From NCBI GenBank assembly GCA_000993615.1, contig LBWM01000005.1:62001-126000 (forward strand): a DNA stretch of 64,000 nucleotides. Reading direction: 5' to 3'. Positions 1 through 64,000 of the stretch are shown here, in pieces. Both the position numbers and the translations under genes were made by a program. This stretch comes from Candidatus Peregrinibacteria bacterium GW2011_GWF2_39_17. Lineage in GTDB: Bacteria; Patescibacteriota; Gracilibacteria; UBA1369; UBA12473. How positions within the stretch are numbered: the stretch's first letter is position 1; every line of letters starts with the position of its first letter. Under the pieces are notes generated by a model that was not told the DNA's origin, did no database searches, and saw nothing but the letters and a program-made list of their open reading frames with translations.

Positions 1-3000
1 CGCTCCTCACTATTGGCGCATCTGTTGGTGCGATTTACGCCATTTATAGAGCTTGGGATTGCGGAAAGAAATGGCTGGAAATACCAGTACAAATTGGCGT
101 TATTGGAACTGGTAGCGCTCTTTTAGCTGATATCTTAACCAAAGTCATTACCGGTAAAACCGCCATGGAATTAATCCAAAATGCCACCACCGAAGAAGGC
201 AAACTTAACGGCTTTCTAGCTGATATTCCAGCCAGAGTCGGAGAGGCAGACAACGTAGCGCTTGACCCGCTACGCTCCATGGTTGCCCTAGGCACCAAAA
301 TACCATTTAGCATTTATCTAGATGCCTATGAATATGCGGTTAGAAAAGGCAACGACAAAATAGACATGCCCCGTTTACGTCGCAGTTTACGCCAAAAATT
401 AGGACGAAGATTTACAAAAAAACACGAAGAATTTCTGAATAACAAATATGGCAAAGGAATGTTCGAAAACATGGAAAACTTAGTAGGGGAAGCCAATATT
501 AGTACTTTCAGGAAAAAATACGTTACCGACCCCCAAGAAAAAACCGGCCTGGAATACAACTTAACTCAAGTGTTTTATAGTGAAGCTTTAGCCGACCCTT
601 CAATTCATATTGCGGGAACAAGTTCCACAATCAAGGAGGATTTACCACTAGCTAGCCCTAAAAAAAATCAAAGCCAAGAAAAATCTAAAAAAGAGGAAGC
701 AGAAAACGAAAAAGAATATAAAACCGATGAAGAAAATAACGACGACGACGAACAATCAAAACCCTCCTCAAAAAACCTTAACAAATCAGCCCCAGAAAAT
801 AATCTAAATCAAAAAATAATTAAAGCCATACCCGGCTTTAACCCGCTTAGCCCGGAATTCCAAAAAAACAACACCGTCAAATTAAAAGGACTAAATTTTA
901 GTTATACCAAGCAAGAAATACCAGAAGCCGGCACTTTAATTTCCATCACCTATCCCCATGCTGACCCCAATGATCCCCCATTCAGTTTTTGGCTTAATAA
1001 CGAAATAATTGACGCAAAAACCCAAGAAAAATCCTTAATAGAACTTATTGATTATCTGCAAGCCATCATGACGACTTCAGCCGCAGTTTTGGGGCTAGTA
1101 GGAAATATCACCCCATCCTGGAACCAAGACGCCAAACAATGGGAAGTTAATTCCTATCCAGTACAATATAGCTCCGCCGCTTTTGGAACAGGAGGACCCA
1201 TTAACCGAAATTTAGACCTGAAAATTGAGGTTTACGGAGACAATTCCGTGGCTTTATGTTACGGAAACAAACAATACAAAAGCCTAGATGCTCTTCAAAC
1301 TGACCTTACCTCAAAAATTTTATTGGAAAATTTTGGACGCCTACCTTTATTTAAAGGAATGCCAATTGAAATAGAAAATATTTCTGATCCAAACCACCTT
1401 AAAATCGAAGTTTCCAAGACCAAATTTGAACTCACCCCCAATGCCACAACAAAGGACTACGATATAACGATCATCGGGAAAATAAGCCCAGAATTTCTAC
1501 AAGCCAAACGTGAAGCCGTAACTCAAACCCCGGAATTTATAAAATTATTCGAAGATTTTGAAAAAGCCGGCGAAAAACTCAGCATGACCAGAGGCTTTTT
1601 AGATCTCCTACATGTAGAAAACCCGGATAGTACCAACCATTATTGGCAAAATCTTTGCGCTTATAAAAAATATCAAATCCTCCAAGCCTACGAAGATGAA
1701 TTAAAAAATCAAACCAGCGGTTCAGCAACCATATCTCCATCTGATTTTGAAAAAATTTACCAAAAAACAGTGGGCACAGCCATCACTGATTTGCAAAAAT
1801 TACCCGGCAATCTCCTCAAAAGCCAAGCTGACGAAACCGCATATTCCAAATATGTCCAAGAATTTGCCGCTTATGGCTACAAAAAAGCCTACAAGGATCG
1901 CTACACTAAATTTCAAACAAGCATCCTTGATCCGGATAAATTTGATTATGTGGGACCAATCGAAAAATCCAATCGTGCCTTCCAAGCCATACGTTTTCAC
2001 TTGGAAAAATTGTGGTATGACCGCACCAAAGAATTCAAAAGCAATGATAACTTAAACACCACCCAAGAAGCCTACTGTCAAGCTTTACAAGATTTCACCA
2101 CTGCCAAGCTTCAAGAATTACAAACAAATCACCCCGATGGAAGTTGGTTCTCAAATTGGGTTAATAAAACTGATTTCCGCATCACCGAAGACGAATTTGA
2201 AGAGCACTTTAAGGAATTCAAATCCTTCCCAAGTTATGAAAAATGGCAAGCCGAAACCGGCCTGGATGAAAACCTAGAAACCACCTTGCAAGCCCGTCTT
2301 CCGCTCATAGCCGGAAGCTTCAACGAAGATGTTCAAAAAAGCGACCTCAATCGAGCAACTAATGTTCTAACCCTAACCTTTAAAGACGGGACTACAGCCA
2401 CCATCAACCTAGCAGCTCCTCCCGGAACTCCGGCCCTAAACGAATTAACTTTAACCGAAACGCGCATCGACAATTTGGTGGGCGACGTAGAACACAACCA
2501 AAAGTTTAACCAGTTGTTTGATAGTTTGGAAAGTGCCTTGGCTGGAATCAAATTTGATTTCAGAGACAGTTGGATCCCGTTTATGGGAGGGAATCCAGCC
2601 GAAGCCTGGAAAGCCTTAGTAGAGTACAAAAAAGGCGAAGCCCTTGAAGCGTTTAAACAAGATTTGAGAAAAACAATGAACGATCCCGCCTTCAAAGGAA
2701 ACACCATCGCCACGGCAACTGAAGTAAATCGCCTATTTGCCCATTTTGAAGAGCTATATCTGGTGAAAGATCTGCCGGATTTCCAACACGATATCGAAAC
2801 AGAAATAACCACCATGATTTCCAGCAAACAAGAAATACCTAAACCAAAATTCACCGATTGGAGTCGCCGTTTAAGTAATTTTGACTACGAACAAGAATAC
2901 CGCGACATGATGGAGGGAACCCGTGCCTACCTGGCTCTATTCGACTACGATTCACCTCAAACGCTCAATAAAGCCATGAACTTAATCTTTAAATACACGG

Positions 3001-3518
3001 GATTTTTACGAAACGCCCCGGCTACTACCCCATCAGCTCGAATTTACGAAGAACTTTATTACATGACGGTCCAAAGAGAAGTAAACACACTAGTTCGCAA
3101 AGCCGCTGCCGATGGCGAAGTAAAAGCAGATGAAATGCCGGACAAATTAGGACTTGATAATTTTGAAGACTGGAAAGCCAAAGTGGGTCCTATTCCTCCA
3201 ACCGTCACGTTGCCAGCAACGCCCATCAGCTGGGAACAATTGAATCAAGCCATTCAAAAAAGACCGGAGGTGATGAAAGCGGCTGCCGATAAATTCGGCG
3301 ATGTGTACGATCTTAAATGGGTCAATAAAGCCGCAGTGGATAGTGCTCATCATGATGCCACAAAATGGAAAACTTATGATAATTTGGCATCAGCCATGCA
3401 AAACCGCTATTTAGCCAATGTCCTTTTCGATGTACAGACAGAAGCCGCAGCAGTAGCCGATTACGAAAAATATCTCACAACTTTGTATCCAGTGGCTCAC
3501 GCCGCTTGCTATATCTAA
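1..3518 (+). CDS. Very large protein of unknown function, 5' end outside the window
   Basis: The reading frame is open from base 3 to a TAA at 3516-3518 (about 1171 residues seen), with no stop before the internal ATG at 165, so the gene starts upstream of the window. The first ~50 visible residues hold two hydrophobic stretches that may be membrane segments. Residues ~217-262 are a low-complexity linker rich in Lys, Glu, Asp and Ser. The rest is a mixed helical, Tyr/Phe/Lys/Glu-rich sequence with no motif I recognise and no Cys-rich or PKD-like repeats. Length and linker suggest a membrane-anchored multidomain protein, but I assign no function. The next element downstream is a separate promoter at 3556. 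Confidence 0.8.
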   Translation, partial: LLTIGASVGAIYAIYRAWDCGKKWLEIPVQIGVIGTGSALLADILTKVITGKTAMELIQNATTEEGKLNGFLADIPARVGEADNVALDPLRSMVALGTKIPFSIYLDAYEYAVRKGNDKIDMPRLRRSLRQKLGRRFTKKHEEFLNNKYGKGMFENMENLVGEANISTFRKKYVTDPQEKTGLEYNLTQVFYSEALADPSIHIAGTSSTIKEDLPLASPKKNQSQEKSKKEEAENEKEYKTDEENNDDDEQSKPSSKNLNKSAPENNLNQKIIKAIPGFNPLSPEFQKNNTVKLKGLNFSYTKQEIPEAGTLISITYPHADPNDPPFSFWLNNEIIDAKTQEKSLIELIDYLQAIMTTSAAVLGLVGNITPSWNQDAKQWEVNSYPVQYSSAAFGTGGPINRNLDLKIEVYGDNSVALCYGNKQYKSLDALQTDLTSKILLENFGRLPLFKGMPIEIENISDPNHLKIEVSKTKFELTPNATTKDYDITIIGKISPEFLQAKREAVTQTPEFIKLFEDFEKAGEKLSMTRGFLDLLHVENPDSTNHYWQNLCAYKKYQILQAYEDELKNQTSGSATISPSDFEKIYQKTVGTAITDLQKLPGNLLKSQADETAYSKYVQEFAAYGYKKAYKDRYTKFQTSILDPDKFDYVGPIEKSNRAFQAIRFHLEKLWYDRTKEFKSNDNLNTTQEAYCQALQDFTTAKLQELQTNHPDGSWFSNWVNKTDFRITEDEFEEHFKEFKSFPSYEKWQAETGLDENLETTLQARLPLIAGSFNEDVQKSDLNRATNVLTLTFKDGTTATINLAAPPGTPALNELTLTETRIDNLVGDVEHNQKFNQLFDSLESALAGIKFDFRDSWIPFMGGNPAEAWKALVEYKKGEALEAFKQDLRKTMNDPAFKGNTIATATEVNRLFAHFEELYLVKDLPDFQHDIETEITTMISSKQEIPKPKFTDWSRRLSNFDYEQEYRDMMEGTRAYLALFDYDSPQTLNKAMNLIFKYTGFLRNAPATTPSARIYEELYYMTVQREVNTLVRKAAADGEVKADEMPDKLGLDNFEDWKAKVGPIPPTVTLPATPISWEQLNQAIQKRPEVMKAAADKFGDVYDLKWVNKAAVDSAHHDATKWKTYDNLASAMQNRYLANVLFDVQTEAAAVADYEKYLTTLYPVAHAACYI

Positions 3519-3555
3519 ACCACTAGAAACAGGTTAAAAATCAACAAAATAGCCA

Positions 3556-3584
3556 TTGACTTTTTTGCTGATTTGTAGTATGAT
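3556..3584 (+). promoter_or_regulatory. Sigma70-type promoter before the GC-rich gene
   Basis: A TTGACT box (3556-3561) and a TATGAT box (3579-3584) are separated by exactly 17 bases. This is the best promoter match I found in the window. A transcript starting near 3591 would carry a leader of about 260 bases, containing three hairpins, before the ATG at 3850. Confidence 0.7.
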
Positions 3585-3609
3585 TACACTCCTCTCCCAA
3601 CCTGGAAAG

Positions 3610-3781
3610 GCAATGTTCTTTGACAATTAGGACATTGCAGAGAGACATGAGGGCATTAGAAACTTATGGGTTTATTAGTGCCTTCATGGACTCTCTGTGA
3701 TGCGAAAAAAAATTAATAACGAGTCAGGAAACCAGGGCGGCGAAGGATCCATTCTTTCACTCCCGTGGTGTCCTGACTCGT
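3610..3781 (+). ncRNA. Three consecutive hairpins: structured leader or small RNA
   Basis: Three inverted repeats follow each other. The first pairs 3610-3618 with 3630-3638 (9 bp with one G-T pair). The second pairs 3638-3663 with 3670-3697 imperfectly over about 26 positions. The third pairs 3719-3729 with 3771-3781 as a perfect 11-bp stem that may extend inward imperfectly. They lie between a promoter and a gene, so they could be a cis-regulatory leader or an independent RNA. I do not recognise tmRNA, SRP RNA, RNase P or 6S signatures. No T-run follows the third hairpin, which argues for a leader. Confidence 0.5.
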
Positions 3782-3849
3782 AACTCAAAAACGTTCGGAA
3801 AAACCGGCCGCGGCACCGAGTGGTGTCCGTAGGCCGGGGAGGTAGTTCG

Positions 3850-4647
3850 ATGTCAATTCGTGCAAAAATCGCGTTGTGGATTCTCGGGATCGTGATGGTG
3901 GTGGTGCTGGTGGTCGTGGGACTCCGGTCCTGCGGAAGTGGAGGTGGCAGTGCGCCCCTCCCCCCTCCGGCGGCCGGCTCAGGTCCGGTCGCCGCCGCAC
4001 CGGCCCCCCCCGTCCCCGACCCCCCCAGCGCCCCGCTGGGGAGATGGAACTTCGGGACGTCCCCCAAAAAGGCGTCCCCGGTACCTCCTCCCACACCATC
4101 TGGGCATCCGCCTGGATGGGTACCACCAACGGTTCCCGGCGCCCCCCCAGTCGTCGGCCCCGTGCCCCCCGCTCCCCCCTCCGCCGCAGGCCCCACGCCT
4201 CCCGCGCCCCCCCCGCCAACGGCCACGCCGTCCACCGGACTCGCCAAGGGTCCCATCTCACGTTGGCTCGAGCGGCGCTATGCGGGGAAAATAGGCTGGG
4301 CAGAAACCAAACAAATCACTTGGATAGCATCCTGGGAGGATAAGTTTGGTTTCGCGGGGGCCTTCGCCCTCTGCCTGCTCTGGTGGTTGCTTATCCGGAT
4401 AATGCCGGAAAGTTTCTTCCTAGAACAGGTTCTCGGCTACGGCGGCCCCCTGGCCGCCCTTGTCATCATCAGGCCCAGCCACTGGGGGGGCTGGGCACTT
4501 GGAATTGCATGGACGGTGGGGTACGGCGTAAGCCAGTATCTCACCAAAAAATGGACGACGGGTTGGAAAAAGCAGGTGGCCCTCCGGGGCTGCCAGCTGA
4601 TCCTCTTCGCTGTCCAAGTGGGGCTGACCTACTGGCTGCTCTTCTGA
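3850..4647 (+). CDS. Proline-rich membrane protein in a GC-rich islet
   Basis: Unrecognised 265-residue protein. Residues ~7-25 form a hydrophobic anchor. A Gly/Pro/Ala-rich disordered stretch follows to about residue 135, then a C-terminal half with three or four hydrophobic, Trp-rich helices ending at the last residue. I chose the ATG at 3850 because GGGGAGGT lies at 3836-3843, six bases before it; a GTG at 3820 would add ten residues. The gene is oddly GC-rich with C/G-ending codons, whereas its neighbours are AT-rich, and its strong Shine-Dalgarno is unusual in this window. Both facts suggest acquisition from another genome. It has its own promoter and terminator. Other open frames here are by-products of high GC. 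Confidence 0.75.
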   Translation: MSIRAKIALWILGIVMVVVLVVVGLRSCGSGGGSAPLPPPAAGSGPVAAAPAPPVPDPPSAPLGRWNFGTSPKKASPVPPPTPSGHPPGWVPPTVPGAPPVVGPVPPAPPSAAGPTPPAPPPPTATPSTGLAKGPISRWLERRYAGKIGWAETKQITWIASWEDKFGFAGAFALCLLWWLLIRIMPESFFLEQVLGYGGPLAALVIIRPSHWGGWALGIAWTVGYGVSQYLTKKWTTGWKKQVALRGCQLILFAVQVGLTYWLLF

Positions 4648-4835
4648 GCCGGTAGCATCAGCCCACTCCCCCGCGTCGCCTCACACGCACGTCATCGCCA
4701 CCCGGAACTCCGGCGGCGCGGGACACTCTACTTTTTCGCATCACACGACCCGAGGGCGCTCAGTCGTCCGCTTCGGCTCGATGTTCACATCAGAACCATC
4801 CGATGCCCATGCGGCCTGAACGCTCCTCGTCCAAG

Positions 4836-4870
4836 AAAGCCCCGTCTGATTCATTTCATTCGGGGCTTTT
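4836..4870 (+). terminator. Rho-independent terminator, possibly bidirectional
   Basis: AAAGCCCCG (4836-4844) pairs with CGGGGCTTT (4861-4869), followed by more T. It ends the GC-rich unit. On the other strand the stem is followed by a weaker T-rich tract and may also serve the convergent gene at 4885-5142. The 4648-4835 stretch before it is GC-rich and holds no gene I can support. Confidence 0.8.
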
Positions 4871-4884
4871 TCACAAAAAAAAAT

Positions 4885-5142
4885 TTATCGTGCCAACGCC
4901 ATACTCACAAAATCATACACGTCCTGACTGATCGCATACACTTGCCCTTTTTCAACCTGCAAAATTCCACCAAAAAGCGTTTCATCATCTTCCTCCTCAA
5001 AAACCCAAAACGGATCATCAGACACTTCATGAAGCGGACGGAATCGATAAATACGATCTTCAAAACGTTGCCGGAGCACTTCCACACGAGCCATAAATTC
5101 TTGCAAAGGCCCCAAATCCATCAAGCAATATCCCGAATCCAT
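4885..5142 (-). CDS. Small hypothetical protein
   Basis: An 85-residue acidic protein, unrecognised. It has no signal peptide or membrane segment. The middle carries a run of Asp/Glu (DPFWVFEEEDDETLFGG) and the C-terminus looks like a short strand-helix unit. It converges with the GC-rich gene across the shared terminator and lies divergently from rlmN. Codon use matches the AT-rich background. Confidence 0.5.
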   Translation of the reverse strand: MDSGYCLMDLGPLQEFMARVEVLRQRFEDRIYRFRPLHEVSDDPFWVFEEEDDETLFGGILQVEKGQVYAISQDVYDFVSMALAR

Positions 5143-5279
5143 AAGTACCTTTTTTTAGGGATGATAAATAGTCAACGATATCTTATAATTATAGTGGAAA
5201 GTTTCATTAAAATCAATGCTCTGTTCTCTTTAACACTCCCCTTTCCCAAATTTTACCAGGTTAGATTCTGAACAAATAT

Positions 5280-6299
5280 ATGATCTCTCGCCACGACCAA
5301 TTCAAAAAACTATACCCAAACGAACCCGCTTTTCGCTGGAAACAAATGGAACAAGCCCTGTTCGTGAATCGCTTTTCGTCGTGGCAAGACGTCACCTCGC
5401 TCAGCAAACCTTTTCGCGAAAATTTACACAATTTCCCCTGGACCACGGTTCAAAACGCCCAAATCTTTTCCAATAAAACCAAAGACACTTTTAAAGCAGC
5501 TCTCCAATTTTCAGACAACCAATGGGTAGAAACCGTGTTGATGCGCAATCCGCGAGATCAATTAACCATTTGCGTGTCGTCACAAATCGGCTGCCCCATG
5601 GGCTGCGCCTTTTGCGCCACCGGGAAAATGGGCCTCAGTCGCTCGCTCATTGCCGATGAAATCGTGGATCAATACCGCTTCTGGAAAAAATTCATGCCCC
5701 AAAAACTCGAAGGCGAAATCACCAACATCGTTTTTATGGGAATGGGAGAACCTTTGCTGAATTACGAAGCCATTAAAGAATCCATCCACACTTGGTTAAG
5801 ACACACGCTCATCGGAAAAACCCACATCACAGTTTCCACAGTTGGTGTGCTGCCCACCCTCAAAAAAATACTCGAAGATCCCACTTGGCCAGACGTGCGT
5901 TTGGCGATTTCACTCCACAGCGCTGATCTTGAAACTCGAAAACGTCTCATGCCCTCCACCGCTACCGATTTTATCGAAAAATTGATCGAATGGGCCCATG
6001 GCTACACTCAAAAATACGGAAATCGCCGTCACCACCTCACGTTTGAATACGTCATGTTGTCCGGGATAAACGACACCAACTTCCACGCTCAAAAATTAGC
6101 TGAACTAGGCCAAAAAATAGACCAGGTACGCGTCAATTTAATCCCCTACAATTTCACGAACAGCCCTTTTCAATGCAGCCCTCTAAAAACCATGGAGCAC
6201 TTCCAAAGGACGCTTAAAAACGCTGGCCTGACCGTAACGATCCGCAAATCCAAAGGCGACGACATTGCTGCCGCGTGCGGACAATTAATCCAAATGTAG
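5280..6299 (+). CDS. rlmN: 23S rRNA (adenine2503-C2)-methyltransferase RlmN
   Basis: Radical SAM methyltransferase that methylates A2503 of 23S rRNA and A37 of some tRNAs. At 339 residues it fits the family. The CxxxCxxC cluster motif is C105, C109 and C112 (GCPMGCAFCATG). The glycine-rich SAM motif is FMGMGEPLLNY, and the C-terminal AACGQL holds the conserved second catalytic Cys. The start is ATG 5280; no clear Shine-Dalgarno precedes it. A possible -10 box (TATAAT near 5190) lies upstream. Its last 15 bases overlap the end of the convergent ATP-grasp gene. Confidence 0.95.
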   Translation: MISRHDQFKKLYPNEPAFRWKQMEQALFVNRFSSWQDVTSLSKPFRENLHNFPWTTVQNAQIFSNKTKDTFKAALQFSDNQWVETVLMRNPRDQLTICVSSQIGCPMGCAFCATGKMGLSRSLIADEIVDQYRFWKKFMPQKLEGEITNIVFMGMGEPLLNYEAIKESIHTWLRHTLIGKTHITVSTVGVLPTLKKILEDPTWPDVRLAISLHSADLETRKRLMPSTATDFIEKLIEWAHGYTQKYGNRRHHLTFEYVMLSGINDTNFHAQKLAELGQKIDQVRVNLIPYNFTNSPFQCSPLKTMEHFQRTLKNAGLTVTIRKSKGDDIAAACGQLIQM

Positions 6300-7445
6300 T
6301 TCACTCCTCGCCGCCTGCACAAGATTTTCCAAAATATGCCAATAAAGGGTCACAAAAATCTCTTTATCCTTAGGACTAACCCCATTCCCCTGCGCTTTGG
6401 CTTGATAAAAAAAAAGCATGGGTTTGGCATTCATTTCAAGAAGATAAGGCGTTCCCTGTTGATCCAAGATCACATCCAAGCCAATATCTCGAACCTCCGG
6501 CACCTCCTTCTGCAACGCAACCGCCGCGCTGAGCGCCATTTTCTCCAAACGAACGCTTAATTCCGACATTGAAATAGGCCAATCCAATCGTGCCCCAATC
6601 TGATCAAAAAGAAGCGGCTCCCCCCCTCCGGAAATATTGGAAGTGGCTTGATCTTTTCCGCCCTGACGTCCAAGCAAATGAACCACTTCCCAATCTTCCT
6701 TCGGTCGTTGGATCAAAATCCGTACATCAAAAGGCACCGTGGATCCATCCTGCTTGAGCCGGGGAGGAGAAATCGCGTGCTGAATTAAATATTCTTCAAC
6801 AGCAAAGCACTCACGAAGAGTATCCAAGATAGCAACCTCCCCTTCAAATCGCCTTCCCTCTCCCCTCATCGATAAATGTCCATTAAAATCGCGCGCGAGA
6901 CGAAAAATGCCCTTCCCCTTCATGCCATAGCGAGGTTTCAAAAAAAACGCCTGTTCATCTTTTTTAAAAAGGAAGGCATCTTGAAGTTGAGCCAAGTTCA
7001 AAAAAAGTTCTGTTTTGGGGGTCGAAATGACATTTTGAACAAAAATTGTATTCATCATCCATTTATCTCTGGTAACCCTAAAAACCGCGGGCGAATTGAT
7101 CCAACGAAGACCCAAATCCAAAAATCGATCGCGGGTCTGTTTTACTAAAATTTTATTCGCTTTATTTGAATCATGCGAGAGAAAAAAACGATCATAAATC
7201 ACCGCTGGAAAATCAACCTTTTGAACACTCCCCTCCGCATGATTTCTGGGAAACCAGCCCAAAATCTTCTTCTCATCCCATAAAATATCCTCAGGCCCAA
7301 AGGCAAAAATATTCATTCTTCGATCAGAAACCCTCGAAAGGTCATCCAAAAGCTGACTTTTTTCTGTACAAAAATAAGCATTTTTAGCGCCAGAATCACG
7401 TGCGATAAAAACGCCGAGCAGCGGTGATGAAAATAATTTAGACAT
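6285..7445 (-). CDS. YheC/YheD-like ATP-grasp protein
   Basis: A 386-residue protein resembling the YheC/YheD group, first named from endospore coat-associated proteins but widespread in non-sporeformers. The ATP-grasp core is visible: FFLKPRYGMKGKGIFRL, then a basic/acidic segment with FDVRILIQRP, and near the end IGLDVILDQQGTPYLLEMNAKP, where Asp, Glu and Asn would bind Mg-ATP. The substrate is unknown; ATP-grasp enzymes usually join a carboxylate to an amine or thiol. I prefer ATG 7445 because AGAGG lies about ten bases upstream; ATG 7451 is possible. It sits just downstream of tRNA-Val on the same strand. Confidence 0.75.
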   Translation of the reverse strand: MSKLFSSPLLGVFIARDSGAKNAYFCTEKSQLLDDLSRVSDRRMNIFAFGPEDILWDEKKILGWFPRNHAEGSVQKVDFPAVIYDRFFLSHDSNKANKILVKQTRDRFLDLGLRWINSPAVFRVTRDKWMMNTIFVQNVISTPKTELFLNLAQLQDAFLFKKDEQAFFLKPRYGMKGKGIFRLARDFNGHLSMRGEGRRFEGEVAILDTLRECFAVEEYLIQHAISPPRLKQDGSTVPFDVRILIQRPKEDWEVVHLLGRQGGKDQATSNISGGGEPLLFDQIGARLDWPISMSELSVRLEKMALSAAVALQKEVPEVRDIGLDVILDQQGTPYLLEMNAKPMLFFYQAKAQGNGVSPKDKEIFVTLYWHILENLVQAARSELHLD

Positions 7446-7486
7446 TAACATCAATCCTCTATTTTTTCCTGTGCCTGTTTACAATC

Positions 7487-7563
7487 TGGTGGGCGATAGT
7501 GGATTCGAACCACTGACCTCATCGACGTCAACGATGCGCTCTAGCCAACTGAGCTAATCGCCC
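7487..7563 (-). tRNA. tRNA-Val (anticodon GAC), CCA encoded
   Basis: On the minus strand the cloverleaf is complete: acceptor GGGCGAT/ATCGCCC, D-arm GCTC/GAGC, anticodon stem CATCG/CGATG with loop TTGACGT (anticodon GAC), and T-arm AGTGG/CCACT with TTCGAAT. Discriminator A and CCA are encoded at 7490-7487. Confidence 0.97.
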
Positions 7564-7704
7564 TAAATTTCTCAACCATATATACCGAATTTTTTACCTT
7601 TCGGCTAGTTTTTTCACATTTTATTAATAATTTTTTAATTTTTTTTTTAGAAGAATTTCATTTGCCAAAGAGTATAAATAGAGAACTCCTTAAAAATCCA
7701 CACA

Positions 7705-8490
7705 ATGCAAACACTTACCTTCAGACATCAATATCTCAAAAATCTCACTACCAAAATAAAATATCTATTCAAGCGTAGTACAAAATTATTAGAACTATTT
7801 TTCCCTACTAAATGCCTCGGCTGCCAAATACCAAACATTTTTCTCTGTCCTTCCTGTCTTACTCAAATCCCCATCAATCAAAACCAATACTGCCCACTTT
7901 GCCTGAATCAAAACCAATTCGGTGCTGTTTGCACTTTTTGCAAATCAAAAAATAGCTCTTCCTGGCATCTTGACGGTCTTTTTGTTACTACCCAGTATCA
8001 AAAAAATTCGCTTCTCCAAAATACTATCCAAACCATGAAATATCATCATGGCTATGACATTGCCCCTTTACTTGGGCAATGGATGGCCTCGGCCTTCCTC
8101 GTCCAAAAAAACATTGTTTCCTATTTTGAAAAATTTACCCTTAATCCCGTCCCTCTCCATCCCCAAAGAGAGCATGATCGAGGCTATAATCAGGCCTTTC
8201 TCCTAGCAAAATCACTCTCTGAAATCATCCATCTCAACCTTACAGACTACCTAAAAAGACATCGCAACACCCCACCACAAGCCCATTTAGATCGCGAATC
8301 ACGATTAAAAAATCTTCAAAATTCCTTTTCTTTAAAAGAAAAAACTCAAATTTTGAACAAAAAATTTATTCTAGTTGATGATGTTTGCACTACCGGCAGC
8401 ACTCTTAACGAATGTGCAAAAATTTTGAAATTTAATGGCGCAAAAACGGTTTGGGGATTAGTTTTAGCCAGGGGTTATTGTCAAATATAG
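7705..8490 (+). CDS. comF: ComF-family phosphoribosyltransferase-like protein
   Basis: ComF/GntX-type protein of 261 residues; family members are linked to DNA uptake in competent bacteria. Four CxxC pairs near the N-terminus (C37/C40, C48/C51, C63/C66, C76/C79) look like a zinc-binding region. The C-terminal half carries the PRPP-binding motif VDDVCTTGSTL at about residues 223-233 and the usual HPQREHDRGYNQA segment. A -10-like TATAAAT lies near 7672. It is followed within ~20 bases by the glycosyltransferase pair and may be co-transcribed with it. Confidence 0.9.
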   Translation: MQTLTFRHQYLKNLTTKIKYLFKRSTKLLELFFPTKCLGCQIPNIFLCPSCLTQIPINQNQYCPLCLNQNQFGAVCTFCKSKNSSSWHLDGLFVTTQYQKNSLLQNTIQTMKYHHGYDIAPLLGQWMASAFLVQKNIVSYFEKFTLNPVPLHPQREHDRGYNQAFLLAKSLSEIIHLNLTDYLKRHRNTPPQAHLDRESRLKNLQNSFSLKEKTQILNKKFILVDDVCTTGSTLNECAKILKFNGAKTVWGLVLARGYCQI

Positions 8491-8512
8491 TTGATACCTA
8501 TAAACTACCCGC

Positions 8513-9646
8513 ATGCTCATCGGAATTGATGCCTCCCGCTACTGCCATGATAAACCAACCGGAGTTGAAATTTACTCCAAGGAAATTATTGAAGCGCTTT
8601 TGCCATATTTTCAAAACCAAAAAACCCACACTCTTCGCCTCTACACACCTCAAAAAATTTCCTCTCTTCCCGCTAAACTGCAACGATTACTCCCCTACCA
8701 CCGACTTTGGACTCAACGTTACCTATCTAGAGAAATACGCCAAAACCCACCTGCTGTACTCTTTGTCCCCTCACACGTTCTACCTCTCAGCCACCCCAAG
8801 AAATCCATAATCACAATCCACGACCTAGCTTTTCGAGATTTGCCTTTAGCCTATCACCCTCTCCAGTGGCTTTATCTACACTGGAGCACCTGGTTTGCCG
8901 TAAAAAAAGCCTTTAAAATCATTGTTCCTAGTCAAGCCACCAAAAAAGACCTTATTAACAAATACAACTGCCCTCCCGAAAAAATTATTATTATTCTACA
9001 TGGCTTTAAACCCCCGAAATCCAAAATTTCAACCCCCAAAACCGCCAAAATCCTCAAAACCTTCCATTTACTACCTAAAACAACCAAAAATCTCGCCTCT
9101 ACCCCCAACCCCAAAAACACAAACCAAAAACTCGTTCCCTACATCCTTTTTATTGGTCGCCTAGAAACCAAAAAAAATCTGTCACGCCTCATGCAAGCCT
9201 TTAAAATTTTTTCCGAAAATCATCCCGAGTGGCGCCTAATTCTTGGTGGTGGACGAGGCACCGGTTTTAATAAAATCCTTAAAACGCTCCTTAAAGAAAA
9301 ACTAACTGATCGCGTACTAATGCCAGGCTACCTCACCGAAGATGAAAAGGCTATTTTACTTAAGAATGCCCGCCTTTTTGCTTTTCCTTCTCTGGCCGAA
9401 GGTTTTGGCTTCCCCATTTTAGAAGCCGCGCACTATCATGTCCCTATTTTAGCTTCTAAAATTCCGGCTTTACTCGAATTCAAAAACTATGTTGATATTT
9501 TTGTGGACCCGCTCAATGTCCATTCTCTTGCCAAAGGACTAACCACTCTCGCCGCCAATTCCCAAATCAAAAAATCCCCCTCCCTCGCAAAATATTCTTG
9601 GAAAAAAAATGCTAAAACTCTCTACAATCTCCTCACCTCCTTATGA
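8513..9646 (+). CDS. Glycosyltransferase, GT4-type (1)
   Basis: A 377-residue GT-B glycosyltransferase. The N-terminal fold begins MLIGIDASRY. The C-terminal nucleotide-sugar domain shows ILFIGRLETKKNLSRLM and the EX7E-type motif EGFGFPILEA (about residues 296-305). It probably transfers a sugar during cell-surface polysaccharide or glycolipid synthesis, acting at the inner face of the membrane. The stop overlaps the next start as ATGA (9643-9646), so the two transferases are likely translated together. Confidence 0.9.
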   Translation: MLIGIDASRYCHDKPTGVEIYSKEIIEALLPYFQNQKTHTLRLYTPQKISSLPAKLQRLLPYHRLWTQRYLSREIRQNPPAVLFVPSHVLPLSHPKKSIITIHDLAFRDLPLAYHPLQWLYLHWSTWFAVKKAFKIIVPSQATKKDLINKYNCPPEKIIIILHGFKPPKSKISTPKTAKILKTFHLLPKTTKNLASTPNPKNTNQKLVPYILFIGRLETKKNLSRLMQAFKIFSENHPEWRLILGGGRGTGFNKILKTLLKEKLTDRVLMPGYLTEDEKAILLKNARLFAFPSLAEGFGFPILEAAHYHVPILASKIPALLEFKNYVDIFVDPLNVHSLAKGLTTLAANSQIKKSPSLAKYSWKKNAKTLYNLLTSL

Positions 9647-10734
9647 AAATCGCCCTAGTCCATGACTTTATTCTTAAATTAGGAGGAGCCGAACGAGTCC
9701 TCAAAGTTCTTAGTGATCTTTTTCCTCATGCTCCGATTTATACACTTTTATATAATGAATCCCGAACTGGACAAATTTTACCAGCCTCCCGCATCCGCAC
9801 CTCAACCCTGCAAAAACTCCCCCATTTTATCCGCAATCACCACCGCTATTTATTCCCTTGGATGCCTAAGGCCATCGAATCTTTTGATTTTAGCGGTTAC
9901 GATCTGGTAATCAGCTCCAGCTCCGCTTATGCCCATGGCATTATCACCAACAGCCACACCAAACATCTTTGCTATTGCCATTCTCCTATGCGTTATGCCT
10001 GGGACTGGACGAACGAATACCTCCGAGAATTAAAATTAAACCCCCTAAAACGCCACCTAATTGGCAAACTTTTAAAAAAAATCCGCATTTGGGATTTTTA
10101 CGCAGCAGACCGCGTTGATCAATACCTCGCCAATTCCAAGCACGTCCAAAACCGCCTTGCCAAATATTATCGCAAACCATCTAAAATAATTTATCCGCCA
10201 GTGGATATTGACCGCTTTACAGTTACCCCCCATCACGAAAACTATTTTTTAATCGTTTCCACCCTAACTCGCTATAAAAACATCGAACGAGCCATCCAAC
10301 TATTTAACAAAGTCCGTAAGCGTTTAGTAATTATTGGAGAAGGTCCCGATTGCCAACGCTTGAAACAAATGGCCGGTCCTCAAATAGATTTTCTTGGCTT
10401 TAAACCAGATGAAGTGGTTAAGGAATATCTTGAAAATTGTCGTGCCTTCATTTTTCCAGGAGAAGAAGATTTTGGCATTGCTCCGGTAGAAGCCATGGCT
10501 TGCGGTAAACCTGTCCTGGCCTATAACAAAGGCGGCGTTAAAGAAAGTGTTATCCCGGGTATAACTGGTGAATTTTTTGATGAACCCACCATTTCTTCCA
10601 TGGAAGATGGACTAGCCCGTCTCCTTGCCAATACTAAGCAATATGATCCGGCTTTAATCCGGAAACAAGCCGAAAAATTCTCCAAAGAACACTTCGAAAT
10701 GGAAATCCGAAAATTACTCAGGGATTACTATTAA
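9643..10734 (+). CDS. Glycosyltransferase, GT4-type (2)
   Basis: A 363-residue GT-B glycosyltransferase. It opens with MKIALVHDFILKLGGAERVL, a start seen in family 4 mannosyl/glucosyl transferases. The donor-binding domain has IVSTLTRYKNIERAI and EDFGIAPVEAMACGKPV (from about residue 273). It overlaps the preceding transferase by four bases and its end overlaps the convergent orphan by 21 bases. Acceptor and donor cannot be told from sequence. Confidence 0.9.
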   Translation: MKIALVHDFILKLGGAERVLKVLSDLFPHAPIYTLLYNESRTGQILPASRIRTSTLQKLPHFIRNHHRYLFPWMPKAIESFDFSGYDLVISSSSAYAHGIITNSHTKHLCYCHSPMRYAWDWTNEYLRELKLNPLKRHLIGKLLKKIRIWDFYAADRVDQYLANSKHVQNRLAKYYRKPSKIIYPPVDIDRFTVTPHHENYFLIVSTLTRYKNIERAIQLFNKVRKRLVIIGEGPDCQRLKQMAGPQIDFLGFKPDEVVKEYLENCRAFIFPGEEDFGIAPVEAMACGKPVLAYNKGGVKESVIPGITGEFFDEPTISSMEDGLARLLANTKQYDPALIRKQAEKFSKEHFEMEIRKLLRDYY

Positions 10735-11346
10735 AAATTTCTCCAATGGCTTTCTTTCCAATACAATATCTGTTTCAGTCGCCTCAACGCCTCCCCCGAA
10801 TACAACTGGATCCCTCCACAACGAATCATCACCTGTATATAAAGCCCTAGCTTCCAAAATCCCCTTACCGGGTGGAATAAATAATCCACTTAAAGTTTTC
10901 CTTATATCCCCATCGATTCCAAGTTGCCTTTCAATCCTAATCCCATCTCCTCTCAAGCTAAAACAACATTCAGCTAACTCGATCCGCCCAACTCCCTGCG
11001 CCACCATCTCGGGATTAGGAAAATCTTCATACCCCAAACAGGTTGATAAATTTCCAACACCCTTTTCTTCTAAAAATTTCATCCACCTTTCTAAATCAAC
11101 ATACAACTCAATATGCGGTTCAGAATGCAAACTATTTAATGAACCACCCTCTCTAAAACCTTCTATTAACCACCTCCCAGATCCAGTTTTTTTTAAATCT
11201 CTAAGTAAAGAACATTCAGGCCTTCTATCCCAATTAAATCCCTCAAATTCCATTGGAAGCTTCCTGAATGTTTCCGGTAGCCGATGTTCCTTAACCCAAT
11301 CGGCAAATGTAGGTAATTGTGGAACTTCAGATAATTCTGCGCCCAT
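10714..11346 (-). CDS. Hypothetical protein
   Basis: A 210-residue cytoplasmic-looking protein with no signal peptide or membrane segment. It is Glu-, Gly- and Leu-rich, with a mid-region (SEPHIELYVDLERWMKFL) and a strand-rich C-terminus. I recognise no family. The ATG at 11346 is the natural start. It converges with the glycosyltransferase, overlapping by 21 bases, and diverges from dnaX. Confidence 0.6.
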   Translation of the reverse strand: MGAELSEVPQLPTFADWVKEHRLPETFRKLPMEFEGFNWDRRPECSLLRDLKKTGSGRWLIEGFREGGSLNSLHSEPHIELYVDLERWMKFLEEKGVGNLSTCLGYEDFPNPEMVAQGVGRIELAECCFSLRGDGIRIERQLGIDGDIRKTLSGLFIPPGKGILEARALYTGDDSLWRDPVVFGGGVEATETDIVLERKPLEKFLIVIPE

Positions 11347-11413
11347 AAAAATTATACTAAATTAAAAACCTAACGAAGCCGTAGAATTACACAGAAAAAC
11401 TTATTTTGTCAAA

Positions 11414-11443
11414 TAGACTTTTGTCCTTCTTTTTTGCTATTAT
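11414..11443 (+). promoter_or_regulatory. Possible promoter of dnaX
   Basis: TAGACT (11414-11419) and TATTAT (11438-11443) are 18 bases apart, 35 bases before the dnaX start. The -35 box is weak. Confidence 0.4.
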
Positions 11444-11478
11444 AAAGCCCTCTACAAAATCATCTCACCATAAAATTC

Positions 11479-12975
11479 ATGGCAGATCTCGCTTTTTATC
11501 GCAAATATCGTCCTTCTAAATTCACAAACCTGGTTGGGCAACCCCCCATTCAAAAAACCCTTCTAAACGCCATTAAATCCGGCCACCTCTCTCATGCCTA
11601 TCTTTTCTGCGGCCCACGCGGCACTGGCAAAACCACCACGGCCCGCTTAGTGGCCAAAGCCATCAACTGCATTGCCCCGGATCCCAACGGCGAATCCTGC
11701 AACAAGTGCGAATACTGCACTTTAATGAATCAAGGAAATTGCGTAGACCTAATTGAGATTGATGCGGCCTCTAACCGCGGCATTGACGAAATTCGCGATC
11801 TAAGAGAAAAAATAAAATTCTCTCCAAACCAAACTCCGCACAAGGTCTACATCATCGACGAAGTGCACATGCTAACTACTCCGGCTTTTAATGCTCTCCT
11901 AAAAACCCTCGAAGAACCACCAGCTCACGCCTATTTTGTACTAGCCACAACCGAAGTGCATAAAGTGCCGGAAACCATTATTTCACGCTGCCAACGCTTT
12001 GATTTTCGCCGCATTGACGAAGAAAGCATTATTGATCGCCTCAAATACATTGCGACTCAAGAAAAAATCAAATACGAAGACGAAGCTCTTACTTGGATTG
12101 CTCAAAGCGCCGAGGGTGGCATGCGCGATGCCATTAATCTTTTTGAACAAATAATTGAAGATCAAAAACTAACCACTAAACATGTTAAAGAAATTCTTGG
12201 TGTTTCTAGCCATGATAATGCCAAAAAACTCTTTCAATCTCTGGAAAAACAAGATCTCAAAACAGCCCTAGCCGAAATCCAAGGGCTACATCAAGAAGGA
12301 CATGACCTTTATCAATTTAGTCGTGAATTTATGACCTATTTAAGGCGTCAATTACTAGATGCCATTGGAAAACCAGAATTAGCTAAAAAATACATTTATT
12401 GGATTGATCTTTTCCAAACCGCCACCATTGAATTAAAAGATACGCTTATCGCTCAACTTCCGCTTGAAATCGCCATTCTTAAAGCCTGCTTTATTGAAGA
12501 AGAAAATAAAACAAACTGGTTTACCACAATCCTAAAAGGCAATAAAGAAGAATCGCCCACCCAAGAAACAAAACCAATCATCCCAAAAAAAATAGAAGAA
12601 AACGGTCTCCAATCCTTACCTGACGAATCAAATCACCTTCACCAAACACCAACTTCCAAAACACCGCCACCAGTTCTATCCCTGAATGAAATAAAAATCA
12701 ATTTCCAAAGGATTCTAGAACAAATTAATACTCCTTCAGTCCGTCAATCTTTTAATACCGGCATTATTACTCAAATCCAAGAAAATGCAATTCACATCGA
12801 GTTTCAATCAAAATTTCATCTCGAAAAAGTAAATACCACAATTAATAAAGCCTTAATCGAAAACGCCTTTGAAAAAATATTTAACCAAAAAATCCGCCTT
12901 GAATGCCGTCAGTCCAAAATGGAAAATCTGGTAGACCAAACCCTAGAAATTTTCGGCGGAGAAATTCTCGACTAA
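11479..12975 (+). CDS. dnaX: DNA polymerase III subunit gamma/tau
   Basis: Clamp-loader ATPase of 498 residues. Visible are Walker A GPRGTGKT (residues 45-52), four zinc-binding cysteines in the segment CIAPDPNGESCNKCEYC, the EIDAASNRGIDEIRDL motif, Walker B IIDEVHML, sensor 1 LATTE and the SRC arginine-finger motif (SRCQRFDFR). The region after about residue 355 is a Pro/Lys-rich linker followed by a tau-like C-terminal domain. folC follows after eight bases, so the two are probably co-transcribed. Confidence 0.96.
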   Translation: MADLAFYRKYRPSKFTNLVGQPPIQKTLLNAIKSGHLSHAYLFCGPRGTGKTTTARLVAKAINCIAPDPNGESCNKCEYCTLMNQGNCVDLIEIDAASNRGIDEIRDLREKIKFSPNQTPHKVYIIDEVHMLTTPAFNALLKTLEEPPAHAYFVLATTEVHKVPETIISRCQRFDFRRIDEESIIDRLKYIATQEKIKYEDEALTWIAQSAEGGMRDAINLFEQIIEDQKLTTKHVKEILGVSSHDNAKKLFQSLEKQDLKTALAEIQGLHQEGHDLYQFSREFMTYLRRQLLDAIGKPELAKKYIYWIDLFQTATIELKDTLIAQLPLEIAILKACFIEEENKTNWFTTILKGNKEESPTQETKPIIPKKIEENGLQSLPDESNHLHQTPTSKTPPPVLSLNEIKINFQRILEQINTPSVRQSFNTGIITQIQENAIHIEFQSKFHLEKVNTTINKALIENAFEKIFNQKIRLECRQSKMENLVDQTLEIFGGEILD

Positions 12976-12983
12976 TTTAAAAT

Positions 12984-14282
12984 ATGGACGAAACAATCAC
13001 TAAAATTTTTTCCAGATTACCGGCCTACGATCGCTTCCCACCACAAATTCTTAATGAAGAAACCTTTGATTTATCAAGATTTCAACGCTTTTTAACCCAA
13101 GTTAACAACCCCCACAAGGGATTACCAATCATCCATATCGCAGGCTCAAAAGGAAAAGGCTCCACTGCGGCCTTACTTGGTTCAGCCCTGCAAGCCCTAG
13201 GAAAACAAGTTGGCGTTTATTTTTCCCCATATCTTGGCTCTCCAACCGAAGCAATTTTTGTTAACGGAAAACCAATTTCAAAAGAAAAATTTAATTTTTT
13301 CCTAACTAATAACGATCAAATCCTCCAAAAACTAACTCCCCAAGAGCAAATTACCGCCTTTGAACTTCTAACCACCATTGCCCTCCAATATTTTCACGAA
13401 GCAGATGTTGATTTTGCCATTTTAGAAACTGGCTTAGGTGGTAGATTAGATGCCACCAATGTGATTGAAAGCCCAATCCTTTCCCTTATCACACCTATCG
13501 AAAAAGAACACACTGATCTTTTGGGCAATAGCATTACGTCCATAGCCTATGAAAAACTAGGAATTGTTAGAGAAAATATTCCAGTTATTTTTGCTCCTCA
13601 AACTGATCCTTTTATCCAAGAATTTGCCCGTAACATTTGCTTACAAAAAAAAGCTCCCTTTATACCCATCACCTCCCATTACAACGCCACAATCAAAATC
13701 CGAACCATTGACCACTATTCTTTTCGTTTACAAAGCCCCTATCGAGAAATACCACAAATAAATCTGGCTTTATTGGGTGATCATCAAGTACAAAACGCCT
13801 TAAGCGCGTGGGCTGCTCTTGATCATCTTCTCCCCAAATTCAACCCGGAATTGGTGCTGGATGTTTGGCAACACCTCACCCTGCCGGGAAGATTCGAACA
13901 ACGGGAAATCGAAGAACATCAATTTATTTTAGACGGAGCCCACACCCTTAATTCCGCCAAAACTCTAAGAAAAACCCTAACTCAAATATACGGAATTCGC
14001 CCTTTTACCTTTATTTTGGCTTTTCTAAACGATAAAAATATCGAAGGATTTTGCTATGAATTATTGCGCCAAAACGACACTGTCATTCTTACCCAAATCA
14101 ATCACCCCAGAGCATTACCAGCCAGAATAGCCGAAGAAAAAATTCGTACTTTGATTAAAAATCAAAACCTTACTTCCATAATCACCAATGACCTTAAAAT
14201 AGCGAAACAAAAAGCTTATAAGCTAAGCAAGAAAGACCCTATTTGTGCCACTGGTTCATTCAAATTAATTGAAGAAATATAG
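12984..14282 (+). CDS. folC: Folylpolyglutamate synthase (Mur ligase family)
   Basis: FolC adds glutamate to folates, and in many bacteria also makes dihydrofolate from dihydropteroate. At 432 residues it fits the family. The ATP loop is GSKGKGST (54-61). ETGLGGRLDATNV and the ITPIEKEHTDLLG segment are characteristic, and the C-terminal domain has FILDGAHTLNSA. folD at 42344 and a purine branch at 43275-46147 suggest one-carbon folate use in this cell. Confidence 0.93.
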   Translation: MDETITKIFSRLPAYDRFPPQILNEETFDLSRFQRFLTQVNNPHKGLPIIHIAGSKGKGSTAALLGSALQALGKQVGVYFSPYLGSPTEAIFVNGKPISKEKFNFFLTNNDQILQKLTPQEQITAFELLTTIALQYFHEADVDFAILETGLGGRLDATNVIESPILSLITPIEKEHTDLLGNSITSIAYEKLGIVRENIPVIFAPQTDPFIQEFARNICLQKKAPFIPITSHYNATIKIRTIDHYSFRLQSPYREIPQINLALLGDHQVQNALSAWAALDHLLPKFNPELVLDVWQHLTLPGRFEQREIEEHQFILDGAHTLNSAKTLRKTLTQIYGIRPFTFILAFLNDKNIEGFCYELLRQNDTVILTQINHPRALPARIAEEKIRTLIKNQNLTSIITNDLKIAKQKAYKLSKKDPICATGSFKLIEEI

Positions 14283-14332
14283 AGCCTCCGTAACAAGCAC
14301 TCAAATACTAGCACATTTCCAAACGAAACTTT

Positions 14333-14420
14333 TTGACCTGGTCACTGGTCAATATATTTGCCTTTCCCAATAACTCAGAAATTCTCTCTCTTATTGGTAA
14401 AGACTTGAGCTTAAGCTCAA
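14333..14420. promoter_or_regulatory. Two palindromes upstream of an exported-protein gene
   Basis: TTGACC (14333-14338) is mirrored by GGTCAA (14347-14352). TTGAGCTTAAGCTCAA (14405-14420) is a perfect 16-bp palindrome followed by TTTTCT. The second could be a terminator hairpin for folC (TTAA loop) or a dimeric regulator site 25 bases before the ATG at 14446. Confidence 0.4.
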
Positions 14421-14445
14421 TTTTCTATCTTTAACCCAATTTTTT

Positions 14446-14994
14446 ATGAAAAAATTAGGTAAACTATTATCGGTTGGCTTAGTAGCAGCCGTATTCACCA
14501 CCTCCGTCGCCTTTGCAGCTACACCAGAAACAGAAACTCAAGGGTATCCTCATGGCCCAATTTACAAAACATTTAACATAATGGTTCAACGCGAAATTGG
14601 CATGACTCTTGATGAAGCTATTAGCCATGTTAAGGTGCGTGACCTTAAATCAACCCTAGAAGCTCAAGGAGTTGACGTCAATGCCCTTCAAAATAAATAC
14701 CGTAACAGACTCAATACCATCTTAAATAACCGAGGAATGAGCCTTCAAATCGAAAACGTTTCAGAGGGTGTTAAAATAAGCGTTATAGCCGAAAATCCTA
14801 CTGAAGCCTTTTTACTTCGCGGCAGCTTACTTGAAGCTCGCGCCAATTATTTTAACCAAACCAGGGCTACTAATGTCCAATTTACATTAGAAGGCGGGAA
14901 TACTGAAAACAGCCTTTACATGATCGTCAAAGGTAATACCCCGGAAATTGCTCAAGCAATCCAATACCGAATCCCAGCCTATTCTGCCGAGTAA
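14446..14994 (+). CDS. Exported protein of unknown function
   Basis: A 182-residue protein with a clear Sec signal peptide: MKK, a hydrophobic core, and a likely cleavage after VAFA (residue ~24). The mature part is an alpha/beta mix with one Cys-free domain repeating short polar strands (for example EGVKISVIAENPTEAFLLRG). I recognise no family. It is a single-gene unit with palindromes before it and a strong terminator after it. Confidence 0.75.
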   Translation: MKKLGKLLSVGLVAAVFTTSVAFAATPETETQGYPHGPIYKTFNIMVQREIGMTLDEAISHVKVRDLKSTLEAQGVDVNALQNKYRNRLNTILNNRGMSLQIENVSEGVKISVIAENPTEAFLLRGSLLEARANYFNQTRATNVQFTLEGGNTENSLYMIVKGNTPEIAQAIQYRIPAYSAE

Positions 14995-15018
14995 AAAAAT
15001 AAGCGCATGAGTAAGTAT

Positions 15019-15050
15019 AAAAGAGCTCCTTTACCTGGAGCTCTTTTCCT
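15019..15050 (+). terminator. Rho-independent terminator
   Basis: AAAAGAGCTCC (15019-15029) pairs perfectly with GGAGCTCTTTT (15037-15047) across a seven-base loop. It ends the exported-protein gene. The stem's A-run gives a T-tract on the opposite strand too, so it may also end sod, whose stop is at 15065. Confidence 0.85.
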
Positions 15051-15064
15051 ATTATTCGGCAAAC

Positions 15065-15658
15065 CTAAGCTGTTAATCGCTTAGTCACATCATCCCAATT
15101 CACAATGGTCCACCAATTCTCTACAAATTTAGGACGAGCATTTTTATAATCCAAATAATAAGCATGTTCCCATACGTCCAAAACCAGCAAAATTCTAAAA
15201 GTAGGATAAATTTGCAAATTATGTTTCTCTATTTGCATAATCAACGGACGCTGGGTTTTCTGACAATAAGTAAGAGCTGCCCAACCTGATCCTTCCACTG
15301 AAACCGCGGCCTGTGTAAATTCCTTTTTAAATTGCTCGACACTGCCAAATTCCTTTTTTAGCACATCACCTAATTTCCCCTCTATCCCCGCACCTTTCCC
15401 TTGTGCCGCCAAATTTTCCCAAAAAATACTGTGCAAAACGTGCCCTCCAATATGGAATGAAAGCTCTTTCAAAAGAGCTTTCATTCCCACTTCACTACCA
15501 TTTTGACGAGCTGATTCCAAAGTTTTCAAAATAACATTAGCCCCATCTACATAAGATTGGTGATGCTTATCATGATGAAGGGTTAAGACTTCCTTAGACA
15601 TAACCGGCTCAAGTGCGTCGTAAGCATAAGGAAGCGCTGGCAAAGAATAATAAGACAT
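15065..15658 (-). CDS. sod: Superoxide dismutase, Fe/Mn type
   Basis: A 197-residue Fe/Mn superoxide dismutase that converts superoxide to O2 and H2O2. The metal ligands are in the usual places: His28 in LHHDKHHQ, a His in [12 protein letters not shown], and Asp and His in LDVWEHAYY. The family signature is DVWEHAYY. There is no signal peptide, so it is cytoplasmic. Iron or manganese preference cannot be decided by eye. It implies exposure to oxygen in a lineage often thought to be strictly fermentative. Confidence 0.95.
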
Positions 15659-15726
15659 AAATAAAGAAGATTAAGAATTAAGAAATATTAAATTATAAAC
15701 AATCTAACCTAAAAATCAACCCCCCT

Positions 15727-16446
15727 TTACTCCCCTTTTCCCAATTGTCGCTGCCCTTCAATTTGATCTTTAACCCTTTTTAAAACCCCTTTCATAAAAA
15801 AATCAGCAAATGATTTTAAATTTTCATAAGTTTGCGAAAAATTAAATTCAGCAAGATAATCACGTAAAATAAAAGCCGTAAGTTGAGTAACCACCTCCTT
15901 AGCCTGAAGCAAAGCCCTAGGATCTTCATTATACTCAACCACAGTCTTAAGAATTCGTTCTGGAATCGGGGAAGCAGCCTCAAAAATATTTTTACCCCAA
16001 AGATCAATAGTCATTCGAATTTTTAAAGGGAAAGCATGATTTCGTTCAAAAACAACCAATGCCCCTTTCATTTCCTTGTCCTCTAGCTCTTGCCACTCGT
16101 TTACTCCCAACTCTTCACCCCCGACTAACTGTAATTTAATTCCCGTTTCCTCCTGAATCTCCTCATTTCCCAATAAAATAATAGCTAAAATAAAAACCGC
16201 TGGAATATTTTGCTCCAAACACCTGGTAATCAATAAAGTAACATCACTCCGCTTATTGGCGTGAATAAATTTCAAAAGAATAGCCACCAATTTACTTTCA
16301 TCTTTTTTTTGCTTTTGTTCCTGCTTTTGCGCCGCAGCCATTAACTGCTGATTACGTGCCATTCTAGCCTTATATTCCCTAACCTTATCTGGACTACTCG
16401 CGCCTTCCGCCGCATCGGCTCCAAAAAAAGAATCTAAACCATTCAT
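15727..16446 (-). CDS. Hypothetical protein
   Basis: A 239-residue cytoplasmic-looking protein, unrecognised. The N-terminal 60 residues are a charged, Gln/Lys-rich, probably coiled or disordered arm; the remainder is helical, with a hydrophobic helix near IPAVFILAIILLG. I chose the ATG at 16446, since the longer frame starts with TTG at 16452. It lies between sod and rpmA on the same strand. Confidence 0.6.
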   Translation of the reverse strand: MNGLDSFFGADAAEGASSPDKVREYKARMARNQQLMAAAQKQEQKQKKDESKLVAILLKFIHANKRSDVTLLITRCLEQNIPAVFILAIILLGNEEIQEETGIKLQLVGGEELGVNEWQELEDKEMKGALVVFERNHAFPLKIRMTIDLWGKNIFEAASPIPERILKTVVEYNEDPRALLQAKEVVTQLTAFILRDYLAEFNFSQTYENLKSFADFFMKGVLKRVKDQIEGQRQLGKGE

Positions 16447-16547
16447 TCCCAATAAAATTAAAAATACCTATATTAAGAAGTATACCGCACAAGATTAAAT
16501 ACGCAAAAAAAACATCCTACAATTAACCCAGAAAATACTCTGAAAAA

Positions 16548-16820
16548 TTAACTCACGTGCACATGCTTTCTTTTAAAAATGCGCCCGTCATAATTACAAA
16601 CTCCCTTTTCCGTAAAATTAACCACGCCATCCTGGAGAGCAAATAAAGTATGATCTTTTCCCATACTTACATTTTTACCAGCCCTCATTACAGAACCTCT
16701 TTGACGCACTAAAATACTACCAGCTGTTACCTTTTGACCTTCAAATCGTTTAACTCCCAAACGCTTCGACTGAGAATCACGATTATTATGAGTTGAGCCC
16801 CCTGCTTTAGTCTTAGACAT
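16548..16820 (-). CDS. rpmA: 50S ribosomal protein L27
   Basis: L27 sits near the peptidyl-transferase centre. The N-terminus [16 protein letters not shown] and the later [15 protein letters not shown] are diagnostic. The start is the ATG at 16820, giving 90 residues; an in-frame upstream ATG would add four residues and break the conserved start. There is no N-terminal Firmicutes-type extension. rplU, its usual neighbour, is not adjacent. Confidence 0.96.
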
Positions 16821-16985
16821 AAAAATTAACAATTAACAAAATGAGCGACGTCAATTTATAAGAAAAAAAGCAATCTGGCAAGTAAATTTTAGGCCTTATT
16901 ATAAATCCAATTAAAAAAAATAATTTTTACCTCACTTTTTAAATATATATTCCTTTGCCCCAAAAATTACAATTTTGGATTATGC

Positions 16986-17028
16986 CCCGAAACTTTTCGG
17001 GTATTTAGATGTATAAATCAACCCGAAA
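16986..17028 (+). promoter_or_regulatory. Possible alternative-pairing leader before polX
   Basis: CCCGAAA (16986-16992) can pair with TTTCGGG (16995-17001). A second CCCGAAA (17022-17028) can pair with the same TTTCGGG. The two pairings exclude each other, 45 bases before the polX start. The stems are short. Confidence 0.25.
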
Positions 17029-17072
17029 GTCCTATTTTGCGATCAGTCATTATCAAGAGTAAAATAAAATTG

Positions 17073-18788
17073 ATGGAAAATAAGAAAATTGCTCAAATCT
17101 TTCAAGAAATTGGCGACATTTTAGAATTAATGGGCGAAAATCGATTTCGCTATCTCTCCTACCACCGAGCCGCCCAAACTCTTAATTCCCTTAGCATTGA
17201 CGTGCGCCAAATTTATGAACAAAACCCCAAAAAGTTGTTGGAAATTAACGGCATTGGCCAAGGCCTAGCGGATAGAATCATCGAGATCCTCAAAACAGGA
17301 AAATGCCAGGAACACCAACAGTTATTAACCGGATTTCATAAAGGATTACTGGAGCTACTTACTATTCGCGGCTTGGGTCCGCAAAAAGTTAAAAAATTAT
17401 ACTTTGAGCTTGAAATTGATGATTTAAAAAAACTCAAAAAAGCTGCTTTAGAAGGAAAAATCGCCAAACTAGCAGGTATGGGCGAAAAAAGCCAAGCCGA
17501 AATTATCAAAGCCATTAATGAGCATGAAAAAAACAGTAAACGCGTTTTACTGCATGTAGCCACTTTTTTAGCTGAAGACTTTATTAAGTACATGAAACAA
17601 TGCCCTAGTGTAAAAAAAGTGGAATATGCCGGCAGTCTGCGTAGAGGCAATGAAACCATCGGGGACATTGATATTTTAGCCACCGGAACAGATAAAACCG
17701 AGATTATTAACCATTTTATTCGACAACCAGATATAGAAACTATTTTCTCTCAGGGAGAAACCAAAGCCAGCATTCTACTAACAGCCGGAATCCAGGTTGA
17801 TTTAAGGGTAGTAGAGGAAAAAAGTTTTGGAGCCGCGCTTTATTATTTTACAGGCTCCAAGGCTCATAATATCCACGCCCGTAAAATAGCCATTTCCAAA
17901 GGGTTAAAACTTAACGAATACGGCATTTATCAAGGCACTAAAGCCCTTGCTGGAAAAACAGAATTAGAAATGTTTACAACCCTGGGACTCCCTTATATCC
18001 CCCCGGAACTACGCGAAGACCAAGGAGAAATTGAAGCAGGCTACAGCCATAATCTTCCAGATTCTATTGAACTTAAGGACATTAAAGGCGATTTACATGT
18101 TCATACCGAGGCCAGTGATGGCCAAAATACTTTAGAAGAAATGGTCTTTAGTGCCCAAAAATTGGGCTATGAATATTTAGCTATTACAGACCATTCGCCA
18201 CATACCGGAATAACGCATGGACTTAGTGGTGATCGCTTTCTAAATCACCTTCAAAAAATCGACCAACTAAATAAAAAACTAAAAAATTTTCGAATTCTCA
18301 AAGGAGCAGAAGTAGATATTTTAGAAGATGGATCCCTCGATTATCCTAATGAAGTTCTTGCCTTACTAGATATTGTTGGCATTTCCGTCCACAGCAAATT
18401 TAATCTACCTGCACATCAACAAACGACTCGTATTATCAAAGCGATATCCAATCCCTATGTCTCTTTTTTATGCCATCCAACTGGCCAAATTATCAATCAG
18501 CGCAATCCCTACGACATTGATATTGTAGAAATCGCTCGTGCTGCTAAAAAATATCACGTCGCCCTTGAAATAAACAGTAATACCAGACTAGATCTCAGCG
18601 CTAATAATGTCCGTTTGGCCAAATTACAGGGAGCTAAATTTGTCATTGTCACTGATGCCCATCGCCTTGATCAGCTTACGTGGATACAATTTGGAATCAA
18701 AATAGCCAAAAAAGGTTGGCTGGAAAAAAATGATATCCTTAACAGCCTGCCTCTAAATAAAATGCTAACTTATTTCCGAACAAAATAA
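17073..18788 (+). CDS. polX: PolX-type DNA polymerase/3'-5' exonuclease
   Basis: Bacterial family X repair polymerase of 571 residues. The N-terminal helix-hairpin-helix regions include LLEINGIGQGLADRI. The nucleotidyltransferase core has GSLRRGNETIGDIDIL (about 187-202) with its catalytic aspartates. The C-terminal PHP phosphoesterase domain begins GDLHVHTEASDG (about 339), with the later DHSPHTG and CHPTGQ motifs. I start at ATG 17073; an upstream in-frame TTG at 17037 would add 12 residues. It probably acts in base-excision or gap-filling repair. Confidence 0.93.
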   Translation: MENKKIAQIFQEIGDILELMGENRFRYLSYHRAAQTLNSLSIDVRQIYEQNPKKLLEINGIGQGLADRIIEILKTGKCQEHQQLLTGFHKGLLELLTIRGLGPQKVKKLYFELEIDDLKKLKKAALEGKIAKLAGMGEKSQAEIIKAINEHEKNSKRVLLHVATFLAEDFIKYMKQCPSVKKVEYAGSLRRGNETIGDIDILATGTDKTEIINHFIRQPDIETIFSQGETKASILLTAGIQVDLRVVEEKSFGAALYYFTGSKAHNIHARKIAISKGLKLNEYGIYQGTKALAGKTELEMFTTLGLPYIPPELREDQGEIEAGYSHNLPDSIELKDIKGDLHVHTEASDGQNTLEEMVFSAQKLGYEYLAITDHSPHTGITHGLSGDRFLNHLQKIDQLNKKLKNFRILKGAEVDILEDGSLDYPNEVLALLDIVGISVHSKFNLPAHQQTTRIIKAISNPYVSFLCHPTGQIINQRNPYDIDIVEIARAAKKYHVALEINSNTRLDLSANNVRLAKLQGAKFVIVTDAHRLDQLTWIQFGIKIAKKGWLEKNDILNSLPLNKMLTYFRTK

Positions 18789-18903
18789 CTTATCGCTTTT
18801 CAATGCCCCCTACTCAAAAAACCAACCAATAGACTAATTTTAGGTAGAAAATTTTTTACTCTTTATGTTAAACTAAACATGTTTACTTTTTTACCCTTTT
18901 CTC

Positions 18904-19284
18904 ATGAAAAAAACAGTTACCATTTTAGCTGGTTTTTTAATCGCTATCGTCGCAGCAGGTTGCGGACTAAGCTCGGAGCCAGCATCTGACGCTCAAAGTT
19001 CTCCAGAAAAAGTTGTTAGTGCTTTTTATGAAGCCTTTCAACAAAGCCCTAATAATGCTCTTCAGTTTGTAGATGAAACCGCTCAAAAAAGCACTGATTT
19101 TCAAGATAGCTGGGAAAGTATTCAAACCTGGACATTTAATTCAGTTGAGGTTACTGGGTTCTCTGACCCTTGGGTTGATGTCAAATTTGAAATCACCATT
19201 GAAGGAGAAACCGAAAGTGGAACCGACCAAGTAGAAGTTAAAGAAGCTAACGGAAAATGGTGGATCGTTTCAATTCCTAGCTAA
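18904..19284 (+). CDS. Lipoprotein with an NTF2-like fold
   Basis: A 126-residue exported lipoprotein. The signal peptide ends in a lipobox (AAGC, Cys21). The mature domain SPEKVVSAFYEAFQ, ending NGKWWIVSI, resembles DUF4878-type NTF2-like lipoproteins that bind small ligands or modify the envelope. This family match is by eye. rsmE follows two bases later and is probably co-transcribed. Confidence 0.75.
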   Translation: MKKTVTILAGFLIAIVAAGCGLSSEPASDAQSSPEKVVSAFYEAFQQSPNNALQFVDETAQKSTDFQDSWESIQTWTFNSVEVTGFSDPWVDVKFEITIEGETESGTDQVEVKEANGKWWIVSIPS

Positions 19285-19286
19285 AT

Positions 19287-20042
19287 ATGGCCACCAAAAA
19301 AACTCTTCACCGATTTTTCGTTTCTCCGTCGAGTATTAATAATAAAAAAGCCACGATCATTAATCATGATCAAATTCACCAAATCACCCACGTCCTTAGG
19401 ATGAAACCAGGGGATACCTTAATTTTGCTTAATGGTGACCAAAAAGAATACCTCACCAGCCTGAAAAACATTTCCAAAAAAGAAATAACCGGACACATTA
19501 TAAAAAAGCAAAATAACAAAGGAGAACCCCCAATTATCATTCGCTTATTTCAAGCTATTCCTAAACAATTAACCAAATTTGAACAAACTCTCCGTCAGGG
19601 GACCGAAATCGGAATTTCCGAATTTTACCCCCTCTTAACTGAACATGGAGAAGCACAAGAACTCCACAAAAGAGAACGCATGATGAATATTCTAAAAGAA
19701 GCAGCCGAGCAAAGCGAACGCGGTAAAATCCCCATCCTTGGTCCCATCATCATATTCAAAAAACTACTTGAAAATAGCTTCCCCGCCGAAATAAACGCAG
19801 ATCTAAACCTCTTAGCCTACGAAAGAGAAAATAAAACTTTTCTCAAAAATATTTTAGCCCATCTGGATTTGGCAAAAGTCAAAACTATCAATATTTTTAT
19901 TGGCCCAGAAGGCGGGTTTTCCCCAACTGAAATAGAAGCCGCTCGCTTAGCCCCAAATTTTACAATATTTGGGTTAGGCCCGCGCATCCTTCGCACTGAA
20001 ACAGCTGGCCTCGTAATTTCCGGATCACTCCTTTATTCTTGA
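19287..20042 (+). CDS. rsmE: 16S rRNA (uracil1498-N3)-methyltransferase
   Basis: SPOUT-class methyltransferase of 251 residues that modifies U1498 of 16S rRNA. The N-terminal PUA-like part contains the HVLRMKPGDTL segment. The knotted C-terminal SAM site shows IGPEGGFSPTEIE and LGPRILRTETA. It ends in TGA, one of the stops showing that TGA is not recoded here. It sits ten bases before rsmG. Confidence 0.94.
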   Translation: MATKKTLHRFFVSPSSINNKKATIINHDQIHQITHVLRMKPGDTLILLNGDQKEYLTSLKNISKKEITGHIIKKQNNKGEPPIIIRLFQAIPKQLTKFEQTLRQGTEIGISEFYPLLTEHGEAQELHKRERMMNILKEAAEQSERGKIPILGPIIIFKKLLENSFPAEINADLNLLAYERENKTFLKNILAHLDLAKVKTINIFIGPEGGFSPTEIEAARLAPNFTIFGLGPRILRTETAGLVISGSLLYS

Positions 20043-20052
20043 CCCTCCTGCT

Positions 20053-20712
20053 ATGCACAAAGAACTCAAACTTTTCGCCTTCCTGACTGCGATTGAAAAA
20101 TGGAATCAAAAACTAAATCTTGTCTCCTATAAAGATCTCAATGAATTAACCATCAAACATCTTCAGGATTCTTTATCCCTTTTGGAAATTTTTCACCTGG
20201 AAGAAGGACAACGTATTTTAGATCTTGGCTCAGGCGGAGGATTCCCCGGAATTCCATTAGCCATCATGAGCCCAGAAGCAGAATTCATACTTCTTGACTC
20301 AATTGGAAAAAAAATGACTGCTCTTAAAAAAATCAGCCAAGAATTAGATCTAAAAAACGTGACCACTCTAGTTGGAAGAGCCGAAACACTTGGTCATGAT
20401 CCAGAATATCGAGAATCATTTGGCTTAGTTGTAGCCAGAGCCGTAGCTCCACTTCCTATCCTCTTAGAATACGCCGCCCCCTTTGTCTGCATTAATGGTT
20501 TATTCGTAGCCTACAAGAGCACCAATTACCAAGATGAACTTAATGCTGCGGAAAATGCCCTAAACGAACTAAAAATGGTTTTTGAAGGCCCCATTGAATA
20601 TGAACTAGACGACAAAATGGGCTCACGGGCTTTGCTTATTTTCAAAAAAGAGGCTGCTCTTCCTAATACTTACCCCCGCAAAGCAGGTATCCCCAAAAAA
20701 AAACCACTTTAA
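20053..20712 (+). CDS. rsmG: 16S rRNA (guanine527-N7)-methyltransferase
   Basis: RsmG/GidB, 219 residues, methylates G527 of 16S rRNA. Clear signatures are KWNQKLNLVS at the N-terminus and the SAM loop LDLGSGGGFPGIPLAI, followed by LLDSIGKKMTALKKI and VVARAVAPLPILLEYA. The C-terminus is basic and ends RKAGIPKKKPL, as in other RsmG proteins. Two rRNA methyltransferases in a row suggest a small ribosome-modification operon. Confidence 0.95.
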   Translation: MHKELKLFAFLTAIEKWNQKLNLVSYKDLNELTIKHLQDSLSLLEIFHLEEGQRILDLGSGGGFPGIPLAIMSPEAEFILLDSIGKKMTALKKISQELDLKNVTTLVGRAETLGHDPEYRESFGLVVARAVAPLPILLEYAAPFVCINGLFVAYKSTNYQDELNAAENALNELKMVFEGPIEYELDDKMGSRALLIFKKEAALPNTYPRKAGIPKKKPL

Positions 20713-20751
20713 AAAACCACTAACTCCTCTGTGAGACAATTTGGAAAAAAC

Positions 20752-23118
20752 CTAATACCCCTTATTTTCAATAATCTTCTCCAAAAAAGCCCGGGGATAA
20801 ATAGGCGTTTTTTCCGCTAAAGCTTGATGAAATAAAACAGTAGAAGGAGTTAAAGCCGGAGTCGTGTTTACCTCAATGACCTTAATTTTCCCGGTTTCAA
20901 TTTCCATAAAAGCATCAATACGCGCATAACCTTTAATCCCTACCCTTGAAGCAACTTTTTCAATTAACCCTTTTGTTTTTTCTAAAATTCCAGGCTTAAT
21001 GATAAATTCAAAAGGAGGTGTGATATTTACGCCGGTACCTCCTTGAAATTTCTCCTCCACGCTTAAAACCTGCCCTTCCGCTACGGTTAAACTTGGGCTT
21101 AAAGCCTTTAGAATTCCGTTTATTTCTAGTACTCCAACCGTGACCTCAATCCAACCGTTTTTAGGTGTCCATTTTAATTTATTTCCTCTTATCCTAAATT
21201 TATCAGTTTCAATAAATTGCTCAAAAAGCAGCCCCTTCATTGGATTAAGCGGCATTTCAATAATTCCACTTTGATTCTTAAAAGTACCCATTTTTATAAA
21301 TTGCACTCCACTCCCAGCTAAAGAAATATATTTCTCCAAATCTTTACTAGAGGACAAACGAACTACTCCGGAAGAACAACCATCAGCTCTCGGCTTAACA
21401 ATAATGGTTTTTGACTGTAGCTCTAAACAAAGTTTTTCCCAAAAATACTCAAAATCATTCCTTTTAAAATCCCTAAGCAACCTCAATAAAACTACTTTTT
21501 GTGGTATAATTTGGATCCATTTTGCATCCAAATTCTTCAAAGCCTGAATAGTTTTATATTTATCCATACAAAGCGCCGAAGCTTTTTCTTCAGACCCATT
21601 GAAAATAATTTTTTGTCGACCCAAAAGCCTCTGTAAAGTCCCATCCTCACCAATCCCGCCGTGCAAACCGATAAATACAAATTCGGATTGCCTAATAAAA
21701 AATTCTAAAGTCATTTTTTGTGGCAAGAAAAAAGATTCTGAAGCCTCATCCTCTGTCAAGAACAATCGCCAACGCACCTTAGAGACTAAATCAGAAAGTT
21801 TTTTTTCATTTTTTTTTGCACCACGGCAATTCTCGTAAATTTCCTCCACCGTATGATTAAGAGTCAAAGCATACGGCAAAGACCATACTGCTCCATGCAA
21901 ATCAAGTAAAAAAGGACGCGGTTCATATTTTTTTGATTGCCTTAACTTAAGCCACGCATTCGTCCCACTCATTAATGAAACCTGCCTCTCTGCTGTATTG
22001 CCGCCAAAAAGGACATTAATCGGTTTACGCTTCTTATTTAAATCACTAAAAAATTCCTGGGGAAAAAGACTATAACGACGACAGGCATTTTTCACAATAA
22101 AACGCAAAAGATTGCGGTGACTCATTCCAATCCGAGAGGCCTGCTGAAACAAAAAACTATTTTGCTCCATGCCGCTAATCGGGTTAAAATCCGAAAACCA
22201 AATTTTACCATCAGGTAACAGCCAACCATCAAATCTCGCAAAATCGCGCATCCCCAAAACTGAAAACAATTGCTCAGCCTGAACCTGTATACGTTCAATG
22301 GTATTGTTATCAAAACGAGGGGGACAATGATAACGAACCTGACGAGTTGGTAAGTATTTTTTTCTAAAATCAAAAATTTGATGTTCCGTATAATCAGCCT
22401 CAATTTCAGTAGGTAAAACCGCCACCGGCATTCCAAATTTATTTTGAAGCAGGATCACCGTAAATTCAATCCCCTCACAAAAAGGCTCAAGCACTAGTCG
22501 AGTATCCATTCTCTTTGAAAAAAGCAATTTAGCCTTTTCCAAAGCCTCCGATGCTGTTCCCACCGAAAAAACCCCAATACTTGACCCCCCTGTTGCCGGT
22601 TTAATAATAGCCCTTTTTAGATTATGTTTTTTAAAAAAATTATTAATAATTTTCTCGTGGTCGTTACGAAAAATTTTTAAAACCGCGGAAGGCAAAGCAA
22701 AAAACCCTTGCGACCTAATAAATTCATTAGCCTCAAATTTATCAGAACAACGCCTACAAGCTTCAACTCCCGACCCCACATACGGAACTCGATAGCGTTC
22801 TAAAAGACGCTGAACCCCGCCATCCTCACCAAATTGACCATGCATTACCGGAAAAGCCAAATCAACTTCCTTAAAAAGATCCTTTAAAGCTCGCGAACTA
22901 AGGAATTTACCGGTTTGCTGTAACTTAAAATCAAAATCCGAAGGCGTATTAGAATATAATTGTTTTACCTGCAAGCGATAAGGTCTTTTTTTATGATCAA
23001 AATAAAGAGGCACAATTTCTATACCTTCATCCCCTAAATGATCCAAAATAGATCGCGCTGAATTAAGAGAAATACCACGTTCTAAGGAAGGCCCGCCACA
23101 AATCAATAAAATTTTCAT
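20752..23118 (-). CDS. ddl: Tandem D-alanine-D-alanine ligase (two Ddl modules fused)
   Basis: A 788-residue protein with two ATP-grasp ligase modules. Ddl is normally about 300-360 residues and makes D-Ala-D-Ala for peptidoglycan. Module 1 (about 1-350) has MHGQFGEDGGVQRLLE, IIKPATGGSSIGV and DFNPISGM. Module 2 (about 360-788) has LHGGIGEDGTLQRLLG, IVKPRADGCSSGV and IEVNTTPALTP. Module 2 keeps the usual E-V-N metal-binding triad; module 1 has D-F-N there and may have drifted. Each module has its own N-terminal Rossmann-like start (LLICGGPSLERGIS and VLFGGNTAERQVS). It may make a peptide other than D-Ala-D-Ala, or one module may be regulatory. rsmG converges from the other side. Confidence 0.88.
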   Translation of the reverse strand: MKILLICGGPSLERGISLNSARSILDHLGDEGIEIVPLYFDHKKRPYRLQVKQLYSNTPSDFDFKLQQTGKFLSSRALKDLFKEVDLAFPVMHGQFGEDGGVQRLLERYRVPYVGSGVEACRRCSDKFEANEFIRSQGFFALPSAVLKIFRNDHEKIINNFFKKHNLKRAIIKPATGGSSIGVFSVGTASEALEKAKLLFSKRMDTRLVLEPFCEGIEFTVILLQNKFGMPVAVLPTEIEADYTEHQIFDFRKKYLPTRQVRYHCPPRFDNNTIERIQVQAEQLFSVLGMRDFARFDGWLLPDGKIWFSDFNPISGMEQNSFLFQQASRIGMSHRNLLRFIVKNACRRYSLFPQEFFSDLNKKRKPINVLFGGNTAERQVSLMSGTNAWLKLRQSKKYEPRPFLLDLHGAVWSLPYALTLNHTVEEIYENCRGAKKNEKKLSDLVSKVRWRLFLTEDEASESFFLPQKMTLEFFIRQSEFVFIGLHGGIGEDGTLQRLLGRQKIIFNGSEEKASALCMDKYKTIQALKNLDAKWIQIIPQKVVLLRLLRDFKRNDFEYFWEKLCLELQSKTIIVKPRADGCSSGVVRLSSSKDLEKYISLAGSGVQFIKMGTFKNQSGIIEMPLNPMKGLLFEQFIETDKFRIRGNKLKWTPKNGWIEVTVGVLEINGILKALSPSLTVAEGQVLSVEEKFQGGTGVNITPPFEFIIKPGILEKTKGLIEKVASRVGIKGYARIDAFMEIETGKIKVIEVNTTPALTPSTVLFHQALAEKTPIYPRAFLEKIIENKGY

Positions 23119-23348
23119 AAATTTTGCAAAAATTAATCAAGCCTAATTTATCCTTTAATCAAACAAAATAAAAGCGGAAAACCCATTGCCGTAACATTTT
23201 TTTGCAAAAAAATTAGAGCAGCCACTCAGTATCTTATCTATAGACCTCACGCCTTCGCTAAGAGCAATAAAACCCACTAAAATTTGCATCTTGCCATAAG
23301 ATCAACTATTCTCCTGATAAATTGATTTTATTTTTTTAAATTTTAAAT

Positions 23349-24341
23349 ATGGCCATGCAAATTTATCATGACTCAGATGCCGATTTATCAATCCTAAATA
23401 ATAAAAAAATTGTTGTTATTGGCTACGGTGCTCAGGGTCGAGCCCAAGCCAGAATGATGCATCAATCCGGACTAAACATCGTTGTCGGCGTACGCGAAAA
23501 CGGCAAATCATGGCAACAGGCACAAACAGACGGTCTAACTGTTTTACCTATTGCAAAAGCTGTCGCACAGGCCGACATTATTCACATCCTCATCCCAGAC
23601 GAAACGCAAAAAGCTGTTTATGAATCTGAAATCCTCCCCAATCTAATCCCGGGCAATATTTTATCTTTTTCCCACGGCTTTAATATTGTCTTTAAGCGCA
23701 TTACACCACCAGAAGGGGTAGGAATAATCATGGTAGCTCCCAAGGCTCCAGGGACTGAAGAATACAAACAATACGAACAAGGATTTGGGGTACCGGCCCT
23801 AATTGCCATTGAAAAAAATACAGCTGAAGGTAATGCTAAAAATATTGCGCTAGCCATGGCCAAAGCCATGTTTTTCACCAAAGCCGGGGTTCTTGAATGC
23901 ACTTTTGGACAAGAAACCTATGAAGATTTATTTGGAGAGCAAGCCGTCCTTTGCGGTGGAGTAACCGAACTAATGAAAACTGGTTTTGAGGTATTAATTG
24001 AAGCTGGCTATCCACCAGAACTTGCCTATTTCGAATGTATCCACGAAATGAAACTAATTGTTGATCTTATTTACGAAGGCGGCTTAGCCCGTATGTGGGA
24101 AGTTGTTTCTAATACCGCTGAATACGGTGGACATACCCGTGGCTCACGCCTAATTACTCCTCAGGTTAAAGAAGAAATGAAAAAAATTCTCAAAGAAGTG
24201 GAGGATGGGACTTTTGCAAAAGAATGGATGGAAGAAGCAGACAAAAATCAGCTTAAAAATTTACTAGCCATGCGTCAAAAAGAAAGCGAACATCCTGCCG
24301 AAATAGTAGGCAAAAAAATTAGAGGCATGTTTGAAAAGTAA
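23349..24341 (+). CDS. ilvC: Ketol-acid reductoisomerase (IlvC)
   Basis: Branched-chain amino acid enzyme that isomerises and reduces acetolactate, using NAD(P)H and Mg. It has 330 residues, the class I (short) length. The nucleotide-binding loop is GYGAQGRAQ, followed by VGVRENGKSW. Conserved later segments are SFSHGFNI, VAPKAPGTEEY, DLFGEQAVLCGG and the metal-binding KLIVDLIYEGG. The PK-x-PGTE form is closer to the class II type than the common PKGPGH. No ilvB, ilvN, ilvD or leu genes are in the window, so it stands alone here. It is flanked by genes on the opposite strand. Confidence 0.93.
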   Translation: MAMQIYHDSDADLSILNNKKIVVIGYGAQGRAQARMMHQSGLNIVVGVRENGKSWQQAQTDGLTVLPIAKAVAQADIIHILIPDETQKAVYESEILPNLIPGNILSFSHGFNIVFKRITPPEGVGIIMVAPKAPGTEEYKQYEQGFGVPALIAIEKNTAEGNAKNIALAMAKAMFFTKAGVLECTFGQETYEDLFGEQAVLCGGVTELMKTGFEVLIEAGYPPELAYFECIHEMKLIVDLIYEGGLARMWEVVSNTAEYGGHTRGSRLITPQVKEEMKKILKEVEDGTFAKEWMEEADKNQLKNLLAMRQKESEHPAEIVGKKIRGMFEK

Positions 24342-24384
24342 ATTTTTAAGCTGATCTGCATCATCGAAAAAAAATCTATTTAAT

Positions 24385-26325
24385 TTAAGATAAAAATGGA
24401 ATTCTCATCCAAACACTTTGAGGAGCTCCTTCCTCATTTTGAATGATTACTTCAAGTTGGATATTTGCTCCGACTGTACAATTCCCGAAATCAGAGTGAA
24501 GACCTAAAACCTTTGAACTAAGGTATTCTGCCTCACCAGGCATTTTTTGAGCTGGATCAATTAAACGTGGAGTTTGGACTAAAACAGTACTAATCCCGTG
24601 TTCTTTCAAAACATTTTGCATTTTTTTTACTAAAATACCAAAATTAATTTGCTCAGATAAAGATAAATCAACTTGAGCTTGCGTCGCAAAGACTCTACAC
24701 ACCTCCCCTATTTTATCCTGAAACCGTTGACGCTGCTTTTCTTCCTCATCTGTTGCAATTTCGCTAAATTTTCTCCTTATTAAGCGCGATAAACTACTTT
24801 TACCTTCTTCACTATAAAATTGCTTTTCCCAAACCGTAAATTCTTCGAAATCAATAACTGGCTGCATATCTACACAAAATCCTCGGAAATCTCTAGTACT
24901 ATTGAAACGCTGCACCGCATTATAGACTCTAAAATCAATAGGACTATTAGCAACCACGGTGTAATGATCAATGTCGTCATGCTGTCCAAATTTTACCCTA
25001 TTTTCTAAATTTTCCTCACTTAATCGGGCAACCAATTCCGCCACTGAAAAATACGATAAAGGCGTATAAAGCCGATTTCTCTCAATATCTCGATGATGAT
25101 ATCCATAATCCTGAGCCGAACCGGAAGAAATAATACACGGCTCGTATTTCACTTCAATCGACATCCCTATCTCCTCGGAAAGTTGTTTTACATCTCTGGC
25201 AGTTTGTAAGGCCAAATCTATAGCTTCACTTTCCGTAACATAAATCGGTTTTACAATATGGTAGGTTGTGAAATGTACGCGCTCTTTTTCTTCAAGCGAC
25301 AAATCTCGCGCGATTTCGATAATCCTTTCTCTAAATTCTGCAAACCCATATCCTTTGTTGTGGAGTAAACCAGCCACCACCTCATCACTGCTTTCCGCGC
25401 CCACATAAAGTTCCATTGTTTGATCTGCCCTCAACTGACTTAAACAACGCTTTATATTTTCCGTCGTACAATACTCAATGCGACTTTCAAACGCGACCCG
25501 GTGGACACTTAATTCTCTGCCTATGCGCTGAAGTAACTCATTTTGTGTTTTGGGGTTAACTTCTGCTGGATTCAAAAAATTACCATCTGGTAAAAACTCG
25601 AAAACAGTGGGATTAGGCATTATTGTCGAAATACGGGCGAGCCCATCTTCCAAAGCAGCTAATTGTTGTTCTAATGTCACCTGCCTTACTTGAGCATTAT
25701 CAGCATGCAACACACAATAGCGGCAGCCTCTTGTTTTAGTCTGACTGTAAACGCATGGTGGTTTATGCCAGGCAAAACTGACTCGATGCCCAAAAATGGT
25801 TATTGTGATATGACCGTCTTTAATCTGCGATTCAAATTTTATACCCTGCTCCCTTAATTGACTCATTTTTACCTGCGCCATTTCGCCATTTTCATATTTT
25901 AAAACACAAGGCGGGGTGGTGGCCACGGTTGTCCATTGAGCCATTGAAAGCTCTTCTTCGGGAATACCATGCAATTCCTGCCTCTGAGTAGCGATTCTCC
26001 ATTCTGCAAAATGTGGATAATCAAAAATAAATTGCCGAATAATTTCTTGCCTTCGATCTGGAGGGAAAATAGTATAAAGTCCGTCACCTCTTAACATGCG
26101 ATTCAAAAAATTAATTGCCTCCTCCGATAGTCCTTTCTCTTTGCAAAAACCATCAAAAGATTCTCCACATTGAATACATTTTAAAATTGTTTGATCTTTT
26201 ATCGATGAAAGAACTAACCTAAGCGCAGAGCCTGCCCGTTCGCTCACACTATTTAAAGCCAGCAACGATCGCATAACCTCTCCTTCCGAAATCAAATCGA
26301 CATCAGTAAATGATTCTATTGTCAT
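24385..26325 (-). CDS. Elp3/RaSEA-like radical SAM protein
   Basis: A 646-residue radical SAM protein. The cluster motif is CX9CX2C (C191, C201, C204 in PPCVYSQTKTRGCRYC), as in Elp3 and the archaeosine synthase subunit RaSEA. Downstream features also resemble RaSEA/TIGR01210: FEFLPDGNFLNPAEVNP, a segment centred on VAFESRIEYCTTENI, MELYVGAESSDEVV and then a GYGFAEFRERI-type helix. The N-terminal ~180 residues, with a possible zinc site (C50, C53, C61), and the C-terminal ~150 residues are not recognisable. A tRNA-related modification is plausible but unproven. It is monocistronic. Confidence 0.7.
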   Translation of the reverse strand: MTIESFTDVDLISEGEVMRSLLALNSVSERAGSALRLVLSSIKDQTILKCIQCGESFDGFCKEKGLSEEAINFLNRMLRGDGLYTIFPPDRRQEIIRQFIFDYPHFAEWRIATQRQELHGIPEEELSMAQWTTVATTPPCVLKYENGEMAQVKMSQLREQGIKFESQIKDGHITITIFGHRVSFAWHKPPCVYSQTKTRGCRYCVLHADNAQVRQVTLEQQLAALEDGLARISTIMPNPTVFEFLPDGNFLNPAEVNPKTQNELLQRIGRELSVHRVAFESRIEYCTTENIKRCLSQLRADQTMELYVGAESSDEVVAGLLHNKGYGFAEFRERIIEIARDLSLEEKERVHFTTYHIVKPIYVTESEAIDLALQTARDVKQLSEEIGMSIEVKYEPCIISSGSAQDYGYHHRDIERNRLYTPLSYFSVAELVARLSEENLENRVKFGQHDDIDHYTVVANSPIDFRVYNAVQRFNSTRDFRGFCVDMQPVIDFEEFTVWEKQFYSEEGKSSLSRLIRRKFSEIATDEEEKQRQRFQDKIGEVCRVFATQAQVDLSLSEQINFGILVKKMQNVLKEHGISTVLVQTPRLIDPAQKMPGEAEYLSSKVLGLHSDFGNCTVGANIQLEVIIQNEEGAPQSVWMRIPFLS

Positions 26326-26422
26326 GGAAAAATTATCACAGAAAAAGATATATTTTAATATAAAATTATACTTTAGTCAATAAAATTTGTCAACCACCCC
26401 CTTTGCCGGCTATGATAAATTT

Positions 26423-26833
26423 ATGAATTTTCCTATCGATCTCCCAAACCTCTATCTAAAAAAGGCTAAAACACTACAAATCAAACCAGTAGATATTAAA
26501 GAATCCTTTATTCGTGGCAGTGGTCACGGCGGCCAAAAAATTAATAAAACCGCTAGTTGTGTCTGGCTCAAACATCGACCAACTAGCATTGAAGTAAAAG
26601 TCCAACGACACCGAGAACAAAGTAAAAATCGTATTTCTGCCTATAAACTACTGATCGATAAAATCGAAATCTCAATAAAAGGGGAAAAATCGGAACACGC
26701 CCAAAAAATTTTCAAAATCCGCAAACAAAAACAACGCCGCTCAAAAAAAACTAAAGAAAAATTATTAAAAGAAAAAAAACATCGCTCAGAGCTTAAATCC
26801 CTGCGAAGCAATATCATTAATTCCGAAAACTAA
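26423..26833 (+). CDS. GGQ-domain peptide-release-factor-like protein
   Basis: A 136-residue stand-alone class I release-factor catalytic domain, like ArfB/YaeJ or C12orf65-type ribosome rescue factors. The catalytic motif is GSGHGGQKINKTASCVWL, followed by HRPTSIEVKVQRHREQ and a basic C-terminal tail (KIRKQKQRRSKKTKEK). Such proteins hydrolyse peptidyl-tRNA on stalled ribosomes without reading a stop codon. ATG 26423 is preferred; an upstream TTG at 26387 would add 12 residues. rlmE begins two bases after its stop, so the two are likely one unit. Confidence 0.82.
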   Translation: MNFPIDLPNLYLKKAKTLQIKPVDIKESFIRGSGHGGQKINKTASCVWLKHRPTSIEVKVQRHREQSKNRISAYKLLIDKIEISIKGEKSEHAQKIFKIRKQKQRRSKKTKEKLLKEKKHRSELKSLRSNIINSEN

Positions 26834-26835
26834 AC

Positions 26836-27397
26836 ATGCCCAAACCATTCACAACCAAAGATCAATATTTCTATTTGGCAAAAGCCAAAAATTTACGCGC
26901 CAGAAGCGCCTTTAAACTTGAAGAAATTCAAAAAAAATTCAGCCTAATTAAAAATGGAGCTATTATTGCTGACCTAGGCGCAGCACCTGGTAGCTGGTCT
27001 CAACTACTTAGCCAATGGATTGGCCAAAAAGGGAAAATTTTCGCCATTGACCTGCAAGAAATTGAACCAATTGCCTCTAATGTCCAAATTTTCTGCGGAG
27101 ATATAACAGATTTTAAATTTCTGAACAAAATTTTTGAACAAAAAATAACAGGAGCCGTAGCTGACCTAGCGCCAAAAACCACCGGAACTCCTGACGCAGA
27201 CAGCTACCATTCTGCAGAACTAAATCACGCCGTACTCGATATTTGCCAAAAGTATCTACACCCTAATGGATTTCTAATAACCAAAATATTTCAAGGAGAA
27301 GAATTTGTAAAAGTTAATTGTTAAGTGCTTTAAGCCATCTGCCTGCCGAGATCGCAGTCGCGAAACATACATTATAGGGAGAGAATTTAAAGGATAA
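26836..27397 (+). pseudogene. rlmE: Frameshifted 23S rRNA 2'-O-methyltransferase (RlmE/FtsJ)
   Basis: RlmE methylates U2552 of 23S rRNA. Frame 1 (26836-27324) encodes the FtsJ core: FKLEEIQKKF, the SAM loop DLGAAPGSWSQ, VADLAPKTTG and FLITKIFQGEEF. It then stops at TAA after VKVNC, before the family's final Glu of the K-D-K-E catalytic set. The lost end is present in the +1 frame at 27311-27397: KPSACRDRSRETYIIGREFKG then TAA, which matches the RlmE C-terminus and contains that Glu. About ten residues of the usual linker also appear to be missing, so a short out-of-frame deletion near 27305 is likely. A sequencing error is less likely but possible. Confidence 0.85.
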
Positions 27398-27453
27398 AAA
27401 AATCCGTTAATCGAAATTATTTAGGCAAAGGAATATAATTATTTTTTAATTTT

Positions 27454-27530
27454 TTGTTAAGCTTTTTTTCATTCCAAATATGCTAAAATAAAGCGGGACG
27501 ACCCTCCCCCCGGGAGGGAGGGGTGTATCC
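27454..27530 (+). promoter_or_regulatory. Promoter-like sequence with a GC-rich palindromic element, copy A
   Basis: TTGTTA (27454-27459) and TATGCT (27479-27484) are 19 bases apart, followed by a GGACG (27496-27500) and the 16-base core CCCCCGGGAGGGAGGG (27507-27522). It ends with TATCC (27526-27530). The same order and spacing occur at 47449-47499. Here it lies directly upstream of the fumarase/aspartase gene and could be its promoter and leader hairpin. Confidence 0.45.
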
Positions 27531-27554
27531 AAATTAATCACTTAACACCTGCCC

Positions 27555-28979
27555 ATGAAAATCACTACCCGCACTGAATCAGATGCCCTAGGAACAATTT
27601 CCGTCCCCAAAAACGCTTATTACGGCTCCTTTACCACCCGCGCTTTAGCTAATTTTCAAATTAGCGGCCTTACTGCTCCAAAATATTTTCGCCAATCGCT
27701 AGGAATTGTTAAACTCGCGTCCTGCCAAGCTAACGCGGAGCTAAACCAAATCCAAAAAAAAGAAGCAAAAGCAATTGATCAAGCAGCGCACGAATTTATA
27801 AACGGCAAATTCGACGCAGAATTTCAAATTGATATTTTCCAAGCCGGAGCTGGTACACCCTATAACATGAATGCCAACGAAATTATCGCTAACAGAGCCA
27901 ATGAAATCCTAAAAGCGCCCAAAGGGTCATATCAATTTATTCATCCCAACAATCACGTGAATATGTCTCAATCATCAAACGATGTTATTCCAACCGCTAT
28001 TCGTCTAGCTACCCTAATGGCTCTTAAAACGCTCAAAATTGAAGCTAAAAAAACTATTTTAGCACTCAAAAAAAAGGGAACCCAATTTAAAACCATTATA
28101 AAAGTCGGGCGAACTCATCTGGAAGACGCCGTACCAATTAGCCTCGGGCAAGAATTTATGGCCTATGCCTCAGCCATAACAACCACACTAAAAACCCTTG
28201 AGGAAAGTGAAAAAGATCTATTAACCCTAGGTATCGGCGGAACAGCCATCGGCACCGGGATTAATACTCATCCTCTATTCCAAAAAACCATTGTTTCCAA
28301 ACTTACTAATCTAACTCATTTTAAATTTAAGCCAGCCTCCAATTTAATAGAGACCACGCACAGCATGGCTAGCCTTTTAAAGGCTTCTTCCGCCCTAAGA
28401 GCCATGGCCGTAGAAATAAACCGGATTGCCAACGATCTCCGCTTATTAAACATGGGACCAAAAGCAGGAATCGCGGAAATAACTCTTCCGGAAGCTGAAC
28501 CTGGTTCATCAATCATGCCAGGTAAAGTAAATCCTTCAATCGCCGAATGTATGAATATGATTTGTTTTCAAGTAATTGCCAATGATCAAGCCGTATCACT
28601 GGGAGCACAAGGAGGGCAGCTAGAACTAAACTGGTTTACCCCACTCATTATGTGGAATTTGCTATTTTCAATTCAAATCCTAACCAATGGCTTAAGCATG
28701 TTCCACCAAGACTGCATCGACGGGATAAAAGCCAATTCATCACAAATCAATCACCTTTTTGAGCACAGCCTGGTCACAGCCACTGCCTTGGCTCCTTATT
28801 TGGGGTACCATCAGGTAGCCCTCCTAGTCAAAGAAGCGTTAAAAGCAAAAAAACCTTTGCGTGAAATTATCCAATCAAAAAATTTATTCCCTCCAGCAAA
28901 ACTAACCGCCATTCTTTCTCCTGATAAAATGATCCACCCGACTCTTCTGCCACCTAAATATACACCTTCTCTTTTATAA
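27555..28979 (+). CDS. Fumarase class II / aspartase family lyase
   Basis: A 474-residue member of the fumarase/aspartase superfamily. The three family regions are present: QAGAGTPYNMNANEIIANRA, HPNNHVNMSQSSND, and the signature GSSIMPGKVNP. The residues are mixed between fumarate hydratase (MSQSSND, GINTHP) and aspartate ammonia-lyase (GAGT-x-x-NMN, DAVP-x-x-LGQEF), so I cannot choose between malate/fumarate and aspartate/fumarate chemistry. It follows the GC-rich element and ends 46 bases from the convergent PKD gene. Confidence 0.85.
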   Translation: MKITTRTESDALGTISVPKNAYYGSFTTRALANFQISGLTAPKYFRQSLGIVKLASCQANAELNQIQKKEAKAIDQAAHEFINGKFDAEFQIDIFQAGAGTPYNMNANEIIANRANEILKAPKGSYQFIHPNNHVNMSQSSNDVIPTAIRLATLMALKTLKIEAKKTILALKKKGTQFKTIIKVGRTHLEDAVPISLGQEFMAYASAITTTLKTLEESEKDLLTLGIGGTAIGTGINTHPLFQKTIVSKLTNLTHFKFKPASNLIETTHSMASLLKASSALRAMAVEINRIANDLRLLNMGPKAGIAEITLPEAEPGSSIMPGKVNPSIAECMNMICFQVIANDQAVSLGAQGGQLELNWFTPLIMWNLLFSIQILTNGLSMFHQDCIDGIKANSSQINHLFEHSLVTATALAPYLGYHQVALLVKEALKAKKPLREIIQSKNLFPPAKLTAILSPDKMIHPTLLPPKYTPSLL

Positions 28980-29025
28980 TTTCGGACCATGCTCCATAAG
29001 CCTAGATATCTTTTTTAAGCTTACG

Positions 29026-31290
29026 TTAATCCTGAACTGCAATTACAACACTATAACTATCCGTAATACCTTCATTATCCTCTACGGTTAGAACTACTGT
29101 ATAAGTTCCTGCTTTTTCAAAAGTATGAGTAGGTTTTCTAGTATAACTAAGATTGCCATCCCCAAAATCCCAGCGATAAGTCATTACCGTACCGCTAGAA
29201 CACCCCGGATTAAAAGTCACAATTAAAGGCGCTTTCCCGGAGTCTACATTGGATTCAAAACAAGCACTCAATGAAACTGGCAATACATTAATAAACAAAG
29301 AAGCAGTAGTTTCCTTTCCATCTGACGCAATGGCCTTAACTACAACAGTAAATGTCCCTACTTCATTAAACGTATAACTAACTTGAGCATCATCATACCT
29401 GGTTATCCCATTACCAAAATCCCATAAATAATTAACTATTTTCCCAGAAGGATAGCTAGAACCAGAAGCATCAAAATTAACTATTAAAGGAATCTCACCA
29501 TTTAAGGTATCAGCTGTAATTGAAGCTACTAAACTTTGTTCCTCTACTGTAACGCCAATGCTAGTTTTAGTAACATTTCCACTTGCATCTTCAACCGATA
29601 AAGTAGCGACATATTCCCCTGCCTTTTGATAAGTATACTCAAAATCAATCCCTGCCCCGTCAACTACACCATCTCCATCAATATCCCATCCATAATCCAC
29701 AATATTATTATCAGGATCCAAACTATCCTCAGCTGAAAATTTTACACTAAACGGTACCTCACCGGTAATACTAGTGCGCTGTTCATCATCCCAAACATGA
29801 TTTGTGGTTATAATAGCTACCGAAGCAGATTCCGGACTTTCGACCTTAATTTCCAAACTAACCTCCCCAATAGCTTGTTCCTCATCAGTCATTTTTAAAA
29901 CCACCGTATAAGTCCCAGGCATATCATAAACATGTTGTGCATTTTTATTTCTAGTTACTACTGTCCCATCTCCAAAATCCCATTCGTATTTTTCAATCGC
30001 TCCATTAGGACTACTAGCCCCTTTTGGTTCAAAAAAATAAGATTTTCCTGGATAAAGAATGTTTCCCGATTCATAGGCAAAATTAATCGAAGCAACAGGC
30101 TTAGCATCCTCTTTAACCACTATATCTTTAGTTGCCACACTACTATCTTTATTATTATCTGTTACCCGTAGTTTAACCGTATAAGTTCCGAATTTAGAAT
30201 AAGTATAATCCACAAAAACCCCATCCGCATCACCATAATTCCCATCCCCATTCAAATCCCAATCATAACTCTCGATTTCTCCGTCTGGATCAACACTTTG
30301 GGAAGCATCAAAATGAACCACCAAAGGAATTGCCCCTGTTTCCGGTGTAGCAGTAAAAAACGCATTAACTTTTTCATTCACAAAAACCACATCAACCATA
30401 AAACTCTCTTTGGCTTCTTCACTAGTTTTATTATCACGATAGGTCACTACTAACGTCACTAAATATCGCCCATCCGCTTCTCCCTTTCCCAAGTAACGGT
30501 GAGAAACTACTGATCCAGTAGCCGTACTACCATCTCCAAAATCCCAAAAATAAGAAATAATAGTTACCCGAAGAGGATCAACTGGTAATTTGGAAGCGTC
30601 AAATTCAATCACGGCCGGGGCAGTAAGATTTGTAGTGTTTCTAGGAGTAGTCACAATGTATTCTACTGTCCCTTGACTTTCAGTAGCATACTGCGCTTTT
30701 TTTTGCTGCAAATAAAAATACGAAGCAGCCCAAACCATAGCAAAAAACATAAAACAAATTAAACCCACAATCAGCAACATTATTCCCTTTTTTTTCCCTT
30801 CCTTATTATCCCTTTTAGCCATAGCCGTCATGAAAGCCCCGATCACAGCCAAGATAAAAGAAATAAACACAAAAAGACCAAAAAACAAATTAGCAATATT
30901 GATTAAAAAAGGATAAAGCTGCTCTTCTGAAAGACCAAAAAGTTGGAGCAACGGATTACTTCCTCCCCCTTGACTTAACATGAAAAAAGCCAACGCAAAC
31001 ACCAAAAAAAACACAAATAAAATTGCCCCCAAAAGCACAAAAAGTAACTTCTTTTTTTTCTTATGATCCTTAATTTCCTTTTGTTGAGCCTTAACCTGAT
31101 CATTACCTTGATTTACCTGCCCGGACTGTGGTGCTGACTGCCCGGACTGCACTGGCTGAACCATGGGTCCTGACTGTTGCCCTGGTTGGACAGGTTGCCC
31201 TGGTTGGACAGGTTGCCCTGGTTGGACAATCGGATTTAATCCTGGAGTATGATTTTCTGGAACATCATCAGCATGTTGGGAGGAATCCAT
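29026..31290 (-). CDS. Membrane-anchored protein with six PKD repeats
   Basis: A 754-residue protein. Residues ~10-75 are Gln/Pro/Gly-rich and partly built from a six-residue repeat. Three hydrophobic segments follow (about 90-215). The remainder is six PKD-type Ig-like domains, each with WDFGDG-like and YTVVLTVED-like strands and separated by short linkers; some carry Asp-rich DxDGDG loops that may bind calcium. The layout implies cytoplasmic or membrane anchoring with a long extracellular stalk. PKD domains usually mediate adhesion or spacing. It lies downstream of the giant PKD protein on the same strand and may belong to the same surface structure. Confidence 0.8.
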   Translation of the reverse strand: MDSSQHADDVPENHTPGLNPIVQPGQPVQPGQPVQPGQQSGPMVQPVQSGQSAPQSGQVNQGNDQVKAQQKEIKDHKKKKKLLFVLLGAILFVFFLVFALAFFMLSQGGGSNPLLQLFGLSEEQLYPFLINIANLFFGLFVFISFILAVIGAFMTAMAKRDNKEGKKKGIMLLIVGLICFMFFAMVWAASYFYLQQKKAQYATESQGTVEYIVTTPRNTTNLTAPAVIEFDASKLPVDPLRVTIISYFWDFGDGSTATGSVVSHRYLGKGEADGRYLVTLVVTYRDNKTSEEAKESFMVDVVFVNEKVNAFFTATPETGAIPLVVHFDASQSVDPDGEIESYDWDLNGDGNYGDADGVFVDYTYSKFGTYTVKLRVTDNNKDSSVATKDIVVKEDAKPVASINFAYESGNILYPGKSYFFEPKGASSPNGAIEKYEWDFGDGTVVTRNKNAQHVYDMPGTYTVVLKMTDEEQAIGEVSLEIKVESPESASVAIITTNHVWDDEQRTSITGEVPFSVKFSAEDSLDPDNNIVDYGWDIDGDGVVDGAGIDFEYTYQKAGEYVATLSVEDASGNVTKTSIGVTVEEQSLVASITADTLNGEIPLIVNFDASGSSYPSGKIVNYLWDFGNGITRYDDAQVSYTFNEVGTFTVVVKAIASDGKETTASLFINVLPVSLSACFESNVDSGKAPLIVTFNPGCSSGTVMTYRWDFGDGNLSYTRKPTHTFEKAGTYTVVLTVEDNEGITDSYSVVIAVQD
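31179..31228. repeat. 18-bp coding tandem repeat
   Basis: About 2.8 exact copies of an 18-base unit start at 31179, 31197 and 31215. They encode the repeating PGQPVQ in the N-terminal linker of the PKD protein. Such repeats can change copy number by slippage. Confidence 0.9.
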
Positions 31291-31343
31291 TGTTAAATAA
31301 AGTTAATAGATAGGAGGCAATGTTTATTTTTAAATGCAAATTA

Positions 31344-34300
31344 CTAATTGTCAAATTCATCGTTAACTTCCTTCCTGGCATAAAGACGAGAACCCAAAAT
31401 AGCAAACCCCAATGCCGTTACTAGAATATAAATAGCTTCCAAATTAGTAACAGGCAACAAACTAGTTGAAACAGCAGTCTGATCAGCATCAAAAACCACT
31501 TCCTTCGTCACCTTAACAGTCCTCTTATTAGCATCCGTTACAATCAACTGTACCACTACCAACCCCCAGTCTTTACTAAAATCTGTTGTATAATTTCCAG
31601 CCGATGTCGCCTCATGATTACAATCATCCTGCGTTTTACCATTTCCATCACTATCAAAATAAACATTTTTATCAATACAATATTGAACACCCTCAACCAC
31701 TCCCTTAACACTATAATTAAATGTAATATTCCCGGAAGAACCCTTAATATGAATTTTCCCATCCTTAGGGTCAGCTGCTGGGTTCGATTGTAAATAAGCC
31801 TCAAAATCTTCCTCTTTGGGCTCTACTAATTGGATGGTTTGAACAACCTCATCACTTCTCCCTAAGCTATCAGTAATCGTTAATTTAACCTGATGACTAC
31901 CATAATCAGTGTAAGTATGAACTGGATTTTCACCAGTTTCATCCTGATCATCACTTCGATTACCATTGCCGTCACTATCCTTAACTAAATCAAAATCCCA
32001 TTTATAAACTTCAATAGTCACTTCAGTTCCCGCATTTACCTTAGAATTATTTTTAAAAGTAACCTCTTTATCCTTAATAGTATAAGAAAATGCTCCTTCC
32101 GGAGGATCACTTTCATCCAAAACAACACTACGCAACACCTCATCTGTATTCCCTTCATTATCAATCACCACTAACCTAACCTTATAAGTCCCATAAATTT
32201 CGTAACTACGTGTTGGATTTTTTTCAACAGAATCAACATCATCATCATTAATTCCATTTCCATCAGAATCCAAGCTAGTGTCAAAATCCCATTGATAAAT
32301 CGCCAAAGAAGCTCCATTAGCTTCATCGGCCTTAGAATTATCCGTAAATTGGACTGTTAGATTTTTAAAATCATAGACAAAAGCGGCCTCTGGATCCTTA
32401 GTTAAACTGTCCACATAGATCCGAATCGGATTAGAAACCGCAGTTGCAGCACCATCATCAATAATCTTTAAACGAACCTCAACTCCTTGCGGCGCAGCTT
32501 TTTCAAAAACATAAGTCTTACTAGAATCAGTTGTTGCCTCGTTATTATAAAATCCATCTCCTTCAAAATCCCAGATGTATTGCACTACTCGCCCATCTTT
32601 ATCAGATGAGGTACTAGTGAAATTAACTGTTTCGCCTACTAAAATATTTACTCGATCTACTGTCAAGCTAGCAGTTGGCGGCTGATTTGGGCCATTTTGA
32701 ACTTCCAAGACCGGGATTTGGCTAACAGGCAAAAGATCATCTGAACTTGAAACACTATTTTCATTATCAGCAACCTCAACTCCAAACGCATAGCGTTTTG
32801 ATTCCCCAGTTATCCCACTAGTATTTACGGTCATAAATACGACATTAGATAAGGAAATCTGGGTATCAATTTTCTCACTGGAATTATTAACATCATAGTA
32901 CCAAAACTTATAATTTGCGATGGCTCCATCCGGATCATCAGCATTAACTTCAAGCTTAACCGTAAGAGGGGTAACTAATTGATCGCCCTGCGGTTTCACC
33001 GTTAATCCATAAATTTCTGGCGCCAAAGCAGTAATATTCAGCTTTACCGTACTATTCGTATTTAAAGAATGATCTTTTTCTGATTGAACAGTTAAAGTAA
33101 CTGTAAATTGCCCCGTTTCCTTGAAAATATGAGTCACTTCCGACCCTGTAGCTAATGTCCCATCGCCTAAATCCCAACTAAAATTTTTGCGTGGCAAAGA
33201 AGTACCATCCAAGTCAACAGATTCCGACGCATCAAATTTAAAAACTCCCTTGCGATTACCCTCAATCTCAATTTCATTATAGGACTGAATTGCCTCATCT
33301 AAGGTTATCTTAATAACTGGGATAGGAGCCGTACCATTCCCCACATACACATTGTGAATCGCCAAATTATATTCATTATTATTATCATAAACCATAACCT
33401 CAACTGGATAAGTCCCCGCTTGATTATAAATATGCTCAACTGTCTGACTACCACCTGCAAGGGTCTGAACCCCAGTAGCATCTTTCCAATCAATTTCATA
33501 AGCCGTACCATACTCACTTTCCAACTGAAGAGTTACCTCGGCCTCATTATTTTCACTTAAAAAAGAAACTCCTTGTCCTTTTGTCTCCACCGTTAAACCC
33601 AAAACCGAATTAACCGTAAGCTCTTTCTCATAATCAGTACTTTGTTTCAAAGGTTCCTCATATTGATCATTCACAGTTAGAAGCACCTTATAATCACCCT
33701 TATTCTTAAAATCAACCACTGCCTTTTTACTACTGACAGAAGTGTTTTCAACAAATTCATAATCTTTTCCTTCCTCTCCATTAATTGTCCATAAATAGCT
33801 TATCGTATCACCTTTATCAGGATCATAACTTTTCGAGGCATCTAAATAAACTCTCCCCGGCATCGTAGGATCAGGTAAAACATAGGTAAAACTAGCTACT
33901 GGTGGAGTTGAATTAATCACAATATTCAAAAAAGTATCGTCAGATTGGGGCAAACTATCAGTAACTTTTACCCTAACTATATATTCACCAGGTTCAGTAA
34001 AAACATAATTAAGCTCTTCCAACCGATCACCTTCCTCGGTATGAACAACATTACTACCCTTTTCAATGCTCCATTCATAATAATTAATATTCCCATTATC
34101 CGTTACAGAGCCAGAAGCATCAAAAGCCAATTCATCTCCGATTTCACCTTTAATTTTGGAAGCTTCAAGATAAGCAGCCGGTGAAGCCACCTTAAGCGTT
34201 ACTATTTTCCGATCAGTTACCCCATTTTGATCTGTAACCTCCAATTGAAATTTATAAACTCCTTCCTTTGTATAATAATGAGTAGCTACTGGATTTTCTC

Positions 34301-36059
34301 CATCCTGCGAATCTCCATCACCAAAATCAAATTTATAATTTACAATTGTCGTCTGCACCCCATTCCCATCCGTAGTAGCACTGGCATCAAACACAATTCC
34401 TTCCTTAGCTTGCAAACCAGTTACAGTCCATTCATTAGATTCGCTATTAACCGTAGCCCCGGAGGTAGTTTTAGCCTCCAAAACAATAATGGAAGAAGGA
34501 GGATTAACCTTAATACTTAAATAACTAATTCCAGCCGCTATATTTTGAGGATCATTACTAATAACACGTAAACCCACTCGATAAGTACCCGGATTTTCAT
34601 AAGTATAAAAAACATTTGGACCGAAAAGATCATCATTTCCCTGATTAAAACCATTTCCTAGCAAATCCCATTGATAATTTTCATTAAGGATTGTTAGGTT
34701 AGTCGGGTCAGAGGAATTAAGCGCATCAAAAGTAACTGTAACCGGGGCATTAGCCGTCGTGGTATTAGCCGTAATGACGGCTGTTGTAAATTGCAAATTT
34801 TTAACTAAATTATATAAATCATTTAATTGCGCCACTAAATCTCCAACCTGACGAGCTCCGCCAGGCGGAGTATCGTGCAAAGTCACTACCAGTTGCCCAT
34901 AACTGGTCAAAAACGGATATGTAGTTGTACTATAAGCAGCCGTATTCGCATAAATATCAAAACCAATGATAATTGAATCAAACAATTTATAAATTTCTGA
35001 ATTTTCCATAAAACTACCCTGTAATTCAATTAATTCAGTCTTAATTTGCACAACATCATCCTGATATTCCGAAAGAGCCGTAGTTGAAATATCATTCAAA
35101 TCAACGACTAATTCCTTCCCAATATGATAAGGATCAACCTCATCAGCATCAGCTGAAAGAGATTCATCTCCAGATTGAGCCGCCAATAAAACCTCTGCCT
35201 TTAGCCATTCATCAAAATTCGTCAAGGTCTTAACCTTATCATTAACCGAAAAAGCCAAATTACGTCGAATCGTTTGCAAAGCAGCATTGGTAATATCCGT
35301 TATGTTACTAAAGCTATCAACCTGCTTAAGAAGTAAATTAAATCCCTCTTCCATATCACTTAACCCGCTATCATCAAAAGCAGGAACTCCTCCTATAGCT
35401 GTCAAAATAGACATCACATTTACATAAATCGTGTAATCCTGAACATAATTTTCTGTTAATTTTTTAACCTGATTGGCAATTTGCTCCGACTGCATTGTGT
35501 CTAAACTCTGACTTGTAACGCCACCAGATGAATACAATCCGGAATTAGTATCTCCCCCCTTACTAGCAGCCCCAATTAAAGTATTGACCAAAGCATAAGA
35601 AATTAAAACAACCACAATGCCCATCACCGCATAAGTAATGCTTTTTTTACCTTTATCCGCTTTTTCTTGCTCTCCTCCAGCAGTTACATACATAAATCCG
35701 CCGTAAATGATCACTATTACTGCCGCTAGTCCCAAAAAGGACAAAATAAAATTGGTCACATTAACAATAAACTCTCTGGCAGAACTTGTTTGCGTAATTC
35801 CAGAAGCATAACCATCTTTCTCTGGTGGAGCAAAATCTCCCTGAAAATCAGTAAAACTAGTGGTAGCACCCTGTTGGCACTCCAAAAGGTCAGAACCTTC
35901 TAACCCATCACAAAGAGCTTCCTCCAATCCAGTATCAAATTCAATATTCATCTCCGCTTGAACTTTGGGAGCCAAAAATAAGCCAATTCCCCCCATCGCC
36001 AATAAGCTAATTAGGGCTATCCAGGCCAAAAATCGCTTCCAGAAGAGTGAATTTTTCAT
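31344..36059 (-). CDS. Giant surface protein: pilin-like module plus about ten PKD-like repeats
   Basis: A 1571-residue protein. A signal peptide or anchor (1-35, ending PKVQA) is followed by a two-helix module at about residues 94-165 (VTNFILSFLGLAAVIVIIYG, then a Gly/charged turn, then a second helix). The same module type occurs three times in each of the two upstream genes and resembles TrbC/VirB2 pilins. Residues ~170-400 are helical, and ~400-1490 carry about ten PKD-like domains, several with DSDGNG loops. A C-terminal hydrophobic segment (LEAIYILVTALGFAILGSRL) and a basic tail end the protein, like a simple membrane stop. It has its own promoter at 36088-36116. Confidence 0.8.
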   Translation of the reverse strand: MKNSLFWKRFLAWIALISLLAMGGIGLFLAPKVQAEMNIEFDTGLEEALCDGLEGSDLLECQQGATTSFTDFQGDFAPPEKDGYASGITQTSSAREFIVNVTNFILSFLGLAAVIVIIYGGFMYVTAGGEQEKADKGKKSITYAVMGIVVVLISYALVNTLIGAASKGGDTNSGLYSSGGVTSQSLDTMQSEQIANQVKKLTENYVQDYTIYVNVMSILTAIGGVPAFDDSGLSDMEEGFNLLLKQVDSFSNITDITNAALQTIRRNLAFSVNDKVKTLTNFDEWLKAEVLLAAQSGDESLSADADEVDPYHIGKELVVDLNDISTTALSEYQDDVVQIKTELIELQGSFMENSEIYKLFDSIIIGFDIYANTAAYSTTTYPFLTSYGQLVVTLHDTPPGGARQVGDLVAQLNDLYNLVKNLQFTTAVITANTTTANAPVTVTFDALNSSDPTNLTILNENYQWDLLGNGFNQGNDDLFGPNVFYTYENPGTYRVGLRVISNDPQNIAAGISYLSIKVNPPSSIIVLEAKTTSGATVNSESNEWTVTGLQAKEGIVFDASATTDGNGVQTTIVNYKFDFGDGDSQDGENPVATHYYTKEGVYKFQLEVTDQNGVTDRKIVTLKVASPAAYLEASKIKGEIGDELAFDASGSVTDNGNINYYEWSIEKGSNVVHTEEGDRLEELNYVFTEPGEYIVRVKVTDSLPQSDDTFLNIVINSTPPVASFTYVLPDPTMPGRVYLDASKSYDPDKGDTISYLWTINGEEGKDYEFVENTSVSSKKAVVDFKNKGDYKVLLTVNDQYEEPLKQSTDYEKELTVNSVLGLTVETKGQGVSFLSENNEAEVTLQLESEYGTAYEIDWKDATGVQTLAGGSQTVEHIYNQAGTYPVEVMVYDNNNEYNLAIHNVYVGNGTAPIPVIKITLDEAIQSYNEIEIEGNRKGVFKFDASESVDLDGTSLPRKNFSWDLGDGTLATGSEVTHIFKETGQFTVTLTVQSEKDHSLNTNSTVKLNITALAPEIYGLTVKPQGDQLVTPLTVKLEVNADDPDGAIANYKFWYYDVNNSSEKIDTQISLSNVVFMTVNTSGITGESKRYAFGVEVADNENSVSSSDDLLPVSQIPVLEVQNGPNQPPTASLTVDRVNILVGETVNFTSTSSDKDGRVVQYIWDFEGDGFYNNEATTDSSKTYVFEKAAPQGVEVRLKIIDDGAATAVSNPIRIYVDSLTKDPEAAFVYDFKNLTVQFTDNSKADEANGASLAIYQWDFDTSLDSDGNGINDDDVDSVEKNPTRSYEIYGTYKVRLVVIDNEGNTDEVLRSVVLDESDPPEGAFSYTIKDKEVTFKNNSKVNAGTEVTIEVYKWDFDLVKDSDGNGNRSDDQDETGENPVHTYTDYGSHQVKLTITDSLGRSDEVVQTIQLVEPKEEDFEAYLQSNPAADPKDGKIHIKGSSGNITFNYSVKGVVEGVQYCIDKNVYFDSDGNGKTQDDCNHEATSAGNYTTDFSKDWGLVVVQLIVTDANKRTVKVTKEVVFDADQTAVSTSLLPVTNLEAIYILVTALGFAILGSRLYARKEVNDEFDN

Positions 36060-36087
36060 GATTTAAAAGATGAAAATTTATCTAGTA

Positions 36088-36116
36088 ATTATACCAAAAA
36101 TAATCCTAAAAAACAA
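36088..36116 (-). promoter_or_regulatory. Promoter of the giant PKD gene
   Basis: On the minus strand TTGTTT (36116-36111) and TATAAT (36093-36088) are 17 bases apart, a near-consensus sigma70-type promoter 28 bases before the start at 36059. It suggests the PKD gene can be expressed apart from the pilin-module genes upstream. Confidence 0.7.
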
Positions 36117-36301
36117 GCACTATCTGCCCAAATTCACCGCCGAATGATGACCCAGATTCCCTATAATTTTCATAAACAAATTTCCGATACTCAGATATGA
36201 GCAGTAGACTAGGCCTCGACATTACAACTCCAGCTAACTAATTTGATAATGCAAGGATGAGTCAAAGCATAAAAAAACACCTCAAATTTATCAATGCGTA
36301 T

Positions 36302-37261
36302 TTATTGCGCCCCTTCAACCGGAATAACAGTAGAAACAATCGCAAATGCGGCTCCAGCCAAAGCAATCCCAATAATTGCCCCTAACATCATTTTTTTAGC
36401 CTTACCCGTCGATTCATCATTACCAAAATTCAAAATGTACAAAAATCCGGCATACACAAAAACTAACACCGAAATGACGCCAATCGTGGACACCAAGAAA
36501 TTCGACAATCCCACAATGATTTCACGGCCACGAGACACGTCGATTTCAGCCCCCTGATTTTTAAAGATCACATCCTTAATTAAAGTTTCCGAAAGCCCAA
36601 CTAAAACTAACCCGATAGCAGAAATATAAATTCTTTTTTTAGCATTATTAACTGCCTCCTCAGATCCAGCCGCCACCAAAATTTGAAACCCAGAATAAAC
36701 CAACATCAAAACCGCAATAGATCCCATAAATACCTCTACAAAAGTATAAATCCCCTTCAAAATTTGTGCCCCAGCCGTAGCATATTCCGCTGCTGATTGT
36801 TCATCTCTCAAAAACTCGCCCTCTTGTCCGAAAAAAGCCAATTTTACTGCTTCATCAGCCACAAAAACTAAAACCAAACCCATCAAAGCATACTTAAGAA
36901 AAGCTTTTTCTTTAGTAGTTTTATCCTCTGAATCCTTACCAGCGGTAATTAAAATTATTGCATTTATAATAATCATCAATACCGTAATGCTTCCCAAAAG
37001 ATACTTAATAAAATCAATTACGAAAAAAATTGCGCTAGTAATATTTTTAGCTCCTTCTCTAGTAGAAGCATCAGCATGAACCGTGGTCTCATAATTTTCA
37101 AGTTGAATTTTATCGCCCAAATTCTCTAAAACATCCTGATAATCCTCAGCCCTAACTATTTGATTTAGCCAAAGCAAAGCCGCCATCATCGCCACACAAA
37201 TGATTAATGATTTAAGCATTTTTCTAAGCCCTTCTAAGTTTTTTATTCCCGATTTAATCAT
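36302..37261 (-). CDS. Membrane protein with three tandem pilin-like two-helix modules (1)
   Basis: A 319-residue membrane protein. After an N-terminal signal or anchor it has three copies of a TrbC/VirB2-like unit: a helix with GSITVLMIIINAIIL (1), GSIAVLMLVYSGFQIL (2) or VISVLVFVYAGFLYIL (3), a short turn with Gly and charged residues, and a second hydrophobic helix. The third unit follows the motif DVSRGREIIVGLSNF, shared with the next gene. It is a paralogue of the 37286 gene, 24 bases away, and the two look like one operon. ATG 37261 is used; ATG 37219 is possible. It is probably a subunit of a membrane or pilus-like structure. Confidence 0.8.
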   Translation of the reverse strand: MIKSGIKNLEGLRKMLKSLIICVAMMAALLWLNQIVRAEDYQDVLENLGDKIQLENYETTVHADASTREGAKNITSAIFFVIDFIKYLLGSITVLMIIINAIILITAGKDSEDKTTKEKAFLKYALMGLVLVFVADEAVKLAFFGQEGEFLRDEQSAAEYATAGAQILKGIYTFVEVFMGSIAVLMLVYSGFQILVAAGSEEAVNNAKKRIYISAIGLVLVGLSETLIKDVIFKNQGAEIDVSRGREIIVGLSNFLVSTIGVISVLVFVYAGFLYILNFGNDESTGKAKKMMLGAIIGIALAGAAFAIVSTVIPVEGAQ

Positions 37262-37285
37262 TAAAAGTAAATTTATGAATAAGTC

Positions 37286-38227
37286 CTAAAAAACTCCGCT
37301 AATAAAGGTAGAAACAAGGGCAAATGCCCCATAAATAATCAATAAAGCCAACACCGAATTAAAAATAATTTTCTTAGCTTTCCCAGTCTTTTCCTCGTCA
37401 CCAAAGGCTGTCATGTACATCACACCGCCAATAATTAAAGCTAAAACAGCTAGAGGCGAAGCCCACGTCACAATAAAATTCGTGATTCCCACTATTTCCT
37501 GCAGCCCCCGGCTCACATCCAATTGAACAACAGCTTGCTGACCAGTAGCGGAGTAATCAGCCTGATTATAATCAACCTTAAAAAGGACCTGCTTAATAAT
37601 CACATCCGAAATCATCACTAAAAATAAAGCTAAAACACTATTCATTAAATTACGTTTTTCCGCATTAAGAGTCTCATCTGATTCACCAGAAGAAATCAAT
37701 TTGGCTCCGGACCGAATCATAAAAAGAACCGCGATGCTACCAATAATGTATTTTATAAAAGTAATGATAATCGTAACTTGATTGTCAAACAATTTAGCCC
37801 GATACCCAATTTCATATTCATTAGCCAAAAATCCACCATCCTGAAGATCCAAAATCTCAGCCAGGGGCCCAGCCACTGCAATTAAAACCAAACCAATTAA
37901 TCCCCAATAAAGATTTGAATTTTGCTTATTCACCACTTCCTCATTTTCTCCCTGAATAACCAACCGCAATCCAGAAATAACCATAAATAAAATCGCTACG
38001 GCCCCAATAATGTAGCGAAAATTACGCGCTATCTCCCATACTAAATTATAAGCTTTCTGCAAACCTTGCCCCTCCGGATCCGGCACGTCACCTAAACTTT
38101 CCGCGCTGGGTAAAGGCAAAAATCCGGCATACGAAACCGCAGGACGAATCAAAAAAAACAAAATTCCAGCTATAATTAGCATTCCGATAAATAAAAACCA
38201 GGTAAGAGCTTTTCGCTTTTTAGGCAT
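37286..38227 (-). CDS. Membrane protein with three tandem pilin-like two-helix modules (2)
   Basis: A 313-residue paralogue of the preceding gene, with a TM anchor at about 10-30 and three two-helix units (GAVAILFMVISGLRLV; GSIAVLFMIRSGAKLI; SPLAVLALIIGGVMYM). The motif DVSRGLQEIVGITNF comes before the third unit, as in the neighbour. Each unit has the TrbC/VirB2-like pattern of two helices joined by a Gly/charged turn (for example GDEEKTGKAKK). ATG 38227 is preferred to an upstream TTG at 38233. It is the first gene of the block and diverges from secE. Confidence 0.8.
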   Translation of the reverse strand: MPKKRKALTWFLFIGMLIIAGILFFLIRPAVSYAGFLPLPSAESLGDVPDPEGQGLQKAYNLVWEIARNFRYIIGAVAILFMVISGLRLVIQGENEEVVNKQNSNLYWGLIGLVLIAVAGPLAEILDLQDGGFLANEYEIGYRAKLFDNQVTIIITFIKYIIGSIAVLFMIRSGAKLISSGESDETLNAEKRNLMNSVLALFLVMISDVIIKQVLFKVDYNQADYSATGQQAVVQLDVSRGLQEIVGITNFIVTWASPLAVLALIIGGVMYMTAFGDEEKTGKAKKIIFNSVLALLIIYGAFALVSTFISGVF

Positions 38228-38352
38228 TTCCAATAGGGTATTTTTATAAATTTGTTTTATTTTTGCAATCTATTAATTTTACCAGATTTACCAAAAATAA
38301 TCAACTACTCCCGGGCAAAAAATCATCCATAAACAAGGGAATAAAAAATCCC

Positions 38353-38382
38353 TTGCCCCTAAACCACCCTATGGGTTAAAAT
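38353..38382 (+). promoter_or_regulatory. Possible promoter of secE-nusG
   Basis: TTGCCC (38353-38358) and TAAAAT (38377-38382) are 18 bases apart, about 60 bases before secE. A short GC hairpin GCCC-TGCG-GGGC (38407-38418) with TTTT after it lies in the leader and could attenuate. Confidence 0.4.
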
Positions 38383-38444
38383 ATAAATCACAATCCTGAT
38401 AGAAATGCCCTGCGGGGCTTTTAAGTTATTACCCAAATTTTCCC

Positions 38445-38660
38445 ATGAAAAAGCCCAATTCAGTCCATAAATATCTTGTAAACAGTGTTGAAGAACTACG
38501 CAAAGTAACCTGGCCAACCAAAGAACAAACCATCCAACTAACCATCATTGTTATTATTTTTAGTATTATTATTGCCTTCATTTTAGGGGTGCTCGATTTC
38601 GGATTTAACTACGGATTTAACACATTAATTAATCTCCTAACCAATGGCCAAACAAGCTAA
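38445..38660 (+). CDS. secE: Preprotein translocase subunit SecE
   Basis: SecE, 71 residues, clamps SecY in the Sec translocon. The conserved amphipathic stretch VEELRKVTWPTKEQTIQLT is followed by one transmembrane helix (TIIVIIFSIIIAFILGVLD). It is the short, single-TM bacterial form. Its end overlaps nusG by 17 bases, the classic secE-nusG arrangement. Confidence 0.95.
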   Translation: MKKPNSVHKYLVNSVEELRKVTWPTKEQTIQLTIIVIIFSIIIAFILGVLDFGFNYGFNTLINLLTNGQTS

Positions 38661-39189
38661 AAACACCGGTCGCAATTGGTATGTTATTCATACCTATTCC
38701 GGCTATGAACATGCCGTACGCGAAGCTTTGTTGCAACGCATCGAATCCATGAATATGCAGGATAAAATTTTTGATGTCGTTGTCCCCGAAGAAACACAAA
38801 TAGTGATCAAAAACGGAAAACCAAAAACGGAAAAAAAACGTCTTTTCCCAGGATATGTATTAGTTGACATGGATGTTAACGACGAATCATGGTATGTGGT
38901 ACGAAATACCCCAAATGTAACCGGCTTTGTCGGATCGGGCGTAATTCCGGTACCTGTTTCTGGCGAAGAATGGAAAGTTGTACGACGCCACATGGGAGAA
39001 ACTGACCCCAAATTCAAAATTGATTTCCAAACTAATGATCACGTAGTTATCTTAGATGGTCCATTTGCTAATTATGATGGCATTATCCAATCAATCGATA
39101 AAGAAAAAGGCAAAGTTAAAATCCTAATTACTATTTTTGGACGAGAAACTCCGGTGGAACTAGATTTTACTCAAATCAAAAAGAAATAA
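38644..39189 (+). CDS. nusG: Transcription termination/antitermination factor NusG
   Basis: NusG, 181 residues, binds RNA polymerase through its NGN domain and the ribosome or Rho through its KOW domain. Visible are WYVIHTYSGYEHAV, PGYVLVDMDV, NTPNVTGFVGSG, and the KOW part DHVVILDGPFANYDGIIQSI. The start overlaps secE. rplK, which normally follows, is one gene away. Confidence 0.96.
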   Translation: MAKQAKNTGRNWYVIHTYSGYEHAVREALLQRIESMNMQDKIFDVVVPEETQIVIKNGKPKTEKKRLFPGYVLVDMDVNDESWYVVRNTPNVTGFVGSGVIPVPVSGEEWKVVRRHMGETDPKFKIDFQTNDHVVILDGPFANYDGIIQSIDKEKGKVKILITIFGRETPVELDFTQIKKK

Positions 39190-39214
39190 AAGAGCTGCCG
39201 CAGAAATTGTCAAT

Positions 39215-39946
39215 ATGGCCTCTCCCATGCACAAATTTACGATTTTCACTATCATCTTTTCTGTCACTGTTATTTTTATAATGGCTGATTTAATTATAAA
39301 TGACTACTGGGGAAAAGATTTTGCTAATGAAAATCAACTTCAGGGAGATGCCGAAATCCCAACTGCTTTTACTCAAACCACAACCGCTATTACAAACGAA
39401 ACCACTCTCCCCTTGGAGGGCAATCCAACTGACAACACTCCTTCCAACTCAGAGCTTGAAAAGATGGACCAAATCGCCACAAATACCACCTTAGATGCAA
39501 CAAATACTCCAAACCCAGCCCCTTCCGCTCAAATAACCACGACCCTACTGCAAAACCTAAATATAACCTCTCCGCGACTAGAAACCGATAATTACGAAGG
39601 TCTAATTTATGGATTTTGGGATACCCAAAAAGCATTCAATTCCTATACTATTTTAAGACACAAAATATTCAGTGAAGATAATTATCTAAGCACAATTTAC
39701 GAAATTCAAACCCTAAATGAAATTGAAACCTTTAGCGCCTATCAAATTCTATACGATCTAGCCCAAAATTCTGCAACCGGAACTATAAACGAAACCAATA
39801 GCTACGGAAATGCTTCCTTCTATTTTAATCACAGCACCAAAACCAATACCGTTTTCCTAACCTTCCAAACTAAAAACACAATTTATGCACTAGAATATGC
39901 CCCAAATTATCACTCCTCCATGCGAGAATTAATCGAAAACCTTTAA
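39215..39946 (+). CDS. Membrane-anchored protein inserted between nusG and rplK
   Basis: An unrecognised 243-residue protein. A TM anchor (about 5-25, FTIFTIIFSVTVIFIMADLI) is followed by a Thr/Asn/Pro-rich linker and then a globular, presumably external domain with several Tyr and Phe residues and no Cys. ATG 39215 has a second in-frame ATG 12 bases downstream (39227). Position between nusG and rplK is unusual; the two ribosomal-operon partners are usually adjacent. It is on the same strand and probably co-transcribed. Confidence 0.65.
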   Translation: MASPMHKFTIFTIIFSVTVIFIMADLIINDYWGKDFANENQLQGDAEIPTAFTQTTTAITNETTLPLEGNPTDNTPSNSELEKMDQIATNTTLDATNTPNPAPSAQITTTLLQNLNITSPRLETDNYEGLIYGFWDTQKAFNSYTILRHKIFSEDNYLSTIYEIQTLNEIETFSAYQILYDLAQNSATGTINETNSYGNASFYFNHSTKTNTVFLTFQTKNTIYALEYAPNYHSSMRELIENL

Positions 39947-40027
39947 AATCCAAGCTCCTAACCTTAAATTTTCTTTTGACTACCAACTAAAATTCAATTA
40001 AAGTACTCCCGCTAAACCTTTTTAAAT

Positions 40028-40453
40028 ATGGCCAAAAAAATTCTCACCCAAATCAAACTCCAAATCCCAGCAGGCAAAGCAAACCCTGCTCCTCCGGTTG
40101 GACCAGCCCTAGGTCAACACGGCGTTCAAATTCAAGATTTTTGCGGTAAATTCAACGAAGCAACTCGCGAAATGGGAGACACCATTGTCCCAGTTATTAT
40201 TTCAGTTTACGATGACCGCAGCTTCAGCTTTATCATGAAAAGTCCCCCAGCAGCTGAATTAATCAAAAAAGAAATTGGAATCAAAAAAGGATCTGGCGAA
40301 CCAAATAAAACCAAGGTAGGAACCATTACCCAAGCCCAACTAGAAAAGGTTGCTGCTCAAAAAATGGAAGATCTAAATGCCAATGACATTAAGGCGGCTG
40401 CCAAAATAATTGCCGGAACCGCTCGCAATATGGGAATCACAGTCGAAGGTTAA
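40028..40453 (+). CDS. rplK: 50S ribosomal protein L11
   Basis: L11, 141 residues, forms the GTPase-associated centre of the large subunit. Key segments are [20 protein letters not shown], the [17 protein letters not shown] stretch and the C-terminal domain [20 protein letters not shown]. The length is normal. It sits immediately upstream of the L1 leader hairpin and rplA. Confidence 0.97.
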
Positions 40454-40480
40454 TTTCTGGTTATAATAAAAATTAAATTC

Positions 40481-40523
40481 GTGGGAGCCTGATCTACCTC
40501 TAAAAGACAGGCGTTTGAACCAC
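40481..40523 (+). promoter_or_regulatory. Ribosomal protein L1 binding site in the rplA leader
   Basis: GTGG(GA)GCCTG at 40481-40491 pairs with CAGGC and CCAC at 40508-40523, leaving an unpaired GTTTGAA on the 3' side. This copies the L1-binding helix of 23S rRNA (GUGGGAG ... UUGAA ... CCAC). L1 bound here would block its own translation; the site is 16 bases before the rplA start. The match is by eye. Confidence 0.75.
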
Positions 40524-40538
40524 TTAACCCAGCATATC

Positions 40539-41234
40539 ATGTCCAAACACGGCAAAAAATATCGGGCCGCGCTCGAAAAAATAGACCCAAAAAAAACCTA
40601 CTCACTTGATGAAAGCGCTAAATTAATCAAAGGAACAACCATCACTAAATTTGATGCCGGAGTCGAACTGCACCTTAATTTAAACATTGATCCCGCAAAA
40701 GCAGATCAAATAATTAGAAATTCTCTCGTCTTACCCCATGGGACAGGAAACGAAGTGCGCGTAGTAGCTTTTGTGGATGACACTCAAAAAAAAGTTGCCC
40801 TAGATGCAGGAGCGATCAAAGCCGGAGACGCTGAACTAATTGAAGAAATCAATAAAGGATGGCTAGATTTCGATGTCGCTGTCGCTCATCCGGATATGAT
40901 GAAAAAACTTGGCAAGATAGCCAGAATCTTAGGGCAAAAGGGGTTAATGCCAAATCCTAAAGCCGGGACCATAAGTCCGGAAATTGAAAAAATAATTAAA
41001 GAAGTCAAAAGGGGCAAAATCGAATTTCGAAACGATAAACAAGGCAATCTTCACAACCTCGTTGGTAAAGTTTCATTCGGTGAAGATCAACTCAAAGAAA
41101 ATATTCAAACTTATATCAACACCATCGTAAACAATCGACCTAGTGGAGTTAAAGGCGCCTTTATAAAAAGTATTACCCTAACTACCACCATGGGGCCTGG
41201 AATCCATTTAGAAGTGAGCCAATTCATAAAATAA
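40539..41234 (+). CDS. rplA: 50S ribosomal protein L1
   Basis: L1, 231 residues, forms the mobile L1 stalk that handles E-site tRNA, and is an autoregulator. Clear segments are KKYRAALEKIDPKKTYSLDESA, VVAFVDDTQKK, ILGQKGLMPNPKAGT and IEFRNDKQGNLHNLVGK. I use ATG 40539 (MSKHGKKY), as the upstream ATG at 40515 would add eight residues inside the regulatory hairpin. The dUTPase-like gene starts two bases after its stop. Confidence 0.95.
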   Translation: MSKHGKKYRAALEKIDPKKTYSLDESAKLIKGTTITKFDAGVELHLNLNIDPAKADQIIRNSLVLPHGTGNEVRVVAFVDDTQKKVALDAGAIKAGDAELIEEINKGWLDFDVAVAHPDMMKKLGKIARILGQKGLMPNPKAGTISPEIEKIIKEVKRGKIEFRNDKQGNLHNLVGKVSFGEDQLKENIQTYINTIVNNRPSGVKGAFIKSITLTTTMGPGIHLEVSQFIK

Positions 41235-41235
41235 A

Positions 41236-41682
41236 ATGCCAAAGGCCACCTTAAAAGTTCGTATCAAACGACTTGATAAGACCCTACCACTTCCAATCTA
41301 CGAAACTAAAGGGTCAGTTGGTTTTGACTTACTCGCCCGCACTGATATTACCATCCCACCCGGAACAATCGAATTAATTCCCGCTAACGTAATTATTGAA
41401 GTTCCAAAGGGGTATATGCTGGCAGTTGCCTCCCGCAGTAGCACACCTCGCAAAAAAGGTCTTACCCCTCCACATGGTTTTGGTATTATAGATCATGATT
41501 ATTGTGGCCAAGAAGATGAAGTAAAAATCCAAGTATATAATCTGTCTAAATTAACAGTCGAAGTAAAACGTGGCGAAAAAATCGCTCAAGGTGTTTTTAT
41601 CCGTACTGATCGCTTCCAATGGGAGGAAGTAAATCAAATTCGCCTAAAAAGCAGAGGTGGTTTTGGGAGTAGTGATAAATAA
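41236..41682 (+). CDS. dut: dUTP diphosphatase family protein
   Basis: A trimeric-type dUTPase (148 residues) that hydrolyses dUTP to dUMP, limiting uracil in DNA. The five motifs are present in order: GSVGFDLLA, SRSSTPRKKGL, IIDHDYCGQEDEVKI, RGEKIAQGVF and a C-terminal RGGFGSSDK. It could be the related dCTP deaminase/dUTPase type, but motif 3 favours dUTPase. It joins a thymidylate-kinase-like gene downstream, and both act in dTMP supply. Confidence 0.88.
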   Translation: MPKATLKVRIKRLDKTLPLPIYETKGSVGFDLLARTDITIPPGTIELIPANVIIEVPKGYMLAVASRSSTPRKKGLTPPHGFGIIDHDYCGQEDEVKIQVYNLSKLTVEVKRGEKIAQGVFIRTDRFQWEEVNQIRLKSRGGFGSSDK

Positions 41683-41727
41683 AAAAAATCATAGCAAAAA
41701 CCACTAAAAAATTACCCCAATTGCCCT

Positions 41728-42309
41728 ATGCTTATCACTTTTTACGGCATCAATAATATCGGAAAAACCACTCATACCAAGGGATTAGTTCGCAAATTAA
41801 AAGCAGCCGGCTACGACGCCATACGCCTCAAATATCCAGTTTACAACTTATATCCATCCGGAGAATATCTTAATAAAATACTTCGTTCCGGGACGCACCA
41901 AACAATTGACGAACATGAATTGCAACTTTGGTTTGTAATTAATCGGTACCAATTCCAACCGACTCTAGAAAAATGGCTCAAAAATGACCGCATCGTAATT
42001 GCGGAAGATTACAGTGGGACCGGTATTGCCTGGGGCACAGCAAAGGGAGTAAAAACCAAATGGCTAGAAAGCATTAACCAAAACCTTATCAAAGAAAATT
42101 TAGCTATTTTCCTGGATGGAAACCGCTCAATCAAAGCAATTGAAACCGGGCATATCCACGAAGAAAATTATGACCTCATTAAACGCTGCCAACTCATTCA
42201 CCGCAAATTAGCCCGCAAATATAATTGGAAACGCATTAAAGTCCAGCCTAAAAAAAACGATACCCTTAATTTAATTTGGGAAAAAGTTGCCCCATATCTT
42301 CCAAGCTGA
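41728..42309 (+). CDS. tmk: Thymidylate-kinase-like P-loop kinase
   Basis: A 193-residue nucleoside monophosphate kinase. The P-loop is GINNIGKTT (residues 7-15) where family members usually read GxDGxGKS/TT. Other signs are RLKYPVY, the ELQLWFVINRYQFQPTLEKWL helix and AEDYSGTGIAWG, which stands where DRYxxSxxAY is expected. These deviations may mean an altered substrate. The gene ends in TGA. It follows a dUTPase gene, which supports dTMP or dUMP metabolism. Confidence 0.75.
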   Translation: MLITFYGINNIGKTTHTKGLVRKLKAAGYDAIRLKYPVYNLYPSGEYLNKILRSGTHQTIDEHELQLWFVINRYQFQPTLEKWLKNDRIVIAEDYSGTGIAWGTAKGVKTKWLESINQNLIKENLAIFLDGNRSIKAIETGHIHEENYDLIKRCQLIHRKLARKYNWKRIKVQPKKNDTLNLIWEKVAPYLPS

Positions 42310-42343
42310 TACAATCAAATCCTATTTTAGAGTCTACGTTTTT

Positions 42344-43201
42344 ATGCAAATTCTCGATGGTCGAAAAGTTGCGGACGACCTTCTAGCTCACACCAAAGAA
42401 GAAGTACGCATTCTTATAAATTCCGGCATTCAACCCAAGCTTGCTTTTTTATTAATTGGGAAACATCCAGCCAGCCTTTCTTATGTTAAACAAAAAGAAA
42501 TGGCCTGCCAGAAAACTAATATCCAATATGAACACCATGCCTTTCCAGAAACAAGCAGCACCCAAGAAATAATTTCTCTAATTTCCGAACTAAACCATCG
42601 TGAAGATATTCACGGTATTTTAGTCCAATTACCCTTACCATCTAACATTGAAACTCCACTAGTAATTAAAGCTATTAATCCAGAAAAAGACGTGGATGGA
42701 TTCCATGCCTATAATCTTGGAAAAATGATGCTTAATAAAAATTTTGAATCTCTAACGCCTTGCACCCCAAAAGGAATAATTATCTTACTGGAAACCTATA
42801 AAATACCTATTGAAGGCCAAGAAATTGTTATGGTCGGACACAGTAATATTGTTGGGAAACCGCTTTCCATGATGTTGCTAAATCGCAATGCCACCATCAC
42901 CACTTGTCACAAATACACCAAAAACCTCAAAGCCCATACTTTACGCGCTGAGATCTTAATTGTAGCAGTTGGTTTGCCAAGCCTAATTACCGGAGATATG
43001 ATTAAACCAGGAGCCGTAATTGTGGATGTGGGAATTAATCGGGTAGACGGAAAACTAGTAGGTGATGTAAACTTTGAGCAGGCAAAAGAAAAAGCTTCTT
43101 TTATTACCCCTGTACCTGGAGGAGTAGGTCCCATGACTGTCGCTTGCCTCATGGCAAATATTGTTATTGCCTGTAAAAAGCTAACTCAAAAAAATTCCTA
43201 A
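42344..43201 (+). CDS. folD: Methylenetetrahydrofolate dehydrogenase/cyclohydrolase
   Basis: FolD, 285 residues, interconverts 5,10-methylene-THF and 10-formyl-THF using NADP. It contains the SYVKQKEMAC lysine motif, the PCTPKGI segment, the cofactor region VGHSNIVGKPLSMMLL and the signature PVPGGVGPMTVA. I start at ATG 42344 (MQILDGRKVADDLL), since an upstream in-frame ATG at 42287 overlaps the preceding gene and adds 19 poorly conserved residues. Together with folC and purF/purD it supplies formyl groups for purine synthesis. Confidence 0.94.
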   Translation: MQILDGRKVADDLLAHTKEEVRILINSGIQPKLAFLLIGKHPASLSYVKQKEMACQKTNIQYEHHAFPETSSTQEIISLISELNHREDIHGILVQLPLPSNIETPLVIKAINPEKDVDGFHAYNLGKMMLNKNFESLTPCTPKGIIILLETYKIPIEGQEIVMVGHSNIVGKPLSMMLLNRNATITTCHKYTKNLKAHTLRAEILIVAVGLPSLITGDMIKPGAVIVDVGINRVDGKLVGDVNFEQAKEKASFITPVPGGVGPMTVACLMANIVIACKKLTQKNS

Positions 43202-43274
43202 AAAGCCAACCATTTTAGGTTTTATTAATTCTTACAAAGCTCACTTGTCAATTATAATCTAAATCCCAACTCCT

Positions 43275-44798
43275 ATGTGTGGAATTATAGGCGTTACTGG
43301 TAACAATCACGTGGTCCAAGATATTTACGATGCCCTAATCTGTTTACAACACCGCGGTCAAGACGCAGCTGGTATTATGACTTATACCGGTGAAAGTTTT
43401 CATATTCGTAAAGGCGATGGCCTGGTAAGAGAAGTTTTTAAGCAACACCATATTGTTAAGCTTAAAGGAAACATGGGATTAGGCCATGTCCGCTATCCAA
43501 CCGCCGGCATATACGATCCAGCCGAATCACAACCTTTTTATGAAAACGTACCTTACGGCATCGCCCTAGTTCATAATGGTAATTTAACCAATTATCTACA
43601 ATTAGCCACAAAAATTAGAAAAAAAAACCTGAGGCATTTGGAAACTTCATCAGATTCCGAAGTTTTATTAAACGTCATTGCCGACGAAATTCTTAAACTA
43701 CATCGCCCCAAATTAACACCAGAAGACCTTTTTAAAGCCATAAAATCATCTTATAAACGAATCACTGGAGCCTATGCGGTAATTATGATGATCGCCAATC
43801 ACGGTTTAGTGGCCTTTCGTGATCCCCAAGGACATCGCCCCTTAATTTTCGGTCGTCGCATGACCGGAGTAAGTTACGAATATATGATTGCCTCAGAAAG
43901 CGTTGCCCTAACGGCCTTAGGTTATGAAATTATTAGAGATTTAAAACCAGGCGAAGTTCTTTATATTGATAATCAAAAAAAAATTCATTCCGAAATAATA
44001 GCTACCGAAAATAGAGCACCCTGCATTTTTGAATGGGTCTATCTAGCAAGGCCAGACTCCACCATTGATCTAGTCAATGTTTATAAAGCACGCCTAAGAA
44101 TGGGCGTTACCTTAGCGAAAAAAATCAAAAAAGCAAACCTCAAAATTGATGTCGTAGTTCCTATCCCGGATAGTTCAAGAAGTTCAGCTATCCCTATAGC
44201 CGCCCACCTGAATGTCCCCTATCGTGAAGGACTTATTAAAAATCGCTATATCGGTCGCACCTTTATTATGCCGGGACAAGAGATTCGTAAAAAATCAATC
44301 CACTATAAACTCTCCCCCATTCCGCTAGAATTCAAAGGGAAAAATGTACTCTTAATAGATGATAGTATCGTGCGGGGCAATACCTCCAAGCAAATTATTG
44401 AAATGGTGCGCAATGCAGGAGCTAAAAAAGTCTATTTTGCTTCCTATTCTCCGCCCATTATGTGGCCATGTGTTTATGGGGTAGACATGCCAACACGTAA
44501 AGAACTAGTAGCTCACGGCCTAAGCACAGACGAAATTAGAAGAGCTATTGGCGCCGATGCCCTAATTTACCAGGATTTAGATGCTTTATTTGATGCCATA
44601 AAAAAAGGAAATCCAAAAATAACCAAGGCTTGCATGGCTTGCTTTGATGGCAATTATCCCACCAAAGAAGTGACTAAAAAAACCCTTGAAGAAGCTGAAC
44701 GCCTAAGAGGCGGAGACGAAATTCAAAACTTTGCCTATGAAAATCATTCAGATCTAACAGATGACGTCAGTGAAAATCAAATGCGCATGCCAGTTTAA
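43275..44798 (+). CDS. purF: Amidophosphoribosyltransferase
   Basis: PurF, 507 residues, makes phosphoribosylamine from PRPP and glutamine, the first step of de novo purine synthesis. The N-terminal Ntn glutaminase starts at Cys2 (MCGIIGV) with no propeptide, and HRGQDAAGI is present. The PRPP motif is VLLIDDSIVRGNTSKQI. The C-terminal tail has Cys residues in CMACFDGNYP, as in Fe-S-binding PurF proteins. It is followed by purD, 32 bases downstream. Confidence 0.95.
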   Translation: MCGIIGVTGNNHVVQDIYDALICLQHRGQDAAGIMTYTGESFHIRKGDGLVREVFKQHHIVKLKGNMGLGHVRYPTAGIYDPAESQPFYENVPYGIALVHNGNLTNYLQLATKIRKKNLRHLETSSDSEVLLNVIADEILKLHRPKLTPEDLFKAIKSSYKRITGAYAVIMMIANHGLVAFRDPQGHRPLIFGRRMTGVSYEYMIASESVALTALGYEIIRDLKPGEVLYIDNQKKIHSEIIATENRAPCIFEWVYLARPDSTIDLVNVYKARLRMGVTLAKKIKKANLKIDVVVPIPDSSRSSAIPIAAHLNVPYREGLIKNRYIGRTFIMPGQEIRKKSIHYKLSPIPLEFKGKNVLLIDDSIVRGNTSKQIIEMVRNAGAKKVYFASYSPPIMWPCVYGVDMPTRKELVAHGLSTDEIRRAIGADALIYQDLDALFDAIKKGNPKITKACMACFDGNYPTKEVTKKTLEEAERLRGGDEIQNFAYENHSDLTDDVSENQMRMPV

Positions 44799-44830
44799 AC
44801 TTAAATTTTAAATTATTTTCTGGTAAAACT

Positions 44831-46147
44831 ATGCCAAAAGTCATTATTATCGGAAACGGAGCCAGGGAACATGTTATTGCCGAAACTCTAAAAAATTCAA
44901 CCTCAAATTTAGATTTATTTATTCTAGGAGAAGCAAAAAATCCTGGTCTATTTTCTTTGGCAAGTGAATACAAAATCGGCAAAACAACTGATTTAGAAGT
45001 TATTCGGGAATTTAGCACCCGCATCCAACCTGATTTTGTAATCCCCGGACCAGAAGCTCCAATCGATGCTGGAGCCGTTGATTTATTACTCGAAATGGGA
45101 ATTCCCAGCATTGCCCCAATAAAAACCGTAGCTAGATTAGAATCTTCAAAATCATTTACCCGCGATTTACTGCAAAAATATGGCATTCAAGGAAATCCAA
45201 AATTTCGCGTCTTTTTCGGAAATCAAGGACTCGAATCCTATTTGAAAAATGAATTAGCCGAACAATTTGTAATTAAAGCCGACGGCCTTCAAGGCGGAAA
45301 AGGAGTAAAAGTAGTGGGTGACCACCTTAAAAATATCGAAGAAGGTTTAAATTATGCTAAAGAATGCCTGAATAAAGACGGCCGAGTGGTCGTAGAAGAA
45401 AAACTGCTTGGCCAAGAATTTAGCTTAATGAGTTTCACAGATGGCACCACTATTCTGGATATGATTCCGGTTCAAGACCACAAAAGAGCCTATGTGAACG
45501 ATCAAGGGCCAAATACTGGAGGGATGGGTAGCTATAGCGACGCCAACCACCTCCTCCCCTTCTTAACACCTCAAGATTTAGCGATGGCCAATGAAATCAC
45601 TATCCAAGTTTCCAAAGCGCTTCACAAAGAGACCAAGACTCCCTTTAAGGGAATTATATATGGGGGCTTTATTGCCACCAAAAACGGGATCAAACTAATC
45701 GAATACAATGCTCGCTTTGGTGATCCGGAAGCAATGAATGTCCTACCGCTCCTAAAAACAAATTTTATTGAAATCTGCCAGGCGCTTATCAAAGGGGAAC
45801 TCTCCGGCCTAAAGCTGGAATTTAAAAAACAAGCTTCGGTTTGCAAATACGTTGTGCCTCAGGGATATCCTGATAATCCAACTAAAAACGAAAAAATAGA
45901 GTTAAAATCAATGCCCGAAAACGCCAAAGCCTATTTTGCTTCCATCGACCAAAGAGCAGACGGATTATACTTAATGGGCTCAAGAGCCATAGCCTTAGTC
46001 GGCTTTGGTAATTCATTACCAGAAGCAGAACAAGTAGCGCAAAAAGCCGCTTTATCGATTAAAGGACCTGTTTTCTTTAGGGAAGATATTGGAACTGAAA
46101 AACTTATTAAACAAAAAATAAAAGCACTACAAGAATTACGCGCCTAA
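44831..46147 (+). CDS. purD: Phosphoribosylamine-glycine ligase
   Basis: PurD (GAR synthetase), 438 residues, joins glycine to phosphoribosylamine with ATP. It opens VIIIGNGAREHVIAETL. The ATP-grasp core has FVIKADGLQGGKGVKVV and the diagnostic DHKRAYVNDQGPNTGGMGSY, then LIEYNARFGDPEAMNVL. It is in line with purF, and its last four bases overlap the end of the convergent U32 gene. Confidence 0.95.
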   Translation: MPKVIIIGNGAREHVIAETLKNSTSNLDLFILGEAKNPGLFSLASEYKIGKTTDLEVIREFSTRIQPDFVIPGPEAPIDAGAVDLLLEMGIPSIAPIKTVARLESSKSFTRDLLQKYGIQGNPKFRVFFGNQGLESYLKNELAEQFVIKADGLQGGKGVKVVGDHLKNIEEGLNYAKECLNKDGRVVVEEKLLGQEFSLMSFTDGTTILDMIPVQDHKRAYVNDQGPNTGGMGSYSDANHLLPFLTPQDLAMANEITIQVSKALHKETKTPFKGIIYGGFIATKNGIKLIEYNARFGDPEAMNVLPLLKTNFIEICQALIKGELSGLKLEFKKQASVCKYVVPQGYPDNPTKNEKIELKSMPENAKAYFASIDQRADGLYLMGSRAIALVGFGNSLPEAEQVAQKAALSIKGPVFFREDIGTEKLIKQKIKALQELRA

Positions 46148-47442
46148 GCTACCTGCAGCCGCGTCCTTTTTCGAACTAAATAAAACTTATCGCTCCGCCT
46201 AACCGCCTTTATTCCCAAAGTAACAACACATTTTGGAAAAACCTTTTTAACTAAACGATCATCTACCCTCAATTCATCAATCCTACCCCACACTACTCCG
46301 GTAGAATCTCCCTCCACTACAAATTGATCCCCTACCTTAATCTCATTAGCCTGTACCTCCAGTTCCGCCACCTTGATCTTTGGGTAATAATGAATAATTT
46401 TACCCACAAAAATCTTTTCTTCTGTAGCCTGGCTCCCATAAGTCCCACTCAAATCAGTCAAAGGCTTACCCAAATAATAGCCAGAACCCAAACCTCGATG
46501 AAAAACTTTTTTGAGTTGATTCTCCCATTTTTGAATATTTTTTACCGTGTATTGACCATCCTTAATCGCCCCCAAAGCTTCACGGTAAGTTCGAACCACA
46601 CAATCCACGTAGTCCGCACTACGCCCACGCCCTTCTATCTTCAAAACAGAAATTCCACTATCCACTAATTGATCTAAAAACCCAATGGTGCATAAATCAG
46701 CCGGACTTAAAACAAAATTATTATCCAAAATTAGCTCATGCCCGGTCTCTTCTTCATGAATTCGATATTTACGTCGACAAGTCTGTAAGCACATCCCCCG
46801 ATTAGCAGAAGCATTGTGCTGAAATAAACTCAAGTGACAGCGCCCACTTTGAGAAACACACAAAGCGCCATGCGCAAAAACCTCAATCCTTACTAAATTT
46901 CCCCCTGGTCCAGTAATGCTTTTTCTTTCAATAAATTGAACAATTTTTTTGATCATAGGCAAAGAAAGTTCCCTTGCCAAAACAATTGTATCCGCGAATT
47001 GAGCAAAATAACAAACCGACTCAATATTAGAAATAGATAATTGCGTTGAGGCATGCACACCCATCCCCACAGTTCTGGCATACAAAATAGCACTCATATC
47101 TGAAGCAATAATTGCATCAATACCAGCATCCTTTGCCCGGTTAATAACAATTCGCATCAAATCCAAATCCTCATCATAAAGCACGATATTAATCGTAAGA
47201 TAAGTTTTTACTCTCCTTTTGCGACACTTTTGCACCACTTCAGCTACATTCTCCAAAGTAAAATTATTAGCAGCCCTAGCGCGCATATTCATTTTATCAA
47301 TTCCAAAATAAACACTATCAGCCCCAGCATTCAGAGCTGCATTAAGAGACGCGAAAGAACCAACCGGAGCCATGAGTTCTGGGATAACAATTAGCTTTTT
47401 GCTATTCATCTTTTTTTCATTTTTTTGCAAGGCTTTGTTCAT
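46144..47442 (-). CDS. Peptidase U32 family protein (TrhP/YegQ-like)
   Basis: A 432-residue U32-family protein. The signature region reads EVFAHGALCVSQSGRC, and further cysteines in NRGMCLQTCRRKY fit the Fe-S binding set of the family. The N-terminal TIM-barrel start is ELMAPVGSFASLNAALNAGA. Family members such as TrhP/TrhO are required for tRNA hydroxylation or cell-wall/ubiquinone-related steps rather than proteolysis. I cannot choose among subfamilies. It lies between purD (convergent) and the TyrA-PheA gene on the same strand. Confidence 0.85.
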   Translation of the reverse strand: MNKALQKNEKKMNSKKLIVIPELMAPVGSFASLNAALNAGADSVYFGIDKMNMRARAANNFTLENVAEVVQKCRKRRVKTYLTINIVLYDEDLDLMRIVINRAKDAGIDAIIASDMSAILYARTVGMGVHASTQLSISNIESVCYFAQFADTIVLARELSLPMIKKIVQFIERKSITGPGGNLVRIEVFAHGALCVSQSGRCHLSLFQHNASANRGMCLQTCRRKYRIHEEETGHELILDNNFVLSPADLCTIGFLDQLVDSGISVLKIEGRGRSADYVDCVVRTYREALGAIKDGQYTVKNIQKWENQLKKVFHRGLGSGYYLGKPLTDLSGTYGSQATEEKIFVGKIIHYYPKIKVAELEVQANEIKVGDQFVVEGDSTGVVWGRIDELRVDDRLVKKVFPKCVVTLGIKAVRRSDKFYLVRKRTRLQVA

Positions 47443-47448
47443 GGTAAT

Positions 47449-47499
47449 TATGCTATGATGAAGGTGGACGGTGGCCCCCGGGAGGGAGGGTAACTATCC
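47449..47499. repeat. GC-rich palindromic element, copy B
   Basis: A second copy of the element at 27479-27530: TATGCT (47449-47454), GGACG (47466-47470), the 16-base core CCCCCGGGAGGGAGGG (47475-47490), and TATCC (47495-47499). The core is identical and the spacings match copy A to within one or two bases. It runs through the last codons of the TyrA-PheA gene and the gap before the U32 start. A TTGCAA box (47425-47430) lies 18 bases before the TATGCT. Confidence 0.6.
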
Positions 47500-49159
47500 C
47501 TAAAATCTTTAAACCACTAACTATTTTCCGCACCTCATTTAACGCCATCCTACCTTTTTTTGAATCAGCATTCTCCTCAATATCTACAAAAAATAAATAT
47601 TCACCCAACTCCTTAGGCGCTGGCCTGGACTCAATTCGACTTAAATTAATCCCCAAATCAGCAAAAACTTCAAATACCGCGAATAAACTACCAGGTTTAT
47701 TTTCTTGAAAATAAAAAACTAGAGACGTTTTTGCTTTTCTAAATGGCTGCGCCTTAGGCTTTTCAGATGAAATAACAATAAAATCCGTAACATTTGAAGA
47801 ATCATTTTCAATTGCCCTACCCGCAATTTTAAACTTAAAATGCTTCGCCGCCTCCTTTGAACCAATCGCCGCCATCCCTTCATCCCCAGCTTGCCTAATA
47901 TATTCGAAAGCAGCGGCCGTACTAGACACGGTAATCCACTCAGCCTTTGGAAAATACTTCCTAAGATAAAGACTACACTGATTTAAAGCCTGTGGATGCG
48001 AAACAATCTGCTGAATATGCTTCAAATCAACACCAGGCAAAACAGCTAAACAATGATGAATATCTAATCGCAGTTCATCCACTAAATAAACGCGATGCTT
48101 AAATAGGCAATCATGCGTTTCTCTAATAGTACCCTGTAAACGATTTTCCAAAGGGACAACCCCGTATAAGACCTTACCGCTCTCTACTGCTTCAAAAATT
48201 TCTTCAATTGAATTAAAATAGACCACAAAATTTCCCTTTTTACCTTTCCATTTTAGAGCAGCAAAAGAAGAATAAGTCAAAGAAGGCCCTAATGTAGCAA
48301 TTGCTTTTTTGGGGAGAGGCTGTGCTGTTGGCAATTTACCTACTCCAATCATTCGCTGTATTAAAACATCCGTCTCTTTTATAGCCATTTTGCCATAATT
48401 CCCAAAATACTTTTTCCCCTGATTAAAATAAGCAATAAAACGACCCAAATCATGCTTAGTAACAATTCGGAAGAGTTCCTGAACCTCCTCCTCAAAAATC
48501 TTTAAAACTGCCCTGTTTTGCAAATTCTGAAATTGAATATTTCCATAAAGCTTGGCATCCTGTGCCAAATGCCGAGCCGCGATCTTAACCCTTAAGCAAG
48601 ACGCCGGACTAGCCAAACTTAAAAGCTCCGACAAATTAGGCCCTAGCCGACTAAGAGTTTTAGCCAAGGCAAAATCCGTAAAATGAACTAAAGTTTGAGC
48701 AAAAGCCATTATCTGATCATGCTTTTTAGGACTAATTTTAATTAATTTAAACCCACCTTTTTCCCCAAAAACATCCAAAAACCAAGGCAACCATTTTCCG
48801 GGACGAGCCGGAGAGTACAAAATTTTTTGCCCAAAACCAAAAGTAGTTTCATTAAACATCGGGTGCATACCAATTACCGCAGCTTTTGATTTTAACATTG
48901 CTTTCACTGGTTGCTCCTTAATAGAAGTTACATCCATTAATAAAGCCTTTTTGCGGACATATGGATTAATCTCCTTAATAACATTTTCGGTCTTATCAAT
49001 AGGCACAGCCACAATTAAAACCTCTGCCAATTTTGCAACCTCAATATTACTATATTTACTACCTTTATCCGCAATAAAAACCTGGAACCCTAAATTTTTA
49101 AAAAAAGAAGCAAAAGCAGTACCCATTCTTCCGTTACCTCCAAAAATCCCCACATTCAT
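47453..49159 (-). CDS. Prephenate dehydrogenase-prephenate dehydratase fusion (TyrA-PheA)
   Basis: A 568-residue fusion for phenylalanine and tyrosine synthesis. The N-terminal TyrA part has GGNGRMGTAFASFFKNLG and later IGMHPMFNETTFG. The PheA part starts near residue 288 with IATLGPSLTYSSFAAL and includes GVVPLENRLQGTIRET. Where dehydratases usually read NxTRF, this one reads NVTDF. An ACT domain follows (NKPGSLFAVFEVF, ESRP). The C-terminal ~13 residues come from the GC-rich element (47449-47499). No chorismate mutase domain is evident. The gene overlaps the preceding YtxH-like gene by one base (TAATG). Confidence 0.88.
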   Translation of the reverse strand: MNVGIFGGNGRMGTAFASFFKNLGFQVFIADKGSKYSNIEVAKLAEVLIVAVPIDKTENVIKEINPYVRKKALLMDVTSIKEQPVKAMLKSKAAVIGMHPMFNETTFGFGQKILYSPARPGKWLPWFLDVFGEKGGFKLIKISPKKHDQIMAFAQTLVHFTDFALAKTLSRLGPNLSELLSLASPASCLRVKIAARHLAQDAKLYGNIQFQNLQNRAVLKIFEEEVQELFRIVTKHDLGRFIAYFNQGKKYFGNYGKMAIKETDVLIQRMIGVGKLPTAQPLPKKAIATLGPSLTYSSFAALKWKGKKGNFVVYFNSIEEIFEAVESGKVLYGVVPLENRLQGTIRETHDCLFKHRVYLVDELRLDIHHCLAVLPGVDLKHIQQIVSHPQALNQCSLYLRKYFPKAEWITVSSTAAAFEYIRQAGDEGMAAIGSKEAAKHFKFKIAGRAIENDSSNVTDFIVISSEKPKAQPFRKAKTSLVFYFQENKPGSLFAVFEVFADLGINLSRIESRPAPKELGEYLFFVDIEENADSKKGRMALNEVRKIVSGLKILGIVTLPPGGHRPPSS

Positions 49160-49647
49160 TATACTTGCCTTTTAGAAGATTTTTTAGAAACAACCTTGCG
49201 CGAAGCCACTTTTTTAACACTCGTAACTCTTTTTGCCACTCTTTTAACCTTTTTTTTTGTCTTTTCCCCAATTTCTATTGCCTCTTTTTTCCGTTCATTT
49301 ACATATTTAGAAGCTGTCTTTTTAAATAAATCTGCTTTTTTATGAGCCTCCTTAACCCATTGATCCAAATCAATATTTCCTTCGGTAAAGTCATTAAACG
49401 CCTTATTAGTCTTAGCCCAAAAATCTTTAGCTGGTTCACTTTTGGCCACATCCTTTACAATACTCGAGATTTCCTCCACCATTTCAGAAAGATCATCAGC
49501 AATCGCCTTATGCCCAAGCCCACCTTCTCTCCGTTCCTTAATAATTTTTTCTCGAAGCTGTGATCCGCGTTTTGGTGCGAATAATAAACCAGTAAGGGTA
49601 CCAGCTATAAGTCCTAACATTAGAGATATTTTTCCTTTTCGAACCAT
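49159..49647 (-). CDS. YtxH-like membrane-associated protein
   Basis: A 162-residue protein with an N-terminal TM-like helix (ISLMLGLIAGTLTGLLFAP) followed by KRGSQLREKI, the typical YtxH start, then helical charged regions and a long Lys/Arg-rich tail. YtxH/general-stress-type proteins are of unknown function. The basic tail may contact nucleic acids or the inner face of the membrane. The stop overlaps the TyrA-PheA start. Confidence 0.75.
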   Translation of the reverse strand: MVRKGKISLMLGLIAGTLTGLLFAPKRGSQLREKIIKERREGGLGHKAIADDLSEMVEEISSIVKDVAKSEPAKDFWAKTNKAFNDFTEGNIDLDQWVKEAHKKADLFKKTASKYVNERKKEAIEIGEKTKKKVKRVAKRVTSVKKVASRKVVSKKSSKRQV

Positions 49648-49789
49648 ATTTTGTGGAGGTTAAAAATAACAAAAATAGTATAACACCTCACGATAAAAAA
49701 GAAATAAAATTGCCACTTAGAAATAAGGTTTGACTTTCCGCGCTGGTTTACCTACTATTTGAAAGCTTAAAATTCTGAACAATTAAACC

Positions 49790-50107
49790 ATGCCTATTAC
49801 CCAATCAGCCAAAAAACAACTCCGCCAATCAACTACCAAAAAATTACGCAATTATCAAATGAGAACTACCTTAAAGAATAGTCTCAAAAATCTCCGCGCT
49901 GCAGCCAAAAGCGAATTAGGAGAGGCTCATAAAACCTTGAAATCAACCTATAAAATCATTGACACCGCTGCCAAGAAAAATATTATCCACAGCAACAAAG
50001 CCGCACACCTTAAATCACAAATGGCTAAATTAGTAAGTAAAATTGTACCAAGCGGCGCTAAAACCGAAGAAAATCAACCAAAAAAGAAATCAACCAAAAA
50101 GAAATAA
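49790..50107 (+). CDS. rpsT: 30S ribosomal protein S20
   Basis: S20, 105 residues, is an all-helical small-subunit protein. The N-terminus PITQSAKKQLRQSTTKKLRN and the middle DTAAKKNIIHSNKAAHLKSQM match the family. The C-terminus carries an extra Lys-rich tail. It is monocistronic, upstream of a CAU tRNA. Confidence 0.93.
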   Translation: MPITQSAKKQLRQSTTKKLRNYQMRTTLKNSLKNLRAAAKSELGEAHKTLKSTYKIIDTAAKKNIIHSNKAAHLKSQMAKLVSKIVPSGAKTEENQPKKKSTKKK

Positions 50108-50161
50108 GGACTTAGTCTTATTTGGAAATAATTTATTAAGCAAACCTCAAAAAAGTTATTT

Positions 50162-50190
50162 TTGGTTTTTTTAAAAAAATCCATTACAAT
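50162..50190 (+). promoter_or_regulatory. Promoter of the CAU tRNA
   Basis: TTGGTT (50162-50167) and TACAAT (50185-50190) are 17 bases apart, 16 bases upstream of the tRNA. Confidence 0.55.
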
Positions 50191-50205
50191 CTTATCAATT
50201 AAATC

Positions 50206-50281
50206 GGGCCTGTAGCTCAGGGGTTAGAGCAGTCGGCTCATAACCGATTGGTCGTTGGTTCAATTCCAACCAGGCCCACCA
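50206..50281 (+). tRNA. tRNA with anticodon CAU (Ile2-like or elongator Met), CCA encoded
   Basis: Complete cloverleaf: acceptor GGGCCTG/CAGGCCC, D-arm GCTC/GAGC, anticodon stem GTCGG/CCGAT with loop CTCATAA (anticodon CAT), T-arm GTTGG/CCAAC, and an encoded ACCA. The body, with GGCTCATAACCG and TTGGTCG, is closer to the lysidine-modified tRNA-Ile2 than to the elongator tRNA-Met of well-known bacteria, but the identity needs tilS-determinant checks. Confidence 0.93.
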
Positions 50282-50288
50282 TCATTAG

Positions 50289-50318
50289 TTCCACCGAAGA
50301 GGTGGGATTTTTATTTTT
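50289..50318 (+). terminator. Terminator after the tRNA
   Basis: CCACC pairs with GGTGG around a GAAGA loop, followed by GATTTTTATTTTT. It is a plausible rho-independent end for the tRNA transcript. Confidence 0.6.
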
Positions 50319-50409
50319 GTGCGAAATGCGCTTGTTTACTGTATATGTTGGCGGTTTTGTTGATGATGATGTGGTTCGAACATAGGTGAATAATTGTTAA
50401 AAAGGGTTC

Positions 50410-50437
50410 TTGTAAAAGATTGTAAAAGCAATACAAT
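50410..50437 (+). promoter_or_regulatory. Promoter with an overlapping operator for the XRE unit
   Basis: TTGTAA (50410-50415) and TACAAT (50432-50437) are 16 bases apart. The inverted repeat ATTGTA (50419-50424)/TACAAT (50432-50437) covers the -10 box, and TTGTAAAAG is directly repeated. This is what an autoregulating repressor site would look like, and an XRE repressor gene starts at 50462. Confidence 0.5.
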
Positions 50438-50461
50438 ATAACCAAGTTTTACCAGCCAATT

Positions 50462-50681
50462 ATGACAACCACAAAAACAATCGGTGCAAAAATTAAAACT
50501 TGGAGAGCGATAAAGGATTTAACCCAAGACGAATTGGCCAAGAAGGCTGATTTGCCCCTATCCAACGCTTGTTAAAATAGAATCGGACGCTGTGCAGAAT
50601 CCATCTATCGATACGGTTACGAAAATTGCGGCAGGATTTGGAATTACTTTGGATGAATTAATAAATAATTTATCAGTATGA
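50462..50681 (+). pseudogene. XRE-family HTH repressor with a one-base frameshift
   Basis: Frame 1 (50462-50575) begins MTTTKTIGAKIKTWRAIKD, then LTQDELAKKADLP, a classic XRE helix-turn-helix, and stops early. In the next frame the rest of the domain follows directly: PTLVKIESDAVQNPSIDTVT and then FGITLDELINNL, ending in a TGA at 50679-50681. Removing one C from the CCCC at 50555-50558 restores a continuous ~72-residue protein. The restored stop overlaps the next ATG (ATGA at 50678). The choices are a real frameshift, a sequencing error or programmed slippage. Confidence 0.85.
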
Positions 50682-51520
50682 AAAATATCACTTCACTTAC
50701 AATTTTTGAAACTCATAAAATTCGTCGCCACTTTAATGAGAAAACTGAGACGTGGCATTTTTCTGTGATTGATATTGTGGCAGCTCTTACTGAACAGCGG
50801 GATTACAATAGAGCAAAGACATACTGGACTACACTGAAAAATCGGTTAAAAAATGAGGGGAGTGAAGTGGTCACAAAGTGTGACCGGTTGAAAATGATTG
50901 CCCAGGATGGAAAAATGAGGGAAACCGATGTGGCCGATGTAGAAACTATTTTACGTCTTATCCAATCTATCCCAAGCAAGAAAGCCGAGCCGATCAAGCT
51001 TTGGTTGGCCAAAGTAGGATATGAACGGATGGAAGAAATGAGTGATCCTGAAAAGGCACTCAATCGTAGTCGTGAGTATTGGCAAAAGCAAGGGAGAAGC
51101 GAAAAGTGGATACAGCAACGAATGACCGGACAAGAAACGAGAAATAAATTGACTGATTATTGGTCAGATAGCGGCGTAAAAAAAGGCGAAGAATTTGCTA
51201 TTCTCACTAATATTATTCATCAGGAATGGAGCGACTTGTCAGTAAAAGCTCATAAAAATCTCAAAGGGTTGAAAACGCAAAATCTTCGTGATCATATGAG
51301 TGAAGAAGAATTAATCTTTACAGCGCTTGCAGAGCTTTCCACAAGGAAAATTGCCGAAACCGACAAGACACAAGGGTTAGAAGAAAATAAAAACCCAGCG
51401 ATAAAGGGTGGAAGAATTGCAAAGGATGCACGGAAAGCGCTAGAGGAAAAAACTGGAAAATCGATCGTAACGGGAGAAAACTACTTACCAAAGAAAAAAA
51501 CTTCAAAAAAACTTAAATAA
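50678..51520 (+). CDS. BRO-N / phage antirepressor-like protein
   Basis: A 280-residue protein of the Bro-N type often found in phages and CPR genomes. The N-terminal half contains KIRRHFNEKTETWHFSVIDI and LIQSIPSKKAEPIKLWLAKV, which mark a Bro-N DNA-binding domain; the C-terminal half includes a TxEELIFTALAELSTRKIAE-like segment, followed by a Lys/Gly-rich tail. Its ATG overlaps the repaired XRE stop, which suggests translational coupling and that the two act together as a repressor-antirepressor switch. Codon use has more G than the background. Confidence 0.75.
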   Translation: MKNITSLTIFETHKIRRHFNEKTETWHFSVIDIVAALTEQRDYNRAKTYWTTLKNRLKNEGSEVVTKCDRLKMIAQDGKMRETDVADVETILRLIQSIPSKKAEPIKLWLAKVGYERMEEMSDPEKALNRSREYWQKQGRSEKWIQQRMTGQETRNKLTDYWSDSGVKKGEEFAILTNIIHQEWSDLSVKAHKNLKGLKTQNLRDHMSEEELIFTALAELSTRKIAETDKTQGLEENKNPAIKGGRIAKDARKALEEKTGKSIVTGENYLPKKKTSKKLK

Positions 51521-51523
51521 TTT

Positions 51524-52144
51524 ATGAACGAAATAATCTACATCTTGATCAACGAAGCCATGCCTGGTTATGTAAAAATAGGCATGACTAACAACAGCTT
51601 GGAGGAGCGCATTCGTTCGCTTGATACTACCAGCGTTCCGCTTCCGTTTGAGTGCTTCTATGCTGCGATCGTGAAAAATGCCCGAGAGGTTGAAAAACTT
51701 TTGCATGATACTTTTCTCGACCATCGCGTTCGCTCAAATCGTGAGTTTTTTGAAGTTTCTCCAGAGCGTGTAGTTTCTGCCTTGCGACTTGCTGAAATTG
51801 AGAATATCACACCGAAAAAGGACTATGTGGAAACTATCGAAGATCAGAAGGCACTTGACCAAGCGCGCGAACGAAGAGGAATATTTAATTTCGCCATGGT
51901 TCACATCCCTATTGAGGCGGAATTGACCTATGTGAATGATGAAAATGTAAAAGCAAAAGTGGTTGCGCTTTCAGGGAAGAAAACCATCGAGTTTCAAGGA
52001 GAAATAACCAGTCCATCGGCCGCCGCTCAAAAGCTCCTTGGCTATCAATATCAGGTTCAGGGGACGATTTATTGGATGTATCAGGGGGAAACGCTTGATG
52101 AACGTCGAAGACGGTTAGAAGAAGGCGAAAGCGATCAGGTTTGA
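51524..52144 (+). CDS. GIY-YIG-type nuclease-like protein (T5orf172 group)
   Basis: A 206-residue protein. The N-terminus reads EIIYILINEAMPGYVKIGMT, the GIY-YIG pattern, with an Arg in ERIRSLDTT and a Glu in REFFEVSPERV as candidate catalytic residues. The C-terminal part resembles the DUF4357-like domain seen in restriction-linked GIY-YIG proteins (AELTYVNDENVKAKVVAL). It starts three bases after the BRO-like gene stop. It ends in TGA and its end overlaps the convergent orphan by ten bases. It may be part of a mobile or defence islet. Confidence 0.75.
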   Translation: MNEIIYILINEAMPGYVKIGMTNNSLEERIRSLDTTSVPLPFECFYAAIVKNAREVEKLLHDTFLDHRVRSNREFFEVSPERVVSALRLAEIENITPKKDYVETIEDQKALDQARERRGIFNFAMVHIPIEAELTYVNDENVKAKVVALSGKKTIEFQGEITSPSAAAQKLLGYQYQVQGTIYWMYQGETLDERRRRLEEGESDQV

Positions 52145-52359
52145 TCTATCCCAACAGCTGTCTTCACCTCCTCCACAAACTCCTTCATCATAGCCGTATT
52201 ATCCTTCAACCAAATGTACCAAAACAAGAATAATTCCTCAGAAAGTCGCCAATGCACCCTAAGCCACACCTCCATTTCCGAGTCCAAAATGCTTGTAATT
52301 TGCTTAGAATCAGCCATTTCGTCCTCCGGCTGATGTTCCAAATATTCCTCAACAGTCAT
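52135..52359 (-). CDS. Small hypothetical protein
   Basis: A 74-residue acidic protein using ATG 52359 (MTVEEYLEHQ); an upstream in-frame TTG at 52395 would add 12 residues. It has a Trp/Phe-rich middle (VWLRVHWRLSEELFLFWYIWL) and no signal. I recognise no family. Its end overlaps the end of the GIY-YIG gene. Confidence 0.45.
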   Translation of the reverse strand: MTVEEYLEHQPEDEMADSKQITSILDSEMEVWLRVHWRLSEELFLFWYIWLKDNTAMMKEFVEEVKTAVGIDQT

Positions 52360-52424
52360 CCTTTTCTTTACCAACCCTTTGGTTTCCGGTTCCAATCGCG
52401 TTAATGAGCCCCCACCAGTATTAA

Positions 52425-53123
52425 TTATTCTTTAGTGCTTTTTCCGCAAATAAAATCTTCAGCTAAGGGCGTACAAATCCTATTAACATCATCATCTGGT
52501 AACGGATTACCGTCTTGATCTAGTAAAGCCTCCTCATCTATTTTAACTTCATAACCTGGAGCAGTTGCCACTCCATTATTAGCCACCGCCGATGACAACA
52601 CCGATGGACATCCGCTATCATCATCAAATTCAACAAAAGCATGTCCGTAAACTCTATCCCCCGTATTTAGAGCTAATTTAACAACCCCTCTGACTAAAAA
52701 ACCACAACTTGAATCAACAGAATCCATAGGAACCCAAAATCCATAATCAGAATCAACAACTGACGAATCCTGATCACTCCACCCATCAGTTGCATATATA
52801 GAGTTTCCCCATGCCCCGGAAGAACAGGTCAACTGTCCAACTGATGTAGTTAAATGAGGATCACTCGAGCATAAATGACACGTAACAGGAAGTTCCTCCT
52901 GCGTTGCCGCATTAACCTTACGATTTACTAATCCCTCAATCCGGTCAACAAGATTGTCACCTGGATAACCTGGAGCAGGCGATGGGGATAAACATGGAGC
53001 GTAATAGAAAGGCTCCCCATCATAAATATCAGCATCAAATTTAGGAGAAGCATTACCGCTGCCATCCACACATCCAGATGCTAGCCCTCCTAAAAAAAAG
53101 GAAAGTAATAATTTATTATGCAT
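52425..53123 (-). CDS. Cysteine-containing lipoprotein of unknown function
   Basis: A 232-residue lipoprotein. The signal peptide ends in a lipobox (LASGC, Cys18). The mature part has about ten cysteines, suggesting disulfides and an extracytoplasmic location, together with many Ser, Asp and Gly residues. I recognise no family. It begins after an AT-rich 140-base gap shared with the divergent coiled-coil gene at 53264. Confidence 0.65.
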   Translation of the reverse strand: MHNKLLLSFFLGGLASGCVDGSGNASPKFDADIYDGEPFYYAPCLSPSPAPGYPGDNLVDRIEGLVNRKVNAATQEELPVTCHLCSSDPHLTTSVGQLTCSSGAWGNSIYATDGWSDQDSSVVDSDYGFWVPMDSVDSSCGFLVRGVVKLALNTGDRVYGHAFVEFDDDSGCPSVLSSAVANNGVATAPGYEVKIDEEALLDQDGNPLPDDDVNRICTPLAEDFICGKSTKE

Positions 53124-53263
53124 AATCTAAAAACTTAAAAATAAGTCTTAAATTATATATAAAAAAAATTTTATCGCAAGTCAATTTTTTTAAAAATCCT
53201 CCTTTACTTGCGAATCAAATCTAAAAAAGCTAATATCGAGCGGATTTTTTAACCCCTCTCCAC

Positions 53264-53668
53264 ATGAACGAAGATAAAATTATCCTCACTCTGCAAAAAC
53301 TCAGCAAAATCAAAGAAGAACTCAAAGAAGTCAAAAAAGAACTTAAACAAGAAGAAAAAATTACAGATGAAGAATATGAGACCATGAAAAAAACCGCCAA
53401 AGAACTACACGGCCAGCTTAAAGATTTTGAAGAAAATTGGAAAAGAGAACTTCTAAACGACGAAGCCTACCAAAAACTTCGCGAATTAAAAATCCAAAAA
53501 GAAGAGGAAGTAGCAGAAGAAATCGCCAAACTCTATCAATTAGTAGAAAAACTACCACCCAAAATGTGGGAAACAAAAATTGAAACCGAAGAAGGCCAAA
53601 TTCGCCTCCAAATCCAACCAGAAATGAAAGTTTACCTAAATGGGAAGGAGGAAAAAAGACGGGCCTAA
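53264..53668 (+). CDS. Coiled-coil hypothetical protein
   Basis: A 134-residue, strongly charged protein. Nearly all of residues 5-95 are Lys/Glu-rich helix with heptad-like spacing; the last ~35 residues (PPKMWETKIETEEGQIRLQIQ) look like strands. I recognise no family. It is on the plus strand with the small gene at 53738. Confidence 0.55.
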   Translation: MNEDKIILTLQKLSKIKEELKEVKKELKQEEKITDEEYETMKKTAKELHGQLKDFEENWKRELLNDEAYQKLRELKIQKEEEVAEEIAKLYQLVEKLPPKMWETKIETEEGQIRLQIQPEMKVYLNGKEEKRRA

Positions 53669-53737
53669 AAAATAAATTATTGACAAACAAACCCAAAAGT
53701 ATAAGGTAAACTACCTAGTTTTTTTAAAAATTGACGA

Positions 53738-53995
53738 ATGAAACATCACTTAAATCGAGATCCAGACCAAGAAATCTCAGAAATAATAATATCAATAGAT
53801 CAAGCCGTATGGTATAACCCTACAACGAATATATATGAATTAACTGATGCGATACAAGAAATTGTTGAAGCACAAGGATACGGTGGCCTTACAGATTTAG
53901 ACAAAGGGGAAATTCATATCGTTAATGTGCCTATTGCTGCACAGGAGGATTTAAAAAGAAAAATTTTTATGGCCTTATCGCAAATTAAGGCTTAA
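53738..53995 (+). CDS. Small hypothetical protein
   Basis: An 85-residue acidic protein with an alpha/beta look (EIIISIDQAVWYNPTTNIYEL, then a helix and KGEIHIVNVPI). I recognise no family. It lies 69 bases after the coiled-coil gene and converges with the 54016 gene. Confidence 0.5.
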   Translation: MKHHLNRDPDQEISEIIISIDQAVWYNPTTNIYELTDAIQEIVEAQGYGGLTDLDKGEIHIVNVPIAAQEDLKRKIFMALSQIKA

Positions 53996-54015
53996 AATTT
54001 TAAAAAAGACTATCT

Positions 54016-54309
54016 TCAATCCCCTGCTTTTTCCCGATATTCCTCAATTGTTGTTTCTAATTCTTCCAATTCCTCTTCTAAAGCTTCCTTTAAATCCACC
54101 CAATCTTCTTCGGAATTTTCAAGATTACGCACCATCTCCTCAAGTTCTTCAAGCCTAGTCCATAAATCATCTAAAGAATATTCGTAATTATCATCCGTGA
54201 CCGGATCACTGCGATCAGAACCAGATTGCAAATCCTCAATCAGCATGCGCCAATCGTCAAGCTTTTCCTTTACAGAATTAAGATAGTTTTGACGTTTTTT
54301 ATTAAACAT
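54016..54309 (-). CDS. Acidic coiled-coil hypothetical protein
   Basis: A 97-residue protein, almost wholly Glu/Leu-rich helix after a short basic N-terminus (MFNKKRQNYLNS). The C-terminal half is a likely coiled coil. I recognise no family. It is upstream of and oriented like rnc, but over 100 bases separate its stop and start from neighbours. Confidence 0.5.
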   Translation of the reverse strand: MFNKKRQNYLNSVKEKLDDWRMLIEDLQSGSDRSDPVTDDNYEYSLDDLWTRLEELEEMVRNLENSEEDWVDLKEALEEELEELETTIEEYREKAGD

Positions 54310-54417
54310 ACAGCAAAAAAAAAATTAAAAAACTATTTTTTACAAACAACAATACCTAATAAAATAACAAAAAACCTGACCTATCATAAAATCTACTAAG
54401 CCATAAGGCAAGCCCAA

Positions 54418-55116
54418 TTATTTCGCCCAATTTTTAGCTTTTAGAGCTTTAAAGGCAGCATCCTGCTCCGCATTTTGCTTACTTGAACCCTCGCCAGCAG
54501 CGATAAGTTCATCGCCGAAATAGACTCCCATTTTAAATTCTTTTTCATGATCAGGTCCATTTTCCTCAATAAGACGATATATTGGTGTACAACTAAGACG
54601 CTCTTGAGCAATTTCCTGCAATTTAGATTTTGAGTCAATATGCAATCCCTTTTCTAGGATATCCTCCAAATAAATGAGCACAAATTTATTAATAAATTTA
54701 TGTGAGATTTCATAACCATGATCCAGATAAACCGCCCCAATCAAGGCCTCAAACGTGTTAGCCAAAATATAATTTTTAGTACGCCCCCCAGATTTTTCTT
54801 CCCCATGGCTCAAAACTAAATAATTACCAAGATCGAGTTTTTTAGCCACGTGAGCCAGATGTGTCCCCTTAACCAAAGCAGATCGCCAATTAGTTAATTC
54901 GCCTTCATCATTAGGATAGTGTTTATATAAAAATTCTGTAACCACTAATTCCAAAACAGCATCACCTAAAAATTCCAAACGCTCATTGCTTTCGATTGAC
55001 CCCCTTGGAACCTCGTTAAGATAAGATTTATGAATAAAAACTGTCTGTAAAATTTCGTGATCAAGAAATTGAATCCCAATTTTTTCTTCCAATTGCTTAA
55101 AAACACTATTTTGCAT
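54418..55116 (-). CDS. rnc: Ribonuclease III
   Basis: RNase III, 232 residues, cuts double-stranded RNA in rRNA maturation. The catalytic signature is NERLEFLGDAVLELVVTEFL, with the acidic residues also present in the later DHGYEISHKFI region. The C-terminal dsRNA-binding domain includes SKLQEIAQERL and SSKQNAEQDAAFKAL. Its start overlaps nusB by 11 bases, forming an RNA-processing/antitermination pair. Confidence 0.95.
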   Translation of the reverse strand: MQNSVFKQLEEKIGIQFLDHEILQTVFIHKSYLNEVPRGSIESNERLEFLGDAVLELVVTEFLYKHYPNDEGELTNWRSALVKGTHLAHVAKKLDLGNYLVLSHGEEKSGGRTKNYILANTFEALIGAVYLDHGYEISHKFINKFVLIYLEDILEKGLHIDSKSKLQEIAQERLSCTPIYRLIEENGPDHEKEFKMGVYFGDELIAAGEGSSKQNAEQDAAFKALKAKNWAK

Positions 55117-55531
55117 AAGATTGAGGTTTATATTTTTTCATAACTGCACTTAGCACTCCGTTAATAAACTTCGCAGAATTTTCCGTACCTAAAGATTTAG
55201 CTATTTCAATTGCTTCATTAATAGCCACTATGGGAGGAACATCATCAGAAGCAATAATTTCATACACTCCCAATTCTAATATAACCCTATCCACTGGCGC
55301 AATTTTTTCAAATTCCCACTCCGGCGCCAATTCGGTAATAATATCCTGAATTTCTTCTCTTTTCGCCAAAATTCCTTTTAAGCTATTTTTGGCAAAATCC
55401 AAACTATCTAACTTAGGATGCAAATGACGTAAAATATAATCCAAAATAAAATCAGCCTCACCACCACGAAATTCCCAGGCAAATAGCGTTTGAACCACCG
55501 CGATACGGGACAAATGCCTATTACTGGACAT
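55106..55531 (-). CDS. nusB: Transcription antitermination protein NusB
   Basis: NusB, 141 residues, is an all-helical factor that acts with NusE in rRNA antitermination. The N-terminus SRIAVVQTLFAWEF and the C-terminal AINEAIEIAKSLGTENSAKFINGVL are typical. It is 26 bases downstream of rpmF and overlaps rnc. Confidence 0.92.
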   Translation of the reverse strand: MSSNRHLSRIAVVQTLFAWEFRGGEADFILDYILRHLHPKLDSLDFAKNSLKGILAKREEIQDIITELAPEWEFEKIAPVDRVILELGVYEIIASDDVPPIVAINEAIEIAKSLGTENSAKFINGVLSAVMKKYKPQSYAK

Positions 55532-55557
55532 TTCAAAAAATCATTTTAAAAGACAAA

Positions 55558-55797
55558 CTAAACTTGAACCTTAGTAATTTTATCAATTTCCTTTTGCTTA
55601 TCAATCACTTGCCTACCTCGATACTTACCACATTGAGAACAAACATAATGCAATCGTTTCATGGCTCCACAAGCCTCACATGGAGCAGTAACTGCCGCAT
55701 TAGCTAAACGAACACGAGTAGCATTAGCAAAAGTTTTATAACGACGATTTGATCTAGTTTTTGATTGCTTTCGCTTGGGTACCGAATGCTTAGCCAT
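55558..55797 (-). CDS. rpmF: 50S ribosomal protein L32
   Basis: L32, 79 residues. The start MAKHSVPKRKQSKTRSNRRY at ATG 55797 is the conserved one; an upstream ATG at 55854 would add 19 residues. A zinc ribbon is formed by CEACGAMKRLHYVCSQC. The order rpmF-nusB-rnc is a plausible ribosome-assembly operon. Confidence 0.95.
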   Translation of the reverse strand: MAKHSVPKRKQSKTRSNRRYKTFANATRVRLANAAVTAPCEACGAMKRLHYVCSQCGKYRGRQVIDKQKEIDKITKVQV

Positions 55798-55881
55798 AAT
55801 GAGACCTGTTAAATTAAAGCCTTTCCAGCATAAGGCAAAATTCCTAAATTGCAAGAGAAAATCACATAGAAAACCTAAGGA

Positions 55882-58800
55882 CTAGAAAATTACAGAAACC
55901 AATCGATTTAAAAGATTTAAAATACTCATCATGGCATTTTCATCTAAAGTATCATCTACCCACTCCCCGCCTGAATCGTCATCCCCCTCCATATTTATAT
56001 CCTCATCACCATAATTTATATCTTCATTTTTAACATCCCCACTTGGTTCTTGCATATCACTACTACTATAGTAATTTTCAGCAGAAGCTTGATTAAAGAC
56101 GTCCTCAATATACTGATCATCAATTTCATTCACCTCCACTTCTTCATCACTCACTCCAAAAGTTTCTATAACATTCCCGAAATTGATAATTATTTTCGCT
56201 GCCTCAGCTCGGTTAACACCACGCTTTGGCGCAAAAGTGCCATCCGGATTTCCACTAACTACCCCTAAACGCGTAGCAGCTTCAACATATAGAAACTCAG
56301 CATCACTCTGTAAAACATCAAGATAGGTTGGTTTTAAATCAGCAGAATTTGTCGTTCCCAAAACTATTTTTAACAAATCCATTGTGCTCATCCCAGCGGC
56401 TTTAGCTGTAACCTCCAAAGCCAAATGAAGCACCTCATCACGAGCCGCAAAGCGGAAAGGATCTACTCCTTTTAAATTTTCATTTGCATTCATATTTAAT
56501 CCCAAATTTTCACCATAAGCAAAATAAGATTCTGACCAATCTCCATGTACTTTCGGGTTAGCTGAAACTCCGCTATTCGGGATTTGCTTAAAAGCAGCTT
56601 CTAATGCCATTTTTAAAATCTGATTAACAACCAATTGATCGCCTGCACCATACATTCCAGCATGAGCAGCATCCTTATAACCACTCACAATACCTTCATC
56701 AGACGCTTCTTCGACATAAGTATAAAACCATTCCGCAGGATTGACATCTGTAAAATTAGTCACACCTGCTTCAAAAAGAGCAGCCGTATTTCCACCTTGT
56801 AATTGCTCAACAGTATCTTGAGCGCCATCAATTTCAGTCGTCAACTCGTCTAAAGATAATTCTCCCTCAAAATAATTACCAACCGCATCATCAACCGCTT
56901 CTAAAACTCCTTCCATTTGATCAGCTTGATCCCCAATAAAAATATAATCAGCAGCGACACCTTGAATCGCTTCAATGCTATTTAAAAGATTGGCTCGAAG
57001 AGTTTTTCCATCAGCTTTATAATCAGCAATACGCGTATTCATAGAATCAATGCTCTCAAAAAGACTACTTTTTATCGTAACAATATTTTCTGCATCATCT
57101 CCAAAATGAGGAAGCCCCTTTATAAATTGATCCGCATTAAAATCCTTATAACCTAGCAAATGCTGAAAATTTTCCGATAAACCTTTATTTACAACCATTC
57201 CAATCGCCTCATTTAAAATATTTTCAGGAATAAGGTTTAAAACATCCACCATGAAAGCCATAGCAGGATCATTATCCACGCCCAGAGTGGACTGGAAACT
57301 CTGAATAGAGGCTGATTTAGTATTCATAACATCACCACCACCAATTCCCATGGTCAATCGATCGATTTGGCGTTTAATTTGATCTAAAATTTGAAATCCC
57401 TGTTCAGCTTTCCAGGGTTCGCCTACTGAAAGAGCACCATCCATCTTATCGAGAACTTCTTCCGCTTTCTCAAATAACATTTTCACTTCTTCTTGAAGAT
57501 AGGAAGGCATGTTTACAAGTTCTTCATATCCTTTTTCAATCTCCTGCCTGATGAAAGAAATTTCTTTTTGCATATGAGCACTTTGCTCAAGAACACCTCG
57601 CTGTTCACGAACTTGATTTAAAATAGACCAAGGATCCTCCCATTGAAGATCATCATTAAGAATCTGAAGATCATCACGATAATCCATAAAAACATCCTGA
57701 TATTCGTCACGAAGATCCTGCATAACTTCGAAGTCCGTAATATCCGTATAAGCCATACCCATCAACGTTTGATAAATACCATCGACATCCTTCTGAATGA
57801 CGCCCATAGCATCAACTGATTTCTGAACTAAATCCTGAACGTCGTACAAAGATTGAGGAATCGCATCCTCAAAACCAATACTGGTATATTCCTGAATAAG
57901 ACGATCCGCCTCACTCTGCCAATTCAAAACCCATTCACGACTACGCTCATCGGATTCAATGAGCAAACTCAAGGCATCCAAACGCAGCCAATAAAGATCA
58001 GACGCGCTTGTTTGTTGCCAAAAAGTATTATTATCAATTTCTCCAGCACCTAAATTATTGACAAGCCCCGTAAGATGATCAAAATAAGAAATAAAGTCAG
58101 CATAATTTTGATCATTTTCTGCCGTGTAATGATCACCCTTAGCTAAAATAGCCTCAGCCGCTGCCAACCGACGTTCCGCTTCGGCTTCATCAATCCAACC
58201 ACGTAAAAGTTCTCTTTCAACTTGCTTCACGGTGCGTTCTGCTTCACGAGCAAAATTACGAACCCAACGATTCATTTCTTTATTACGACGATCCACCTCT
58301 TTTTGACGGTCTTTAAGCCATTTTTCTGCATCCTCAATCCATTGAGTCACGTCTTCTTCGGAGGGTTCATATTGTTGTTGCTCATCACAACTAGTACTTA
58401 CCCAACTTCCGCTTTGATCGTAGTATCCACAATCTTGTGATGCAGTGTCATTCCAATCTTCACCGGCCTCATCACATGGAGTAGGAATCCAATTTCTGTT
58501 TTGATCGTAGTATCCACAACCCTTATCTTCGTAATCACCCTCTTCCTCACCATAAGATCCTCCCTCACCAGCCGCATTGTAATTTTCACCTTCTTGCCCA
58601 CATTCTTCCGCTATCCAAGCCCCGCTTTGATCGTAGTATCCACAACCCTTATCTTCGTAATCACCCTCCTCCTCACCATAAGATCCTCCCTCACCAGCCG
58701 CATTATAATTTTCACCTTCTTGTCCACATTCTTCCACTATCCAAGCCCCATTTTGATCGTAGTATCCACAACCAGATTGCTCAGGTTTTCCCTCATTATC

Positions 58801-59082
58801 TCCTTGCTGATAATAATCTTCACCAGCAGGATAAGTACCTTCATTATAATCTCCTCCTTCTCCGACAGGCATCTGTTCATCATAAACACTCGTATCATAT
58901 TGCACTAATAAAACATTTGTGGCCATTTGCCCGATATCTATTTTCCCAAGAAAAGCTTTTCCTGGCCCATTATAATGGGCATACTCGGCAACAGCCGGAA
59001 TCGCACCAAATACAAATAAAAAGACAGCCAATGTCCCCAACTGCACTGTCTGATTTCTTAAATAATTTTTAATTTTTTGCAT
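55882..59082 (-). CDS. Large surface protein with SLH domains and Cys-containing repeats
   Basis: A 1066-residue exported protein. The signal peptide (MQKIKNYLRN ... IPAVA) starts at ATG 59082; an ATG at 59127 would add 15 residues. Next comes a Gly/Glu/Tyr/Asp-rich region with four YYDQ-x-x-x-W units, each with paired cysteines, then a long helical region (about 250-700). The C-terminal ~350 residues have three SLH-like units (VNPAEWFYTYVEEASDEGIV; DVLQSDAEFLYVEAATRLGV; KRGVNRAEAAKIIINF) that should bind cell-wall polymer. The protein ends in a short hydrophobic tail. It is divergent from the FtsA-like gene. Confidence 0.8.
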   Translation of the reverse strand: MQKIKNYLRNQTVQLGTLAVFLFVFGAIPAVAEYAHYNGPGKAFLGKIDIGQMATNVLLVQYDTSVYDEQMPVGEGGDYNEGTYPAGEDYYQQGDNEGKPEQSGCGYYDQNGAWIVEECGQEGENYNAAGEGGSYGEEEGDYEDKGCGYYDQSGAWIAEECGQEGENYNAAGEGGSYGEEEGDYEDKGCGYYDQNRNWIPTPCDEAGEDWNDTASQDCGYYDQSGSWVSTSCDEQQQYEPSEEDVTQWIEDAEKWLKDRQKEVDRRNKEMNRWVRNFAREAERTVKQVERELLRGWIDEAEAERRLAAAEAILAKGDHYTAENDQNYADFISYFDHLTGLVNNLGAGEIDNNTFWQQTSASDLYWLRLDALSLLIESDERSREWVLNWQSEADRLIQEYTSIGFEDAIPQSLYDVQDLVQKSVDAMGVIQKDVDGIYQTLMGMAYTDITDFEVMQDLRDEYQDVFMDYRDDLQILNDDLQWEDPWSILNQVREQRGVLEQSAHMQKEISFIRQEIEKGYEELVNMPSYLQEEVKMLFEKAEEVLDKMDGALSVGEPWKAEQGFQILDQIKRQIDRLTMGIGGGDVMNTKSASIQSFQSTLGVDNDPAMAFMVDVLNLIPENILNEAIGMVVNKGLSENFQHLLGYKDFNADQFIKGLPHFGDDAENIVTIKSSLFESIDSMNTRIADYKADGKTLRANLLNSIEAIQGVAADYIFIGDQADQMEGVLEAVDDAVGNYFEGELSLDELTTEIDGAQDTVEQLQGGNTAALFEAGVTNFTDVNPAEWFYTYVEEASDEGIVSGYKDAAHAGMYGAGDQLVVNQILKMALEAAFKQIPNSGVSANPKVHGDWSESYFAYGENLGLNMNANENLKGVDPFRFAARDEVLHLALEVTAKAAGMSTMDLLKIVLGTTNSADLKPTYLDVLQSDAEFLYVEAATRLGVVSGNPDGTFAPKRGVNRAEAAKIIINFGNVIETFGVSDEEVEVNEIDDQYIEDVFNQASAENYYSSSDMQEPSGDVKNEDINYGDEDINMEGDDDSGGEWVDDTLDENAMMSILNLLNRLVSVIF
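58520..58771. repeat. 126-bp coding tandem repeat, two near-identical copies
   Basis: Copies at 58520-58645 and 58646-58771 differ by only a few bases and encode the same 42-residue Cys/Gly/Glu-rich unit. A shorter related unit lies toward 58414-58520. Near-identity at DNA level suggests recent duplication or ongoing gene conversion. Confidence 0.85.
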
Positions 59083-59247
59083 TTTTGTTTTTTTAAAAAA
59101 TATTTTTTTCCCTACATTAAAAAGCAAAATTTAACTCGGGATTTTTTAACCAACATTGACATTATAAAATATTATTATTAATAAGTCAATATTTCCCTTA
59201 TCCTTAAAATTGCCCCTAAGCTTAGTTTAAGCTAGATTAATTCCATT

Positions 59248-60501
59248 ATGTTTCACTGGCTTCGCCGCAAGACACGATATCTCAATGACACCTTTTTGGC
59301 CCTCGATATTGGGACCGAATTTATTAAAGCCGTAATAATAAAAATCGAGCCTCCAAATGGCCAAATCCTAGGGATAGGAAAAATAAGACAAAACCTCGAT
59401 GAAATGCAAAATGGCATGATTACCGATATTGCCGGCGTTATTCGAAATTGTAAAAAGGCTATTGCCATTGCCGAAGAAAAAGCTGACATAAAACCTCATC
59501 AACTTATTCTTGGAATTGCCGGCGAATTAATTAAAGGAGCAACTCGAACCATTCATTACCGTCGCCCTCAACCTCAAGCTAAAATCCACCTTGAGGAATT
59601 AAAAAATATTATCCACAAAGTTCAATGGAAAGCTTTTGAACAAATCAGATCTGAAATCGCCCATGAAACCGGTCAAAACGAAATTGACATAAAACTGATC
59701 AATGCTTCAATAATGGATATTAAAATCGATGGTTACAAAATAGCCAACCCTCTTGGCTTTCAAGGTAAAGAAGTTACTATTAATATTTTTAATGCTTTCT
59801 CCCCCCTCACTCATTATGGGGTTTTACAAAGCATTACCGCTGAACTTAATATTGATTTACTTGCCATGACAGCAGAACCATATGCCCTAACAAGCGCCCT
59901 GACCCAAAAATCCAAAGAATTTTTCAATGTCCTAATCATGGATATTGGTGGAGGCACAACAGATATTGCTCTGATTCAAGACGGCATCCTAGAAGGCACA
60001 AAAATGTTTACCCTAGGAGGAAGAAGCTTCACCAAAAGATTAGCCAATAGCCTTAATGTCTCTTTCCTTGAAGCGGAAGAAATCAAACTAGCTTATGCCG
60101 AAAATCGCTTAGAAAAACAATCACACAAAATCGTAGCCAAAAGCTTAAATCAAGATTGTGACATGTGGCTAACCGGAGTTAGCCTAACTCTAAGTGAATT
60201 TCTAAACGAAACCCCTTTACCTCCTAAAATTTTACTCTGCGGAGGAGGATGCCTTCTGCCTGAAATAAAAACTATGCTTACAGAAGGAACCTGGTGGAAA
60301 AACTTATCTTTTATCCATAAACCAGTTATCCAATTTGCAGAACCGCAATTAATCACCACCCTTACAGACAAAAACTCCTATCTTAAAGGCGCAGAATATG
60401 TCACTCCAGCATCTCTAGCCTATCTGGGGATGGAGCTAAAAAACGAAGAAAAAATTTTAGGGCAAATTTTGCGCAAAGTGGTAAGATTAATGCAAGTTTA
60501 A
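59248..60501 (+). CDS. ftsA: FtsA-like actin-fold ATPase
   Basis: A 417-residue protein of the FtsA/MreB-type actin fold (COG0849-like). The phosphate-1 motif is FLALDIGTEFIKAVI and the ATP-binding IMDIGGGTTDIALI lies near residue 230. An SHS2-like domain follows the first lobe. FtsA tethers FtsZ at the division site. PilM proteins of type IV pilus systems share the fold; the next gene favours a CPR-specific role, so FtsA is the leading but not the only reading. It starts from a 160-base gap shared with the SLH gene. Confidence 0.8.
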   Translation: MFHWLRRKTRYLNDTFLALDIGTEFIKAVIIKIEPPNGQILGIGKIRQNLDEMQNGMITDIAGVIRNCKKAIAIAEEKADIKPHQLILGIAGELIKGATRTIHYRRPQPQAKIHLEELKNIIHKVQWKAFEQIRSEIAHETGQNEIDIKLINASIMDIKIDGYKIANPLGFQGKEVTINIFNAFSPLTHYGVLQSITAELNIDLLAMTAEPYALTSALTQKSKEFFNVLIMDIGGGTTDIALIQDGILEGTKMFTLGGRSFTKRLANSLNVSFLEAEEIKLAYAENRLEKQSHKIVAKSLNQDCDMWLTGVSLTLSEFLNETPLPPKILLCGGGCLLPEIKTMLTEGTWWKNLSFIHKPVIQFAEPQLITTLTDKNSYLKGAEYVTPASLAYLGMELKNEEKILGQILRKVVRLMQV

Positions 60502-60509
60502 ATTTCAAC

Positions 60510-62303
60510 ATGAATCAACCTTCTCCAGATAATAACAATATAATTCGTCAAATTTCAAAAAGAAAAGTCCTTTGCGTAGAATTAGATGAAGAAATAACCT
60601 CCATTTTTGAACATATCGAAAAACTTAAATACAATGAGGTTTTTTTACTTGTTCCAGAACGAGCCGCTCTACTCCAAAGCATAGTTAATCTAAATATTCT
60701 AAAAAGAAAAACCGAAGATCAAGGAAAAAGCCTATCTCTAATTACTAATGATCCTGTTGGTAGGAAATTAGCCCTAAAAGCAGGAATACCTATTTTTGAT
60801 CAACTAAGCCCTGCCCTACTACCGTCACCCAAAAAACACATTCCTTCCCCTCAAGAATTAATACAACCAATTAAAGCCATGGCCAACGACCTTAACGAAA
60901 ATAGACCAAAGCGCCTAAATGAAAAAAAACTTTCTATTTTCGATGTTGTCCAAAAAACAAAAAATAAAAAAATATATTCCTGGAATCGTTTACTAACTTT
61001 TATTAACACGTACCGTGAAAAAAAAGAACTAGCCAAAGAATCACGTTTTACGATAGGTGCCCCCAGCCGAAAAACCTTAGGCACAATGGTTGTTGCCAGC
61101 TTATGTTTACTTTTTATAATTAGCTATATTGCCCTTCCGGGAGCAACCATTACCATTATCCCCCAATCTGATGTAATTGAACAAAGTGTCAACATCACCC
61201 TAGCCAATGTTAAGCAGTACGGCACCAATCCTTCGCTTAATTCTCCTCATCCCATCGCCTATTATCCCCTAGAAGTTACGGTTCAAAAATCCGCCACCTA
61301 TACTGCTACTGGTCAAATCTTTGAAGGCACAAATGCCAGAGGCACCGTAACGTTTATTAATGAAAGAACTACTCCCTGGCCATTAGTCGCTTTAACCAGA
61401 ATCCAAACCGAAGATGGCCTTATTTTTAGAATACAATCCCCGGTCACAATCCCCGCAGCCAATTCCTCAGGCTTTGGCACCGTTGACGCAACCGTAGTAG
61501 CTGATGAAACTGATGCCTACGGACGAGTTATTGGCGAAAAAGGGAATATTGGACCAGCTTCTTTTCTTCTTCCCGGATTAAGAGAAGAAAGCCGAAAAGA
61601 ATTATACGCTCGTAATTCATCTCCCATGACCGGCGGATCAACTGTTGTTACCTTAAAAATCACGCAGGAAGATTTAGATGCCTCAAAAGAGTTAATTCGC
61701 CAAAACCTAGAAGCTGAAACTACCCTAGCCCTTCAAACCGCTCTTGATGAACAAAATAAACTTAATGGCACAGATCTTCAGTTACTAACAAAAACTCAAG
61801 CGCTTAAATTATCTGAACCCACTTACGATATTCCCATTTATCTTTTAGAAACTTTACAAGATCAATTTGAAGTAAGCGGCAATATGATGGTCAACGCCAT
61901 TACCTATAGCAAAAAAGAATTATTTGAAATTTTAAAGCAAGAATTAACCATGAGGAAAAGTCCTGACAAATCACTTCTTAAAATTGATGAAGGATCCTTA
62001 TCCTATGAAATTTTCGAATTTGAAAAAAATCCTGGACAAATTAAATTAACTGCAACCATTAAAGGCATTGAAGCCTTTGCCATTGATCCATCTGATGAAA
62101 ATGGAGCCAAACTAATTAAAAAAATCAAGGAACACATTGCCGGGAAGCCCGTAAAAGAAGCTCAAGACTATATTCAAAATCTTCCCGAAGTAAATAAAGT
62201 AAAAATTTCCTGCTGGCCAGTCTGGGCACCCACCATCCCCTCGGTTTTTAAAAACACGGAAATTAAAATAGATACCGACTGGCTAGAAGAAATGAAACAA
62301 TAG
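60510..62303 (+). CDS. Large one-TM protein (CPR baseplate-J-like membrane protein)
   Basis: A 597-residue protein. The N-terminal ~190 residues are cytoplasmic and alpha/beta-like (VFLLVPERAALLQSIVNL). One TM helix (VVASLCLLFIISYIALPG) follows, then a long external part with strand-rich segments (TARGTVTFINERTTPW-like) reminiscent of phage baseplate J-type domains. I recall such proteins beside FtsA-like genes in CPR genomes; this is from memory. It may be an envelope or pilus-assembly scaffold. It is nine bases after the FtsA-like gene. Confidence 0.6.
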   Translation: MNQPSPDNNNIIRQISKRKVLCVELDEEITSIFEHIEKLKYNEVFLLVPERAALLQSIVNLNILKRKTEDQGKSLSLITNDPVGRKLALKAGIPIFDQLSPALLPSPKKHIPSPQELIQPIKAMANDLNENRPKRLNEKKLSIFDVVQKTKNKKIYSWNRLLTFINTYREKKELAKESRFTIGAPSRKTLGTMVVASLCLLFIISYIALPGATITIIPQSDVIEQSVNITLANVKQYGTNPSLNSPHPIAYYPLEVTVQKSATYTATGQIFEGTNARGTVTFINERTTPWPLVALTRIQTEDGLIFRIQSPVTIPAANSSGFGTVDATVVADETDAYGRVIGEKGNIGPASFLLPGLREESRKELYARNSSPMTGGSTVVTLKITQEDLDASKELIRQNLEAETTLALQTALDEQNKLNGTDLQLLTKTQALKLSEPTYDIPIYLLETLQDQFEVSGNMMVNAITYSKKELFEILKQELTMRKSPDKSLLKIDEGSLSYEIFEFEKNPGQIKLTATIKGIEAFAIDPSDENGAKLIKKIKEHIAGKPVKEAQDYIQNLPEVNKVKISCWPVWAPTIPSVFKNTEIKIDTDWLEEMKQ

Positions 62304-62372
62304 AAAATTCAACCTTTTACTGCTATATTAAACCAAAATATCGTAAACTTTTGACCTCTAAATTTTAATTTT

Positions 62373-64000
62373 ATGCTTTATTCCCAACTCTTTGGAAAAA
62401 CAGTTAAAGAAATATCCCAAGATATCAAACTAATTAGTCATAAACTACTTTACCAAGGAGGATTCATCCGTGAATCAACTGCTGGGCGTTATTACTTTTT
62501 ACCACTCGGTATTCGCGTTCAAGATAAAATAATCAAAATTATTGAGAAAGAAATGGACAAAACCGGAGCCCAAAAACTTATTACCCCGGTCCTACACCCT
62601 CTCGAGTTATGGGAAGAAAGCAACCGCACCAACAGTGTTGGTTTTGAACTCATGACCATTAAGGACCAGAGAGGAGCTGCCTTTGCGTTAGGGGGCACAG
62701 CAGAAGAAATGATGGTTGATTTAGTCCGCAAATTTAATCTCAGCTATAAAGACCTTCCCTTTAATATCTATCAATTTTCCCAAAAATTTCGTGATGAACG
62801 AAGAGCTCGTGGCGGACTTTTACGTGTCCGTGAATTTTTAATGAAAGACGCCTACTCTTTTCACCAAGACGAAGAAAATTTTAAAATTGAATATCGCCGC
62901 ATGTGGGAAACATATCTCCAGATTTTTAAACAAGTAGGATTAGAAGTTATTCCCATTGAATCAGATAATGGTTATATAGGGGGAGAATATTGCCACGAAT
63001 TTGTCGTTGAATCCCCAGCCGGAGAAAGTCGTTTCTTAATCAGCCCCGACCGCACTTATGCCGCCCATGAAGAAGTAGCGATCTTTAAAAGAGAAATAAT
63101 GAATGAAAATGAAATTCCTTTACCTTTAAAAACAGTTGATGCCCCACGCGGTCCATCCATTCAAGCCGGAGTAGATCTTTACCAAAAACCGGCCTGGAGA
63201 CAAATCAAAACCATTGTTTATGTAACGGATGAGAAAGAAAAAATACTGGTTGCAATAAGAGGAGATCTGGAAATTAACGAAATAAAATTAAAAAAAGTTC
63301 TAAAGTGCATTCAATTAAGAACCGCTACAGAAGAAGAAATTAGAGCTTTAGGAAGCGTTGTGGGCTTTGTTTCTCCCCTAAAAATTAAAGCAAAAAAAAT
63401 CGGAGATCCTTCTTTGAAAACCGTAACTAATTTTTACACTGGAGCTGATGAATTTCAAAAAGACACCCTCAATGTTAATTATGAACGCGATTTCACCGTA
63501 GACCTAATGGCTGATATTGCCCTTCCTCCAAAAGAATGCGTTACTAACGACAACAAAAAGCTAATAGAAAGTAAAGGCATTGAAGTCGGAAATATTTTCC
63601 AACTGGGTACTCATTATTCGACCAAAATGGAACGGGCTAATTTTACAGACGAAAATGGACACCCTAAACCATATTATATGGGTTGCTATGGCATTGGCGT
63701 TGGTCGCACCATGGCCACCGTAATCGAAATTCACCACGACGAAAAGGGTATTATTTGGCCAAAAAATATTGCTCCCTATCAAGTTCATTTAATCAATTTA
63801 GGAGGAGAAGAAAACCTAATTAAAAAAGCAAAAAATCTCTATTTAAAAATGCAAAACACCGGAATCGAAGTGCTTTGGGATGATCGAGATTTACGGGCCG
63901 GAGAAAAACTTAACGATGCTGATTTGATCGGCATCCCGATTCGCCTGATTATTAGCAATCGCTCTTTAGAAAAAGGTGGCGTAGAGTGGAAAGAACGCGC
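62373..64000 (+). CDS. proS: Prolyl-tRNA synthetase, 3' end beyond the window
   Basis: Class II prolyl-tRNA synthetase, 5' part (542 codons seen) starting at ATG 62373 with no stop in the window. Motif 2-like FSQKFRDERRARGGLLRVREFLMKDAYSF and the TAEE motif (GGTAEEMMVDLVRKF) are clear, as are ESPAGESRF and MGCYGIGVGRTMA. The central region has the editing-domain insertion with TDEKEKILVAIRG and the C-terminal anticodon-binding domain is entering at the window edge (VEVLWDDRDLRAGEKL). It is the bacterial type. Confidence 0.95.
   Translation, partial: MLYSQLFGKTVKEISQDIKLISHKLLYQGGFIRESTAGRYYFLPLGIRVQDKIIKIIEKEMDKTGAQKLITPVLHPLELWEESNRTNSVGFELMTIKDQRGAAFALGGTAEEMMVDLVRKFNLSYKDLPFNIYQFSQKFRDERRARGGLLRVREFLMKDAYSFHQDEENFKIEYRRMWETYLQIFKQVGLEVIPIESDNGYIGGEYCHEFVVESPAGESRFLISPDRTYAAHEEVAIFKREIMNENEIPLPLKTVDAPRGPSIQAGVDLYQKPAWRQIKTIVYVTDEKEKILVAIRGDLEINEIKLKKVLKCIQLRTATEEEIRALGSVVGFVSPLKIKAKKIGDPSLKTVTNFYTGADEFQKDTLNVNYERDFTVDLMADIALPPKECVTNDNKKLIESKGIEVGNIFQLGTHYSTKMERANFTDENGHPKPYYMGCYGIGVGRTMATVIEIHHDEKGIIWPKNIAPYQVHLINLGGEENLIKKAKNLYLKMQNTGIEVLWDDRDLRAGEKLNDADLIGIPIRLIISNRSLEKGGVEWKER

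Follow-up and report, generated by a model that had tools for sequence, protein, structure and literature searches.

How does a small bacterial genome come to hold one short stretch of extreme GC content with a single gene in it, and was that gene imported? The genome in question is that of a Peregrinibacterium (1.31 Mb; 1,308,673 bp in 15 contigs, 97.9% complete), and we analyzed 64,000 nucleotides of one contig, which we call the window. The original prediction was of a GC-rich islet, with a promoter, a terminator and a strong Shine-Dalgarno (SD) sequence of its own, that encodes a proline-rich membrane protein and was brought in as an expressed module.

The islet itself was confirmed. In sliding 300-bp windows, GC rises from about 0.40 to 0.66-0.76 over roughly 3750-4350 and is about 0.45 again by 4800-5100. 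In 400-bp windows, the peak is 0.75, as compared to a mean of 0.394 (sd 0.046) for the 64-kb window, and 3572-5051 is the sole region above 0.52. We also searched the whole 1,308,673-bp assembly for 28-mers with at least 25 G or C. All 61 forward matches lie within 3950-4230 (start positions 3950-4203), so no second stretch of this kind exists in the genome. (A period-3 GC pattern, which served as its own control, was dominated by low-complexity codon runs and was dropped; the GC-run pattern was used instead.) The islet contains one gene with G/C-ending codons, as predicted: GC at its three codon positions is 0.645, 0.608, and 0.721, and its GC3 is the maximum (0.72) among 35 long ORFs of the window (mean 0.35, sd 0.08, islet gene included).

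The full unit is larger than the islet. It begins with an AT-rich promoter and leader, about 230 bp ahead of the GC edge (Table 1). The predicted promoter is there, and at the far end a hairpin with a T run folds as expected of a terminator. The SD is indeed unlike those of the neighbors: if the first ATG is taken as the start, then a 5-base SD match precedes only 1 of the 35 window ORFs, in a tally in which the islet's own SD was seen. The sequence of the second leader hairpin is not common to G001, the sister-genus genome discussed below.

Table 1. Features of the islet unit and the gene before it (window coordinates)
Feature	Position	Strand	Evidence or remark
Gene of 1117 amino acids, no known family, AT-rich	165..3518	+	Homologous in G001 (context only)
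Promoter: -35 TTGACT, 17-nt spacer, -10 TATGAT	3556..3584	+	Sequence; aligns with G001 promoter
boxA-like element TGTTCTTTGACA	3614..3625	+	First conserved block of leader alignment
Conserved leader hairpin CATTGCAGAGAG...CTCTCTGTGATG	3633..3702	+	Fold z -6.65 (3600-3725); covariation
Leader-trailer (closing) helix, 5' strand TGTGATGCGAAAAA	3696..3709	+	Perfect complement of 4732-4745
Second strong leader hairpin, at AT/GC boundary	3719..3781	+	z -7.5, 0/200 shuffles
Third leader hairpin, directly ahead of SD	3804..3837	+	Fold of 3700-3845
Shine-Dalgarno GGGGAGG	3836..3842	+	Sequence; 3' end of the genome's 16S has CCTCC
GC-rich gene, 265 amino acids, ATG 3850, stop 4645-4647	3850..4647	+	
Trailer strand TTTTTCGCATCACA	4732..4745	+	Pairs with 3696-3709
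Terminator-like hairpin and T run	4836..4872	+	Sequence; fold z -4.35 (4780-4890)

The claim that the module was imported did not hold up. SI075_bin129 (G001), which is the only other member of the family among the genomes examined, has the same order of elements: a homolog of the upstream gene, a promoter, a boxA, the same hairpin, and then a GC-rich gene (67% GC, GC3 0.88) whose protein has a clearly lipoprotein-type start. The upstream 1117-residue protein matches the longer ORF that precedes the G001 islet (blastp, E = 6e-39). So a gene of similarly high GC sits at the same locus in the sister genus, yet the two islet proteins do not align. Their leaders do, and in a DNA search of 59 relatives the G001 match fell in the leader, outside the gene. 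An assembly chimera is unlikely because the same arrangement recurs in independent assemblies.

Similar units are present in other genomes. Across 89 genomes of the order, a promoter-derived pattern matched at 16 places, as compared to 6 for the control, and led to the unit in G035. A promoter-boxA pattern identified 21 places, as compared to 17 in the control; this count is not enriched, and the value of the pattern lies in the places themselves. This second pattern first gave most of the other members, and the case for them rests on inspection and on later tests. The pattern places include islet-type units in G000, G001, G002, G035, G088, and probably G006, and also two tmRNA genes and one tRNA. 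A covariance model (R2) had matches in 20 of the 89 genomes at E = 0.1. On inspection, we considered the units to be clear in 13 genomes (G000, G001, G002, G014, G017, G025, G028, G035, G049, G081, G084, G085, and G088) and doubtful in six more (G006, G031, G032, G042, G052, and G063). Family f2 has up to four units per genome. The final model (R3), with strict filters, matched 9 of 379 genomes sampled from the phylum at E = 0.001, and the units in four genomes outside the order look right (G408, G432, G190, and two units in G344). Most of the leaders that the patterns and models found, within the order and outside it, precede orphan ORFs with raised GC.

Some matches were set aside. Eight R2 matches were omitted from our set of 24 units as false or unclear: L105, which is inside a coding gene; L108, for which we found no ORF; L112, which is inside a 16S gene; and L110, L111, L113, L114, and L120. 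Among the R3 matches, G398 does not look right and was rejected, and G000b has no ORF. Mirror-image matches on the minus strand were dropped as well.

The contents of the units vary; the frame stays the same. Judged by eye, they encode multi-transmembrane (multi-TM) lipoproteins (the kind in the window), acidic repeats, Glu-Pro repeats, coiled-coil-like proteins, or zinc-ribbon-like proteins. The ORF has higher GC than its flanks in 23 of the 24 hand-picked units, with GC3 of up to 0.92, and in 7 of 9 units that were found later; the exceptions are G032 in the set of 24 and G052 and G190 in the later set. We also note a few individual cases. In G049 (HKST-UBA20), two boxA-hairpin units (L115 and L125) lie in tandem, 0.9 kb apart; their multi-TM lipoproteins are 76% identical, and their leaders and trailers are nearly identical. 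L118 and L121 encode acidic-repeat proteins in two congeneric genomes. They differ by a replacement of roughly the first 30 residues, flanked on both sides by nearly identical DNA, and by an 18-base gap farther along. L129, from Gw_Eff_bin_292 (titled Candidatus Woesebacteria), is laid out in the same way as the other units: its ORF is zinc-ribbon-like and has an SD, and its closing helix is weak. This would place a unit in another lineage of Patescibacteria, provided that the bin is correctly assigned.

The leader hairpin is supported by covariation. In a MAFFT alignment of five leaders from five genomes, made with no structural prior, 13 of the 24 base pairs are changed on both sides, and none of 500 shuffles reached any of five measures; sliding the partner strand destroyed the signal. 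In an alignment of 18 sequences, 16 of the 24 pairs are changed on both sides, but that alignment was fitted to the model, so we prefer the smaller one.

The trailer of the unit pairs with its leader. We first saw this closing helix by eye in the window and in G001, and then tested it. In the window it has 14 base pairs (3696-3709 with 4732-4745), it is part of the minimum-energy fold of the whole transcript, and none of 44 cross-pairings with other units scored as high. Across 23 units (the 24 minus G049a, whose locus ended early), none of 20,000 random re-pairings scored as well as the units' actual leader-trailer pairs, and after dropping three more near-copies (20 units), the count was still 0 of 20,000. 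The nine later units were found by hairpin models or the hairpin pattern only, with no use of the trailer, and for these 5 of 20,000 permutations reached the observed sum. The helix is mostly 9-21 nt long. In 17 of 23 units, its leader strand starts 7-14 nt before the end of the hairpin, so it uses the hairpin's CTCTC strand and the bases after it. The closing helix is weak or unclear in G028, G063, G035b, and G002c/G049d, and in G014, G344a, G190, and W129 from the later set.

This arrangement resembles the precursor of 16S rRNA. The genome's own pre-16S leader has a similar boxA (TGACCTTTGATA), as do those of six other genomes. In the 16S genes of G000, G085, G002, G031, G035, and G006, the boxA runs straight into a leader-trailer helix of 26-33 nt (30 nt in the window's own genome), which carries an AGAGA strand 14 nt on from the boxA (AGGGA in G006). 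(For the 16S gene of G001, the leader was covered and the trailer end was not.) The window leader and its own 16S leader share 20 of 32 ungapped positions across boxA-N14-AGAGA, which none of 300 shuffles reached; for G001 it is 21 of 32, reached by 1 of 300 shuffles. The R2 model also matches the G001 16S leader (E = 0.019, the best of 13 loci after L107, which is a possible unit). In other units the spacing ranges from about 8 to 18, so the identical N14 spacing characterizes the window's family and a few others rather than the units in general. Overall, the likeness extends to the promoter type, the boxA directly before the leader strand, and a trailer that is complementary to the leader (as pre-16S units are described in PMC10250234), and also to the N14 spacing to AGAGA (in the window and its own 16S) and a folded GC-rich body. 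In contrast to a pre-16S unit, the body of the islet is an ORF with its own SD; the 3' strand of a local hairpin in its leader runs on into the closing helix; and the closing helices of islet-type units are short (9-21 nt instead of 26-33). Nor is there an rRNA body: Rfam gave no match in 3556-4872 at its gathering score, and its only matches in the window are two tRNAs.

In two other families of the order, we noticed that tmRNA genes (L074 and L080) directly follow a promoter with a boxA-like element. From these sequences, boxA seems to mark several stable RNAs in the order.

Several results indicate that the units are translated. We chose the ORF starts of the units by eye, so we repeated the SD test with one mechanical rule for all genes. 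A 5-base SD match is present in 15 of 24 units (14 of 24 with the by-eye starts), as compared to 3 of 42 window ORFs and 1 of 27 AT-rich genes that flank units in this and related genomes (together, 4 of 69 controls; Fisher p = 4e-8). Ordinary genes of these cells rarely use SD initiation. For pairs of related units (the window gene itself has no such pair), dN/dS was 0.18 for G002a/G049a, 0.24 for G002a/G049b, 0.25 for the tandem pair G049a/b, and 0.11 for G002c/G049d, so in some members the protein is under purifying selection. An acidic pair was looser (0.64), and a neighboring gene was at 0.03. These ratios imply that the unit genes are translated and that they evolve faster than the neighbor.

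The ORFs may also be shaped by the fold of the RNA. We permuted synonymous codons, which keeps the protein and the codon usage. The window ORF was more structured than its permutations at z = -7.0, and G035 at z = -11.5; the other seven of nine units ranged from -1.1 to -2.7. Among 24 ordinary window ORFs (the first 600 nt of each), the mean was -0.44 (sd 1.08, lowest -2.17). Excess structure is thus clear in two of nine units, with a trend in the rest that largely overlaps the range of the controls.

The original prediction of a proline-rich, membrane-type protein agrees with hydropathy. The window protein has a 27-residue N-terminal hydrophobic helix that ends in LRSC, a proline-rich linker (about residues 34-130), and a hydrophobic C-terminal part. 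As a lipobox, LRSC departs from the consensus. An AlphaFold model has a disordered proline-rich stretch and hydrophobic C-terminal helices, at low confidence (pLDDT 60, pTM 0.27) and too poor for a fold search. A membrane-anchored surface protein would fit this layout. Searches with the 265 residues gave no useful match in any collection: at the sensitivity used, there was no homolog in phages, plasmids, Pfam, PHROGs, NCBIfam, genome contigs, or named genomes, and no convincing homolog in the 59 related genomes. (We rejected the single match among these relatives, in G031 at E = 3e-5, to a proline-rich protein with repeated extracellular-type domains.)

We compared the window protein to a multi-TM lipoprotein family from Peregrinibacteria family f2 (in G002, G049, G088, G085, and G017, plus G035 and G006, whose member lacks the Cys). 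The window protein has the layout of this family by hydropathy: an N-terminal signal or anchor with a Cys, a linker, and a multi-TM C-terminus, behind a boxA-hairpin leader. In sequence, hmmsearch gave E = 0.044 in a search of a 9-sequence set, and hhalign gave E = 0.077 with just 19 columns aligned, at the lipobox. The window leader scores 79 bits with the leader model, of whose training set it is a part. The family itself had no PDB profile match better than E = 0.2 and nothing credible in Pfam.

We propose that the islet is probably a translated mRNA that is made, folded, and closed like a pre-rRNA, so that import need not be invoked. The architecture of the unit is well supported; Nus binding, antitermination, processing, stability, abundance, and the role of the protein are what we infer. 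A strong promoter would start an RNA with a boxA and, at once, the conserved hairpin. NusB and S10 would bind the boxA and convert RNA polymerase to the antitermination form that transcribes rRNA. The GC-rich RNA could then be made without coupled translation and without termination by Rho, and would fold while it emerges. The trailer, once it emerges, would pair with the leader (in many units, its partner would be the very CTCTC strand of the hairpin), and this leader-trailer helix would enclose the highly folded, GC-rich ORF. The closed mRNA, possibly trimmed by RNase III, would then be stable and would be translated afterwards from its SD to give a membrane-anchored, surface-type protein. 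The high GC would reflect selection on the RNA (for structure and for few AU-rich sites of nuclease cleavage) rather than foreign origin.

More generally, but with somewhat less than even confidence, we suggest that Patescibacteria keep a separate "ribosomal-style" class of messages: GC-rich RNAs for orphan and often surface-type proteins, transcribed with the rRNA antitermination machinery, uncoupled from translation, folding and closing 5' to 3' as a pre-rRNA does, and initiated by SD. It would be a long shot to suppose that these are armored, SD-led messages with GC-rich codons whose intended place of translation is another cell, that of a GC-rich host. If our proposal is correct, then transcription and end-pairing of the rRNA type extend beyond stable RNAs; a large and poorly known group of bacteria uses them for fast-evolving orphan proteins; isolated GC-rich genes in AT-rich genomes can be explained without gene import; and the leader signature can be used to locate such genes. 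It would also become testable when an mRNA is uncoupled from translation and how RNA shapes the GC content of single genes.

How do other explanations compare? The folded RNA of about 1.2 kb might itself be the product, as a scaffold, sponge, or particle, with the ORF as a secondary passenger or one of two functions. The body folds to -635.5 kcal/mol, it is far more structured than its synonymous permutations, the frame is like that of rRNA, and the same genome has a related boxA hairpin without a long ORF (at C5:42705, see below). However, selection on the protein is purifying in related units (dN/dS 0.11-0.25), SD sites are enriched, and protein types vary widely while the leader stays, and we consider this explanation to be unlikely. 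A less probable alternative is that the boxA mainly holds translation or transcription down and links the gene to ribosome synthesis. As described in PMC5725501, boxA regulates the mRNAs of E. coli suhB and of a ParE-like toxin in Citrobacter, and in suhB it represses translation, with a proposed loop between boxA and the polymerase. The fact that in E. coli an mRNA can be repressed by its boxA, and not boosted, counts against the rRNA-like message that we prefer. In the islet, boxA is about 225 nt ahead of the start codon, while the published search for boxA used at most 50 bp. On the other side, the islet unit has a strong promoter and SD, and the portion of the paper available to us does not describe leaders with a leader-trailer helix or a GC-rich body.

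If a GC-rich gene had recently been acquired from another organism, this would account for the sharp edges in composition, the alien codon usage and SD, and a protein with no convincing homolog in the 59 genomes searched. We view this as very improbable: the sister genus has the same leader with a GC-rich gene at this locus, units with GC-rich genes turn up in other families, both inside the order and outside it, and at the sensitivity used we found no donor homolog of matching GC in phages, plasmids, Pfam, PHROGs, NCBIfam, or genome contigs. Least plausible of all is that the leader and trailer strands are the terminal inverted repeats of a small insertion element. Inverted repeats of mostly 9-21 nt do flank about 1 kb of odd composition, and there are several units per genome in family f2. 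But the repeats differ among units while being complementary within each, as in an RNA helix, instead of being shared among copies; the conserved unit includes the promoter and boxA, which the repeats do not enclose; the leader pattern was absent from the viral contigs that we searched; and none of the ORFs beside the islet was recognized as a transposase (four of them were searched against Pfam).

We also compared the rRNA-framed message that we propose to other known systems. CRISPR arrays led by boxA are similar in having a boxA on a long non-rRNA transcript, but they are not known to have an ORF or a leader-trailer frame. GOLLD, ROOL, and OLE are large folded RNAs from a single locus, but they are non-coding. 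In Rfam, the islet had no match at gathering score, and nine related loci had none at E = 0.1. Protochlamydia amoebophila has an AT-rich genome. It is a host-associated bacterium, and its lgr genes are GC-rich and without whole-length homologs; in contrast to the islet, they encode leucine-rich repeat proteins in 5.6-kb genes from one duplicated family, with no rRNA-like frame described (in the portion of PMC2216083 available to us). The suhB-type mRNAs share with the islet a boxA in the 5' UTR of a protein-coding gene, but the genes of the islet units are unrelated to these, the islet has a long structured leader, a leader-trailer helix, and a GC-rich body, and the islet-type frame recurs ahead of unrelated orphan genes (as compared to the available portion of PMC5725501). 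We found no description of rRNA-framed protein-gene units in the open-license PMC literature, so to the extent of our searches, a recurrent rRNA-like frame for protein genes has not been described before.

Three other loci should be mentioned. The second R3 match in the window's own genome (C5:42705-42790, minus strand; L157 and L158) has a promoter, a boxA, and the hairpin, followed by an AT-rich folded stretch, and lies between genes that by eye are UvrD-like helicase and infB-like. It has no ORF of over 55 amino acids, no raised GC, and no Rfam match, and is possibly an undescribed stable RNA. The leader alone does not imply a GC-rich message, since this hairpin unit has no GC-rich ORF. In G042, the 16S gene matches in two pieces (L142 and L145) that are about 600 bp apart on one contig (C18), perhaps because of an insertion in the gene. 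Finally, in G031 (C16:44000-54000, L008), GC changes from 0.37 to 0.6 and stays high for most of 7 kb, with a Cys-rich, lipoprotein-like repeat ORF of 1497 amino acids, so the order also has GC-rich regions that are larger than the units described here.

Follow-up and report, generated by a model that had tools for sequence, protein, structure and literature searches.

A conserved cassette of fused pilin modules and PKD-repeat proteins in Gracilibacteria, a candidate cell-contact apparatus

The window, meaning the whole 64,000-nucleotide stretch of Candidatus Peregrinibacteria bacterium GW2011_GWF2_39_17 DNA that was analysed, contains a cassette of four genes, here named A, B, C, and D, which are co-directional on the minus strand and divergent from nusG (Table 1). 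The ORF listing confirms the positions given in a sequence-only reading of the same DNA. Clear modules of the Pfam family T4SS_pilin (PF18895) number three in A, three in B, one in C, and none in D, and roughly seven transmembrane segments (TMs) are predicted for each of A and B when the signal segment is counted. That reading had also described a 754-residue TM-PKD protein, which is borne out in D, and about ten PKD repeats in the 1571-residue C, where the repeats are present and number nine by count. Near the cassette, a one-TM protein without a Pfam match is encoded between nusG and rplK (window 39215-39946) and is conserved in the Peregrinibacteria/Peribacteria order. Elsewhere in the window, a 788-aa protein (20752-23118) carries two N and two C domains of D-Ala-D-Ala ligase and is apparently a tandem fusion.

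Table 1. Coordinates of the cassette and of related features in other loci. Positions without a locus prefix refer to the window; residues of A are numbered in its TTG-start form, which is two residues longer.
Feature	Position	Strand	Residues	Description
Gene A	37286..38227	-		313 aa; signal peptide-like N-terminus and three pilin modules
A module 1 (A1)	37850..38041	-	65-128	Charged-core type; module HMM 6.5e-21
A module 2 (A2)	37583..37777	-	153-217	Charged-core type; module HMM
A module 3 (A3)	37301..37495	-	247-311	Canonical type; module HMM
Gene B	36302..37261	-		319 aa; paralogue of A; three pilin modules
B module 1 (B1)	36833..37030	-	78-143	Charged-core type; module HMM
B module 2 (B2)	36566..36760	-	168-232	Charged-core type; module HMM
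B module 3 (B3)	36323..36517	-	249-313	Canonical type; module HMM
Gene C	31344..36059	-		1571 aa; signal peptide-like segment, one canonical pilin module, helical domain, nine PKD, C-terminal TM
C pilin module (C1)	35574..35768	-	98-162	Canonical type; module HMM E 6.6e-24; predicted hairpin
C predicted alpha-helical domain	34947..35513	-	183-371	pLDDT mostly 80-94, weaker at about 271-310
C PKD repeats	31827..34784	-	426-1411	Nine repeats
Gene D	29026..31290	-		754 aa; Pro/Gln-rich N-terminus, three TMs, six PKD repeats
D PKD repeats	29035..30657	-		Six repeats
nusG	38644..39189	+		Divergent conserved neighbour; landmark, outside the cassette
Weak-pilin protein beside C	L197:13612-14547, L199:13385-14356, L220:6069-7091, L221:7413-8426			310-340 aa
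Pilin-module giants without detected PKD	L207:4468-13308, L208:2634-13822, L209:4902-18178, L210:7260-15576

Pfam T4SS_pilin matches three stretches each in B (E 8e-19) and A (E 1e-18) and one stretch in C (E 4e-9), bearing out the three TrbC/VirB2-like modules that had been proposed for each paralogue and the single N-terminal module proposed for C. The PF18895 scores of A (67.4 bits), B (67.9 bits), and C (36.9 bits) all lie above the curated cut-off of 26.6, and A and B also exceed the cut-off of the Mbov_0395 ICE pilin-like model (NCBIfam NF045849). In a profile-profile comparison of the seven module families and the eight single pilins of this genome, all pairs reached P of at least 96% and E of at most 1e-9, so the similarity among module copies on which the sequence-only reading depended is significant throughout. 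Against these single pilins, C1 gave an hhalign E of 3e-24, and the best of them scored 102 bits to C1. The HMM used to gather the modules belongs to the same family, which called for a separate check of its specificity. All loci retrieved, some of them overlapping, together yielded more than 600 ORFs predicted to have two or more TMs, and only five of these fell between E 0.01 and 1. This clean separation indicates that the matches do not reflect hydrophobic composition.

The modules follow the order hydrophobic helix, charged loop, hydrophobic helix, with hairpins predicted in A and C, and an acidic-then-basic loop is conserved in all modules of the alignment. They depart from the pattern of one short pilin per gene with largely uncharged helices, as A and B are triple and their non-terminal modules are charged. 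A pilin module in D was considered and rejected, being represented by two weak matches only (E 0.004 in the window and 6e-4 in one relative). The motif DVSRG is present in both window proteins, as had been noted; in the alignments it is absent from orthologues and is not a conserved motif, and a functional role for it was rejected, only a weak D/G pattern being conserved.

Two kinds of module can be distinguished. In the consensus lines, A1, A2, B1, and B2 carry charged residues inside the hydrophobic helices, at module positions 9, 26, and about 58, and A3, B3, and C1 have essentially none. At least one acidic residue lies in the helix-2 core of 76-97% of A1, A2, B1, and B2 modules versus 0% of A3, B3, and C1. 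For this comparison, some of the same proteins went into the HMM and the alignment, and the helix boundaries were drawn by eye. In proteins from outside the order, a helix-2 acidic residue occurs in 64% of first and 55% of second modules versus 2% of third modules; for four-module proteins, the corresponding values are 60-80% in modules one to three and 0% in module four, and for single pilins from arrays 1%. Helix-1 charges are less clean, and about half of the array singles carry one. Among the triple proteins from outside the order, the best-matching HMM was A3/B3/C1-like for 43 of 44 third modules versus 3 of 88 others (Fisher p 6e-30, a value that takes no account of shared ancestry). The charged-core pattern is missing from partly fused array genes of other classes. 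Because their non-terminal modules are charged, A and B are not just concatenated bulk pilins; judged by their sequences, A/B-type proteins are a specialised design rather than pilin genes merely run together. The charge difference could instead reflect packing within the fused chain, not membrane residence.

The A protein matches all 59 order genomes searched, a few of them by weaker or partial matches only. In gene maps of 35 loci, among those listed, the A-B-C-D order is kept and usually runs divergently from nusG; the exceptions coincide with contig ends or split frames. In 44 loci from named records, A, B, and C occur together wherever the contig is long enough; these records are labelled Ca. 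Peregrinibacteria, Peribacteria, and in some cases Gracilibacteria or Patescibacteria, and one labelled Bacteroidetes is probably mislabelled. The A-B-C(-D) cassette is found, divergent from nusG, across the Peregrinibacteria/Peribacteria order, and the shared gene order that the proposal of a single assembly led one to expect among CPR relatives is conserved.

Beyond the order, full-length A-like matches were absent from the phylum sample, and shorter multi-module matches were found elsewhere in the class. With the B profile, matches were obtained in 144 of 145 genomes of the class and in 110 of the 110 genera; because single modules contribute to these matches, the loci were also mapped gene by gene. 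The maps show adjacent 3+3 pairs in most of the out-of-order families covered, including lineages in which TGA is recoded. Family f144 has 4+4 modules, and the pair is less clear in families f148, f150, f152, f153, and f154. In family f143 (L220/L221), the arrangement A-B-single pilin-C(-D) lies beside nusG-rplK-rplA, which suggests that the cassette is older than the order. C and D lie away from A-B in family f17, and at several f18 and f146 loci the pair is near homologues of window 54421-55531, that is, rnc and nusB. Directly beside C in other Gracilibacteria orders, there is a protein with one weak pilin module (Table 1), which is absent from the window cassette.

AlphaFold2 models of moderate confidence show A as consecutive helical hairpins (pLDDT 77, pTM 0.54) and the C N-terminus as a signal-like helix, a pilin hairpin, the helical domain, and then beta structure (pLDDT 73, pTM 0.56). 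PDB searches with these two models returned nothing better than E 0.2, and a PDB search by sequence with the module profile gave no usable match; the D repeats match PKD domains of known structure from collagenases and from an S-layer protein. Against the CPR pilus model PamR (NF058578), C and D reach 41 and 37 bits in the PKD region only, below its cut-off of 300. C orthologues often end in a TM. Sortase anchoring of C was rejected, since the LPxTG-like signal LPVTN is found only in the window and in the nearest relative.

The statement in the sequence-only reading that VirB4 is missing holds for this 64,000-nt window, no VirB4 was found in the rest of the assembly either, and the cassette contains no ATPase, whether TraG or another of the T4SS. 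As a description of the lineage, it fails: VirB4 was found in 80 of 89 order genomes, where it passes the NCBIfam CD1110-family VirB4 model and is flanked by gyrA and gyrB, with no pilin genes nearby. Neither gyrA nor gyrB was found in this assembly (the gyrB search had no positive control in the same run), and because these flanks of VirB4 in relatives are missing too, the missing VirB4 is very likely a gap. The VirB4-less order genomes checked are part of the total, the remainder being less complete genomes: gyrA lies at a contig end in G004 and G032, a VirB4 fragment lies at a contig end in G062, and this genome (G000) and G015 have neither VirB4 nor gyrA. Absence of VirB4 from the lineage was rejected, as the checked absences coincide with contig ends or with a missing gyrA, and with VirB4 near-universal in the order, the implied independence from a T4SS is unsupported. 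Contigs were seen to break repeatedly at the gyrA-virB4 boundary (L193, L194, and L195, from G004, G032, and G062).

PrgI/VirB3 is encoded in the same genome (C3:135133-135402; 51 bits, cut-off 27). The gene after PrgI is conserved in all eight loci examined and belongs to no Pfam family; by its position, it may be the TrsD-like gene of PMC12102498. The core genes are not clustered with virB4, as VirB4 lies at gyrA-gyrB and the cassette by nusG, and in the loci seen the cassette is never next to virB4. In other classes, we found pilin arrays near TrbL-like (6-8 TM), PrgI, and VirB4 genes. For Gracilibacteria, it has been reported that VirB6 is absent, that VirB3 and TrsD are mostly away from virB4, and that T4SS genes are dispersed (PMC12102498). 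In a saccharibacterium, epibiotic growth requires a T4SS that has six divergent pilins (PMC10633639, PMC12857230).

Several readings of the cassette were weighed against these observations. It is rather unlikely that A, B, and C are true pilus subunits, with polypilins and single pilins building a T4SS-type filament whose tip is decorated or capped by the PKD arrays of C. In the F pilin, the termini lie outside the hairpin, a topology that would expose fused domains in such a filament; the C module and the third modules are canonical and close to the single pilins of the same genome, which has a five-gene single-pilin array plus singles. However, modules 1 and 2 of A and B have conserved charges in their hydrophobic helices, and extracting six linked TMs together would be difficult. 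A static envelope adhesion complex, in which pilin hairpins are borrowed as membrane anchors and which works without a T4SS ATPase, would agree with a cassette far from virB4 and free of ATPases, with the TM that often ends C, and with the three TMs of D. Related Vampirococcus has giant membrane proteins with adhesion-type domains (PMC8080830). We nevertheless consider such a complex unlikely: VirB4 is near-universal in the order, its checked absences fall at contig ends or where gyrA is missing, and dispersal of T4SS genes is itself reported for Gracilibacteria (PMC12102498).

The reported absence of VirB6 homologues in Gracilibacteria is the starting point for another reading, in which A and B are the lineage's VirB6 replacement, a polytopic inner-membrane platform from which the pilus grows. 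Their number of predicted TMs, signal segment included, and their charged membrane helices are consistent with this role, as is the 6-8 TM TrbL-like gene beside the array and PrgI in other classes. This replacement seems doubtful to us: A/B showed no similarity to VirB6 in sequence or fold, and the absence of VirB6 is taken from PMC12102498. We also regard as improbable that Gracilibacteria rebuilt the T4SS platform for pilus assembly, which is VirB6's job, from pilin, as two fused polypilins with charged non-terminal modules serving as membrane channel or platform and canonical terminal modules that seed or hold a pilus or stalk.

The reading that we favour, with moderate confidence, is that A and B are a membrane platform, C a pilin-anchored PKD stalk, and D an accessory stalk of a putative, dispersed T4SS-like contact apparatus. 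The topology would be N-out, with K-rich loops inside and linkers outside; by the positive-inside rule, the signal-like N-termini and K-rich loops would place the PKD arrays of C and D outside. The conserved charges in the non-terminal modules point to ion pairs that would retain A and B in the membrane as a hetero-oligomeric platform. The canonical third modules may dock with the C module, with single pilins, or with both, fixing the PKD stalk over the platform; as the modules most like free pilins, the terminal modules and the C module would be natural docking surfaces. VirB4 and PrgI, encoded elsewhere, probably belong to the same machine, given their co-occurrence in the lineage, and the machine may serve attachment to, or exchange with, another cell. 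That one module recurs singly and in triplicate across a conserved gene neighbourhood, the core of the sequence-only reading, is upheld by Pfam, profile comparison, and gene maps, and one envelope-spanning assembly is plausible. The suggestion of a short pilus is weakened for A and B, since four of their six modules carry charges in hydrophobic helices, unlike A3, B3, and C1.

The pilin family, the pilin arrays and T4SS of Patescibacteria, the essential saccharibacterial pilins, and the Vampirococcus PKD giants are known already. The Patescibacteria PF18895 arrays (PMC12102498) share with the cassette the two-helix module and many paralogous modules per neighbourhood. They are described there as 2-11 separate genes, whereas the cassette has three modules per chain with specialised non-terminal ones, and its neighbouring gene has PKD repeats, which the main text of PMC12102498 does not mention. 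Similarly, the T4SS of Ca. Southlakia epibionticum (PMC10633639, PMC12857230) links several divergent pilin modules to a Patescibacteria T4SS, but as six separate genes within the T4SS cluster, compared with the mostly 3+3 fused form of Gracilibacteria. The Mbov_0395 conjugal transfer protein of mycoplasma ICEs (NF045849), whose model A and B pass, corresponds to one 80-position module, here triplicated. The VirB6/TrbL platform is likewise polytopic and is encoded beside the pilin array in other classes; it has no detectable homology to A/B, which are pilin repeats. The Vampirococcus giants are likewise membrane proteins of very large size that contain PKD and further adhesion-type domains, and in the passages of PMC8080830 consulted we found no pilin module or polypilin neighbour described. 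Our searches of the open-access PMC literature returned no fused polypilins with specialised non-terminal modules, class-wide pairing, or adjacent pilin-headed PKD giant, and nothing on PKD with pilin in CPR or on RbmA-like proteins in Patescibacteria; the fused, charged-core architecture seems unreported there.

A major unanswered question is how Patescibacteria make contact with the cells on which they depend; in the one species examined by transposon sequencing, the T4SS and its pilins proved essential. For Gracilibacteria, in which VirB6 was previously not found and T4SS genes are scattered, a class-wide and nearly invariant design of two charged-core polypilins and a pilin-headed PKD giant offers recognisable machine parts. 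In these tiny uncultured bacteria, the cassette probably encodes the base in the membrane and the outer arm of a putative cell-contact machine, and it may show how a pilin turns into a membrane platform. Association of A, B, and C, and contact with VirB4, are testable predictions.

Other pilin-bearing loci were also recorded. A second array in the same genome consists of five tandem single-pilin genes downstream of a PilT-like ATPase (G000:C6:42779-45539, equivalent to L017:12780-15540), and further single pilins are located near PilB (C11), on C7, and on C4. Pilin arrays with two, three, or four fused modules and no charged-core pattern were seen in other classes at L204, L239, L244, L245, L255, and L256. 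A strict hexamer, in which six modules stand for six array pilins, was rejected: the number of modules in an array ranges from about 4 to 11, a 4+4 layout occurs in one family, and there is no one-to-one correspondence between array pilins and the six positions. In other Patescibacteria, giants of 1931-3302 aa with one pilin module and no PKD detected (Table 1) are paired with a pilin-headed protein of 640-850 aa.
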